A stretch of 39,210 nucleotides of DNA from a virus. The position numbers were made by a program, and so were the translations under genes. Every line of letters begins with the position of its first letter. Within the stretch, counting starts at the first letter, position 1. The stretch lies in IMG/VR virus record IMGVR_UViG_3300042520_000247, positions 1-39,210 of that record, one strand, 5' to 3'. Below, in pieces: positions 1 to 39,210 of the stretch. The notes beneath the pieces were generated by a model that did no database searches, had not been told where the DNA came from, and saw nothing but the letters and a program-made list of their open reading frames with translations.

Positions 1-107
1 GTTGTGCATTGTGTTCCCACCAGTTTCCACTCTTTGCGCTCCTCATACGATCATCTTCGAGATCAGACAGACTGATCATTGCACTCCTTCGTACTCCACC
101 CACAACG
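1..107. repeat. Terminal overlap, left copy (circular closure)
   Basis: Bases 1-107 match bases 39104-39210 except at base 8 (A here, G at 39111). The repeat lies inside the ribonucleotide reductase gene. When the two ends are joined the reading frame continues and gives a full-length enzyme. This is what a circular or circularly permuted phage genome cut at an arbitrary point looks like. The single difference falls at a third codon position and keeps Asn (AAT versus AAC), so it looks like population variation rather than error, although error is possible. Confidence 0.93.
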
Positions 108-790
108 ACAACTTCCCCGATCTTGCAGAGAATATCATGACATTCGAGTGATGTAAGTTTCCTACCCACTGCTCCTTTGAACTTGTCGGTAACAAATCTA
201 AAAAGTTCATCCAAAGGTCCGGGACCAGAGGCACGTCCTCCAAAGGTTCTGAGTCTAGCTCCTGCAGGTCTAATTTTGGATAGGTCATACCTTGCCACTT
301 CCCCAGAGTATAGTAGAGCGATGAGTTGGCGTAATGCCTTGGCCCATCCTTCTTTCGAGTCCGCAACAGAAATAGTAGTCTCAGAATCAAACAACTGATC
401 TGGCACTTCAGGTAATTGAGTAACATACTTATGCTCCACAGAAAAGCCTACGCCTGTACCACACAGGAGAATGTACATAGCCTCATCGAATGCTTTAGGG
501 TCATCGATAGGCAGATAGCTACAGTTATAACCAGCAGTGTTGTCACGGTCCAGTGCCTTGCCTGCAGTCATGATAGCACGCATGGAAGGCATGACATCTA
601 AGTTCTTAACTGCCTGTGTTAACTCTGTACGTAGCTCAGAGTTAGGAGAGTACTTGTACTTCTCTTCCAGGTGGTTAAACATGAAAGTAAAGTAGCGATC
701 TACTGATTCTTCCCAATGCTCACGGCGATTCTTCTCAGGTAGAAACCTGCTGTAACGACTCTTTGCAATAAATTGTTGATAGTAATCCAT
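1..790 (-). CDS. nrdJ: Class II (B12-dependent) ribonucleoside triphosphate reductase, N-terminal part
   Basis: This is the 5' part (residues 1 to about 263) of a 629-residue enzyme. The 3' part is at 38004-39210, the gene being cut by the window ends. The protein would reduce NTPs to dNTPs with adenosylcobalamin, making DNA precursors for replication. Cys90, in the context GYNCSYLPIDD, aligns by context with one cysteine of the redox pair of the Lactobacillus leichmannii enzyme (Cys119). The GTGVGFS segment follows at about 111-117. The gene starts ATG at 790 and reads MDYYQQFIAK. It follows the small gene ending at 796 by five bases. It is the last large gene of the leftward operon. At 629 residues it is shorter than the roughly 740-residue bacterial enzyme, probably through loss of regulatory segments; that part is inference. 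Confidence 0.93.
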   Translation of the reverse strand, partial: MDYYQQFIAKSRYSRFLPEKNRREHWEESVDRYFTFMFNHLEEKYKYSPNSELRTELTQAVKNLDVMPSMRAIMTAGKALDRDNTAGYNCSYLPIDDPKAFDEAMYILLCGTGVGFSVEHKYVTQLPEVPDQLFDSETTISVADSKEGWAKALRQLIALLYSGEVARYDLSKIRPAGARLRTFGGRASGPGPLDELFRFVTDKFKGAVGRKLTSLECHDILCKIGEVVVVGGVRRSAMISLSDLEDDRMRSAKSGNWWEHNAQ

Positions 791-795
791 ATTTA

Positions 796-960
796 TTATT
801 CTTCCCAGTTAACTAAGTTTTGTAATCTGTCTGCTTGATCTTCTATTATATCATCAAATCTCTCTACTATATCCTCTGACCTAATAGACAATTCTTCTAC
901 TAGGGTTATTTCATCCCACCTTTTTAATCGCTCCTTTATCTCTTCTAATGTTAGGGCCAT
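796..960 (-). CDS. 54-residue acidic hypothetical protein
   Basis: This small open frame begins MALTLEEIKERLKRWDEI and ends QNLVNWEE. It is rich in Glu, Asp and Arg, has no membrane segment and is predicted to be mostly helical. It fills the gap between the glycosyltransferase-like gene, whose stop codon lies three bases upstream, and the reductase, whose start lies five bases downstream. The tight packing is the main evidence that it is real. No clear Shine-Dalgarno precedes it, so coupling to the upstream gene is likely. I do not recognise a family with certainty; small helical proteins of this kind are common beside phage nucleotide-metabolism genes. Confidence 0.7.
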   Translation of the reverse strand: MALTLEEIKERLKRWDEITLVEELSIRSEDIVERFDDIIEDQADRLQNLVNWEE

Positions 961-962
961 AT

Positions 963-991
963 ATTATATCACACTTTTCTTAGATTTGCTA
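963..991 (-). promoter_or_regulatory. Possible extended -10 promoter before the reductase
   Basis: On the minus strand TGATATAAT forms an extended -10 element (TATAAT at 963-968). The -35 position, TAGCAA at 986-991, is poor. It lies at the very end of the glycosyltransferase-like gene. Transcription would begin near 956, at or just inside the start of the 54-residue gene, so it would mainly serve the reductase. An AT-rich chance match is possible. Confidence 0.3.
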
Positions 992-1953
992 CGTTTTTTA
1001 CTAACTACTTGTGGCAGATAACTAACTGCCTTCTCTAAGCCAGTATCCCAGTCAGAGTAATTATCCCACCATACTGTAGTCATAGTGTCGTACCAGTAGG
1101 TTTTCTCAGCAACAGGATACCATCTCCAGCAGGCCATGCTCTCGTCACCTATTAGGTTCAGAGTCTTAACACCAACACTTGCAGCACAGTGGGCGATAGC
1201 AGAATCCACAGAGATAACGGCATCTAGTGTTTGGATTTTGTCTGCTGTATCAACCCACTTAAAACTATCTAAGAACCCTTCTCCAATCTGCAGAGATACA
1301 AAATCATACTCAGGATGTCTTAGCACAAACTTATCTACTACTTCTTTAGGAATCTGTTTTGCTATCATATTCCAAGACTTGTTATCAGTATTATAAAAGA
1401 TACCAACCAATGGCTTGCTGCGTTTAGGAGCCACTATCTCAGGGTTACGGTACAGACCCTCTGCACCAAACCACCGATCAGTGGGAACTGAAGGTAACAG
1501 ACCATGCTCCATCAGAAGATAAGGCATAGACATCATCTTTATCCTAAACACCGAAGGAGGACACTCGCTAGAGTTTTTACTGAATCCTGCCTTGGTATCC
1601 AGCCTACGCAGAAGTGGAATGATCTCTTCAGGATAGACACAGAACACATTGTTTGTAAGCTGATTAATCATAGGAATGAAGCGAGAGAACTGTAGCATAT
1701 CTCCCCAACCAGCCTCTGACCAAACTATTACATTACGTCCTTTGATGTTCTGTCCCGGCATCCAGACAGCAGCCTTATGAAAGTTATTCCTAACTCCGGG
1801 GAACTTAGCATTAGCATTCCAGAAGGCATCTGGTAAGGACCGAAGTTCATGCAGTTTAAACCCGTTTGCCCAGTCCCCTTCACGGATTAAGTTCTGCCCT
1901 TTCTTATAGTCCTTATCAGCACTAGCCCAGTTTATCTTTAGTGTTCCCGTCAT
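964..1953 (-). CDS. GT9-like (heptosyltransferase-type) glycosyltransferase
   Basis: The protein has 329 residues. Its N-terminal part has the pattern seen in TPR-linked glycosyltransferases: GDWANGF, then AGWGDMLQFSRFIPMI near residue 85-100. The C-terminal part carries LDAVISVDSAIAHCAASVG followed by LIGD and WRWYP. This matches the GT9/heptosyltransferase nucleotide-sugar domain, which usually reads LDLVISVDTAVAHLAG. GT9 enzymes transfer sugars to LPS core or other glycans; the acceptor here is unknown. The Lys- and Ser-rich tail (KKRSKSKKS) is unusual. I chose the ATG at 1953, the first ATG, which has GGTGG upstream; a TTG at 1968 is an alternative. It overlaps the DUF3310 gene by 32 bases and is not next to other surface-glycan genes, so its role (host surface, virion or DNA modification) is open. 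Confidence 0.75.
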   Translation of the reverse strand: MTGTLKINWASADKDYKKGQNLIREGDWANGFKLHELRSLPDAFWNANAKFPGVRNNFHKAAVWMPGQNIKGRNVIVWSEAGWGDMLQFSRFIPMINQLTNNVFCVYPEEIIPLLRRLDTKAGFSKNSSECPPSVFRIKMMSMPYLLMEHGLLPSVPTDRWFGAEGLYRNPEIVAPKRSKPLVGIFYNTDNKSWNMIAKQIPKEVVDKFVLRHPEYDFVSLQIGEGFLDSFKWVDTADKIQTLDAVISVDSAIAHCAASVGVKTLNLIGDESMACWRWYPVAEKTYWYDTMTTVWWDNYSDWDTGLEKAVSYLPQVVSKKRSKSKKSVI

Positions 1954-2293
1954 AATACTTACCACCAATCTTATCGTAGTTGTCTATCATAAACTCAAGG
2001 TAGTGCTTTGCCTTCTCAAGATCCTGCTTACCTGCTTTCTTGCGATGACGAGCCACATACTTGATTACATTGCAAGCCCAAGGATCTAAACCCCAGTCAA
2101 GGAACACGTCCCAAGGCTCGATGCTAGACTTGTAATGATCACCGCCAATCTGCTTAGACTTGATGTAATCACCCAATGTCCTAACGTCTACACTAGTAGC
2201 TCTATCAAATGCTTGGTCTACATTATGTAGATTGATTGGCTCAAGTTGTTGGACCCTGTACCAGTCTGAAGGAGTTGCGTTATCAATGCTCAT
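1922..2293 (-). CDS. DUF3310 (SaV-like) family protein
   Basis: The protein has 123 residues. The C-terminal half holds the family signature: QIGGDHYKSS, then WGLDPWACNVIKYVARHRKK, then KAKHYLEFMID. The DUF3310/SaV family is widespread in phages and usually sits among nucleotide-metabolism and replication genes. Its biochemical role is not established. The N-terminal 50 residues are less typical. It begins inside the end of the metallophosphoesterase gene (11-base overlap) and runs into the glycosyltransferase-like gene, so it is probably translationally coupled. Location is predicted to be cytoplasmic. Confidence 0.88.
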   Translation of the reverse strand: MSIDNATPSDWYRVQQLEPINLHNVDQAFDRATSVDVRTLGDYIKSKQIGGDHYKSSIEPWDVFLDWGLDPWACNVIKYVARHRKKAGKQDLEKAKHYLEFMIDNYDKIGGKYYDGNTKDKLG

Positions 2294-3050
2294 ACTTCTT
2301 CCTTAAATAGTTAAGAGACACTGGCATCTCATCAAAGCTGCCGTTGTTGACCTCATGTAGCATCCAGATACCACGCCAGTACTTGTTACCCTGACTACCT
2401 AGATAGTCCTCATCATGCAGGTAGCAACAGCCACTAAACAGCCCAGTAATCTGTGTACCGTCTGCACGATTAGCATAAGCTATCTGTCTATTCTGCACAT
2501 GACCCATCACTGCAGACATATGCTTCTTAGACAGCAGCGCAGCAGCAGACGTTACAGCACGCCCCATAACGCCAGAAGTAAAATAATGAGCGTACACAAC
2601 GCCATCAATGACAATAGGTTCAAGGTACGGGATAACTTCCCAACCTCTTGGCTCGTATCCAAGATCTGAAAGGCTAATAGTTCCATCAAGTTTAGGGTCT
2701 CCTTCGACAGCTCTGGAAATTCTTTCTTCATGATTACCGAGAGTGAGTACCATTCTTGGTCTGTACTGTCGTTCCTTGTTTCTTTTTGCTCGTTCATTAT
2801 GTTCCTTAATAGGCGCTAACAATGCGTCCATTGCCTTGTGTGTAACTTCAATGTCAGTCTTGTATCGCCTACCTTCAAAGCTCTTACGTCCTACGTCATA
2901 ACTAGATAGACTTGGCATATCAGAAAAGTCACCAATCTGTACAATAACATCAGGCTTCTTCTCTACTAGATACTTACCTACCCATGTCAGGTAACTAAGA
3001 TCAACACCGTCCTTAACTTGGCAGTCTGGGATTATGGCATGAACAGTCAT
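2283..3050 (-). CDS. Calcineurin-like metallophosphoesterase
   Basis: The protein has 255 residues. Metal-binding motifs of the superfamily appear in order: IPDCQ near residue 8 (the first Asp, with Gln where His is usual), IGDFSD near 41, LGNHEERI near 105, VYAHYF near 150 and GHVQNRQ near 185. Members hydrolyse phosphomonoesters, phosphodiesters or nucleotides with two metal ions. The substrate cannot be read from the sequence. Related phage genes are often annotated as DNA-repair or nucleic-acid phosphoesterases. The start overlaps the stop of the upstream gene (ATGA), consistent with coupling in the replication operon. The Gln substitutions in the first and last motifs (usually DxH and GHxH) may alter metal binding. 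Confidence 0.85.
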   Translation of the reverse strand: MTVHAIIPDCQVKDGVDLSYLTWVGKYLVEKKPDVIVQIGDFSDMPSLSSYDVGRKSFEGRRYKTDIEVTHKAMDALLAPIKEHNERAKRNKERQYRPRMVLTLGNHEERISRAVEGDPKLDGTISLSDLGYEPRGWEVIPYLEPIVIDGVVYAHYFTSGVMGRAVTSAAALLSKKHMSAVMGHVQNRQIAYANRADGTQITGLFSGCCYLHDEDYLGSQGNKYWRGIWMLHEVNNGSFDEMPVSLNYLRKKYEH

Positions 3051-3355
3051 CAGTTAGCGTCCTTGTCTTCGTTGTCTAAAGGCTCTTCATGTACAGTTTC
3101 AATGTACTGATTAGGTCCAATAGTCTCGAATAAACCACCCCTCTCCATGTTATAAGGGTCTTTTATCACAACACGCTCCATCACACCACAATACCCAGAG
3201 GACTCTAAGAACTTACAAAACTCATACAAAACTACAGGCCATGTCGTTCCATCAGAGAAGTAGTGACGAGTCTTGACAGTACTTGCTTCAGCATATTCTG
3301 TAGGCTCGTTCTCGTCAAACTCAGAATCATAAATGAATCGATAAACTTTACTCAT
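3050..3355 (-). CDS. 101-residue hypothetical protein
   Basis: The protein begins MSKVYRFIYDSEFDENEP and is acidic overall, ending in a strongly acidic tail (EEPLDNEDKDAN). The centre (HYFSDGTTWPVVLYEFCKFL) looks like a small alpha/beta fold. No membrane segment or metal motif is visible, and I do not recognise the family. It overlaps the nuclease gene before it by eight bases and the phosphoesterase after it by one base plus the shared ATGA. It is therefore firmly embedded in the operon and very likely expressed. Confidence 0.75.
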   Translation of the reverse strand: MSKVYRFIYDSEFDENEPTEYAEASTVKTRHYFSDGTTWPVVLYEFCKFLESSGYCGVMERVVIKDPYNMERGGLFETIGPNQYIETVHEEPLDNEDKDAN

Positions 3356-3689
3356 GCTTGCTCCTTAATAATTCAAAAAAGTAATCTGCATCTACCACAG
3401 CCAAGGGCTTATCTCTGTTTTGTTTGATGATGCAAACAGGTTCGTATCCTCCTGCGTTTCCTCTGGCTTGTTCGTAATAACCGTATACTGAGATAGCTGC
3501 TCTGGACTTGCATTCCAGACTAATTGGCAAGACCCGTCTGGCTGCTGGACTGAGTAGCAAATCCTCCCCGGAGACGCCCATACTAACTGAGCGAACATCG
3601 TCTGCCTCCAGATTGAATTTGGCTAGTATTAGATCTCTTACCCACTTTTGCAGGTGTCTTCCTTTGGACTTGGCGCTGCTCGGTTTCAA
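3348..3689 (-). CDS. PD-(D/E)XK endonuclease, Holliday-junction-resolvase-like
   Basis: The protein has 113 residues. The core nuclease pattern is visible: GEDLLLSPAARRVLP (metal-binding Asp) followed by ISLECKSR (Glu-Cys-Lys, the ExK element), then a helix with YYEQARGN. The basic start (SAKSKGRHLQKWVRDLIL) is typical of small phage endonucleases and resolvases. Such enzymes cut branched DNA during replication or before packaging. A specific substrate is inference. The start region overlaps the upstream 118-residue frame by 107 bases, unusually long for this genome, but its ATG opens the conserved N-terminus. It works alongside the 5'-3' exonuclease encoded two genes upstream. Confidence 0.8.
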   Translation of the reverse strand: MKPSSAKSKGRHLQKWVRDLILAKFNLEADDVRSVSMGVSGEDLLLSPAARRVLPISLECKSRAAISVYGYYEQARGNAGGYEPVCIIKQNRDKPLAVVDADYFFELLRSKHE

Positions 3690-3939
3690 GTGCTACATCC
3701 TTTCTTACTTTAATCCACTGCTTAGGTAGATGCATACGGGCATTGCTGTTGTCCATAGATACTGTACTAGCGATGCATAATGCGTCATCTGTTTCGTCAA
3801 TAACCCAACCAATGCTGTGGCAGAGGTGAACTTCTGCTTTAACATCTTCTTGCCACTCCACATCTGCTACTGCGTCAACCCATTGGATGTACTGCAAAGG
3901 GCAGGTGACCAAATCTGGTTTTCGTTTCTTCGTATCCAT
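3583..3939 (-). CDS. 118-residue hypothetical protein with overlapped C-terminus
   Basis: The middle of the protein is like a small phage family with a W-D, then HSIGWVIDETDDALCIASTV, then MHLPKQWI pattern. This type is often about 80-90 residues long and of unknown function. Here the frame runs on for about 33 more basic, Ser- and Gln-rich residues over the start of the nuclease gene. Its own first 73 bases overlap the end of the exonuclease gene. The Shine-Dalgarno is poor (GGAG lies 14 bases before the ATG), so coupling to the exonuclease is likely. The long C-terminal tail may be a by-product of overlap, or the sequence may contain a small frameshift. The core is probably a real gene. Confidence 0.65.
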   Translation of the reverse strand: MDTKKRKPDLVTCPLQYIQWVDAVADVEWQEDVKAEVHLCHSIGWVIDETDDALCIASTVSMDNSNARMHLPKQWIKVRKDVALETEQRQVQRKTPAKVGKRSNTSQIQSGGRRCSLS

Positions 3940-4571
3940 AATAATTGTCCATTCTCCAAGACTCTAGTTTCATCGTTGTCGTATGCTTCTAATACTGCTT
4001 TGTACATATCGGCTTCGGTAATACAGTCCTCTAGAATCTTTGCTGCCTTCTTTGGACCTATGCCTTTTAGACCTATAATGTTATCAACTCTATCGCCAGT
4101 CAATAGCTGCGTATAGAAATGTCTGATAGCTTCTTGGTCATCGATCAGGTACTTCTTATCCTTAATAAAGTTATAGTGCCAACCACGAATCATATCAAGA
4201 TCCTTATCGATAGACATGACGATATATTCCTCAACGTCTCCAATCTCATAAGCCTTGATACCGATAGCGTCATCAGCCTCTTGTCCTTCTACTACGATAC
4301 AACCCCATGCCTTCTCAAGGTACTCCCGAATCAGCTCATAGTGTTTGGGTTTAGCTGCGGTACGGTTTCCCTTGTAAGGTGCGGTTACTGCAATGTCTTT
4401 TCTGTAGTTATTAGAACCAGTGAGATAACCCTGGTAGTCTCCTACATAGGGTTTCATCACTAGCTCTTCCATGAACTCAGCACATCGTGCCAAGCAAATC
4501 TTGTCGCTAACATCCTCAGAAGCGAATCCGATTCGGTAGCATACAATGTCGGCATCGATGAGTGCTAACAT
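3867..4571 (-). CDS. 5'-3' exonuclease (T7 gp6 / FEN-like)
   Basis: The protein has 234 residues. The N-terminus LALIDADIVCYRIGF supplies the first metal-binding acid. VEGQEADDAIG and MSIDKDLDMI carry the acidic cluster. The helix-three-turn-helix TGDRVDNIIGLKGIGPKKA is the DNA-binding signature of the FEN/PolA 5'-nuclease fold. In T7 the equivalent enzyme degrades host DNA, removes primers and takes part in recombination. The start overlaps the preceding stop as TAATG. The DNA polymerase here has no 5'-nuclease domain, so this separate gene fills that role. The last 25 residues overlap the next gene. Confidence 0.9.
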   Translation of the reverse strand: MLALIDADIVCYRIGFASEDVSDKICLARCAEFMEELVMKPYVGDYQGYLTGSNNYRKDIAVTAPYKGNRTAAKPKHYELIREYLEKAWGCIVVEGQEADDAIGIKAYEIGDVEEYIVMSIDKDLDMIRGWHYNFIKDKKYLIDDQEAIRHFYTQLLTGDRVDNIIGLKGIGPKKAAKILEDCITEADMYKAVLEAYDNDETRVLENGQLLWIRRNENQIWSPALCSTSNGLTQ

Positions 4572-4804
4572 TACTTCTTCAGAAACGCAGCCATAGCTTC
4601 GAGTGCCTGTGCTGCCTGCTTCTTACTGGAGAACTCGTTGTCATTGATAGTGACAGAGCCATCAGAGGACACAGAAAACTTAAAGCAGTCTCCTCCCCAG
4701 AATGAGTCAGGTAGTCCGTCAACTTCTACTTCAAACACAGACTCTACTGGTGATATCTTCACATTAAACTTAGGTGTAGGTGCTGTTAATTTCTTTGTTG
4801 TCAT
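4571..4804 (-). CDS. 77-residue hypothetical protein
   Basis: I place the start at the ATG ending at 4804 (MTTKKLTAPTPKFNVKIS). It is preceded by AAAGGA with good spacing; an in-frame ATG at 4837 lacks this. The protein is a small beta-rich domain (VFEVEVDGLPDSFWGGDCFKF) followed by an Ala-rich helix (KKQAAQALEAMAAFLKK). No family is recognised. It lies between the SSB gene and the exonuclease gene, and its stop overlaps the exonuclease start (TAATG), so a role in DNA metabolism is suggested only by position. Confidence 0.75.
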   Translation of the reverse strand: MTTKKLTAPTPKFNVKISPVESVFEVEVDGLPDSFWGGDCFKFSVSSDGSVTINDNEFSSKKQAAQALEAMAAFLKK

Positions 4805-4820
4805 ACTGTTTCCTTTCATT

Positions 4821-5228
4821 TTAAAGTACATCTCCAAGTGCTTCTTCTTCAGATCCTTCGTACACCTTAAGGTCCGTAACGATAAGCTTATTGATACCTA
4901 CTCCAACACCTTTCTTGCCTTTGAACGTATACTCATAAGGCTTGAGAAGTGCAATACCCTTTGAACCATTGCCTACCTTACTACTGATGGCGCTTCCATC
5001 AATGTCAATCGTGGTAATAGGATAGTTAACTGACTTAGCCGTAATGAAAAACCCTTTCTCTGGCTGGTCATCCTTCTTCCGAACACTAACCCCCATACCT
5101 TCCAATACACCAACTGCTTCTTTGGTAAGATTACAGAGATCAACCTGATACTTCCCAGATAACTGGTTAGGTGTGTCTAAGAAAGCCCACATGATATCTG
5201 CTTGTACTTTTACTGGTTTTAATTCCAT
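4821..5228 (-). CDS. Single-stranded DNA-binding protein (DUF2815/gp2.5-like)
   Basis: The protein has 135 residues and an OB-fold-like, beta-rich sequence. The segment NGSKGIALLKPYEYTFKGKK followed by GVGVGINKLIVTDL is characteristic of phage ssDNA-binding proteins of the DUF2815 type. The C-terminus is acidic (EGSEEEALGDVL), as in SSBs that recruit replication partners through an acidic tail. It would coat ssDNA at the fork and interact with polymerase and primase-helicase. A near-perfect sigma70 promoter lies 30-57 bases upstream and AAAAGGAGA precedes the ATG. That fits high expression. Confidence 0.82.
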   Translation of the reverse strand: MELKPVKVQADIMWAFLDTPNQLSGKYQVDLCNLTKEAVGVLEGMGVSVRKKDDQPEKGFFITAKSVNYPITTIDIDGSAISSKVGNGSKGIALLKPYEYTFKGKKGVGVGINKLIVTDLKVYEGSEEEALGDVL

Positions 5229-5257
5229 TTACTTCTCCTTTTAAAAGATACCTATAT

Positions 5258-5285
5258 ATTATACACTATTAATGCAGCTTGTCAA
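5258..5285 (-). promoter_or_regulatory. Sigma70 promoter, consensus -35 and -10, before ssb
   Basis: On the minus strand TTGACA (5280-5285) and TATAAT (5258-5263) are separated by 16 bases. Both hexamers match the consensus exactly. The -35 lies within the 3' end of the 68-residue gene and the start point would be near 5251, just before the ssb ribosome site. It would boost ssb and the genes downstream of it. Confidence 0.85.
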
Positions 5286-5475
5286 CATCGTTTCCTAATG
5301 ATTTCACATGGTGAACTGTACTCATCATCATAGCTGCGCTCAAGATTGATTGTAGTTCCTTCAGGTCATACACATTAGTCTTTATGTTAACAGTCTTGTC
5401 ACCTCTAATTCCTATTATGACTACTTGTTGTAGGTCATCATAAAAAGAATCTTCTTCTAGTGAGTCATCGCCCAT
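5269..5475 (-). CDS. 68-residue acidic hypothetical protein
   Basis: The protein begins MGDDSLEEDSFYDDLQQVV and contains a short alpha/beta stretch (VVIIGIRGDKTVNIKTNVY) followed by a helix. It has no recognised family. AAAGGTAAGAC gives a reasonable ribosome site, and the frame overlaps the end of the DNA polymerase gene by 19 bases. The ssb promoter -35 is embedded in its last codons. It is probably a genuine accessory gene of the replication cluster. Confidence 0.7.
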   Translation of the reverse strand: MGDDSLEEDSFYDDLQQVVIIGIRGDKTVNIKTNVYDLKELQSILSAAMMMSTVHHVKSLGNDVDKLH

Positions 5476-7115
5476 GTCTTACCTTTCTTGTATTCACCAT
5501 CTAATGGGCAGCGTAACCCAAGAATAACTCCCGCCTTCTTAATACTAGATACTGCCATGCTGCCTACCAGATCTGCGTCTGATTCATTACATTCTATCTG
5601 CCATTCGTCATGCACGTTAGCTACAAAGTTAGCCCTGATCTGCAGTCTATTTAATCTCTCGTGCAGAATGACAAGACCCTTCTTCATGACTATCGCACCA
5701 GCACTTTGAAGCAATGTGTTGAGTGCGCTATGCTGGGAACGGATCTGTAGCTTGCGTCCATCAAGACCTTCAAGCGTCCCTCCCGCTGATAGATTTTCAA
5801 CCTTTGCCCTAAGCTTTTGTAAGCTTGGAGTGTTCCGAAGAAAAGCACTCGTGAGTTCCTTCCCTTCCTTTGCTCCACCACCAACAATCGCCCCGATCTT
5901 GGCAGGTCCTGCACCATATAGTAGGGCATAGATAAACGTCTTGGCCTGCGCCCTTGTAGCAAGTCCTGCAGCTCTCTGGTTCTTCGTGTGGACATCAGTT
6001 CCCAACTCTTGCGATCCCTCTGTGACTGTCTTGACATACTCTTGATCCCTCATGTAATGAGCAAGCATCCTAAGTTCTAAGGCACTAGCGTCTGCACCAA
6101 CTAAAAGCTTACCTTCAGGCGCTGTCCAGCAGCTACGGCACTCGTGTCCCCAGGGGCTAGAGCTGCTAGGAACCTGGGCCATATTAGGGCTGTGGTGTGT
6201 CATTCGTCCAGTGACTGCCCCATTGGTGATGACCTTACCGTGCACACGCCCATCTTCTTGAACAGCATCAAGCCATGACTCAACCTGACTGACCCTCTTC
6301 TGAACGAGCAGGTATTCGGCAATAAGTTTAGCTTCTGGTAAATCAATTCCTGAAAGGATTGTCTCATCTACTTTGGCCTCTCCTGATGGGGTAAACTCTT
6401 TAGGTTTCCAGCCCAGTGTCATAAGCCTCTTAGCTATCTGTTGCCTAGACCCTGGATTGAATACCTCTACGTCTTCCTTCAACTGCTTGCCTGTCTTCTC
6501 GCTAACTCTTTGTGTGTGTATGGGTGTAAATATGGCTTGTAGATTCTCCTCAATCTCTGACAATCTAGTCTTCCAAGAAGATACCAATACACAGGCCATG
6601 CTTCTATCCAACAAGAACCCATGCTTCTCTTGTCCAGCCACAATTGCCTGCACATCGTGCTCCAACTCTATGCTTAGCTCAGAGAATCCCTGTAGTTCTT
6701 GCATCAAGTATAGGTACAGCTCACCACATATGATTACGTCCTCTTTACAGTACTCCAGCATTTCGTCTGTCAACCCGCTGTCGAAGTTGTCGTATTCTTT
6801 TTTCTCCCTTCCCACCAGCGTGGCTAGTCTTTTTAGACTGTGTCCGTTCTCTCTTTGAGGGTTTGCTAGTCTTGACATAACCAGTGTATCCCGAACTTGT
6901 TTGGTTCTTATCGATGTCTTCCAGAGTCTGTTCAATACTGGAAAATCGAAGCTGATACCATTGTGCGCTATGAGTAGACTTGCCTTCTGAATATATTGGC
7001 TCAACTCGCTTGCCTTTGTCCATACCTTTGTTTCCTTAGTGTCAATATTATATGTAGCACAACACCAAATAGTAGCGTGCTTTAGATTAGTTTCGATGTC
7101 CAGCGCAACTCTCAT
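5457..7115 (-). CDS. Family A DNA polymerase with 3'-5' exonuclease (T7 gp5-like)
   Basis: The protein has 552 residues counted from the ATG at 7115; a second in-frame ATG at 7130 has its AGGA too close. The N-terminus is a proofreading exonuclease: ALDIET (Asp6, Glu8), AHNGISFDFPVL and EYCKEDV. The polymerase motifs follow: motif A GADASALELR (Asp342), the O-helix RAQAKTFIYALLYGAG (Lys392, Tyr396, Tyr400) and motif C NVHDEW (His502, Asp503). The residue equivalent to E. coli Pol I position 762 is Tyr, as in T7 polymerase. There is no 5'-nuclease domain. The enzyme replicates the phage genome with the primase-helicase and SSB encoded nearby. Its start overlaps the end of the FkbM gene by about 29 bases. 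Confidence 0.95.
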   Translation of the reverse strand: MRVALDIETNLKHATIWCCATYNIDTKETKVWTKASELSQYIQKASLLIAHNGISFDFPVLNRLWKTSIRTKQVRDTLVMSRLANPQRENGHSLKRLATLVGREKKEYDNFDSGLTDEMLEYCKEDVIICGELYLYLMQELQGFSELSIELEHDVQAIVAGQEKHGFLLDRSMACVLVSSWKTRLSEIEENLQAIFTPIHTQRVSEKTGKQLKEDVEVFNPGSRQQIAKRLMTLGWKPKEFTPSGEAKVDETILSGIDLPEAKLIAEYLLVQKRVSQVESWLDAVQEDGRVHGKVITNGAVTGRMTHHSPNMAQVPSSSSPWGHECRSCWTAPEGKLLVGADASALELRMLAHYMRDQEYVKTVTEGSQELGTDVHTKNQRAAGLATRAQAKTFIYALLYGAGPAKIGAIVGGGAKEGKELTSAFLRNTPSLQKLRAKVENLSAGGTLEGLDGRKLQIRSQHSALNTLLQSAGAIVMKKGLVILHERLNRLQIRANFVANVHDEWQIECNESDADLVGSMAVSSIKKAGVILGLRCPLDGEYKKGKTWAMTH

Positions 7116-7728
7116 GTATGTAGATCCCATTTCCTATTGTGTTAAATATTTTATCATACTTTAGAAGTTTTAGCAAGTTATCAAAGTATCCTACTTTCCC
7201 ATCATTCTCCACACAGATGATCTTAGGTCTACCCAACATCGTCTGAAGCACTGGGTAGTCCAGCCCTTCTATGTCTATACACAATAAATCAGGGACACCA
7301 TACTGAGCATACAAATTATCTAAAGTTACAACCTTTATTGGTACTACCTTATTTAACTTGAACTCAGGGTGCAGCTTAATAAACTGAAGCACTGTATCGT
7401 AGTCAAAGCTGTTCCTGCCTGAGAAATCATCTACCATAAAGAACTCCAGCTCACCAGCCACAGGCCCTACTCCAACATTTAGTATCATATCCCTACCACG
7501 ATGCCTGTTGAAAGCCTCTATATGGTTTGGGTTTGCCTCCACACAGATCCCTGAGTGTCCACGCTCGTACAGAAGCGCAGTGTTGCTGATGTTATAGGGA
7601 TGATGCGCCCCAACATCGAAGTAGCTGCCCTTCTCAATCCCAAGCTTATAAAAGACATTCAATATGATTAAGTCTTCTCCGAACTGCGAGTAGGTCTTAT
7701 CCCCGAATGCCTGATCAGGATGACTCAA
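7087..7728 (-). CDS. FkbM-family SAM-dependent methyltransferase
   Basis: The protein has 213 residues. SAM-binding motif I is GSYFDVGAHHPYNISNT near residue 35. ICVEANP follows as the ribose-binding acid, and PDLLCIDIEGLDYPVL near 145-160 is the characteristic FkbM/Methyltransf_21 motif. Members O-methylate sugars or polyketides. The substrate here is unknown. No ATG lies near the N-terminus. The start is TTG at 7726-7728, preceded by AGAGAGGAA and overlapping the previous stop (TTGA). It sits between the primase-helicase and DNA polymerase genes, an unexpected place for a sugar methyltransferase. With the GT9-like gene it may form a glycan-modifying pair, which is inference. Confidence 0.87.
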   Translation of the reverse strand: MSHPDQAFGDKTYSQFGEDLIILNVFYKLGIEKGSYFDVGAHHPYNISNTALLYERGHSGICVEANPNHIEAFNRHRGRDMILNVGVGPVAGELEFFMVDDFSGRNSFDYDTVLQFIKLHPEFKLNKVVPIKVVTLDNLYAQYGVPDLLCIDIEGLDYPVLQTMLGRPKIICVENDGKVGYFDNLLKLLKYDKIFNTIGNGIYIHESCAGHRN

Positions 7729-7898
7729 GTGTTCCTCTCTTTTAATCGTTTTTCAATTGTCGCAGCAAGCTCAATGACCTGTGCGTACACGTCAGAACCC
7801 CATAGATCACATGACTCAGCTATTGATTCAAGCTCAAGGTCAGTAATACCAACCCACTCATGTTTACGTTTTGCAATTTCATCAACACGTTCTATCAT
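7725..7898 (-). CDS. 57-residue hypothetical protein
   Basis: This short frame reads MIERVDEIAKRKHEWVGITD at its start and ends EKRLKERNT. A strong GGAGGAAGC ribosome site precedes the ATG, which overlaps the primase-helicase stop (ATGA). Its own stop overlaps the FkbM start (TTGA). The protein is helical, charged and without membrane segments. Similar small proteins with an LELESIAES-type helix occur beside phage replication genes, with unknown function. Packing and the ribosome site make it convincing. Confidence 0.75.
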   Translation of the reverse strand: MIERVDEIAKRKHEWVGITDLELESIAESCDLWGSDVYAQVIELAATIEKRLKERNT

Positions 7899-9472
7899 AG
7901 TGCTTCCTCCAAAGTTTCATTCATACGTCCAGTAGTGCGATCATAATACAATGCACAGGCAGGGCCAGTCAACCCACTGAATCGATTCTTCAGAACCCTG
8001 ACTCGTGTGGTGTGACGCTCCTTCAGGTCCTCTGACTGCCCATTACGCTCAAGACCCAGGACCATGTCAGACAACTGACCAATAGAACCTGACCCACGCA
8101 GAGCAGACAAAGATGTTGCTGCGCCTTCCTCGTGGCCCTTACCATCAGGACGCTTCAGGTGTGAGACACAGAATAAACTAATGCCAGTCTCTTGTACAAT
8201 CATGCGAAGCTTGGTCATGATCTCGTCTAAAGCTTTACGTTCATCTCCATTGTCCTGTGCAGATACCACAATAGACACGTGGTCAAGGAAAATAAACCTG
8301 CACTCAAGAGCCTTAGCCATAAAGCGGACTCTGTTGATAATGTTGTCGATTGCAGTAGACCCAAAGTGATCAAAAAGAAACACACGTCCAGTACCCAGAG
8401 TGCTGTCAAAAGCAAGCTTAAGTTCATCATCAGATACCTCAGTATCAGGGAGGTGTAGTGGTTTGTTGGCTGCTAAACTCATGATGCTCTTAGCAGTGCG
8501 CTTCACAGATTCTTCCAGGAACAGCAGCCCAATGTTATCTTCGCTGTTGTTCAGGATATGATAAACAATTTCTCGTAGGAACTGTGACTTACCTAGCCCA
8601 GACCCTGCAGTGATTGTAACTAGCTCACCCTCACGCACACCATATGTCAAGTCATTCAGACCAGAGAAAGGGTACTGAACCTTAGCACGCTCGACTGGCT
8701 GGTTAACCAGCTCCCATAAACCAGCGCCATCAACAATACCATCTGGTGTGTAACGCTCTGCCTTCCACCACAGGTCTACGAATTCTTTCCCTTTGTTGTC
8801 TTGCGAGTATTCGCAGGCATCTTTGTAGTCTTGGGTTCCTTTAAATATCTTGGCTTTAGTTCCAATGACTTCAGCCACTGCTTTAGAAGCTTCTCTGCCT
8901 GCAGCATCGTTATCGAAACAAAGCACCACAGTCTCAAAAGAATCGAGCCATTCGTAATTCGCTTTGACATCTGCAACTGCACTCGCTGCACCATTCCTAA
9001 CAGAAACCACAGGGTATTTGGAACCAAGCATTTGATACGCAGCAGCAGCATCGAACTCACCCTCTGTAATCGTGACATACTTACCCCCTTTGTTAAACAA
9101 CTGCTGACCGAACAGCTTGCCCTGCTGCCAAGCGCCTTCGATACTAAACTTCTTATCTGCTACGTTGCGTTTCTTGTAAGCTACTAAACCCTCCCCATCG
9201 TAGTAGGGGAAATAATAAGCACTGTCTTTCTTGCCTATGCCATAGGTTAGACAGGTGTCCCTGGTTAGGCCTCGATCAGAGACAGAGCTGTAGACGATGT
9301 CATGCACGTTAGTCATGGTAGATACTACCTTAGTAAGTTTAGGTGAGTACTCTTGTGAATTCCTGCGTGTCTTGCCACAGCTAAAACACTTGCTGCCCCA
9401 CTCATACACTGTTAAAGCATCGCTGCTCCCACAGTCCTGACATGGTTGATGCGTTACTAATTGCTGAGCCAT
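7895..9472 (-). CDS. DNA primase-helicase (T7 gp4-like)
   Basis: The protein has 525 residues. An N-terminal zinc finger uses Cys11, Cys14, Cys29 and Cys32 (CQDCGSS and CFSCGKT). A TOPRIM domain follows, with ITEGEFDAAAAY and VVLCFDNDAAGREA. The C-terminal DnaB-type helicase has Walker A ITAGSGLGKSQFL near 290, CRFIFLDHVSIV as the Walker B region and LFCVSHLKRP as a later motif. The protein unwinds DNA at the fork and makes primers for the family A polymerase. AAAGGAGAATAG precedes the ATG and the gene abuts the 75-residue Cys-rich gene. Confidence 0.95.
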   Translation of the reverse strand: MAQQLVTHQPCQDCGSSDALTVYEWGSKCFSCGKTRRNSQEYSPKLTKVVSTMTNVHDIVYSSVSDRGLTRDTCLTYGIGKKDSAYYFPYYDGEGLVAYKKRNVADKKFSIEGAWQQGKLFGQQLFNKGGKYVTITEGEFDAAAAYQMLGSKYPVVSVRNGAASAVADVKANYEWLDSFETVVLCFDNDAAGREASKAVAEVIGTKAKIFKGTQDYKDACEYSQDNKGKEFVDLWWKAERYTPDGIVDGAGLWELVNQPVERAKVQYPFSGLNDLTYGVREGELVTITAGSGLGKSQFLREIVYHILNNSEDNIGLLFLEESVKRTAKSIMSLAANKPLHLPDTEVSDDELKLAFDSTLGTGRVFLFDHFGSTAIDNIINRVRFMAKALECRFIFLDHVSIVVSAQDNGDERKALDEIMTKLRMIVQETGISLFCVSHLKRPDGKGHEEGAATSLSALRGSGSIGQLSDMVLGLERNGQSEDLKERHTTRVRVLKNRFSGLTGPACALYYDRTTGRMNETLEEAL

Positions 9473-9700
9473 CTATTCTCCTTTAATTTGGTAAGGCCTG
9501 ACAAAAAACAATGGGCAACTGGTGACAGTACAGTGAGTGATCTCTTCTCGTTGACAGTTAGAGCAGTGCCAGCACTTGGCATTGACAGCTTTACGAAGAC
9601 TGCTCTTGTCTTCTTCCCAGATCTGAATAGGAGTGCGAAGCTTGACACCAACGCCTCTCTTGGCTGCTCTAGCCTTAGCTAAACTCTCTTGCTTGGTCAT
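9473..9700 (-). CDS. Cys-rich 75-residue protein (probable zinc-binding)
   Basis: The N-terminal helix (MTKQESLAKARAAKRG) is basic. The C-terminal half has Cys43, 46, 49, 57 and 62 in CWHCSNCQREEITHC and SCPLFFVRPYQ. A CTV-xx-CPL-xx-RPY ending with several upstream cysteines recurs in small proteins of phages and proteobacteria and suggests a zinc site. The function is unknown. AAAGGAGACAGC is a strong ribosome site. The start overlaps the stop of the 52-residue gene (ATGA) and the stop touches the primase-helicase start, so the gene is closely tied to the replication block. Confidence 0.8.
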   Translation of the reverse strand: MTKQESLAKARAAKRGVGVKLRTPIQIWEEDKSSLRKAVNAKCWHCSNCQREEITHCTVTSCPLFFVRPYQIKGE

Positions 9701-9855
9701 GCTGTCTCCTTTAATTTATTACCCCTTAATTGTATCACGTCTTCCAGCATTTTATCAAGCCCCACATTAAGGGACAGCTCAACAAAATCAGACACCGTAA
9801 ACCAGTAGTGTGCTTCTTCGCTGGTCTCTGCTAAGAATCTATCTTGATCATCCAT
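9697..9855 (-). CDS. 52-residue acidic hypothetical protein
   Basis: The frame begins MDDQDRFLAETSEEAHYWFT and ends NKLKETA. Its stop overlaps the next start (ATGA). AAAGG lies somewhat far upstream (about 10 bases). It is the first gene after the promoter at 9935-9963. No family is recognised. The acidic, helical composition without membrane segment fits a small cytoplasmic regulator or inhibitor, but nothing in the sequence proves this. Confidence 0.65.
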   Translation of the reverse strand: MDDQDRFLAETSEEAHYWFTVSDFVELSLNVGLDKMLEDVIQLRGNKLKETA

Positions 9856-9934
9856 AGTAAAGAATCCTTTAAATAGTTACTTGTTTATTAATAATAATAT
9901 TAATACTTAGTCTTCTTAATAACTCTATAGTAAT

Positions 9935-9963
9935 ATTGTAACATCCTTACTCATCTCTGTCAA
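9935..9963 (-). promoter_or_regulatory. Sigma70 promoter before the primase-helicase block
   Basis: On the minus strand TTGACA (9958-9963) and TACAAT (9935-9940) are 17 bases apart, with an extended TG before the -10 (TGTTACAAT). The -35 hexamer is exact and the -10 differs at one base. Transcription would start near 9928, about 70 bases before the 52-residue gene. The leader holds the AT-rich near-palindrome ATTAATAATAATATTAAT. As at 5258-5285, the promoter lies in the 3' end of the preceding gene. Confidence 0.8.
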
Positions 9964-10162
9964 CATACAAACTGAAATCACTTACATCCTCAGTGGTTAA
10001 ATCATCCTCATCAGTGAGCAGGTCTTCCCTGTCTACTGTAAGTAAGTCATCACTAACCGTAGCGAAGCAATGATTACATAGGTCAGTGTACTCCTCAGTG
10101 ATAGCACTCTTTCGAGTAGCCTCGTAGTCAGTCAATGCTGCGTTGCAACTAAGACACCTCAT
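9947..10162 (-). CDS. Zinc-ribbon protein, 71 residues
   Basis: I start the gene at the ATG ending at 10162, which has a strong GGGAGGC ribosome site four bases upstream. The protein reads MRCLSCNAALTDYEATRKS. Cys3 and Cys6 pair with Cys29 and Cys32 (DLCNHC), making a small zinc ribbon. The tail is extremely acidic (repeated DDLLTVDREDLLTDEDDL) and could mimic nucleic acid or bind a basic partner. The type is common among T7-like and marine podophages; its function is unknown. Its last codons contain the -35 of the promoter just described. Confidence 0.8.
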   Translation of the reverse strand: MRCLSCNAALTDYEATRKSAITEEYTDLCNHCFATVSDDLLTVDREDLLTDEDDLTTEDVSDFSLYVDRDE

Positions 10163-10195
10163 ACAGCCTCCCATTTCTTGTTTGTCAAGCAATAT

Positions 10196-10444
10196 TTAGA
10201 CTTTACCATGTAAAACCTCCAGCCTTGTTTTAGATTTATCAATTATAGCAGCTTTCATAGGATCTGAGTAGCCCTCCCACAACTCTATCTCCATGACAGA
10301 CCTGCCACACCCTTTACAGAAATGAGTACCCTGGAACACCTGACAGATATTAAGGCACGGACTCTGTATTTTTGACAGAGATTGTGTGCTTTCCTCTGGT
10401 TTTTCCAGGGTTACCTCATACGGCACACCACTAACCCTCACCAT
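10196..10444 (-). CDS. DUF1289 family Cys-rich protein
   Basis: The protein has 82 residues from the ATG at 10444; a TTG at 10462 would add six. The family pattern is clear: QSPCLNICQV then HFCKGCGRSVMEIELW and WEGYSDPMKAAI. Cys30, 34, 43 and 46 probably bind zinc or an Fe-S cluster. DUF1289 proteins are common in proteobacteria and are poorly characterised, which hints at a proteobacterial host. The ribosome site is weak. The start overlaps the end of a 23-residue frame, so coupled translation is plausible. Confidence 0.8.
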   Translation of the reverse strand: MVRVSGVPYEVTLEKPEESTQSLSKIQSPCLNICQVFQGTHFCKGCGRSVMEIELWEGYSDPMKAAIIDKSKTRLEVLHGKV

Positions 10445-10502
10445 AGGACACCCATAGAGCAAATAAAATTGTCAAAATCATAAGCAATAAAAAAGAAATC
10501 AT
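10431..10502 (-). CDS. 23-residue hydrophobic peptide (possible)
   Basis: The frame reads MISFLLLMILTILFALWVSY followed by GEG. It is essentially one transmembrane helix. Its start overlaps the stop of the 48-residue membrane protein (ATGA) and its end overlaps the start of the DUF1289 gene. The architecture argues for translation, but the frame is so short that chance cannot be excluded. Confidence 0.4.
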   Translation of the reverse strand: MISFLLLMILTILFALWVSYGEG

Positions 10503-10645
10503 TTTGTGGCCATCCAATAAAGACCCACGTTAGAAAACGCATAGCCAGCGTACACCACGAGCATGGGAATATTACCCCTGAACCCCTGCTCTCCTGCAAT
10601 GTAGGCGTATATGCACCCAGTGACAATGATCAACCAGGCCGACAT
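10499..10645 (-). CDS. 48-residue phage membrane protein
   Basis: The protein begins MSAWLIIVTGCIYAYIAGEQ, continues with RGNIPMLVVYAGYAFSNVG and ends LYWMATK. Two hydrophobic helices (about 3-18 and 26-44) flank a short EQGFRGN loop. This pattern (TGxIY, then EQ-xx-GN-xPM-xx-YxGYAFSNVG) recurs in many podophages and siphophages as a small inner-membrane protein of unknown role. The start overlaps the preceding stop (TAATG). Confidence 0.8.
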   Translation of the reverse strand: MSAWLIIVTGCIYAYIAGEQGFRGNIPMLVVYAGYAFSNVGLYWMATK

Positions 10646-10992
10646 TATAGGCCCTCCTGATACAGCTTCGCCTTCTTTTGCAGCTCAGGGCTATGTAGAT
10701 CTATCAACCTCATCAGCTCCTTGTACACTTCGACAAGGTCCAGGGTAGTCTTCGCTACTTCTTTAGCCTTCATTATATTGTAGAGAATATACAGCTCGTC
10801 AGTCTTCATATCCTCTACCACCTGCTCCAGCTCAGCAATACGCTCCTGGTACTGCTCTACAGCACTGTAGTCTACAGAGTCATAGTCAGCGTCATTCCAA
10901 TAATCGTAATTGTAATCTCTCATTTTATTTTCCTTGTGTTTGCCAGCGCCACTACGCTGAGCATACTTAGCTACGTAGTTGCGCTGCTTCAT
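10645..10992 (-). CDS. 115-residue protein with MKQRN-type N-terminus
   Basis: I use the ATG ending at 10992. The first 19 residues, MKQRNYVAKYAQRSGAGKH, match a widespread tiny phage protein type with a basic KxxNxVAKxA-GAGxH motif. Here this leader is joined in frame to a Tyr/Asp-rich linker (DYNYDYWNDADYDSVDY) and a C-terminal coiled-coil-like region (QERIAELEQVVEDMKTDEL onward). The fusion is unusual, as the motif often stands alone in proteins of about 50 residues. The function is unknown; the coiled coil suggests oligomerisation. Confidence 0.72.
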   Translation of the reverse strand: MKQRNYVAKYAQRSGAGKHKENKMRDYNYDYWNDADYDSVDYSAVEQYQERIAELEQVVEDMKTDELYILYNIMKAKEVAKTTLDLVEVYKELMRLIDLHSPELQKKAKLYQEGL

Positions 10993-10996
10993 GATA

Positions 10997-11332
10997 TTAA
11001 CTAATCCCCATAACAAAGCATGACGGTATAAATGCTACCATACTTTTAAGCTTCTCCAATGATACTTTAGGATCGGTACTATCACCATCGACATCATAAC
11101 CCAGGACCAAAGCTTTACCACACAATGGCTGAGGATATCCCTTAATAATAAAGAATTCTCTATTGTCTTTATATAACCCTTCATCGTCAACGTATATTGT
11201 ATCGTCAAAATCTCGAAATCCTACACAATCGAAAGTTTGACAATCAATAAGCTTATAAATTTCCTTGTAATCTCCTGAATAAGAGACCTCGTCTATTTTC
11301 TGCTCGTATGGATCAATAAGAAAAGCTTTCAT
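10997..11332 (-). CDS. DUF3846 family protein
   Basis: The protein has 111 residues. The family pattern is visible: MKAFLIDPYEQKI, EVSYSGDYKEIYKLID, YVDDEGLYKD, FIIKGYPQPLCGKALVLG, then DGDSTDPKVSLEKLK. DUF3846 proteins occur in many phages and some plasmids and have no proven function. No membrane segment is present. It belongs to the early cluster of small genes at the start of the leftward operon, where host-takeover proteins are commonly encoded. Confidence 0.8.
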   Translation of the reverse strand: MKAFLIDPYEQKIDEVSYSGDYKEIYKLIDCQTFDCVGFRDFDDTIYVDDEGLYKDNREFFIIKGYPQPLCGKALVLGYDVDGDSTDPKVSLEKLKSMVAFIPSCFVMGIS

Positions 11333-11335
11333 GGT

Positions 11336-11515
11336 TTAAACCCTTTCAATAATTTGGTGATCAATTATATCCAATACTTTCCAGCCCTGCAGTGCTGCCT
11401 GACCTTTACAGAACCCAGCAGCCATAGCAAAGCTATTGGCCCTGACCTTGTACTGCTTGAGTAACGGCATACCTTCCCATCCAATCATTTTAATATCTAA
11501 AATATATGTTTTCAT
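11336..11515 (-). CDS. 59-residue hypothetical protein
   Basis: The frame begins MKTYILDIKMIGWEGMPLLK and ends DHQIIERV. A small beta-alpha-beta fold is suggested. The gene begins two bases before the region's next gene block and ends three bases before the DUF3846 start, so there is no spare DNA around it. No clear Shine-Dalgarno is seen (CCTATAGGG-like sequence is absent; GGGGTTATT lies directly before the ATG). No family is recognised. Confidence 0.65.
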   Translation of the reverse strand: MKTYILDIKMIGWEGMPLLKQYKVRANSFAMAAGFCKGQAALQGWKVLDIIDHQIIERV

Positions 11516-11523
11516 AATAACCC

Positions 11524-11607
11524 CTATAGTGAGGAAACAAGAATAGCAACGAAAAAAACAACCATAAATAATAACGCACCCAGGACTGACTCTAGTAAAT
11601 TCTTCAT
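11524..11607 (-). CDS. 27-residue membrane peptide (possible)
   Basis: The frame reads MKNLLESVLGALLFMVVFFV followed by AILVSSL. One hydrophobic helix spans about residues 8-25. It sits in an otherwise unfilled 95-base gap between two convincing small genes. It is one of several tiny single-helix frames in 10.4-11.9 kb. Confidence 0.5.
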   Translation of the reverse strand: MKNLLESVLGALLFMVVFFVAILVSSL

Positions 11608-11610
11608 AGG

Positions 11611-11769
11611 TTAACTGTTCGCCTCAGCTTCCCAGATTATCTCATTAAGCGAAGCCAGCTCATCAACCAGGGCAAAGTACTCGCCCAGCTCCTCCTCAGT
11701 AAGGTGTCTATTTTCAAAAATTCTGATTAGGCCAGCAATTTCTGCAGCTCTCTCCCATGCATTAATCAT
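11611..11769 (-). CDS. 52-residue acidic helical protein
   Basis: The frame begins MINAWERAAEIAGLIRIFEN and ends IIWEAEANS. It is rich in Glu and Ala and predicted to be fully helical. GGGGGTAATT gives a strong ribosome site. The function is unknown. Neighbouring genes are tiny membrane peptides on both sides, so it could be a soluble partner, but that is only a guess from position. Confidence 0.7.
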   Translation of the reverse strand: MINAWERAAEIAGLIRIFENRHLTEEELGEYFALVDELASLNEIIWEAEANS

Positions 11770-11771
11770 AA

Positions 11772-11840
11772 TTACCCCCATAGTTTGGATAAGGTTAGCG
11801 AAAAGAAAAACAATGTAAAAGCAATCGATAAGTTTAGCAT
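11772..11840 (-). CDS. 22-residue hydrophobic peptide (possible)
   Basis: The frame reads MLNLSIAFTLFFFSLTLSKL followed by WG. It is a single hydrophobic stretch between two better supported small genes, with a one-base spacing to the upstream stop. No clear ribosome site is visible. Translation would depend on coupling to the 29-residue frame upstream. Confidence 0.35.
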   Translation of the reverse strand: MLNLSIAFTLFFFSLTLSKLWG

Positions 11841-11841
11841 T

Positions 11842-11931
11842 TTAGTCCAGGTCCCATGGTTTGAAAATAATTATAACCCCAGCAATCCCCAGCAGCAGGG
11901 CTGCTATGCTAGCGTATTCTGAAAGTGACAT
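11842..11931 (-). CDS. 29-residue membrane peptide
   Basis: The frame reads MSLSEYASIAALLLGIAGVI followed by IIFKPWDLD. One transmembrane helix (about 8-23) is followed by a short tail. AAAAGGGGG before the ATG is a strong ribosome site, which raises confidence above that of the other tiny frames. A role in the inner membrane, such as lysis timing or superinfection exclusion, is possible but not shown. Confidence 0.55.
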   Translation of the reverse strand: MSLSEYASIAALLLGIAGVIIIFKPWDLD

Positions 11932-11945
11932 AGTAAAACCCCCTT

Positions 11946-12599
11946 TTAATGTTTTCGATATGATACGTTAGAGACTGAGCTATCCCAGCAGGCCCTGCAA
12001 TCCCTGCACTTGTTACCCTGAAACTGAGCTGGGCACATATAACCCTCAGCAGCTTGCTCATGGTGCACAGTGCTAGTATTCTGAAAACCTGCAGGAGCTG
12101 CTGAGTCTATCATTGCAGCCGATACCCTCACCACCAGGTTAGCAGGGAAAGCTTTGAATGCTCGAATGTACTGATTTACTAGGCCTTTCTCCCTGGTTGG
12201 CAGCCAAAACGATACACCTGGGAGCTGCTCAGCCACTGAGACAATATTCAGCAAGTGCTGAAAGCTTTGAAGGTCCCCGCTATCGTGCCACCTGAAATAG
12301 GTTTCCCCTGAGCTGCGGATCAGGTACACCATAGCTTCGGTCCAGCGTGGATCAGTTAACCCTGCTGCTCGTTTAGCATGGGCAGCTTTAACGCTTGGAT
12401 ACTGATAGTTAGCCTTGAGAGCATAGCAGCCTTCGCACGTGCTGCCTTTAACCTGGGCCAGCGCTGCGCCTACCTTGCATAGTGCTGCGCTAATGCCGTA
12501 TGACAGCCCTGGCATTTTAGAGGGTTTCCCCAAGCTGCCAGTGATCTTAATAGCTGCTGCTTTACTGCTGATTGGGCCTGCTAATGTTAACGTGCTCAT
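11946..12599 (-). CDS. GP88-family Cys-rich protein
   Basis: The protein has 217 residues from the ATG at 12599, which has AGGAGC upstream. An in-frame earlier start at 12635 lacks this. Signature segments are STCEGCYALKANYQYPSVKA, YFRWHDSGDLQSFQHL and FWLPTRE, as in the GP88 family of phage proteins. Cys55 and Cys58 plus a C-terminal cluster (CPAQFQGNKCRDCRAC) could bind iron-sulfur or zinc. The family's function is unknown. It is the second gene of the leftward operon, so it is expressed very early and may act in host takeover. Confidence 0.82.
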   Translation of the reverse strand: MSTLTLAGPISSKAAAIKITGSLGKPSKMPGLSYGISAALCKVGAALAQVKGSTCEGCYALKANYQYPSVKAAHAKRAAGLTDPRWTEAMVYLIRSSGETYFRWHDSGDLQSFQHLLNIVSVAEQLPGVSFWLPTREKGLVNQYIRAFKAFPANLVVRVSAAMIDSAAPAGFQNTSTVHHEQAAEGYMCPAQFQGNKCRDCRACWDSSVSNVSYRKH

Positions 12600-12627
12600 G
12601 GTTAGCTCCTGGTTAGTAAGTACACTG

Positions 12628-12650
12628 TAGACCACTCAGAGAATGGTCTA
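12628..12650. promoter_or_regulatory. Inverted repeat between first two early genes
   Basis: TAGACCA (12628-12634) and TGGTCTA (12644-12650) are perfect 7-base arms around a 9-base loop. The element lies in the 58-base gap between the 79-residue gene and the GP88 gene. No T-run follows on the transcribed strand, so it is not a typical intrinsic terminator. It may be an operator or an mRNA hairpin that affects GP88 translation. Confidence 0.5.
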
Positions 12651-12657
12651 GGTTTAC

Positions 12658-12897
12658 TCACTTATTCAAGGCCTTTACTGTATGGTCAGCAGCCAGTAGA
12701 ATAATGTCCCTGTTGCGGATCTTAATAGTAGGACCATGTGCGAGCTGGACAGTGCTGGTAAAAAACCCAGCTTTCAGGACCTTCCCGTTTTTACGGGTCC
12801 AGTTCTCCAGGTAGACTGTCAAGAATCTACCTTGTCTGTTGTCAATTGCTTGCTTGGTTTCAAGGGTTTGCTTTACTGCTTTGATTAGTGCTCTCAT
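12658..12897 (-). CDS. 79-residue basic protein, first gene of leftward operon
   Basis: The start is the ATG ending at 12897, preceded by TTTGGAGATATAC. The protein begins MRALIKAVKQTLETKQAIDN and is basic, with VYLENWTRKNGKVLKAGFFT in the middle. It looks like a small beta-rich domain and has no recognised family. As the first gene after the divergent control region it would be made earliest, a position often occupied by host-inhibitory or regulatory proteins. Confidence 0.75.
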   Translation of the reverse strand: MRALIKAVKQTLETKQAIDNRQGRFLTVYLENWTRKNGKVLKAGFFTSTVQLAHGPTIKIRNRDIILLAADHTVKALNK

Positions 12898-13035
12898 GTA
12901 TATCTCCAAAGGTTTAAGGGTTAACTGCTGTGCTGCTGAGTCTTAATAATACTCCAGCCAGTGCCCTAGTCTATAACTTTATTTCTATCGTTATGCAGTG
13001 CATCATAGGTTTAGACTATGGTGGTGCTATAGGGT

Positions 13036-13064
13036 ACATAACACACACTTTCTTTTCTTGTCAA
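13036..13064 (-). promoter_or_regulatory. Candidate early leftward promoter
   Basis: TTGACA on the minus strand (13059-13064) matches the -35 consensus exactly. The -10 is weak: TTATGT at spacing 17, or TGTTAT at spacing 15. It lies about 140 bases upstream of the first leftward gene, where an early promoter is expected. The weak -10 means the exact hexamer is uncertain. Confidence 0.45.
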
Positions 13065-13302
13065 GCTTAATAACCCTACACAGCGCTAGACAATAGCTAT
13101 TTTGTTGCATAAATACGACATGGGGGAGGGGGCTATGCAATCACTGTGGAGTTTGCGGACCCTACAGCACACAACAGAAGGTAAAATAGGATTAGATAGT
13201 GGTAAAACTGCCCTAAATAGTACTAAAAAGAACTAGAAAAAGGCTATACAAATCAAATAGTTATAAAATTGTAGGATTCTGTAGAAAAGCTGTACACTCT
13301 AA

Positions 13303-13340
13303 AGCCCTATTCCTTCGTAATACCCAGACTATATAGGGCT
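13303..13340. promoter_or_regulatory. Inverted repeat upstream of rightward promoter
   Basis: AGCCCTAT (13303-13310) and ATAGGGCT (13333-13340) form 8-base perfect arms around 22 bases. It ends 37 bases before the -35 of the rightward promoter. That position suits a binding site for a regulator of the structural operon or part of an origin. Confidence 0.5.
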
Positions 13341-13377
13341 ATTCTGTCCTCTACAAGCTCTAAAGAGTAGAAAGTAC

Positions 13378-13406
13378 TTGACAAAAGCTAAAAAGTATGC
13401 TATAAT
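13378..13406 (+). promoter_or_regulatory. Main rightward (structural) sigma70 promoter
   Basis: TTGACA (13378-13383) and TATAAT (13401-13406) are both exact and 17 bases apart, with TG one base before the -10 (TGCTATAAT). The palindromic AAGTACTT overlaps the -35 start. The predicted start point is near 13413, giving a leader of about 170 bases before terS. The same extended sequence recurs at 17930-17958. Confidence 0.9.
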
Positions 13407-13433
13407 AAATGCACTATATAGGTAAACAGATAA

Positions 13434-13469
13434 CTCTTAAGAGATAACTGTGATTATAATTATAATTAT
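13434..13469. promoter_or_regulatory. Two palindromes in the structural operon leader
   Basis: CTCTTAAGAG (13434-13443) and ATAATTATAATTAT (13456-13469) are perfect palindromes 20-60 bases downstream of the predicted start point. CTTAAG-like words recur in the next 45 bases (for example at 13485 and 13499). Placement just after a strong promoter suggests an operator that could delay late transcription. Confidence 0.4.
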
Positions 13470-13583
13470 CCTTCAAGTTAGCTCTTAAGTAGTCCTTTAA
13501 GTAATATCCTTTATGTAAACTTCACTACATAGAAACTATATAGCCAGATCAGTTTGTTTGTCCCCTAAAGAAAGGCCCCTTAA

Positions 13584-13970
13584 ATGGATAAGCCAAAGCC
13601 TAAACGAGGAAGACCTCGTAAAGAGGTGCTTGAGTCTAAGAAACACAGAAATGCTGTAGGCCGTCCTCCAGGCGAGGCAGCAAGAATCAAAGAATTTTAT
13701 GCTCGTCTCTTGTCCACCAGTGGCGAGAAAGTAATTGAGACTGTCCTTCGTAAGGCGATGGATGATGGTGATAAGGATCAGGTGGCCTGTCTTAAGATGT
13801 GTATCGACAGACTGCTACCGATTAGTCACTTTGAGAAGCAGGGACAGGGTAGGTCTAACGCAATACAGGTACAGATTGTTACCACTGGTACACCCCAGAT
13901 AGCTGCCAGAGAAACTGAGCAGATTGACTATGAAGTGATAGACGTAGAGGACTCCGATGGCAAACCTTAG
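13584..13970 (+). CDS. terS: Terminase small subunit (probable)
   Basis: The protein has 128 residues. It opens with a basic segment containing an AT-hook-like core, KPKRGRPRKE, and a second GRPPGEAARIKEFY, followed by helices. It ends acidic (YEVIDVEDSDG). Position directly before and overlapping terL by 14 bases is the main evidence for a small terminase, which recognises packaging-start DNA and loads the large subunit. AT-hooks would bind AT-rich DNA in the minor groove, and AT-rich palindromes lie just upstream. Confidence 0.78.
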   Translation: MDKPKPKRGRPRKEVLESKKHRNAVGRPPGEAARIKEFYARLLSTSGEKVIETVLRKAMDDGDKDQVACLKMCIDRLLPISHFEKQGQGRSNAIQVQIVTTGTPQIAARETEQIDYEVIDVEDSDGKP

Positions 13971-15219
13971 AGTCGAACTACATCCTAAGCAGACGGAAGT
14001 ATTTAATGATAATCACCGTTTTAAAGTGGTTGCTGCAGGACGAAGATTTGGAAAGTCTCGCCTTGCTGCTTGGACCCTCATCATTGAGGCATTAAAATCT
14101 AAAGATAAGGATGTCTTCTATGTTGCTCCAACTTTTCAACAAGCTAAAGACATTATGTGGACGGTTCTTAAGGAACTTGGACATGAAGTTATCAAAACTG
14201 TACACGAGAATACGGCGGTAATAACTTTAGTAAATGATAGAAAAATTTACCTCAAGGGATCTGATCGCCCTGATACTATGCGTGGTGTTGGTCTTGCTTA
14301 CGTTGTAGTAGACGAGTATGCGGATATGAAGCCGCAAGTGTTCGAGCAGATCCTTAGACCAGCATTATCAGATGTAAAGGGTGGAGCACTGTTCATTGGA
14401 ACCCCAAAGGGCAGGAATCACTTCTACGAGTTGTACCAGATGGCTCAAAAGGAAGAAGATGAAGATTGGTCCTCGTTTCACTTTACTTCTTTTGATAACC
14501 CTCTACTCGATCCTAAAGAGATTGAGGCTGCAAAGAAGTCAATGTCTTCCTTCAGTTTTAGACAGGAATACCTTGCTAGTTTCGAAGCCGCCTCATCAGA
14601 ACTATTTAAGGAAGAATGGATACATTATGTTGATAGCGATGATACTCCTAGTGACGGTCAGTATTACATCGCTGTTGATTTGGCTGGCTTTGAAGATGTA
14701 AGTAAGCAGGCTAGTAATAAAAAGAAGCATCTAGATGAATCTGCAATAGCTGTAGTCAAGGTTACTCTGGATGGATGGTTTGTAGATACTATAGTGTTCG
14801 GACGATGGGATATCAAAGAAACCGCCAACAAAATATTAGAAACAGCAAGAAGTTACGATGTGCGGCTAGTAGGTATAGAGCGGGGAATGGCACGGAACGC
14901 CGTACTCCCGTACCTACAAGACTTGATGAAGAAGAAGTCGTTTTTCATCTCAGTGACAGAACTGACACATGGCAACAAGAAGAAGACGGACCGCATAGTA
15001 TGGGCTTTACAGGGACGCTTCGAGCATGGAAGGATTAAGCTAGTTAGAGGCGATTGGAATAAGCAGTTTGTGGATCAGCTCCTTAACTTTCCTAACAGCG
15101 CAGTGCATGATGACTTGATTGATGCCTTGGCTTACATCGATCAGATTGGCATCACAGAGTTTACTGACATGATGGAAGATGACGAGTACGAACCCTTAGA
15201 CACAGTATCAGGATACTAA
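13957..15219 (+). CDS. terL: Terminase large subunit
   Basis: The protein has 420 residues. The ATPase domain has Walker A VAAGRRFGKS (about 25-34), Walker B AYVVVDEYAD (Asp119, Glu120) and coupling motif LFIGTPKG (145-152). The RNase H-like nuclease domain has IAVDLAGFED (Asp241), VGIERG (Glu308) and HDDLIDALAY (Asp385, Asp389). It packages DNA through the portal and cuts it at entry or completion. At 420 residues it is slightly shorter than many, though all motifs are present. It overlaps terS, and the next gene starts two bases after its stop. Confidence 0.96.
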   Translation: MANLRVELHPKQTEVFNDNHRFKVVAAGRRFGKSRLAAWTLIIEALKSKDKDVFYVAPTFQQAKDIMWTVLKELGHEVIKTVHENTAVITLVNDRKIYLKGSDRPDTMRGVGLAYVVVDEYADMKPQVFEQILRPALSDVKGGALFIGTPKGRNHFYELYQMAQKEEDEDWSSFHFTSFDNPLLDPKEIEAAKKSMSSFSFRQEYLASFEAASSELFKEEWIHYVDSDDTPSDGQYYIAVDLAGFEDVSKQASNKKKHLDESAIAVVKVTLDGWFVDTIVFGRWDIKETANKILETARSYDVRLVGIERGMARNAVLPYLQDLMKKKSFFISVTELTHGNKKKTDRIVWALQGRFEHGRIKLVRGDWNKQFVDQLLNFPNSAVHDDLIDALAYIDQIGITEFTDMMEDDEYEPLDTVSGY

Positions 15220-15220
15220 C

Positions 15221-15934
15221 ATGGCTATAGCTAAATTGTTCCAAGGACTTATTAATGATGCTGCTGTTAAATCAGCAGACGTTCCTATATCCTCGGCAGC
15301 AGTAACGGATGAGTTTACTATTAATCCTGCTAAGACACAGCGTGGTAATACACTTCCTACGTACCAAAAAGCTTTTGATATTTTAGGCGTACAAGAAGGA
15401 GATGATGTATTAGACTACGGCGCTGGTATGGGTTTAGGAGCAGAGGCTGCTAAGCTTCGTGGCGCTAATGTTATGACCTTTGAGCCTTTTCCACAAAAAG
15501 AGTTTAAACCTGATTTTACATCACCACAAGACGTTCCTGAAGCATCAGCTACTAAAGTTCTTAACATGAACGTGTTAAATGTTTTACCACCTGAAGAGCG
15601 TGCTCAGGCTGTTCTTACAATTGGTAAGGCTTTAAAACCTGGAGGTTCAGCAGTTATTAACGTGCGTCCTGCTACTGATGTTAACTCTGCTAAGAATAAA
15701 ACAAAGTCAGAAGATGGCTGGATTATTGGAACAGGTGATGAGCGTACTTTTCAAAAAGGTTTTACACAAAAAGAACTACAAGAATATATAACAGAAACTC
15801 TTGGGGAAGGTTTTATTGTAGAAACTGTTAAAGGATTGACAGGACCTTCAGTTAAGGTAACTAAATTAGAACCAGTACAGTATGCAGATTTATCAAACAC
15901 TAACCCATTTCCTAGCACAGTAGAGGATATGTAA
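15221..15934 (+). CDS. SAM-dependent methyltransferase inserted between terL and portal
   Basis: The protein has 237 residues. A Rossmann SAM-binding motif, DDVLDYGAGMGLGAEAAKLRG without the last base pair of context, lies near residues 60-80. VMTFEPFP supplies the second acidic position. VLNMNVLNVLPPEERAQAVL and ALKPGGSAVINVRP are the later motifs of class I methyltransferases. The substrate cannot be read. The position, between two packaging genes that are normally adjacent, suggests an added gene (moron). It looks more A/T-rich at third positions than its neighbours. Its stop overlaps the portal start (TAATG), so it is fully integrated into the operon. Confidence 0.8.
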   Translation: MAIAKLFQGLINDAAVKSADVPISSAAVTDEFTINPAKTQRGNTLPTYQKAFDILGVQEGDDVLDYGAGMGLGAEAAKLRGANVMTFEPFPQKEFKPDFTSPQDVPEASATKVLNMNVLNVLPPEERAQAVLTIGKALKPGGSAVINVRPATDVNSAKNKTKSEDGWIIGTGDERTFQKGFTQKELQEYITETLGEGFIVETVKGLTGPSVKVTKLEPVQYADLSNTNPFPSTVEDM

Positions 15935-17925
15935 TGAGCGACTTTCAAGAAGACCCAGTATCTGAATCAGATAAAGACCTAGTAGCCTTTATTATTGATC
16001 ATTGTGATCGGTGGAAAGAACACCGTGATAACAACTATCAGGCTAAGTGGGACGAGTACGAGCGCCTCTACTATGGCGTATGGTCTGACGAAGATAAGAC
16101 CCGTGACTCAGAGCGCAGTAGGCTTGTGTCTCCAGCTATCCGGCAGGCAGTAGAGAACAAAACCTCAGAGATCATTGAGGCTACCACAGGGCGTGGTGAG
16201 TTCTTTGAGCTAGAAGATGATACTATTGACCAAGTAGAGATGGACGTTGAGATGGTTAGTAGACAGCTTCACGAGGACTTAAAGAAAGACAAGGTAGACA
16301 AGGTTTGGGCAGAGGTAAACCGTAACGCTGAAGTCTTTGGCCTTGGTGTGGCTGAGATCCAAATTAAATCTACGATGGAGTTGCAGCCTGCTATGCAACC
16401 AATGCCAGGAGGAGCTGGTTCTGCTATTGGAGTAATGGAAGCAGAGCGTGTGTCTGTTCCTGTCAAGTCGGTGCATCCTCGTAACTTTGTTTGGGACCCT
16501 AACTCTGAGACAGTTGATGATAGCCTTGGTGTAGCTGTCGAAGAGTACACTAGCCTCTTTAAAGTAGTTAAAGGGATTGAAGATGGGATCTACAGAAAAG
16601 TTAATATTGGTCCTGAGTTTAGTGATGTTGATCTCATCCCAAATCAACTGGACTCACTCTACCAAGAAGATAAGGTACGAGTCCTTCGCTACTACGGATT
16701 AGTTCCTCGTGAGTATCTAGAGCAACTAGAGAACGAAGGTGGTGAGGTAGCTGATTTATTTCCTGAAGATAGCTCAGCAGATCAGTATGCAGACATGGTG
16801 GAGGCTGTAGTTGTTATCGCTAACAACCAGTACCTGCTCAAGGCAGAAGCCAACCCATACATGATGAAAGACCGTCCTATTGTAACTTATGTACCTGAGA
16901 AAGTATCAGGAAGGTTAGTAGGAATGGGAACCGTGCAAAAGGGCTACAATATGCAGAAAGCTATTGATGCCCAGCTCCGTAGTCATCTGGACTCTTTAGC
17001 ACTGACTACGGCTCCTATGATGGCAGCAGATGCTACAAGACTACCACGTGGTGTGTCTTATAAGGTTCAGCCCGGAAAGACCCTGCTTACCAATGGTAAT
17101 CCTAATGAGATTCTATTCCCATTTAAGTTTGGATCTACTGACGCTGGTAACATCTCTACTGCTAAAGAGTTTGAAACTATGCTTTTGCAGGCTACAGGAA
17201 CACTAGATAGTCAAGCTATGACTCGCTCTGTAGCCCAAGGTGATGCTGGCGGTGCTTCTATGTCCCTTGCTATGTCTTCTATCATCAAGAAGAACAAGCA
17301 AGCACTCATGAATTTTCAAGATGACTTCTTGATCCCTTTGATTAAGAAGGTAGCCTACCGTTATATGCAGTTTGACCCAGAGCGCTACCCATCTAGGGAC
17401 TTCAGATTTACCGCTGCTTCTACCCTTGGCATGATAGCTAGGGAGTATGAGCAGCAACAGTTCATTGGACTACTCCAAACCCTTGGACCTACCAGCCCTG
17501 TACTGCCCTTAATCTTAAAAGGCATCATCAAAGGCTCCAGCCTGTCTAATAAGGAAGAGCTTTCGGCTGCTTTGGATCAAATGAGCCAACCTAATCCAGA
17601 AGCACAGGCTATGCAGCAGGCTCAGATGCAGGCACAAATCCAGTTAGTTCAAGCTCAGATTAACGAGCTTAACGCCAGGGCTGCAGAGTCTCAAGCAGAT
17701 GCCCAGCAATCTATGGCTAAGGCTCAGAAGACTATGGTTGAAGCCCAGCTAATGCCAGAGGAGCTACGGACTAAAGTAATTCAGTCAGTGGCTACTAACT
17801 TAGATGGCTCCAGCCAAGGAGAGTTTGAGCGCCGTGCTAAGGTAGCTGAGCTTATCCTAAAGGAAAGGGAGATTCAAACTAAGGAAAACATTGTTGAAGC
17901 TCAAATGAATAGAAAAGTTCAATAA
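15934..17925 (+). CDS. Portal protein
   Basis: The protein has 663 residues, within the range for large podovirus portals. It starts with the typical ESDKDLVAFIIDHCDRWKEH and then YERLYYGVW. SRLVSPAIRQAVENKTSEI follows near residue 65. The C-terminal 110 residues are Gln/Ala-rich coiled coil (MQQAQMQAQIQLVQAQINEL), as expected for the barrel and crown. The dodecameric portal is the DNA entry and exit channel and binds the terminase and tail adaptor. Position after terL and before scaffold and capsid supports the call. Confidence 0.92.
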   Translation: MSDFQEDPVSESDKDLVAFIIDHCDRWKEHRDNNYQAKWDEYERLYYGVWSDEDKTRDSERSRLVSPAIRQAVENKTSEIIEATTGRGEFFELEDDTIDQVEMDVEMVSRQLHEDLKKDKVDKVWAEVNRNAEVFGLGVAEIQIKSTMELQPAMQPMPGGAGSAIGVMEAERVSVPVKSVHPRNFVWDPNSETVDDSLGVAVEEYTSLFKVVKGIEDGIYRKVNIGPEFSDVDLIPNQLDSLYQEDKVRVLRYYGLVPREYLEQLENEGGEVADLFPEDSSADQYADMVEAVVVIANNQYLLKAEANPYMMKDRPIVTYVPEKVSGRLVGMGTVQKGYNMQKAIDAQLRSHLDSLALTTAPMMAADATRLPRGVSYKVQPGKTLLTNGNPNEILFPFKFGSTDAGNISTAKEFETMLLQATGTLDSQAMTRSVAQGDAGGASMSLAMSSIIKKNKQALMNFQDDFLIPLIKKVAYRYMQFDPERYPSRDFRFTAASTLGMIAREYEQQQFIGLLQTLGPTSPVLPLILKGIIKGSSLSNKEELSAALDQMSQPNPEAQAMQQAQMQAQIQLVQAQINELNARAAESQADAQQSMAKAQKTMVEAQLMPEELRTKVIQSVATNLDGSSQGEFERRAKVAELILKEREIQTKENIVEAQMNRKVQ

Positions 17926-17929
17926 GTAC

Positions 17930-17958
17930 TTGACAAATTGTAAAAAGTATGATATAAT
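17930..17958 (+). promoter_or_regulatory. Head-gene sigma70 promoter, copy of the 13378 promoter
   Basis: TTGACA (17930-17935) and TATAAT (17953-17958) are exact with a 17-base spacer and TGATATAAT extended -10. The surrounding 36 bases match those of the promoter at 13378 at 32 positions, including AAGTACTTGACAAA, TAAAAAGTATG and TATAATA. It lies right after the portal stop and would raise transcription of scaffold and capsid. Confidence 0.9.
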
Positions 17959-17966
17959 AGATTATA

Positions 17967-17984
17967 TGTTGTAGAAATACAACA
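17967..17984 (+). promoter_or_regulatory. 5'-terminal mRNA hairpin with GAAA loop
   Basis: TGTTGTA (17967-17973), loop GAAA and TACAACA (17978-17984) form a perfect 7-base stem closed by a GNRA tetraloop. The predicted transcription start is near 17965, so the hairpin would sit at the very 5' end of the head-gene mRNA. There it may protect the mRNA from decay. An operator role is also possible. Confidence 0.6.
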
Positions 17985-18005
17985 CAGTCCTAGATAGGAG
18001 AAACT

Positions 18006-18248
18006 GTGGATAAAGACATTCAGGAATATTATGAGGCTAGGTTTGACATGATGGCCTCAAAAGGATGGAAAGATCTGATTGAAGACAGCCAGAAAATGCT
18101 GGATGCCTACAACAAGATCGAAAGATTAACTGGTGTTGAGGACTTACACTACGCCAAAGGACAGTTAGATATCCTAAACTGGGTAATAAACCTTAAGCAA
18201 ACTTCGGAAGAAGCCTATAGGGAGTTAACAGATGAAACGGATATTTGA
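18006..18248 (+). CDS. 80-residue hypothetical protein (portal-scaffold interval)
   Basis: The start codon is GTG with AGGAGAAACT upstream. The protein reads MDKDIQEYYEARFDMMASKG at its start. KGWKDLIED and YAKGQLDILNWVINL are motifs of a helical protein type often found between portal and scaffold in podophages. It is wholly helical and acidic. Its function is unknown, although constant location with head genes suggests a head-assembly or minor virion role. It overlaps the next gene by 17 bases. Confidence 0.78.
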   Translation: MDKDIQEYYEARFDMMASKGWKDLIEDSQKMLDAYNKIERLTGVEDLHYAKGQLDILNWVINLKQTSEEAYRELTDETDI

Positions 18249-18465
18249 GTTCAGGTGTGCTAAAGACCACCTCACCGAAAAATTGGTCGATGATGAGGTA
18301 CGCTCTATAGAGTGTCCACATTGTCGCAATGAAGCTTCTCGTATTATCTCGTCACCCCGTATCAGTCTGGAGGGCATCACAGGTGCGTTTCCTTCAGCAC
18401 ATGAAGCGTGGGCTAGAAAGCACGAAGAAGCAACTAGAGTCGCTTACAAGAAACAGCAAGCCTGA
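18232..18465 (+). CDS. FmdB-like zinc-ribbon protein
   Basis: The protein has 77 residues. FEFRCAKDH at the start and IECPHCRNEASRIIS in the middle give a zinc site of Cys9, His13, Cys28 and Cys31, like FmdB/CxxC-type regulatory ribbons. ISSPRISLEGITGAFPSAHE matches the conserved phage extension. Such proteins recur beside portal and scaffold genes in podophages. Their role is unproven. GGGAG precedes the ATG with normal spacing. Confidence 0.8.
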   Translation: MKRIFEFRCAKDHLTEKLVDDEVRSIECPHCRNEASRIISSPRISLEGITGAFPSAHEAWARKHEEATRVAYKKQQA

Positions 18466-18517
18466 TTCCAAGTGACATTTTAAAGTTCCTAGAATCCGTT
18501 GTGGACAGGAGGATAAT

Positions 18518-19333
18518 GTGGCAGCATCTTTTACCGAAACGCAAGAAGAGTTATTTGAAGCAAGTGATATTACTCAGCAAGAGACTCAGCAAGTAGCTGA
18601 AGAACCTCAAGTTGAAACCGTACAGGAAGCGGCTCCTGAAGAGGATAACTTTCCTACCAAGTACAAGGGCAAGGGTCTTGATGAAATTATCAAGATGCAC
18701 CAAGAGGCTGAAAAGCTTATTGGTAGACAAGCTCAAGAAGTTGGTGAAGTACGTAAGCTTGCAGATGAACTAATCAAGCGACAACTCGACAATAAGAAAG
18801 AAGTTGAGGTCACAAAAGAAGACGAGATCGATTTCTTTGAAGATCCAAAGAAAGCAGTACACAGGGCAGTAGAGAATCATCCTGCAGTCAAAGAGGCCAG
18901 AGAACAGACCGCTGAGATTAAAAGGATGCAAACATTAAATAGGCTTAAGACAGAGTTTCCTGACTTTGAGTCTACTGTAGGAGATCCAGAATTTGCTGAG
19001 TGGGTAAAAGCCTCTCCAGTTCGTTTGCGTTTATACGCAGCGGCTGACGCAAATTTGGATTATGATTCTGCAGCAGAACTTCTTAGTAATTGGAATTATG
19101 TTAAACCTAAGTCAGTAGCTCCTTCAGCTTCTGCTCCTGCGCCAGAAATTAAAGCGGCACAGAAAGCAGCAGTCAAATCAGCTACTGTAGATGTTGGCTC
19201 TAACACTGGTGCTACTTCTGCAAAGGTCTATCGAAGAGCGGATCTAATCCGTTTACAACTGGAAGACCCAGATCGTTATTACCAGCTACAAGATGAAATT
19301 ATGGCTGCATACGCTCAGGGTCGAGTTAAATAA
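18518..19333 (+). CDS. Capsid scaffolding protein
   Basis: The protein has 271 residues, starting at GTG with AGGAGGATAAT upstream. It is highly acidic at the N-terminus (Glu/Gln/Ala-rich), then predicted long helices (KLIGRQAQEVGEVRKLADEL). It ends with a basic, Ala-rich part and YYQLQDEIMAAYAQGRVK. This charge layout and the position directly before the major capsid gene are typical for podovirus scaffolds, which guide prohead assembly and then leave. Confidence 0.88.
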   Translation: MAASFTETQEELFEASDITQQETQQVAEEPQVETVQEAAPEEDNFPTKYKGKGLDEIIKMHQEAEKLIGRQAQEVGEVRKLADELIKRQLDNKKEVEVTKEDEIDFFEDPKKAVHRAVENHPAVKEAREQTAEIKRMQTLNRLKTEFPDFESTVGDPEFAEWVKASPVRLRLYAAADANLDYDSAAELLSNWNYVKPKSVAPSASAPAPEIKAAQKAAVKSATVDVGSNTGATSAKVYRRADLIRLQLEDPDRYYQLQDEIMAAYAQGRVK

Positions 19334-19357
19334 ACTTAATCATTTAGGAGATTTAAA

Positions 19358-20302
19358 ATGGCTCTTGGTACTGATCACGTAACAAAAACAACAGCGGATA
19401 AATTTATCCCTGAGATTTGGTCTGATGAAATCATCGCTGCTTACAAAAAGAACTTGGTTGCTGCTAACCTGTTCTCGAAAATGTCTTTCAAAGGCAAAAA
19501 GGGTGATGTCCTTCACATTCCTAAACCCACCCGTGGTGACGCTGCGCTCAAAGCTGCATCCAGTCAGGTAACTCTGATTGCTGCAACTGAGACAGAAGTT
19601 CTTGTTAACATTAACAAGCACTATGAGTATAGCCGTTTGATCGAAGATATTGTCGAAGTTCAGGCTCTCTCTTCGCTGCGCCGCTTCTACACGGATGATG
19701 CTGGTTATGCGCTAGCTAAGCGTGTTGATATCGACTTGGTTCAGCTTGGTCGTGGTGTTAATGGTGCTACCATTGGTACGAATGACTACGCAACTGCTGC
19801 TGCAAGCACGAACGCTTTCATTGGTTCTACTGGCGCAACGATATACAACTCCAGCACGTCTAACGCTGCTGCTCTTGGCGAGGCAGGTATTCGCCGTTCC
19901 ATCCAGCGTCTTGATGATCAAGATGTTCCGATGACGGATCGTTTCCTGATTGTTCCTCCGTCAAGCCGTAACACGTTGATGAGCATCTCTCGCTTTACTG
20001 AGCAAGCCTTTGTTGGTGAGCAAGGTGGCAACAACACAATCCGTAACGGTCAAATTGGTGACGTGTTTGGTGTTAAGGTGTTTGTAAGCACCAACGCTGA
20101 CACTGCTGCTGGTACTTCTGGCACAGACCGTATCTGCTTGTTAGCACACAAAGATGCATTTGTGTTAGCTGAGCAGATGGGTGTTCGCTCACAGACTCAG
20201 TACAAACAAGAGTATCTTGGTACTCTGTTTACCAGCGATATGCTGTATGGTGTTGCTGAGTTGCGTGACGGCTCTGCTGTTGCTCTCGCAGTTCTTGCCT
20301 AA
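19358..20302 (+). CDS. Major capsid protein
   Basis: The protein has 314 residues. The N-terminus (KFIPEIWSDEIIAAYKKNLV, then GDVLHIPKPTRGDAALKA) and middle (VNINKHYEYSRLIEDIVEVQ, then RVDIDLVQLGRGVNG) are typical of HK97-fold coat proteins of short-tailed phages. LIVPPSSRNTLMSISRF is a common later segment. A strong TTAGGAGATTTAAA ribosome site precedes the ATG. Codon choice looks more G/C-rich than in neighbouring genes (34 of 60 bases at 19501-19560), consistent with high expression. A terminator follows immediately. Confidence 0.95.
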   Translation: MALGTDHVTKTTADKFIPEIWSDEIIAAYKKNLVAANLFSKMSFKGKKGDVLHIPKPTRGDAALKAASSQVTLIAATETEVLVNINKHYEYSRLIEDIVEVQALSSLRRFYTDDAGYALAKRVDIDLVQLGRGVNGATIGTNDYATAAASTNAFIGSTGATIYNSSTSNAAALGEAGIRRSIQRLDDQDVPMTDRFLIVPPSSRNTLMSISRFTEQAFVGEQGGNNTIRNGQIGDVFGVKVFVSTNADTAAGTSGTDRICLLAHKDAFVLAEQMGVRSQTQYKQEYLGTLFTSDMLYGVAELRDGSAVALAVLA

Positions 20303-20316
20303 TAGCTTATAAGCTA
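20303..20316. repeat. 14-bp perfect palindrome after capsid stop
   Basis: TAGCTTATAAGCTA begins at the base after the capsid stop codon and is perfectly self-complementary. It lies seven bases upstream of the terminator stem and could extend the transcript's 3' structure or bind a protein. Confidence 0.55.
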
Positions 20317-20322
20317 GTGGCT

Positions 20323-20356
20323 CTCCTCAGCCTCACAAGGGCTGGGGAGTTTTCTT
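20323..20356 (+). terminator. Rho-independent terminator after capsid gene
   Basis: CTCCTCAGCC (20323-20332) pairs with GGCTGGGGAG (20340-20349) through 10 base pairs including one U-G pair, around a 7-base loop, followed by TTTTCTT. This probably limits read-through from the head genes into the fibre genes, so capsid mRNA exceeds fibre mRNA. Confidence 0.87.
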
Positions 20357-20397
20357 AAGCAGATAATGTCTGTTTAAGCAAACTAACGGAGATCTAA

Positions 20398-21699
20398 ATG
20401 GCAATATATCGTGGACCCGGAGGCGCAGGTGACGCTACAGCAGACGCTACCAATGCTGCCTCAGTAGCTAACGGCTACGCAACTGCTGCTGCCTCCTCTG
20501 CCTCTGCCGCTGCTTCGTCTGAAGCGGCTGCTGCTAACAGCGCAATTAATGCTGCTAACAGTGCAACTTCTGTAGCAAGCTCAGCTTCTGCTGCTAGTAT
20601 CTCTGCTAATAATGCTGCGACTGCTAGAACTGGAGCAGAGACTGCGGAGACTAACGCTGAAACAGCACAGGCTGCTGCAGAGGCTGCTCGTGACGCATCC
20701 ATCAACTTAGCAACTAACTTCTCAGCTACTGCTACTACACTCTCAGCAGGCTCTAGTGCTACAGCTTCTTACAACTCTGGTACTTATGTACTAACTCTTG
20801 GGATTCCTACTGGTGCTACTGGAGCCACTGGCGCAACTGGTGCTACAGGCTCTACAGGTGCTACAGGTGCAACAGGTTCTGCAGCTACAATTGCAGTAGG
20901 AACAGTCACCACAGGTGCAGCAGGATCATCAGCAACTGTAACTAACGCAGGTACTAGCTCTGCAGCAGTTTTTAACTTTAGTATTCCTGTAGGAGCAACT
21001 GGAGCAACTGGATCTACTGGAGCAACTGGTTCTCAAGGACCAGAAGGTCTTAACTGGTTAGGTGCTTATGCTGGTGGCACAGCTTATGTAGTCGATGATG
21101 CTGTTAGCTACAACGGATCAAGCTATATCTGTAAGTTAGCTTCTACTGGTAACCTTCCTACTAATACAACCTATTGGGATACACTAGCCGAGAAGGGCGC
21201 ATCAGGCTCTGGCGCTGGTGATGTAACTGGTCCATCATCTGCAGTCAATAATAACTTTGCAGCTTTTGATGGCATAACAGGTAAGTTAATTAAAGATAGC
21301 ACATTCTCATCATCTAGCTTTGCTAAGTATGGTGACACAACTGCTAACTTTACAGGTACTCTTCAAAACGGCGGTCATACAGTTCTGACTAGCGCATCTG
21401 ACTATCTTGATTCTGCTGACATTGGTTCTACTGTACAGGCTTACGATGCCGACCTAACGACACTAGGTGCTGGTGGCTCATCTGCTAGGTCTTTCTTGGG
21501 ACTAGCAATCAACACAGACGTACAAGCATACGACAGCAACCTGACATCGTTTGTTAATACATTTACCCTGCCAACAACTGATGGTACAGCAAATCAAGTA
21601 TTGCAAACCAACGGCTCTGGCACGCTTTCTTTTGCAACACCTAGCAGCGGTATCACAACAGGCAAAGCCATAGCTATGGCAATAGTCTTCGGAGGATAA
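20398..21699 (+). CDS. Collagen-like fibre protein
   Basis: The protein has 433 residues. Residues 15-105 are Ala/Ser-rich with heptad-like spacing, probably a trimeric coiled coil. Collagen-like Gly-X-Y runs occupy about 138-160 and 199-217 (repeated GATGATGST). Between them is a small beta module ([16 protein letters not shown], then VFNFSIP). [20 protein letters not shown] and [19 protein letters not shown] at about 218-265 resemble carbohydrate-binding (CBM5/12-like) modules. The C-terminus has repeated [22 protein letters not shown] segments. It is a probable tail fibre or head decoration that binds host glycans. It follows the capsid gene rather than the tail genes. Confidence 0.82.
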
Positions 21700-21700
21700 A

Positions 21701-22075
21701 ATGGCAGCACCTAATATAGTAAACGTAACAACCATCACAGGCAAAACCAATGTGGTGGACTTAACTTCAACATCAGCAACGTCAGTTGTCAGCAACGCAT
21801 CATCCAGCGGCAAGGTCTTTAAGATCAACTCGCTGATCGTTGCCAACGTGGATGGCACAGCTAACGCTGACATCACGATCAACCTGTATTCAGCCGCTGC
21901 TCTTGGCGGCACGGCAACTCAGATTTGCTCGACTATCGCTGTGCCAGCGGATTCATCGCTGGTGGTGATTGACAAGACTTCTGGTATCTACCTTGAGGAA
22001 GATAAGTCAATCGGTGCAACGGCTGGTTCATCAAATGACCTTAAAGTAATCTGCTCCTACGAGGAAATCTCCTAA
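21701..22075 (+). CDS. 124-residue structural protein
   Basis: The sequence [20 protein letters not shown], then [20 protein letters not shown] and [20 protein letters not shown], matches a beta-sandwich protein type common in cyanophages and other marine phages beside fibre genes. It is Ser/Thr/Val-rich and without membrane segments. The role is probably as a virion decoration or fibre-associated protein, judged from position. GGAGGATAAA precedes the ATG and its stop overlaps the next start (TAATG). Confidence 0.78.
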
Positions 22076-24213
22076 TGCCCAAGTGGAATGGTGGCGTCAT
22101 TGGGGTCGCCAATAACCCCACTATCTCTTCTGCAAAGGGAATCTGGTCGCTGTCAGAGGCAACTAAAGCCATCCGTGCTGGATTGTGGCCGCCATCCAAT
22201 GCCGGTGCTGACCCGTACTTTGAGAACGTCACAATGCTGCTGTCTGCTAACGGAACAGACGGCACAAACAACAGCTCATTTTTAGACAGCTCTGGCAACG
22301 GACTTCACCCTAATCGCAACGGTAATACCACGCAAGGCACGTTCACACCGTTCTCTAAGCCTGATGGTCGGTGGGGTAACTACTTTGATGGCACAGGCGA
22401 TTTTCTTGATATAGGTTCTGGGTATCCATCGGCCCTCAACTTGGGGTCAAGCAATTTTACAATTGAATTCTTTGTTTATCCTACAAGCACATCAAAGCAA
22501 CTGGCTCTAGGAAATTTGAATGACGGCACGGGAACAAAAACATTTTTCCTAATAATGAATAGCACAGGCCGTTACGAATTTGGATTGGGTAGCAGCGCTT
22601 ATAATCTTGGAACAGGAACCGTATCAACAAACACATGGGTTCATGTTTGCGTAATGCGTTCTGGAAATAACATTCAACTTTTTGAAAATGGAGTTCAAAT
22701 TGGCTCCACTCAAACATTTAGTGGTAGCGTAACAAGCCAAGCAAATCAGATGCGAATTGGCGGGGCAATTGGTGGGCAATATCCGCTTTCAGGTTATGTT
22801 TCTAACGTGAGGATGTTAATTGGAACGGCGCTTTACAGCACTTCTGGATTTAGCGTTCCTACCGCACCTCTCACCGCAATCACCAACACATCTCTGCTGA
22901 CCTGCCAGAGCAACCGCTTTATCGACAACAGCACCAATGCCTTTGCAATCACTCGCAACGGTGATGTGTCCATCCAAACCTTCTCCCCATTCCCGACATT
23001 GACGGCCTACGCAAGTGGCACTAATGGCGGCTCTGGGTACTTTGATGTCACGGGTGATACTTTATCAGCAGGAAGTAACGCCGCATTTGCGCTTGGAACC
23101 GGAGACTTTACGGTAGAGACTTTTGCGTATTATGTTGCCCAATCAAATGTAGATGCTATTGCAGTAGCAAACTGGGACGGGGTTACTTGGGGTTCAAACA
23201 AATGGTCACTACATTTAGACCACACTACTGCTAGAGCCAAAGTTACATTCTGGTTTCACAATTACAGTTCAACCGTTCCTCTTTTGACTAGCACGAATAC
23301 TTTAACAATCGGTCAATGGCATCACGTTGCGGTAAGTAGAAGCGGAAACACATTTAGATTGTTTATAAATGGTGTTTTAGACGTAAGTGCTACTAACTCT
23401 ACTAGCCTAGACGGAGGAAATAACTCACCGATTTATGTTGGCGGTGGAGGCGGTGGCGCTGGGTCGCAATACTTTAACGGGTATTTGTCCTCTACAAGGC
23501 TTGTCAAAGGAACTGCTGTTTACACCGCAACCTTTACCACACCAACTGCTCCATTAACAGCAGTTAGCGGAACATCGCTACTACTTAACTTCACCAACGG
23601 CGGCATCGTTGACGCTGCCATGTCTAACGACTTGGAGACTGTTGGCGGCGCACAGATAAGCACCACGCAGAGCAAGTTTGGTGGTGCGTCTATGTATTTT
23701 GACGGCAACGGTGACTACCTTTTTGTTCCAAACACCAATTTGTCATTTAACTTTGGTACTGGTGACTTCACCATTGAGGGATGGGTTTACTTATCAGCCA
23801 CACCATCAACCGCAGGAACGATTATTGATGCACGCGCAAGCGACGCATTGACTGAGTACCATACCAGCGTAACTGCTTCAAACAAACTAGACTTTATTTA
23901 TTCGTCAAGTCGAGTTACATCGGCAACTTCAATTTCAAACACGACTTGGACTCACTTTGCAATCACTCGTTCATCTGGAACCATTCGGTTGTTCATCAAT
24001 GGGACTCTTGATGCAAATACTGCATCGTATTCAGGAACAGTTAATGCAGCCGCAACCCCTGCCATTGGTGGTGGAAGAGCCGGGCTCACATCAGCAATTA
24101 ATGGTTACTACTTCAACGGATACATAGACGACCTTCGCATCACCAAAGGATACGCTCGATACACCGCTAACTTCACCGCACCTGTCGGCCCATTCGTAGG
24201 ATTTGGAGACTAA
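22075..24213 (+). CDS. Large adhesin with three LamG/ConA-like lectin domains
   Basis: The protein has 712 residues. After a short anchor-like start ([20 protein letters not shown], then [17 protein letters not shown]) there are three related domains at about 50-290, 300-510 and 520-712. Each has a [27 protein letters not shown] strand, a [24 protein letters not shown] strand, a W-xH segment, an LFxNG motif and IGG/VGG with [24 protein letters not shown]. These are LamG_3-type sandwich folds that bind glycans. It is a likely receptor-binding protein. Internal duplication suggests recent expansion and possible recombination. Confidence 0.87.
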
Positions 24214-24214
24214 T

Positions 24215-24526
24215 ATGCCGCTATTTTCAAAGAACGGGTCTATCCCGAAACCTACAACAGACGACACTAACGGATGGGTGCTAGTACCTGAGATGCCAGC
24301 CTGCCCTGATGGTAAGGAAGTGGTGTGGCTTAACTGGGAATGGATTGTCCGTGATCCAAAGCCAACAGATAGCGAAGGATACCAATGGAACTGGAACCAC
24401 GGGGAAAAGGCGTGGGTGGAGTGTGCCTTGGCTGGTGCAGTTGAGCCTCTGGTAGCACTTACAACAGAGCAGATTCAGTCCCTATCAACTGAGCAATTGT
24501 CCAACCTAACAACTGCGGGATTGTAA
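24215..24526 (+). CDS. Tail fibre-associated small protein
   Basis: The start is the ATG at 24215, after GGAGACTAAT. The protein has 103 residues: MPLFSKNGSIPKPTTDDTNG, then WVLVPEMPACPDGKEVVWLN and WVECAL. This Trp-rich type often follows adhesin genes. The C-terminus repeats LTTEQIQSLSTEQLSNLTTA, a periodic motif seen at the ends of several phage fibre-associated proteins. It may be a fibre assembly factor or a docking peptide. That role is inference. Confidence 0.7.
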   Translation: MPLFSKNGSIPKPTTDDTNGWVLVPEMPACPDGKEVVWLNWEWIVRDPKPTDSEGYQWNWNHGEKAWVECALAGAVEPLVALTTEQIQSLSTEQLSNLTTAGL

Positions 24527-24527
24527 T

Positions 24528-24695
24528 ATGTCATCAATAGACCAAGTTAAAGGCCAACTAGATACCCACGAGGCAGTATGCGCTGAACGCTATGCAGGCA
24601 TCAATGCTAGGCTAAAGAGACTAGAACAGATCCTGCTTGGCACTACTGGTTTCATCGTAATCCTATTACTTAGTTTAGTTCTTAAAGTAGGTTAA
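24528..24695 (+). CDS. 55-residue XhlA-like membrane protein
   Basis: The frame begins MSSIDQVKGQLDTHEAVCAE, continues RYAGINARLKRLEQILLGTT and ends in a transmembrane helix (FIVILLLSLVLKV). The RLKRLEQILLG-to-membrane transition resembles XhlA/haemolysin-like phage membrane proteins, some linked to lysis. It lies among tail genes, far from holin and lysozyme. It sits one base after the preceding gene and one base before the next, so it is tightly packed in the operon. Confidence 0.72.
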   Translation: MSSIDQVKGQLDTHEAVCAERYAGINARLKRLEQILLGTTGFIVILLLSLVLKVG

Positions 24696-24696
24696 T

Positions 24697-25053
24697 ATGA
24701 GCAGAAAGATTAGTGTTGGTGGTGCTTTAACACCAAATACAAAAACAACGGTATACACTGTTCCTACAAAGAACTCTGCTTATTGGCAGTTATTATTTCT
24801 ATCTAATCATATTGGAAGTAATAAGTCAGTAAGTGCTTGGTGGTATAATAAACACAACAATACTGAAGTAACTATTTTCGATGCAGTTAACGTAGATGCT
24901 AAAAAAACATTACAGTTTGGTGGTAATGCAAATGAGACTGTTGTTCTTGAAGAAGGAGATGAGATTAGATTGTTAGTTGAAACTGGTTCTAGTTTTACCT
25001 ATATTGTTACTTTAGATATCACCCCAAAGAGCGCAGTACAATTTAATGTTTAA
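24697..25053 (+). CDS. 118-residue structural protein
   Basis: The sequence MSRKISVGGALTPNTKTTVY, then WQLLFLSNHIGSNKSVSAWW and TVVLEEGDEIRLLVETGSSF, resembles a small beta-sandwich protein common in marine phages. EEGDEIRL is the most telling segment. The role is probably a minor virion or fibre-associated protein. It has moderately A/T-rich codons. A ribosome site is weak (AAAGTAGGTTAAT). Confidence 0.72.
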   Translation: MSRKISVGGALTPNTKTTVYTVPTKNSAYWQLLFLSNHIGSNKSVSAWWYNKHNNTEVTIFDAVNVDAKKTLQFGGNANETVVLEEGDEIRLLVETGSSFTYIVTLDITPKSAVQFNV

Positions 25054-25063
25054 GGAGAATAGT

Positions 25064-25252
25064 ATGCCAATGGTAGACGGAAAGAAATACCCTTACACTA
25101 AGAAGGGCAAACAAGAGGCAGCTTCGGCTAAGATCAGCAAGCTTCGTAAAGAAGGAATGCCACAGAAGCAAGCAGTAGCTGTTGGCCTATCGATGACTGG
25201 TATGTCTAAGAAGAAGAAAGCTAAGAAAGTTGGTACTTCTCGTGGTTACTAA
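25064..25252 (+). CDS. 62-residue basic protein
   Basis: The start is the ATG at 25064, after AAGGAGAATAGT; an upstream in-frame ATG at 25046 has no comparable site. The sequence MPMVDGKKYPYTKKGKQEAA and a Lys-rich end (SKKKKAKKVGTSRGY) mark a small, very basic protein of a type that recurs beside tail adaptor genes. It could bind DNA or act as an internal virion component. The function is unknown. Confidence 0.72.
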   Translation: MPMVDGKKYPYTKKGKQEAASAKISKLRKEGMPQKQAVAVGLSMTGMSKKKKAKKVGTSRGY

Positions 25253-25391
25253 ACCCGGCCTCTATGCCAACATCAATGCAAAGCGTAAGCGGATAGCAGA
25301 GGGATCTGGTGAGAAGATGCGTAAGGTAGGTTCTAAAGGCGCACCCACTGCTAAGGCATTTAAACAAGCTAAGAAGACTGCGAAGAAATAA
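25242..25391 (+). CDS. 49-residue basic protein (KPGLYANI type)
   Basis: The frame starts at GTG (25242) inside the end of the previous gene, and reads MVTKPGLYANINAKRKRIAE, then GSGEKMRKVGSKGAPTAKAF and KQAKKTAKK. This KPGLYANIxAKRKRIAxGSGEKMRKxGSKGAP pattern is widespread in phages. It is extremely basic. It ends overlapping the next gene start (TAATG). The function is unknown; its two basic neighbours suggest they act together in the virion or on DNA. Confidence 0.8.
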   Translation: MVTKPGLYANINAKRKRIAEGSGEKMRKVGSKGAPTAKAFKQAKKTAKK

Positions 25392-25636
25392 TGGTAAAGA
25401 AGGTATATCAAAACCCAGAAGGTGGCTTAAACGCCAAAGGCAGGGCATACTTCAAGAACAAGGAAGGCGCTAACCTGAAGCCTCCAGTGTCCTCTAAAGA
25501 GGCTGCTAAGTCTCCTAAGAAGGCTGCTCGTAGGAAGTCTTTCTGTGCTCGTATGAGTGGTGTACCGGGACCCATGAAGGACGAGAAGGGAAGACCTACT
25601 CGCAAGGCGCTAGCACTAAGGAAATGGGATTGCTAA
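25391..25636 (+). CDS. DUF6321-like basic protein
   Basis: The protein has 81 residues. GGLNAKGRAYFKNKEGANLK and KSFCARMSGVPGPMKDEKGR, followed by PTRKALALRKWDC, are hallmarks of the DUF6321-type phage and bacterial family. It is basic throughout. The function is unknown. It is directly followed by the tail adaptor gene with no gap. Confidence 0.85.
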   Translation: MVKKVYQNPEGGLNAKGRAYFKNKEGANLKPPVSSKEAAKSPKKAARRKSFCARMSGVPGPMKDEKGRPTRKALALRKWDC

Positions 25637-26293
25637 ATGGCTAGGAAAACTTACTTACAACTTGTTAATGATGTACTGATCCGCTTGCGTGAGCCAGAGG
25701 TCACATCAGTTACTGACAATACTTACTCAAAGCTTATTGGAAGGTACGTCCAAGATGCACAGAGACAGGTAGAAGATGCTTATAACTGGAATGCGCTGAC
25801 CAACACGCTTACTATGAACACTGTTGCTAACCTGTTTAACGGTGTATTAGTAGGCTCTGGCACACGGTTTAGGGTATTAAGCATTATTAATGACACAAGC
25901 GACTGGTTCTTAACCTATAAGTCCAGCACTGAGATGGATGATTTATTTTTAAATCAATCTACTCAGGTAGGTCCTCCTCTATACTATAACTTTAATGGTG
26001 TAGACACTGCTGGAGATACTCAAGTAGATTTGTATCCAATTCCAAATGGTGTTTATGTTATTCGGTTTAACATCATCCAGCCACAAGATCCACTACAGTT
26101 TGACTCAGATGAGATCTTAGTTCCTGCTGAGCCTGTTATCTTCTTAGCCTATGCTAAAGCTCTTGCAGAGCGTGGAGAAGATGGTGGTATGTCTAGCTCA
26201 GAAGCTTATGCATTATACCAGACTTCTTTAGCAGATCATATCTCGACAGAAGGCAATCGTTATCCTAACGAACTTAACTGGAATGCAGCCTAA
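25637..26293 (+). CDS. Head-tail adaptor (tail tubular protein A-like)
   Basis: The protein has 218 residues. MARKTYLQLVNDVLIRLREP and KLIGRYVQDAQRQVEDAYNW are typical of podophage adaptors that attach below the portal. A second part (FNGVDTAGDTQVDLYPIPNG, then VIRFNIIQPQDPLQ and YAKALAERGEDGGMSSSEAY) matches the C-terminal region of this family. It is directly followed by the nozzle gene (TAATG overlap), the same order as T7 gp11-gp12. Confidence 0.88.
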   Translation: MARKTYLQLVNDVLIRLREPEVTSVTDNTYSKLIGRYVQDAQRQVEDAYNWNALTNTLTMNTVANLFNGVLVGSGTRFRVLSIINDTSDWFLTYKSSTEMDDLFLNQSTQVGPPLYYNFNGVDTAGDTQVDLYPIPNGVYVIRFNIIQPQDPLQFDSDEILVPAEPVIFLAYAKALAERGEDGGMSSSEAYALYQTSLADHISTEGNRYPNELNWNAA

Positions 26294-28161
26294 TGGCCCA
26301 ACAACAACAAGCAGCTTCGATAGCGGCTCCGGGGTTCTTTGGACTAAACCTCCAAGAGTCCAGTATTGCTTTATCTAGTGGCTTTGCACTAGAGGCTTTT
26401 AACTGTATTATAGACAGGTCTGGTAGGATTGGTGCTCGTAGGGGCTGGGTTCCTGTCAATGCTGTTAATGCAGACTTAGGGTCTAACAATGTACAGTTTA
26501 TGTTTGAGATGACTGATGCAGCATCAAATCAGTTTATTAGCGCTGGTAACAATAAACTGTTTACTGGCACTACAACACTAACTCAGAAAACTGTTAGAAC
26601 ACAGGCAAACACTGCTGACGTAGCCTATACCATTACAGGCAACAACTGGCAAGGGGCAGCAATGCCTTTCGGTGACGGGGCTGATGCTATTTCCCATGCC
26701 TACTTTGTTCAAGCAGCGCATCCTGTCCTTGTTTATCATAACCTTCCAACTCCCGGAACAGGCGCTACCTTTTCTGTAACTACTGTAAGTAGTGGTGCTA
26801 TCACTGCAGTCTCTGTAACTGCTGCTGGCTCTGGCTACAATGTAGGTGACGTACTTACTATGGCAGGAGGCTCAGGCTCTGGTGCTAAACTAACTGTAGC
26901 AACCCTAAGTGGGACTGGTATAGCAACAGTAACTATTTCTACCCCCGGAACAGGATACACTGCTGGTAATTCCTTGACCAGCACAGTAACCACAATAGCC
27001 AATCCTCACTCACACTCTGGTTCCTTTGGCTTTCAACAGTTAGGCGATGTTGGCACATTACCAACAGGCTACTCTATAGCAGACTTTAAACCAAACTGTG
27101 CCTTAGCTGCTTATGGTCGTATCTGGATGGCAGACATTGCTGGTGACAGACAAACTGTATATTTTAGCAGACTCTTAGATGGCTCTGACTTCCAAGGCGG
27201 TGACTCAGGGTCTTTGTCGATTAATGCTATCTTTCCTAATAACGATCAGATTATAGGCTTAGCTGCTCATAATGGATTCTTGATTGTATTTGGTAGGAAC
27301 AACATAGCTATCTATGCTAATCCTGTTGATGTAACCCAGCTTGTTTTAGCAGACTATATTCCTAACGTAGGCTGTATCGCTAGGGACTCTATCCAGAACA
27401 CTGGTACAGATATTATCTTCTTGTCTGATTCTGGTGTGCGTAGTCTCCAGCGTGTGATTCAAGAGAAGTCTTTGCCTTTGCGAGACATCTCTAAGAATGT
27501 ACGGGATGATTTGATTACTAATGTTAGCTCTGAGTCAGCCTCTCAGATCAAGTCTATTTATTATGACAGGGATGCCTTCTATTTACTGTCCCTTCCCACA
27601 ACTAAGTATGTCTATTGTTTTGACATGAGAACACCGCTACAGGACGGGTCCGCTAGAACCACTATCTGGACAAACATTGAGCCTGCCTCTTTCTGTGTTA
27701 ATGCGTCTAAAGAGCTATTACTTGGCAAGGCTGGGTATATAGCCAAATACTTTGGTCACCTAGACAATACGGCTACCTATCGGTTTAAGTACTTTACTAA
27801 CTACTTTGATTTTGATAGCCCTACCAAGGAAAAGATCCTAAAGCAAATAGGAATGGTTCTCATTGGGGGATCTAACCAAGATATCGCTATCAAGTGGGGC
27901 TTTAATTATAACGAAAATTACTCTGCAGTAACGAAAAAGCTTGACACAACGGTTGCTTACGAGTATAATGATAGTACGCTTCCACAACTATCAGAGTACA
28001 ACATTGCTGAGTATTCTGATGGAATTGTACTGGACAAGTTTAAGGCTCATGTGGGCGGTAAAGGTCCAATTATGCAGGTAGGTTTAGAAGCAGAAATTAA
28101 TGGTAATCCGTTATCAATTCAGAGGATTGATATCTATATTAAACAAGGAAAAACAGTATGA
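26293..28161 (+). CDS. Tail nozzle protein (tail tubular protein B-like)
   Basis: The protein has 622 residues. [20 protein letters not shown] and [20 protein letters not shown] open it, typical of T7 gp12-like nozzles. Later segments ([46 protein letters not shown]) fit a beta-propeller. An extra domain of about 85 residues (152-237) contains two repeats, [14 protein letters not shown] and [13 protein letters not shown]. This looks like a decoration domain inserted in the propeller. The protein forms the lower tail tube through which DNA exits. A perfect promoter lies within the gene at 27941-27969. Confidence 0.88.
27941..27969 (+). promoter_or_regulatory. Intragenic sigma70 promoter in the nozzle gene
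   Basis: TTGACA (27941-27946) and TATAAT (27964-27969) are exact consensus hexamers 17 bases apart, inside coding sequence. It would drive the collar fibre, the cupin-SET gene and the internal virion proteins. It lacks the extended flanking sequence of the two earlier rightward promoters. Confidence 0.75.
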
Positions 28162-29525
28162 GTAATTATACAAAAGCAACTAACTTTGCCGCTAAAGACG
28201 CACTACCTCCAAACAATTCTGGTAAGATTATTAAAGGCACTGAGATTGACGTAGAGTTAACCGCAATTTCTTCTGCTGTTAATTCTAAAGCAGACGTAGC
28301 AAGTCCTACCTTTTCAGGTACGCCTACTGCACCTACGGCATCTACTGTTACAAACAGCACACAACTCGCTACTACAGCCTTTGTAAAAAATGTTATTACT
28401 GATGCTTTACCCACTGGCATGATTATGCTTTGGTCTGGTTCTCAGGCAACCATTCCTTCTGGATGGCTTCTGTGTGATGGTACTGGCGGTACTCCTGACT
28501 TGCGTGGTAGATTTATCATTGGTGCTGGTTCGCTTGCTGCAAGTGCTACAGGAACTGCTGGTGCAAAGGTAACTGGTTCTATTTCTGGTACTACGCTTAC
28601 AGTATCTAGCACGACTGGTGGATCAAACTTCGGAACTCTAGCTGTAAATGATACTCTTAGCCACGCCTCTATAGTTCAAGCAACTACAATTACAGGACTT
28701 GGTACTGGAACAGGAGGAACAGGGACTTACACCTTAACTTATACAGGCTCTACTTCTTCCTTTACTGGTTCTATTTCGGGAACTACACTGACTGTTACGG
28801 CAGTGTCTGCAGGAACTCTTATTACAGGTCAAGTATTAACAGGCGGCTCTGTTACTGCAAATACAACAATTACAGGTCAGCTTACTGGAATCGCTGGTGG
28901 TACTGGTACTTACACAGTAGACATTAGTCAGACCCTATCATCAACCAGTTTGACTGGTACGTTTACTTTAGCAAGTACTACTTTAACTATCAACTCTACA
29001 ATCCTAACAGTCTCGGCAGTAGCTTCTGGCACACTCTCTGTTGGGCAGTTCTTAACAGGAACTAATATTGATTTTGGTATAAGCATTTCTGCACTAGGGA
29101 CAGGTACAGGAGGCGCAGGAACATACACTCTAAGTTCTGGAGATTCTTTTATCAGTACCGCTATCTCAGCCTCTGCTGGAACAGTAACTGTAGGGGCTTC
29201 TGGTGGTTCTAAGGATGCAGTTGTAGTATCTCACACCCATACTGGCACTATTGGGCCAGACGGAGAACATACGCACCTTATTATTGCAGATACAACATTG
29301 TTTAGTGGATCAAGTCCGTTTGCTGGTGGGGCTCATTTAAGGCAAGGAGGTAGTAGTGGTGATTCTGCATATAGACTTCAGGGAAGTGGTACATCGCCAA
29401 CGGTTGGTTTGACATCAACATCGCCAACACATACGCATTCAGTTACTCTGGCTTCCACAGGTTCTTCAGCCACTAACGCTAACCTGCCACCGTACTATGC
29501 CCTTTGCTACATTATGAAAAGTTAA
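28158..29525 (+). CDS. Tail collar fibre protein
   Basis: The protein has 455 residues. The Collar domain is at about 83-124 ([20 protein letters not shown], then [18 protein letters not shown]). Residues 136-345 are a block of Gly/Thr/Ser-rich tandem beta repeats ([20 protein letters not shown] and similar). The C-terminus has HTHTG, HTHLI and THTHSV, three HxH motifs, and the standard ending [15 protein letters not shown]. HxH motifs bind iron in some fibre tips. The start overlaps the nozzle stop (ATGA). The protein probably contacts the host. Confidence 0.88.
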
Positions 29526-30400
29526 TGGATAAGTTTTCAGTAGTAAACAAACAACAAAATCTTCCTTCTTTACTAACTGAAGAAAAAATTCAAATAGTAG
29601 AAAAAGGGTTTTTACAACAAGAACAGGTTGAGTGTCCAGTGGTTCACAGGTTTGGTCCGGGTATTTATATTAGAGAAGTTACATTACCCGCTGGTTCTTT
29701 TTCAATTGGGCATAAACAAAAAACGGTACATTTAAATGTAATGTTAACAGGCAAAGTTACAATGGTACTAGAGAACGGGAGTCATAAAGAAGTAGTAGCT
29801 CCTCAGACATTTGTAGCGCAGCCCGGAAGAAAAATAGGATACATACATGAGACTGTAGTTTGGCAAAACATTTATGCTACAGATGAAACAGATATAGAAA
29901 AACTAGAAGAAATGTTTTTAGAAAAAAGCATGACTTTTAAAGAACACCAAGAGTCTCAAAAATTATTATTAACATTTGATTCAAGTCAAGATATAGAAGA
30001 TTATTTTAAAACAATAAAAGAATTTGGCTTCGATGAAAAAACAGTAAGGCAACAAACAGAAAATTTAGAAGATCAAATTCCTCTTCCTTTTGGTAACTAT
30101 AAGTTTACTATTGGAGATTCTAAAATAGAAGGGAAAGGAATTTTAGCTTGCGGTAATATTGAAGCAAACGAAGTAATAGGGCCAGCACGAATTAACAATA
30201 TGCGTACTGCTTTAGGTAGATATACAAACCATGCAAAAACTCCAAATGCAAAAATGGTTTTAAAAGAAAACGGAGATATAGACTTAGTCGCTATCAAGTT
30301 AATTAAAGGTTACAAAGGCGGTCAATTAGGAGAGGAAATAACTGTGAATTATCGTCAAGTATTAAGTTTATCGTTAGGAGAATTATTATGTCAGGAGTAG
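29525..30400 (+). CDS. Cupin-SET domain fusion protein
   Basis: The protein has 291 residues from the ATG at 29525 (TAATG overlap). Residues about 45-120 look like a cupin barrel (FSIGHKQKTVHLNVMLTGKV, then FVAQPGRKIGYIHET). Residues about 200-280 have SET-domain features: IEGKGILACGNIEANEVIG, GRYTNHAKTPNAKM (the N-H-x-PNA element) and GEEITVNY. SET domains methylate protein lysines using SAM. The target is unknown. The gene is strikingly A/T-rich (16 G/C of 60 bases in both 29941-30000 and 30001-30060), unlike its neighbours, so it looks recently acquired. Alternative: a degenerate SET fold with a structural role. Confidence 0.78.
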   Translation: MDKFSVVNKQQNLPSLLTEEKIQIVEKGFLQQEQVECPVVHRFGPGIYIREVTLPAGSFSIGHKQKTVHLNVMLTGKVTMVLENGSHKEVVAPQTFVAQPGRKIGYIHETVVWQNIYATDETDIEKLEEMFLEKSMTFKEHQESQKLLLTFDSSQDIEDYFKTIKEFGFDEKTVRQQTENLEDQIPLPFGNYKFTIGDSKIEGKGILACGNIEANEVIGPARINNMRTALGRYTNHAKTPNAKMVLKENGDIDLVAIKLIKGYKGGQLGEEITVNYRQVLSLSLGELLCQE

Positions 30401-31416
30401 CAACAGCCATTGCTGCCAGCGCAGTTGTTGGTTCTTATTCCGCTAAAAAAGCAGCCGAAAAATCTGCTAATGCTCAAAGAGATATTGCCAAGCTAGCTGC
30501 AGACGAAGCGAGATTTAGACCAGTAGGAATAACTTCTAGATTTGGCGCTTCTGAATTTGAGTATGATAAAAAGGGAAACCTAATCGGTGCTGGCTATGCT
30601 GCTTCGCCAGAGATTCAGGCACTTCAAGATAGGTTGTCTGCTTTATATGGAACAAGTCTTGGACAAGCTGAAACTGCTCAGGCTGCTAGTGCTCCTTTAG
30701 GCTATGCTGGTCAGAGTTTATTTGGACTTGGTGCTCAGTATCTAGCACAGTCACCAGAGCAAGCTAGACAGCAATATATTGCAGAACAGCAAGCACTTAT
30801 TAATCCTATTCGTCAACAAGAAGAACAGAGATTAGCCTCGTCTGTCTTTGGTCGTGGTCGTGCTGGTCTTAACGTAGGGGCGCAAGGACAACCTGAGTTA
30901 GCAACATTAGCTGGTGCAAGACGTACACAAGACTTACAGTTAGCTGCAGAAGCTGATCGAGCTGCACAACAGCGTATTGGCTTTGGTGCTGGTCTATTTG
31001 GCACAGGTGCTGGTTTGTTTGGAACTCAGTACGGATTACAGACTCAAGCATTGGCTCCTTTCCAGCAGCAGTTCGGTGTGTCTCAACTACTTGAGCAGGC
31101 AGCTATGCAACCTCTTGATATTAGTGCTCAACTTGGTGGACGTGCTGCAACGGCAGGTGCAAATGTTGGTCAGTCTTTATTAACTGGTGGACTAGGTGCT
31201 GCACAGACTCAACTACAAGGTTCGTTAGTTGGTCCTTCGTTGATGGCACAGAATGTTTCTGGCTTTGGTCAACAGTATTTACAGAACCAACAGCAACAGC
31301 AACTGTTTGATAGGTTAGCACAGAACCGTAACGTAGGTTATTATGGTTTTAATCCGTATAGTAATACTAATACATTTGCAATGCAAAGCCAAGCTGGTCA
31401 ACTTGGTACTTCTTAA
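30388..31416 (+). CDS. Internal virion protein (T7 gp14-like)
   Basis: The protein has 342 residues. It starts MSGVATAIAASAVVGSYSAK, with a hydrophobic helix near the N-terminus, and then DEARFRPVGITSRFGASEF, which is characteristic of small ejection proteins of podophages. The rest is Gln/Ala/Gly-rich with repeated FG and LG motifs. In T7-like phages such a protein is ejected with DNA and helps form the channel across the outer membrane. AGGAG precedes the start, which overlaps the cupin-SET gene by 13 bases. Confidence 0.83.
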   Translation: MSGVATAIAASAVVGSYSAKKAAEKSANAQRDIAKLAADEARFRPVGITSRFGASEFEYDKKGNLIGAGYAASPEIQALQDRLSALYGTSLGQAETAQAASAPLGYAGQSLFGLGAQYLAQSPEQARQQYIAEQQALINPIRQQEEQRLASSVFGRGRAGLNVGAQGQPELATLAGARRTQDLQLAAEADRAAQQRIGFGAGLFGTGAGLFGTQYGLQTQALAPFQQQFGVSQLLEQAAMQPLDISAQLGGRAATAGANVGQSLLTGGLGAAQTQLQGSLVGPSLMAQNVSGFGQQYLQNQQQQQLFDRLAQNRNVGYYGFNPYSNTNTFAMQSQAGQLGTS

Positions 31417-31429
31417 TTAAGGAATAAAC

Positions 31430-32356
31430 ATGGCGATTCAATCTTTATTTGGACCTTCTCCTGAAGAAGTTTTATTTGCTAGGCAACAGCAGATGCAGCA
31501 ACAACAAGCTGCTCGTAATCAACTGATTGCACAGCAAGGGCGTGAGTTTGGTGTGTTTGCTCCGTTGTACCAAGCAGGTTTAAGGTTTGGTGATGTTGGA
31601 GCGCAGGCCATGACTCAGGCTTTGTTTCCAAACCAACGTGATCCAATGTTAGAAAGAGCAACACGTATTCAAGATGTTATTTCTAGGTATTCTGATCAAG
31701 ACACTACTGATCCTACAGTGTTAAAGAAAATGGCTGGTGACTTTGCTTCAATGGGGTTAACTCGTGAGGCGTTAACACTAGCTCAAGATGCTAAGAAAGC
31801 TGAAACAGAAGCTAAGCGCCTTGGTTTTGAAGAGAAGCGTGTTGGTCTTGAAGAAGAAAGAGTTAGTATTGCTAAAAGACAGGCGTTGCTTGAAGAAGTT
31901 AATAAAGATCCTTATGGTTCTATACAAAAAGCTCTTGAGCTTCCTGAAGATGACCCAACCCGTGCAGTTATTCTCGCTGGCGCTTCTGCTAGGATTGGTG
32001 AAAAGAACTTTGATCAGGCTGTTAGACAAGCCCAGATTAAAGCTAGTGAAGCACAAGCCGAAGCTTCTAGGAGACAAGGCGCAGACCAGGTTAGCGAGTC
32101 TGTTGTAACTGAAGACGGACTACCTTTAACTAAAAAGGGCGGTAAGTTTTATACACAAGATGGTAGAGTGTATACAGGTAAGCTTAAGAAGCTTGCTACT
32201 CCGGGGCCTTATGATGCACTCCTTTCAGGCGCTAATGCTGATAGAGTTAAAGCAGGTAAACCAGCACTAAGTGATGAAGAGGTTCGTAAGTTGTTATCTG
32301 GTGGAGGGCGAACAAATCCTGCTGCAGGAAGTGGGACTACTTGGGATGGTATGTAA
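31430..32356 (+). CDS. Internal virion / core-associated protein
   Basis: The protein has 308 residues. It begins MAIQSLFGPSPEEVLFARQQ and has a Gln-rich start, then a long coiled-coil zone (EAKRLGFEEKRVGLEEERVS, IAKRQALLEEV). It ends in a Gly/Ser-rich tail (GGGRTNPAAGSGTTWDGM). Position between two internal virion genes indicates a minor inner-core protein. No enzymatic motif is visible. Confidence 0.72.
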   Translation: MAIQSLFGPSPEEVLFARQQQMQQQQAARNQLIAQQGREFGVFAPLYQAGLRFGDVGAQAMTQALFPNQRDPMLERATRIQDVISRYSDQDTTDPTVLKKMAGDFASMGLTREALTLAQDAKKAETEAKRLGFEEKRVGLEEERVSIAKRQALLEEVNKDPYGSIQKALELPEDDPTRAVILAGASARIGEKNFDQAVRQAQIKASEAQAEASRRQGADQVSESVVTEDGLPLTKKGGKFYTQDGRVYTGKLKKLATPGPYDALLSGANADRVKAGKPALSDEEVRKLLSGGGRTNPAAGSGTTWDGM

Positions 32357-32359
32357 AAC

Positions 32360-33805
32360 ATGGCCTATAATGTACTTGCTGCTAAAAGAGCTGGTGCTAC
32401 AGATGAACAGATTGCTCGTATTATCGCTCAAGAGCGTGGGCAAAACTATGATGATTTAGTAGCTGCAGGCGCTACCCCTAATCAGATTATTAAGATAGGT
32501 AACGAACAAGGCTTCTCCTTTGGAGAGGCTTTCATGGCTGGTGCTCGTGCTGAGGCTTTGTCAGAGATTGATGGAGTTAAACAAATCTTTGGTGGAGAGC
32601 TTAGCGAAGAGCAGGTAGCACAAGAGAACCTAGCTAGGCAAGCTTCTGAAGAACGTGGCTTTGCTACTGGCTTAGGTCAGTTTGTTGGTGGTTTAATTAA
32701 CCCATCTACACTACTGCCAGGATCATTCCTCCTCAAAGGTGCTAAAGGTGTTGCACTAGCTGGTGCTGCTGGGGGAGGTATCGCTGGTGCTGTACGTCCC
32801 ATTTACACTGAAGAAGACCTAGGTAGGCTAGGCGGTGCTGCTGTAGGAGCTACAGTAGGAGGCGCACTAGGCTTTGGCCTGGGTAAACTTATTGATCAGT
32901 TTGGTTCAAAAGTAGCTGACGATATTGTCAACACTGGTCAGTTATCTCCTGATGGTAAAGAGATTACTACCCCACACTTTAAGCTTAAGTTAGATGAAAA
33001 TGGTAACTGGTCTAGAGAAGAAGTTTCAGTAACAGATGATTTACTTAAGGCAAGGCAAGTAGCGGAAGAGAACAGAGCCTCAACTATTGATGGTCTAGAA
33101 CCAAAGGTAGAAAGTCCTGAAGTAGTTGCTGCCAAAACTGCAGAGAAAGAAGATCTTCCTGTTCTTCCACAATATCTTTCAGGAGCTTCTCCAAGGTTTG
33201 CTAAGTCTGTTGTTGACTTTGAAACCGATATAGATAAGGCTTTGTACATAGTTGGTAACCCTACTACCAAGTCTGCTAGGCACGATGACTACATGGCCTT
33301 CTTGCAGCAGGCTTTAAAGACCGATCAAGGCACTATTTCCAAACTTGCTGCTGAGGTTCGTAAGGAAGTTGTACAGGCTGGTAAACTGGTCCAGGGCGAA
33401 GCAGGCTTGTCTGGTATAGGTCAGGTAGATAAGTTTAAGTTTAACTTATCCAGAACAGTAGATAATATTTTAAATCCTGCTGATAAATATCTTGACGATT
33501 TCTCTAAAAGAGTGTATAATTTAGGAGCTGGTCTAAGAACTGGTCCTAAAGGATATCCAGTCTTGTCCTTTAAACAAGCTGAGGAAGCTGTGTCAATTAT
33601 GCAGCGAACTGATCCAACCTTTGTCAAGAGTATGCCAGAGGCTTCACGGAATGTAGCAGCATATCGTAGATACCTAGATGATATGAAATCTTTAAACGGG
33701 CGTAACTATAAGGCCAAGTCCTTTGAAGATTTTATTAATAAAGGGATTGACGCAGACGATCAAATTAAAATGATTGAAGCTGGTTACTTTGATGGGTGTA
33801 GATAA
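32360..33805 (+). CDS. Internal virion protein, module 1
   Basis: The protein has 481 residues. It begins MAYNVLAAKRAGATDEQIAR, and a Gly/Ala-rich hydrophobic stretch at about 135-180 (GVALAGAAGGGIAGAV, GGAAVGATVGGALGFGLG) could insert into membrane. The rest is helical and charged. The gene ends GYFDGCR and overlaps the next start (TAATG). With the next two genes it spans about 4.1 kb, like the large internal core proteins of T7-like phages, which may be one polypeptide in relatives. Its role is probably DNA ejection. Confidence 0.72.
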   Translation: MAYNVLAAKRAGATDEQIARIIAQERGQNYDDLVAAGATPNQIIKIGNEQGFSFGEAFMAGARAEALSEIDGVKQIFGGELSEEQVAQENLARQASEERGFATGLGQFVGGLINPSTLLPGSFLLKGAKGVALAGAAGGGIAGAVRPIYTEEDLGRLGGAAVGATVGGALGFGLGKLIDQFGSKVADDIVNTGQLSPDGKEITTPHFKLKLDENGNWSREEVSVTDDLLKARQVAEENRASTIDGLEPKVESPEVVAAKTAEKEDLPVLPQYLSGASPRFAKSVVDFETDIDKALYIVGNPTTKSARHDDYMAFLQQALKTDQGTISKLAAEVRKEVVQAGKLVQGEAGLSGIGQVDKFKFNLSRTVDNILNPADKYLDDFSKRVYNLGAGLRTGPKGYPVLSFKQAEEAVSIMQRTDPTFVKSMPEASRNVAAYRRYLDDMKSLNGRNYKAKSFEDFINKGIDADDQIKMIEAGYFDGCR

Positions 33806-34434
33806 TGTCTAGATGCGACTTACCATTATATAAAAATGTACTTCCTAAAGTACGAGTAACTAATATCACATCTAACCAGATGGATAAGTTACTTAAGATG
33901 GATGAGAGTAAAAAGAAATTCTTCATGAACGAGCGTGTATACGCCAATGAAGATGAAAAGTCTTTGATGGAAGGTATTGCCTATGCGTTTGGTAGGCGTG
34001 CGGAAAGTAAGACTAACCTGGGTATTCAGATGGATACCTTTACCAACGAAACCTACCAGAAGGCTCTTAACTCTGTAAAAAACTCAGAGTTTAACAGCCC
34101 AGATGCCCTGGCTGTGGGTCAGGATATCCTGCTACGGGTGGAGAAGGGTACTCCTCTGTCAAATGAACAACGAGCGCTGGCCCTACCAGCCTTCTTAAAG
34201 CGCTTAGAGGGTCTTCCTCTCCTTACCCGTCAGTATGAAAAAGCGTATGCCTCTGGGGACGAGGACATGACAGCTAGATTTGGAGCTGAGATAGCACAGT
34301 CTATCGCTATGTTTGCTGGTATTAGGGGCGATCAGAATGCCTTGTCCGTAGGGTTTAATACCTATAAGTATATGTACAGACAGATCCAAGCTAACGCTAA
34401 GATAACAAAACTATTTCAAAACGGTGAGTGCTAA
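33805..34434 (+). CDS. Internal virion protein, module 2
   Basis: The protein has 209 residues, MSRCDLPLYKNVLPKVRVTN onward, wholly helical, ending ITKLFQNGEC. It has no recognised family. It starts on the overlapping TAATG of the preceding gene and ends on the TAATG of the next, so three genes are chained. Length and order suggest it is one piece of a larger core protein. Separate translation by stop-restart is the simplest reading; a recent split by point mutation is the alternative. Confidence 0.65.
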   Translation: MSRCDLPLYKNVLPKVRVTNITSNQMDKLLKMDESKKKFFMNERVYANEDEKSLMEGIAYAFGRRAESKTNLGIQMDTFTNETYQKALNSVKNSEFNSPDALAVGQDILLRVEKGTPLSNEQRALALPAFLKRLEGLPLLTRQYEKAYASGDEDMTARFGAEIAQSIAMFAGIRGDQNALSVGFNTYKYMYRQIQANAKITKLFQNGEC

Positions 34435-36464
34435 TGGCTGGTATTACTAAAAGATGTGCTGATTTCTTATTAAACTGGGCCAAGTCTGCTGATGATATTA
34501 TGACTAACCCAGTACTGTCTCCTGGTGAGGCAGGCGCTGCATTGTCTAAGAGCGCAGAAGCTGTCTTAAAAGAGCCTTCGGTCAGAGAGAGGATTGGCTC
34601 CTACATTCGTAATAGCTACCTATCTGCCTTGTCTACCCAGGTGGTCAACCTAGTGTCCCAAACTGCCCAGCTAGCTCTGGCCCCAGTAGTCAGGGCTGCA
34701 GCAGGGAGGCCCGGAGAAGCCATAGCCATGCTCAGGGGTGTCTCTGAAGGATTTACAGAGTCGTTCCCCAGATTTATGGCAGGGTTGTCTAAGCGTACCG
34801 AAGACTTTGATGGCAACCAACATAAGACATTTGACATAGTTAAGAACAAATACGGGGATGCTATCCTGACATATCCCCAGCGGCTGACTGGGGCATTGGA
34901 CCAGGCCTTCTCTGCTGTGCTGGAGCGCATGGAGTATCGTGCCATGCTGCACAGGATCGAGAGTAAGTTTCCTGATGAGTACTTTGCCAAGCAAGGAACA
35001 ACTCGTGAGGCCTTTGTCAAGGAACTTGATGACATTGCCATGAAGCAAAAGGACGGTAATGCAGCTATGCTTCGCTACCTAGAGGGTAGGGACCCAGCCC
35101 TTCGCTACCAGCTTGAGAACTTTGCAGCTTTTAATACCTTCCGAACCCCACTAGGAAAGTCGTTGATTGACCGTGGTGGACAGCTAGTGGCAGAGGCTAA
35201 GAACATAGCGCCTGAGTTAAACCTTGTGGTTCCGTTTCTTCGTACTGGTATTAACATTGCTAAAGAGGCTGGTGGATACCTACCAGGGGCAGGGATGCTT
35301 CGTGTTCGTCAGGCTAAGTTAGACATTAAAGATATTAACGAACAACTAGCCAGTGTCTCTACTAAAATCCAAGCGGCAGAGGATAGGCTTTCTACTGCTG
35401 TGTTTCCTGCCCAGATTGAAAAGGCCCAGGCAAGGCTTGATAAGCTGATTAAGCGTAGGGCCATGCTGGAAGGCGAGAGAACCTTCAAGGAAGAAAAGAT
35501 TCCTGAGTTCTATGCTCAACAGGTTCTTGGTGCTGGGTTCATGCTTGCTACCTATGGCATGGTGCAGCAGGGTTTAGTTACTGGTCACTACTCTACAGAC
35601 CCTGCAACTAGAACTGCACAGATGGCTACTGGTGTTCCTCCTATGTCCTTTAAGATGGGAGATAGATGGGTGTCTTATGATCGTATCGAACCTTTCTCTA
35701 CTGTTATGGGTTTGGTAGTTGATACTATGAGTGCGTTTAAAGAAGGCAGGCTTAAAGGTGAGAGTCCTAGTATAGGTAATATATTTAAAATAGTAGGCCA
35801 GAACTTCTTAGACAAGACCTTCACTGAGGGCCTAGGTAAAGCAATGCTTGCTATTCAAGAACCAGATAGATATCTGGAATCCTATCTTGTCTCTCTAACT
35901 AACCCTGTAGTGCCTGCTATCGTTAATCAAATAGCAAGGTTAGAAGACCCAATAAGAAGAGAAATTAAAGACCCCGACACTGCTAACTGGGTTTTGAATA
36001 ACTTAAAGAGCAGGCTACCTGGACTAAGGGAGACTCTACCTGAGCAGGTTAACTTACTTGGTCAGCCCCAGCAGATGGGCAGAGGCTCTGTTCTTACTGG
36101 TATTCAGGTAACCCCTGTTGAGCGTGAGGCAACTCAGGCTATATTTGATAACCCTTACTTACGCATGGAGCGCATGGATAGGAAAGTTGGTGGTTTAGAG
36201 TTAACACCAGAACAATACGCTGACATGGAGAACCGTGCTGGGGACCAGCTCAATCGTGTTGCTGGTAACTTAATTAACAACCCAGGGTTTCTAGCACTCT
36301 CTCGCCCATTACAAGCAAGACTTGTTAAAGGTATTACAGGAGAGATTAGGAAGGCAGAGCGTATGCGTACTTTGTCTACTCTGGTCCAAGACCCTGAGAA
36401 GCGTTCAGAGTTTGTTCTCAATCTCCTCACCAAGCGAGGGCTTCAGCAAGACATCGAAGAATGA
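34434..36464 (+). CDS. Large internal virion protein with LPD38-like region
   Basis: I start at the ATG at 34434 (TAATG); a GTG at 34428 is an alternative. The protein has 676 residues. It contains long helices, a coiled coil around residues 290-350 (QLASVSTKIQAAEDRLSTAV, then KAQARLDKLIKRRAML). A hydrophobic segment and FKMGDRWVSYDRIEPFSTVM follow near 375-450, similar to the LPD38 domain of large polyvalent phage proteins. The role is probably ejection with DNA. No lytic transglycosylase motif is evident here. Confidence 0.75.
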   Translation: MAGITKRCADFLLNWAKSADDIMTNPVLSPGEAGAALSKSAEAVLKEPSVRERIGSYIRNSYLSALSTQVVNLVSQTAQLALAPVVRAAAGRPGEAIAMLRGVSEGFTESFPRFMAGLSKRTEDFDGNQHKTFDIVKNKYGDAILTYPQRLTGALDQAFSAVLERMEYRAMLHRIESKFPDEYFAKQGTTREAFVKELDDIAMKQKDGNAAMLRYLEGRDPALRYQLENFAAFNTFRTPLGKSLIDRGGQLVAEAKNIAPELNLVVPFLRTGINIAKEAGGYLPGAGMLRVRQAKLDIKDINEQLASVSTKIQAAEDRLSTAVFPAQIEKAQARLDKLIKRRAMLEGERTFKEEKIPEFYAQQVLGAGFMLATYGMVQQGLVTGHYSTDPATRTAQMATGVPPMSFKMGDRWVSYDRIEPFSTVMGLVVDTMSAFKEGRLKGESPSIGNIFKIVGQNFLDKTFTEGLGKAMLAIQEPDRYLESYLVSLTNPVVPAIVNQIARLEDPIRREIKDPDTANWVLNNLKSRLPGLRETLPEQVNLLGQPQQMGRGSVLTGIQVTPVEREATQAIFDNPYLRMERMDRKVGGLELTPEQYADMENRAGDQLNRVAGNLINNPGFLALSRPLQARLVKGITGEIRKAERMRTLSTLVQDPEKRSEFVLNLLTKRGLQQDIEE

Positions 36465-36901
36465 GTGAACCAGTAACACAAGCTGCCAAGGCTGCTGTCT
36501 CTGGCATTAGGGAAGCTTTAGCTGTAGGTAAGGAGCTAGAGGCTGTTACTAAGGACATTCAAGACCTTGGTAAGTCTGAGATCCAAGCTAGAGATGCCTA
36601 CCGCCGTAAGCAAAAGAAAAGACCAGCAGATACTTCTTTCTTCTCTGCTGTCGAGGAATGGCGAGGAGTATACGAAATCAAGAAGCTACAGGACGAACTA
36701 AAGCAGGACATAATCGAGAAGCATGGTCAGGCTGCTTGGGCTGAGGTAGAGGTTATCCAGCAGAGAATCCTTAAGGACAACAAGGATTTAACTGATGAGT
36801 TTGGTAGAGACATACACAAACTTGCAATGCTCAAGTGGTACTGTTTTATAGCTGCTTTCATCCTAGTTAGTTTTGCCTATGTCATGGGCTATAATCCTTA
36901 A
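36461..36901 (+). CDS. C-terminally anchored membrane protein near lysis genes
   Basis: The protein has 146 residues. Residues 1-120 are charged and helical (coiled coil near YEIKKLQDELKQDIIEKHG). A single transmembrane segment follows at about 126-143 (WYCFIAAFILVSFAYVMGY). It overlaps the preceding stop (ATGA) and lies ten bases before the holin gene. Position suggests a lysis-related or virion membrane protein. It lacks the N-terminal anchor of a Rz-type spanin, so that label is not used. Confidence 0.75.
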   Translation: MSEPVTQAAKAAVSGIREALAVGKELEAVTKDIQDLGKSEIQARDAYRRKQKKRPADTSFFSAVEEWRGVYEIKKLQDELKQDIIEKHGQAAWAEVEVIQQRILKDNKDLTDEFGRDIHKLAMLKWYCFIAAFILVSFAYVMGYNP

Positions 36902-36910
36902 GGAGTTATT

Positions 36911-37414
36911 ATGTTATCCCTTATTTCTTCCGCTGTTGGTTTCCTAGCCTCTGGTTTACCACAGGTACTTAGCTTCTTTCAAGACAAGGCTGACAAGGCT
37001 CAGGAGTTAAAGCTTGCACAGATGCAGACTGAGCGTGAACTAGCCCTTGCAGAGAGGGGCTTCTTAGCCCAGCAGAAGGTCGAAGAGATCAGGACTGACC
37101 AGATTACCCTCCAGACCGATGCAGACCGCCAGAGCGCCGCTTTAGACCACGACAAGGCTATCATGGCTAGGGCTTCTAACTGGGTGGTTAACCTGAACGG
37201 GATAGTACGCCCAACAGTAACCTTCATCTTTGTCCTAGAGTTAGTGATGATTAACATAGCACTGACTTACTTCCTGCTGCGTGGTGGGCTAGGCAGTATG
37301 TCTGTAGAGCAGTTCATCGCAGCCACTGATGTCATCTTCTCTGAGGATGAGATGGCCTTGCTGTCTGGAATCATTGCCTTCTGGTTTGGTTCTCGTCAGT
37401 GGGGCAAGAAGTGA
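36911..37414 (+). CDS. Holin, 3TM (GTA-type) family
   Basis: The protein has 167 residues. A hydrophobic N-terminus (LISSAVGFLASGLPQVLSFF) is followed by a charged helix and then NWVVNLNGIVRPTVTFIFVL and IIAFWFGSRQWGKK at the C-terminus. The RPTVTF-to-FGSRQW pattern matches holins of the 3TMs/gene transfer agent family. The strong TTAAGGAGTTATT ribosome site precedes the start. It would form membrane holes that release the lysozyme encoded next. Confidence 0.83.
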   Translation: MLSLISSAVGFLASGLPQVLSFFQDKADKAQELKLAQMQTERELALAERGFLAQQKVEEIRTDQITLQTDADRQSAALDHDKAIMARASNWVVNLNGIVRPTVTFIFVLELVMINIALTYFLLRGGLGSMSVEQFIAATDVIFSEDEMALLSGIIAFWFGSRQWGKK

Positions 37415-37911
37415 AGGTAAGTAAACAGTGTATAGAAGGGATAAAGAAAGATGAAGGAGTACGATTTTTTCCATATCGCTGTCCTGCTTTACTATGGACT
37501 GTTGGTGTTGGGCACGTTATTGATCCTTACCATATAAGGACACCATTCAATGAACGCAAAGGACTTAGTATCCCTGATGGGTGGGATAGAGTTTTGTCAA
37601 TGGCTGAAGTGGATAGAATCCTCGCAGAAGACTTGGCTACATTCGAGCGAGGTGTACTTAGACTATGCCCTACAGGACTTACCCAAGGTCGCTTTGATGC
37701 CTTGGTTAGCTTTAGCTTCAATGTGGGGCTGGGAAACCTGCAAAGATCCACGATAAGGATGAAGCACAACAGAGGCGAATACGAAGCTGCTGCTGATGCT
37801 TTCCTTGCGTGGACCAAGGCAGGTGGTAAAGAGCTTCCCGGCCTAGTTAAGCGCAGGAAGCACGAGAGAGCTATGTACTTAATCCCAACTGAAGAGAACT
37901 CTGAGGAATAA
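37411..37911 (+). CDS. Endolysin, GH24 lysozyme with Glu-Cys-Thr triad
   Basis: The start is GTG at 37411 with GGGGCAAGAA upstream, overlapping the holin stop (GTGA). Another GTG at 37399 is in frame. The protein has 166 residues. Its catalytic pattern is Glu15, eight residues, Cys24, five residues, Thr30, within DEGVRFFPYRCPALLWTVG and GVGH. T4 and most relatives have Asp where Cys is here. FDALVSFSFNVGLGNLQRST and GLVKRRKHERAMYL complete the fold. It cleaves peptidoglycan. No signal peptide or SAR anchor is seen, so it depends on the holin. Confidence 0.93.
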   Translation: MKVSKQCIEGIKKDEGVRFFPYRCPALLWTVGVGHVIDPYHIRTPFNERKGLSIPDGWDRVLSMAEVDRILAEDLATFERGVLRLCPTGLTQGRFDALVSFSFNVGLGNLQRSTIRMKHNRGEYEAAADAFLAWTKAGGKELPGLVKRRKHERAMYLIPTEENSEE

Positions 37912-38007
37912 GAAGTCCACCACTAGGTAGTGTGTTCCCTCCTCTGGGTCTTGTACATACTCTGCTCCACACATAATACCACAGATAAAGTTAAGTTCGA
38001 TCATCAT
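37879..38007 (-). CDS. 42-residue protein overlapping the lysozyme gene tail to tail
   Basis: The minus-strand frame reads MMIELNFICGIMCGAEYVQD, then PEEGTHYLVVDFLFLRVLFS and WD. A small-protein pattern of this kind (IEL-xF-xxG-xM-xGxEY then VVDxxxLR) recurs in phages. The start overlaps the reductase stop (ATGA), so it is the last gene of the leftward operon. Its final 33 bases lie antisense to the end of the lysozyme gene. Function is unknown; two weakly hydrophobic stretches are present. Confidence 0.75.
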   Translation of the reverse strand: MMIELNFICGIMCGAEYVQDPEEGTHYLVVDFLFLRVLFSWD

Positions 38008-39210
38008 ATTTCACAGTGCCCCGCTACGCAGGCTAGGGTCTGCGCTCCCTCTACGTTGTCCTCTTCTTCCTTAAGATTATCCCACACAATCTCTGTAGGC
38101 ATCTTTGAAAGAAGCTCCTCGTACTGCTCTTTAGTACACTCCTCGTAAGGTGCTTGTCGATAAGAGCCTCCATCCCAAGGCAGGAAAGAGATACCACTAA
38201 TCTCATCGAAGTTCCTCCACACCCACGCCCCTACGTCCATCCACTCGTCTTCCTTTACAGAGATGGTGACAGATGGTTTATGCTCACACCAATGACGCTG
38301 ATACATTAGCCACAGATCAAGGTGCTGCATAGCTGTTAAGTCCACACGAGTACGAGAAGACTCTGGTGCTTTCACTGGGAAAGAGAACACCGCAGTGCTG
38401 TCTGGCCTCATGACACAGTCCTCTGTAGGGATGCCTGAGTCTGTTAAGAACTTCGTGAGAGGATCTTTCTTATCTCCACGCACACGGCGAACATAATACT
38501 CGCTATGTCTAGTATGAATACCAGAGGCAGAATTAACAAGTTGAGACACAGTGCCGCTAGGTTTGACACAAGTAATCGCAGCAGACACAGGAATTCCCAA
38601 ACGTGTTGCAAACTCATTGTTGGTAGTAATGGTGACATCTCGTAAGTATTCAAGAGATTGCGTAGTGCTTTCACAGACCCTCCCCATCCAAGGATTATCT
38701 AAGATACCAGTTAATGATACACCCAAGAGACGCTCCTCCTCAGTGTTCTTCTGCCAAATCTTACGAAGATATGGGAAGTGCGTCAGAGTGCTCTGGAACG
38801 TGCCTAAGATTGTGGCGATGCGTACCTTCTTAGCCAAGTCTGCAACGGTATCTTCGGCCCGTACGACAACTTCTGTGAGGTTACAGAACTGATATGGGCG
38901 AAGGATGATTTCTGAGCAGGGGTTAGTACCAAAGTCGTAATCTGAATCACGTCTCCCATTCTTTGTAGCCTGAGTTTTACTTGCTGCTCGTGAGAAGATT
39001 CCTCGCTCTCCAGAGTGACTGTTATAGAGGCTAGTCCACTCTTGGAGAAACTGTCCGATATCGGGTTTACTAATGTAAGAAGCTGAGTTGTTAGCCAAAG
39101 CTCGTTGTGCGTTGTGTTCCCACCAGTTTCCACTCTTTGCGCTCCTCATACGATCATCTTCGAGATCAGACAGACTGATCATTGCACTCCTTCGTACTCC
39201 ACCCACAACG
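38004..39210 (-). CDS. nrdJ: Class II (B12-dependent) ribonucleotide reductase, C-terminal part
   Basis: This is the remainder (residues about 229-629) of the enzyme begun at 1-790. Residue 326 (in TNPCSEIILRP) is the expected radical-bearing Cys and residue 328 the conserved Glu. Cys337 (QFCNLTE), 11 residues later, is the second redox Cys, the same spacing as Cys408/Cys419 in L. leichmannii. The C-terminus has Cys622 and Cys627 (LACVAGHCEI), the pair that re-reduces the active site. All catalytic features are thus intact across the join. The enzyme needs adenosylcobalamin, so the host must make or import B12. The stop overlaps the 42-residue gene start (ATGA). Confidence 0.94.
   Translation of the reverse strand, partial: VVGGVRRSAMISLSDLEDDRMRSAKSGNWWEHNAQRALANNSASYISKPDIGQFLQEWTSLYNSHSGERGIFSRAASKTQATKNGRRDSDYDFGTNPCSEIILRPYQFCNLTEVVVRAEDTVADLAKKVRIATILGTFQSTLTHFPYLRKIWQKNTEEERLLGVSLTGILDNPWMGRVCESTTQSLEYLRDVTITTNNEFATRLGIPVSAAITCVKPSGTVSQLVNSASGIHTRHSEYYVRRVRGDKKDPLTKFLTDSGIPTEDCVMRPDSTAVFSFPVKAPESSRTRVDLTAMQHLDLWLMYQRHWCEHKPSVTISVKEDEWMDVGAWVWRNFDEISGISFLPWDGGSYRQAPYEECTKEQYEELLSKMPTEIVWDNLKEEEDNVEGAQTLACVAGHCEI
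39104..39210. repeat. Terminal overlap, right copy (circular closure)
   Basis: This is the second copy of the first 107 bases of the window, identical but for G at 39111 where the left copy has A at 8. The unit genome is therefore 39,103 bases. The same reductase codons are encoded twice. Confidence 0.93.

What the first reader, a model, noticed from the sequence alone, without database searches (positions are those of the whole stretch)
29525..30400. Cupin fused to a SET-type methyltransferase in the tail-gene block
The C-terminal part has IEGKGILA, YTNH-xx-TPNA and GEEITVNY, the spaced motifs of a SET domain. The N-terminal part looks like a cupin. SET enzymes methylate lysines in proteins. 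The gene is far more A/T-rich than its neighbours (27% G/C in the two lines counted). It sits between the collar fibre and ejection proteins, so it could methylate fibre or ejected proteins, or be carried into the host.
Basis: partly seen in the sequence, partly recalled or inferred. Interest (0 to 1): 0.85.

Follow-up and report, generated by a model that had tools for sequence, protein, structure and literature searches.

The report
Phage cupin–SET lysine-methyltransferase fusion protein
A gene in the tail/DNA-injection block of a short-tailed phage encodes a predicted protein-lysine methyltransferase (SET domain) fused to a cupin domain; hundreds of uncultured phages carry it, nearly always next to a DNA-injection protein where that can be read, which points to phages methylating proteins involved in virion assembly or genome delivery.

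Summary
Window 29525-30400 (+, 291 aa) encodes a cupin followed by a SET domain. A profile of 61 relatives hits solved SET enzymes in motif register (MLL1 3.6e-11, EZH2 5e-8, PBCV-1 vSET 6e-7). An AlphaFold model (pLDDT 92.6) matches cupins and vSET/EZH2. The SET motif residues are essentially invariant, and both halves evolve under strong constraint (dN/dS about 0.05). The fusion is not a curiosity: at least 400 IMG/VR contigs carry relatives. Both domain orders occur, and one contig has separate adjacent genes. Where readable, the next gene is nearly always a small DNA-ejection-type protein starting Met-Ser. The cupin without SET is widespread in podophages in that same slot, named 'short tail fiber protein' by annotators. 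In BPP-1 and Acinetobacter phages a GNAT acetyltransferase precedes it; in T7 the slot holds gp13, which I find to be GNAT-fold. Most likely this is a late-expressed lysine methyltransferase targeted by the cupin to ejection/tail-assembly proteins. Substrate, virion presence and activity are untested; no conserved lysine in the neighbouring ejection protein was found. The low G+C is real here but weak in relatives.

The parts
29525..30400 (+). cupin-SET fusion gene, 291 aa (stop codon included)
   Evidence: ORF; phrog_34170 full length E 2.4e-90, unknown function; AF2 pLDDT 92.6, pTM 0.87
29633..29878 (+). cupin (double-stranded beta-helix) core, residues about 37-118
   Evidence: Foldseek PDB: TM1459, 2fqp, 3lag and other cupins; phrog_12032 'short tail fiber protein' E 5e-32 over residues 17-144
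29894..30070 (+). helical pre-SET stretch (residues about 124-182); its DY..L...G....V....EN..D part travels with the SET domain when the domain order is reversed
   Evidence: AF2 helices 124-131, 136-149, 154-166, 171-178; same stretch at the N-terminus of SET-first proteins L116, L128, L153, L155
30086..30358 (+). SET domain, residues 188-278
   Evidence: PF00856; profile hits MLL1, EZH2, vSET; Foldseek 3kma vSET TMt 0.64, EZH2
30125..30139 (+). GxG motif I-E-G-K-G, residues 201-205
   Evidence: G205 61/61; G203 59/61
30218..30247 (+). R-Y-x-N-H-xxxx-N motif, residues 232-241 (SAM-binding / pseudoknot motif of SET enzymes)
   Evidence: R232, N235, H236, N241 61/61
30332..30352 (+). E-E-I-T-V-N-Y motif, residues 270-276; Y276 at the position of the catalytic Tyr, V274 at the 'F/Y switch' position
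   Evidence: E271 61/61; Y276 in all 60 rows that reach it; 274 is V/I in 57 of 61
30388..31416 (+). downstream small DNA-ejection-type protein, starts MSGVATA..., overlaps the SET gene by 13 bases
   Evidence: 86 of 116 downstream neighbours homologous, nearly all starting MS; P26218 and L134 counterparts are phrog_598 'DNA ejection'; profile of these hits P26218 gp29 at 5e-22; the window protein itself has no PHROG match
28158..29525 (+). upstream collar-type tail fibre protein; its stop codon shares one base with the ATG of the fusion gene
   Evidence: PF07484 Collar E 1.6e-5; phrog_1800 tail collar fiber
26293..28161 (+). head-closure / tail-hub-like structural protein (context)
   Evidence: phrog_578 head closure Hc3 E 3e-13 (also phrog_5107, annotated amidase, E 2.9e-27)
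32360..36464 (+). internal virion protein genes (32360-33805 and 34428-36464, with 33805-34434 between; context)
   Evidence: phrog_342 E 1.7e-6, phrog_6651 E 3.8e-28

Best explanation
Shown by comparison: the gene encodes a cupin fused to a SET domain with intact motifs, in the structural gene block, overlapping the gene for a small DNA-ejection-type protein. Inferred: the protein is a SAM-dependent protein-lysine methyltransferase made late in infection. The cupin is the older, resident part of this slot (many podophages have it alone there) and acts as the targeting or assembly module that brings the SET domain to the ejection/tail-hub proteins. The SET domain methylates lysines on one or more of them before or during their packaging. 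The likely benefit is tuning of the folding, membrane insertion, stability or host-protease sensitivity of ejected proteins. T7 (gp13, GNAT fold) and BPP-1/Acinetobacter phages (GNAT plus cupin) appear to use an acetyltransferase-type protein in the same slot. Val/Ile at the F/Y-switch position suggests, weakly, that di- or trimethylation is possible. Likelihood: SET and cupin folds about 0.97; catalytically active on protein lysine about 0.75; substrate among virion/ejection proteins about 0.45.
For: Fold and motifs. Purifying selection on both halves (median dN/dS 0.049 and 0.061 over 169 pairs of relatives). Recurrent linkage of the two domains: 149 cupin-SET and 4 SET-cupin ORFs in the first set, further SET-first proteins, a truncated SET-first ORF L163 and separate adjacent SET and cupin genes in L134; about 8 changes of SET presence and 3 of domain order on the cupin tree. 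Coupling to the ejection gene: the downstream protein has Ser at position 2 in 108 of 111 distinct SET loci, spacing mostly -13, -4 or +1; 12 of 12 cupin-only loci read start MS/MT. Downstream genes are 'DNA ejection' families or P22_gp7. Slot analogy: GNAT directly upstream of the cupin in BPP-1 and 20 of 25 Acinetobacter-type loci; T7 gp13 lies between gp12 and gp14 and its model matches GNAT enzymes including RimI; PMC6775973 already links a GNAT next to internal virion proteins to T7 gp13.
Against: No activity, mass-spectrometry or virion-proteomics evidence. The ejection proteins of SET-carrying phages have no conserved lysine in the aligned N-terminal 150 residues, three have no lysine in their first 200, and their lysine content is not raised relative to cupin-only phages. 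GNAT adjacency is not general: among 37 upstream neighbours in a wider cupin-seeded sample none was GNAT by Pfam (the one hit is best explained by the zth2-2 GNAT that I added as a control). The start codon of the downstream gene was chosen with a preference for ATG followed by Ser, which inflates the Met-Ser count somewhat, without that preference, lists the same starts. Gene order alone does not prove interaction. At least one SET of this family (L168) sits near head genes with no cupin found nearby.
Confidence: 0.5

Rival explanations
1. Injected effector: the cupin-SET protein is packaged with the ejection proteins and delivered into the host, where it methylates host proteins (ribosome, RNA polymerase, nucleoid or defence proteins).
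For: Sits within the ejection-protein gene block in nearly all loci; some phages inject enzymes (own knowledge, e.g. T4 Alt).
Against: The cupin-only relatives occupy the slot without any enzyme; T7 gp13, the positional analogue, has been suggested to act in virion morphogenesis (PMC6775973). Packaging was not tested here.
Confidence: 0.2
2. The cupin is itself an enzyme (a metal-dependent oxygenase or sugar-active cupin) and the two domains form an opposing or sequential pair, for example methylation and demethylation/hydroxylation of the same residue.
For: Some metal-ligand-like residues are common (H69 in 57 of 61; position 65 mostly Q or H); the fold matches Mn/Fe cupins.
Against: The motif residues are not fixed: 63 is H in 43 of 61, 65 is Q/H/Y, 109 varies, and no solved catalytic cupin is matched by sequence better than about E 0.1.
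Confidence: 0.12
3. Receptor-binding or fibre role: the cupin is a short tail fibre/adhesin as annotators say, and the SET domain is a structural add-on that has lost catalysis.
For: PHROG names 'short tail fiber protein' and 'tail fiber adhesin'.
Against: Those names have no experiment that I could find behind them (PMC8703784 says of phiAP1 ORF43 'no experimental validation was performed'); SET catalytic residues are retained and the SET half is under strong purifying selection.
Confidence: 0.1
4. Accidental moron: a recently captured gene unrelated in function to the tail block, as the low G+C might suggest.
For: G+C 32.5% against 44% in this phage.
Against: Hundreds of relatives, the same slot in those read, average G+C only 2 points below flanks, tight overlap with the ejection gene, strong constraint.
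Confidence: 0.03

Closest known systems
PBCV-1 vSET (A612L, histone H3K27 methyltransferase of a chlorella virus)
   Same: Minimal viral SET domain; fold match (3kma, TMt 0.64, 23% identity) and profile match E 6e-7; same catalytic motifs
   Different: vSET stands alone and acts on eukaryotic histones; this one is fused to a cupin in a bacterial virus's ejection-gene block
MLL1/KMT2 and EZH2 SET domains
   Same: Best sequence-profile matches (3.6e-11, 5e-8), motifs in register
   Different: No eukaryotic pre-SET/post-SET modules seen; the phage has no histones to act on; V/I instead of F/Y at the switch position
phrog_34170 / Rhodoferax phage P26218 gp30, phages PH1, zth2-2, ctfPj964, ct1fd225
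   Same: Full-length fusion homologues, 30-51% identity, same slot
   Different: Annotated hypothetical, unannotated, or by automated fold label ('pbcV-1 histone H3-lys 27 methyltransferase structure'); no function proposed
Podophage cupin family PHA00672 / phrog_12032 (BPP-1 Bbp23, VvAW1, VPMS1, Vibrio phages)
   Same: The cupin half (E 5e-32); same place before the ejection gene in most
   Different: No SET; some have a GNAT gene next door instead
T7 gp13 (PF11090) and cobavirus GNAT pc40
   Same: Enzyme-fold protein next to the internal virion / ejection protein genes; T7 gp13 directly upstream of gp14
   Different: GNAT acetyltransferase fold, not SET; no cupin

Membership tests
SET-domain protein lysine methyltransferases (PF00856) | SET fold | tested here: met
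   AF2 pLDDT 92.6; Foldseek to vSET and EZH2
SET-domain protein lysine methyltransferases (PF00856) | GxG, N-H-x-x-x-P-N and E-E-x-x-x-Y motifs | tested here: met
   Invariant or nearly so in 61 relatives; aligned to MLL1 in register
SET-domain protein lysine methyltransferases (PF00856) | Curated Pfam score | tested here: met
   24 bits in six-frame search against cut-off 22.4; 22.2 in hmmscan of the ATG-started protein, so borderline for the single sequence
SET-domain protein lysine methyltransferases (PF00856) | Motif residues converge on one SAM/lysine pocket (pseudoknot) | tested here: inconclusive
   Implied by the fold match; coordinates of the model could not be inspected with these tools
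SET-domain protein lysine methyltransferases (PF00856) | SAM-dependent methyl transfer to lysine | not testable with these tools
   Needs biochemistry
Cupin superfamily | Double-stranded beta-helix fold | tested here: met
   Top Foldseek hits are cupins
Cupin superfamily | Conserved metal-binding His/Glu set | tested here: inconclusive
   H69 mostly conserved, H63/Q65/E109 not fixed
Podophage 'short tail fiber' cupin family (phrog_12032 / PHA00672) | Sequence homology to the family | tested here: met
   E 5e-32 over residues 17-144; 61 phage records by tblastn, all but 8 over the cupin half only
Podophage 'short tail fiber' cupin family (phrog_12032 / PHA00672) | Being a tail fibre or adhesin in the virion | not testable with these tools
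   Annotation only; no proteomic evidence found in the papers read

The most novel reading that the evidence does not exclude
Short-tailed phages carry a modular 'ejection-protein modification' slot immediately upstream of the gp14/gp7-type ejection protein, filled in different lineages by an acetyltransferase fold (T7 gp13, BPP-1 Bbp24 with cupin) or by a SET lysine methyltransferase with the same cupin; covalent modification of ejected proteins is a previously unrecognised step of podophage virion maturation.
Probability: 0.3. Interest if true: 0.85.

Novelty: new variant of a known kind. Interest (0 to 1): 0.64.

Why it matters
Lysine methylation by SET enzymes is mostly known from eukaryotes and a few bacterial and giant-virus cases. 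A large phage family with an intact SET domain tied to the ejection-gene block would make virion protein methylation testable in a cultured phage (P26218, PH1). It may also help explain T7 gp13, a protein encoded next to the internal core proteins that I find to have an acetyltransferase fold.

Tried and rejected
Chance motif match: rejected by invariance in 61 relatives and by profile hits. General AT-rich moron: rejected for the family. A single conserved target lysine in the adjacent ejection protein: looked for, not found. General GNAT-cupin pairing: not supported outside the BPP-1 and Acinetobacter-type lineages. Single-sequence PDB search gave nothing useful; the T7 gp13 sequence profile did not reach a GNAT (single sequence E 0.39), only the structure model did. 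Too diverse a cupin alignment could not seed a scan. Paper searches found no functional study of a phage SET fusion; Bbp23 is not named in the papers listed. The SET tree has too few columns to settle where the orders swapped. The C-terminal 'LCQ' motif shared by several family members can be explained by the overlap with the ATG-TCx start of the next gene (inference).

Full report
What is there. The ORF at 29525-30400 (+) begins with ATG at 29525 and encodes 291 residues. Its end overlaps the start of the next gene by 13 bases, and its ATG shares one base with the stop of the upstream collar-type fibre gene. The window is a 39.2 kb virus record classed by IMG/VR, of a podovirus type: family-A DNA polymerase and primase/helicase on the minus strand; terminase, portal, scaffold, capsid, fibres and internal virion proteins on the plus strand.

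Fold. The single sequence is borderline for Pfam SET (22.2 against 22.4 bits in hmmscan; 24 bits in the six-frame search). With 61 diverse relatives as a profile the SET assignment is clear: MLL1 3.6e-11, EZH2 5e-8, PBCV-1 vSET 6.4e-7, with the GxG, R-Y/F-x-N-H..PN and E-E-x-T-x-D/N-Y blocks in register. AlphaFold2 on that alignment gives pLDDT 92.6 and pTM 0.87. Foldseek against the PDB returns cupins such as TM1459 for the N-terminal half, and vSET (TMt 0.64) and EZH2 for the C-terminal half.

Conservation. G205, R232, N235, H236, N241 and E271 are invariant in 61 sequences, Y276 in all 60 rows that reach it. The F/Y-switch position is Val or Ile in 57. Over 169 pairs of relatives the median dN/dS is 0.049 for the N-terminal half and 0.061 for the C-terminal half. 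An intact enzyme is the straightforward reading.

Distribution. tblastn finds the SET half in eight records of the annotated phage collection, which represent the phages P26218, ctfPj964-type, zth2-2, ct1fd225 and PH1. Scans of IMG/VR find 417 and at least 441 contigs. The cupin alone occurs in about 50 further phage records, mostly Vibrio and other podophages, several named 'short tail fiber protein' or 'tail fiber adhesin'. I found no experiment behind those names; PMC8703784 says of a similar annotation that 'no experimental validation was performed'.

Architecture shuffling. Among 153 fused ORFs from the first IMG/VR scans, 149 are cupin-SET and 4 SET-cupin. A cupin-seeded scan found more of both (10 SET-fused ORFs in 80 loci). 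One truncated ORF (L163) is SET-first, and L134 has a separate SET gene overlapping a separate cupin gene. On the cupin tree SET presence changes about eight times and domain order three times, with the warning that few columns leave many forks unresolved. Repeated joining of two domains in both orders and as neighbours argues for a functional link.

Link to the ejection protein. For non-redundant SET loci the next gene starts within a few bases of the stop (-13, -4 or +1 in 90 of 111) and encodes a protein beginning Met-Ser (108 of 111) with a hydrophobic, Ala-rich start (starts were chosen with a preference for ATG-Ser, but without that preference shows the same). 86 of 116 are detectably homologous to the window's downstream protein; homologues in P26218, Vibrio phage 234P9 and L134 are phrog_598 'DNA ejection', that of PH1 is phrog_21132 'DNA ejection', and that of 234P9 also matches P22_gp7. 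Cupin-only phages show the same kind of neighbour in 12 of 12 cases read, including BPP-1 Bbp22 by its start, though Bbp22 has no ejection-family match. The slot is thus cupin (with or without SET), then ejection protein.

A wider pattern. In BPP-1 and in 20 of 25 Acinetobacter-type loci a GNAT gene lies directly upstream of the cupin. In T7, gene 13 lies between gene 12 (tail protein) and gene 14. Its sequence profile does not reach a GNAT, but its model (pLDDT 93) matches GNAT enzymes, RimI among them. A cobavirus paper had already proposed that the GNAT next to internal virion proteins could correspond to T7 gp13 (PMC6775973). I propose, at modest confidence, that this slot holds protein-modifying enzymes for the ejection machinery. 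Against generality: in a wider cupin-only sample no GNAT was adjacent.

Target. I looked for a conserved lysine in the aligned N-terminal part of the downstream ejection proteins and found none; three lack lysine in their first 200 residues, and lysine content is not higher than in cupin-only phages. The target may vary, lie elsewhere in the virion or be a host protein. This is the weakest step.

G+C. The gene is 32.5% G+C against 44.1% for the window; codon position 2 is 0.298 against 0.41-0.63 in neighbours, so amino-acid content explains part of it. In relatives the average deficit is two points. I do not read it as recent capture.

Verdict. Observation confirmed; interpretation partly supported. 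New domain architecture of known folds with wide distribution, unreported function as far as the held literature shows, and a cheap decisive test (methyl-lysine mass spectrometry on virions of cultured phages).

Noticed in passing
L212:1408-1824 (T7 gene 13): AlphaFold model of T7 gp13 (Pfam: 'probable scaffold protein Gp13') matches acetyltransferase/GNAT-type structures throughout the 50 best PDB hits listed, including RimI, although its sequence profile matches none.
   Followed up: yes
L168:5258-5635: A lone SET gene of the same family upstream of a capsid-type gene, with no cupin detected nearby; a different virion context.
   Followed up: partly
L006:9096-9581 (phage zth2-2): A GNAT acetyltransferase gene lies shortly downstream of the cupin-SET fusion, so this phage has both enzymes in one block.
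   Followed up: partly
window 22075-24213: 712-aa protein with three laminin-G/ConA-like lectin repeats (PF13385 E 2.6e-58) in the structural block; probable glycan-binding appendage.
   Followed up: no
window 967-1968 (-): Glycosyltransferase family 9 (heptosyltransferase-like) gene at the end of the early gene block; could modify LPS or phage parts.
   Followed up: no
window 32360-33805 / 33805-34434: Internal virion protein ORF ends where the next ORF begins, possibly a split gene or a frameshift.
   Followed up: no
window about 12500: GC skew changes sign where coding switches from minus-strand early genes to plus-strand late genes.
   Followed up: no
L204-L208, L211: Genome-collection contigs labelled Methylophaga, Lentisphaera, Bacillota, Anaerolineae and others carry the fusion; most are MAG contigs that may be misbinned phage, so hosts are not assigned.
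   Followed up: partly
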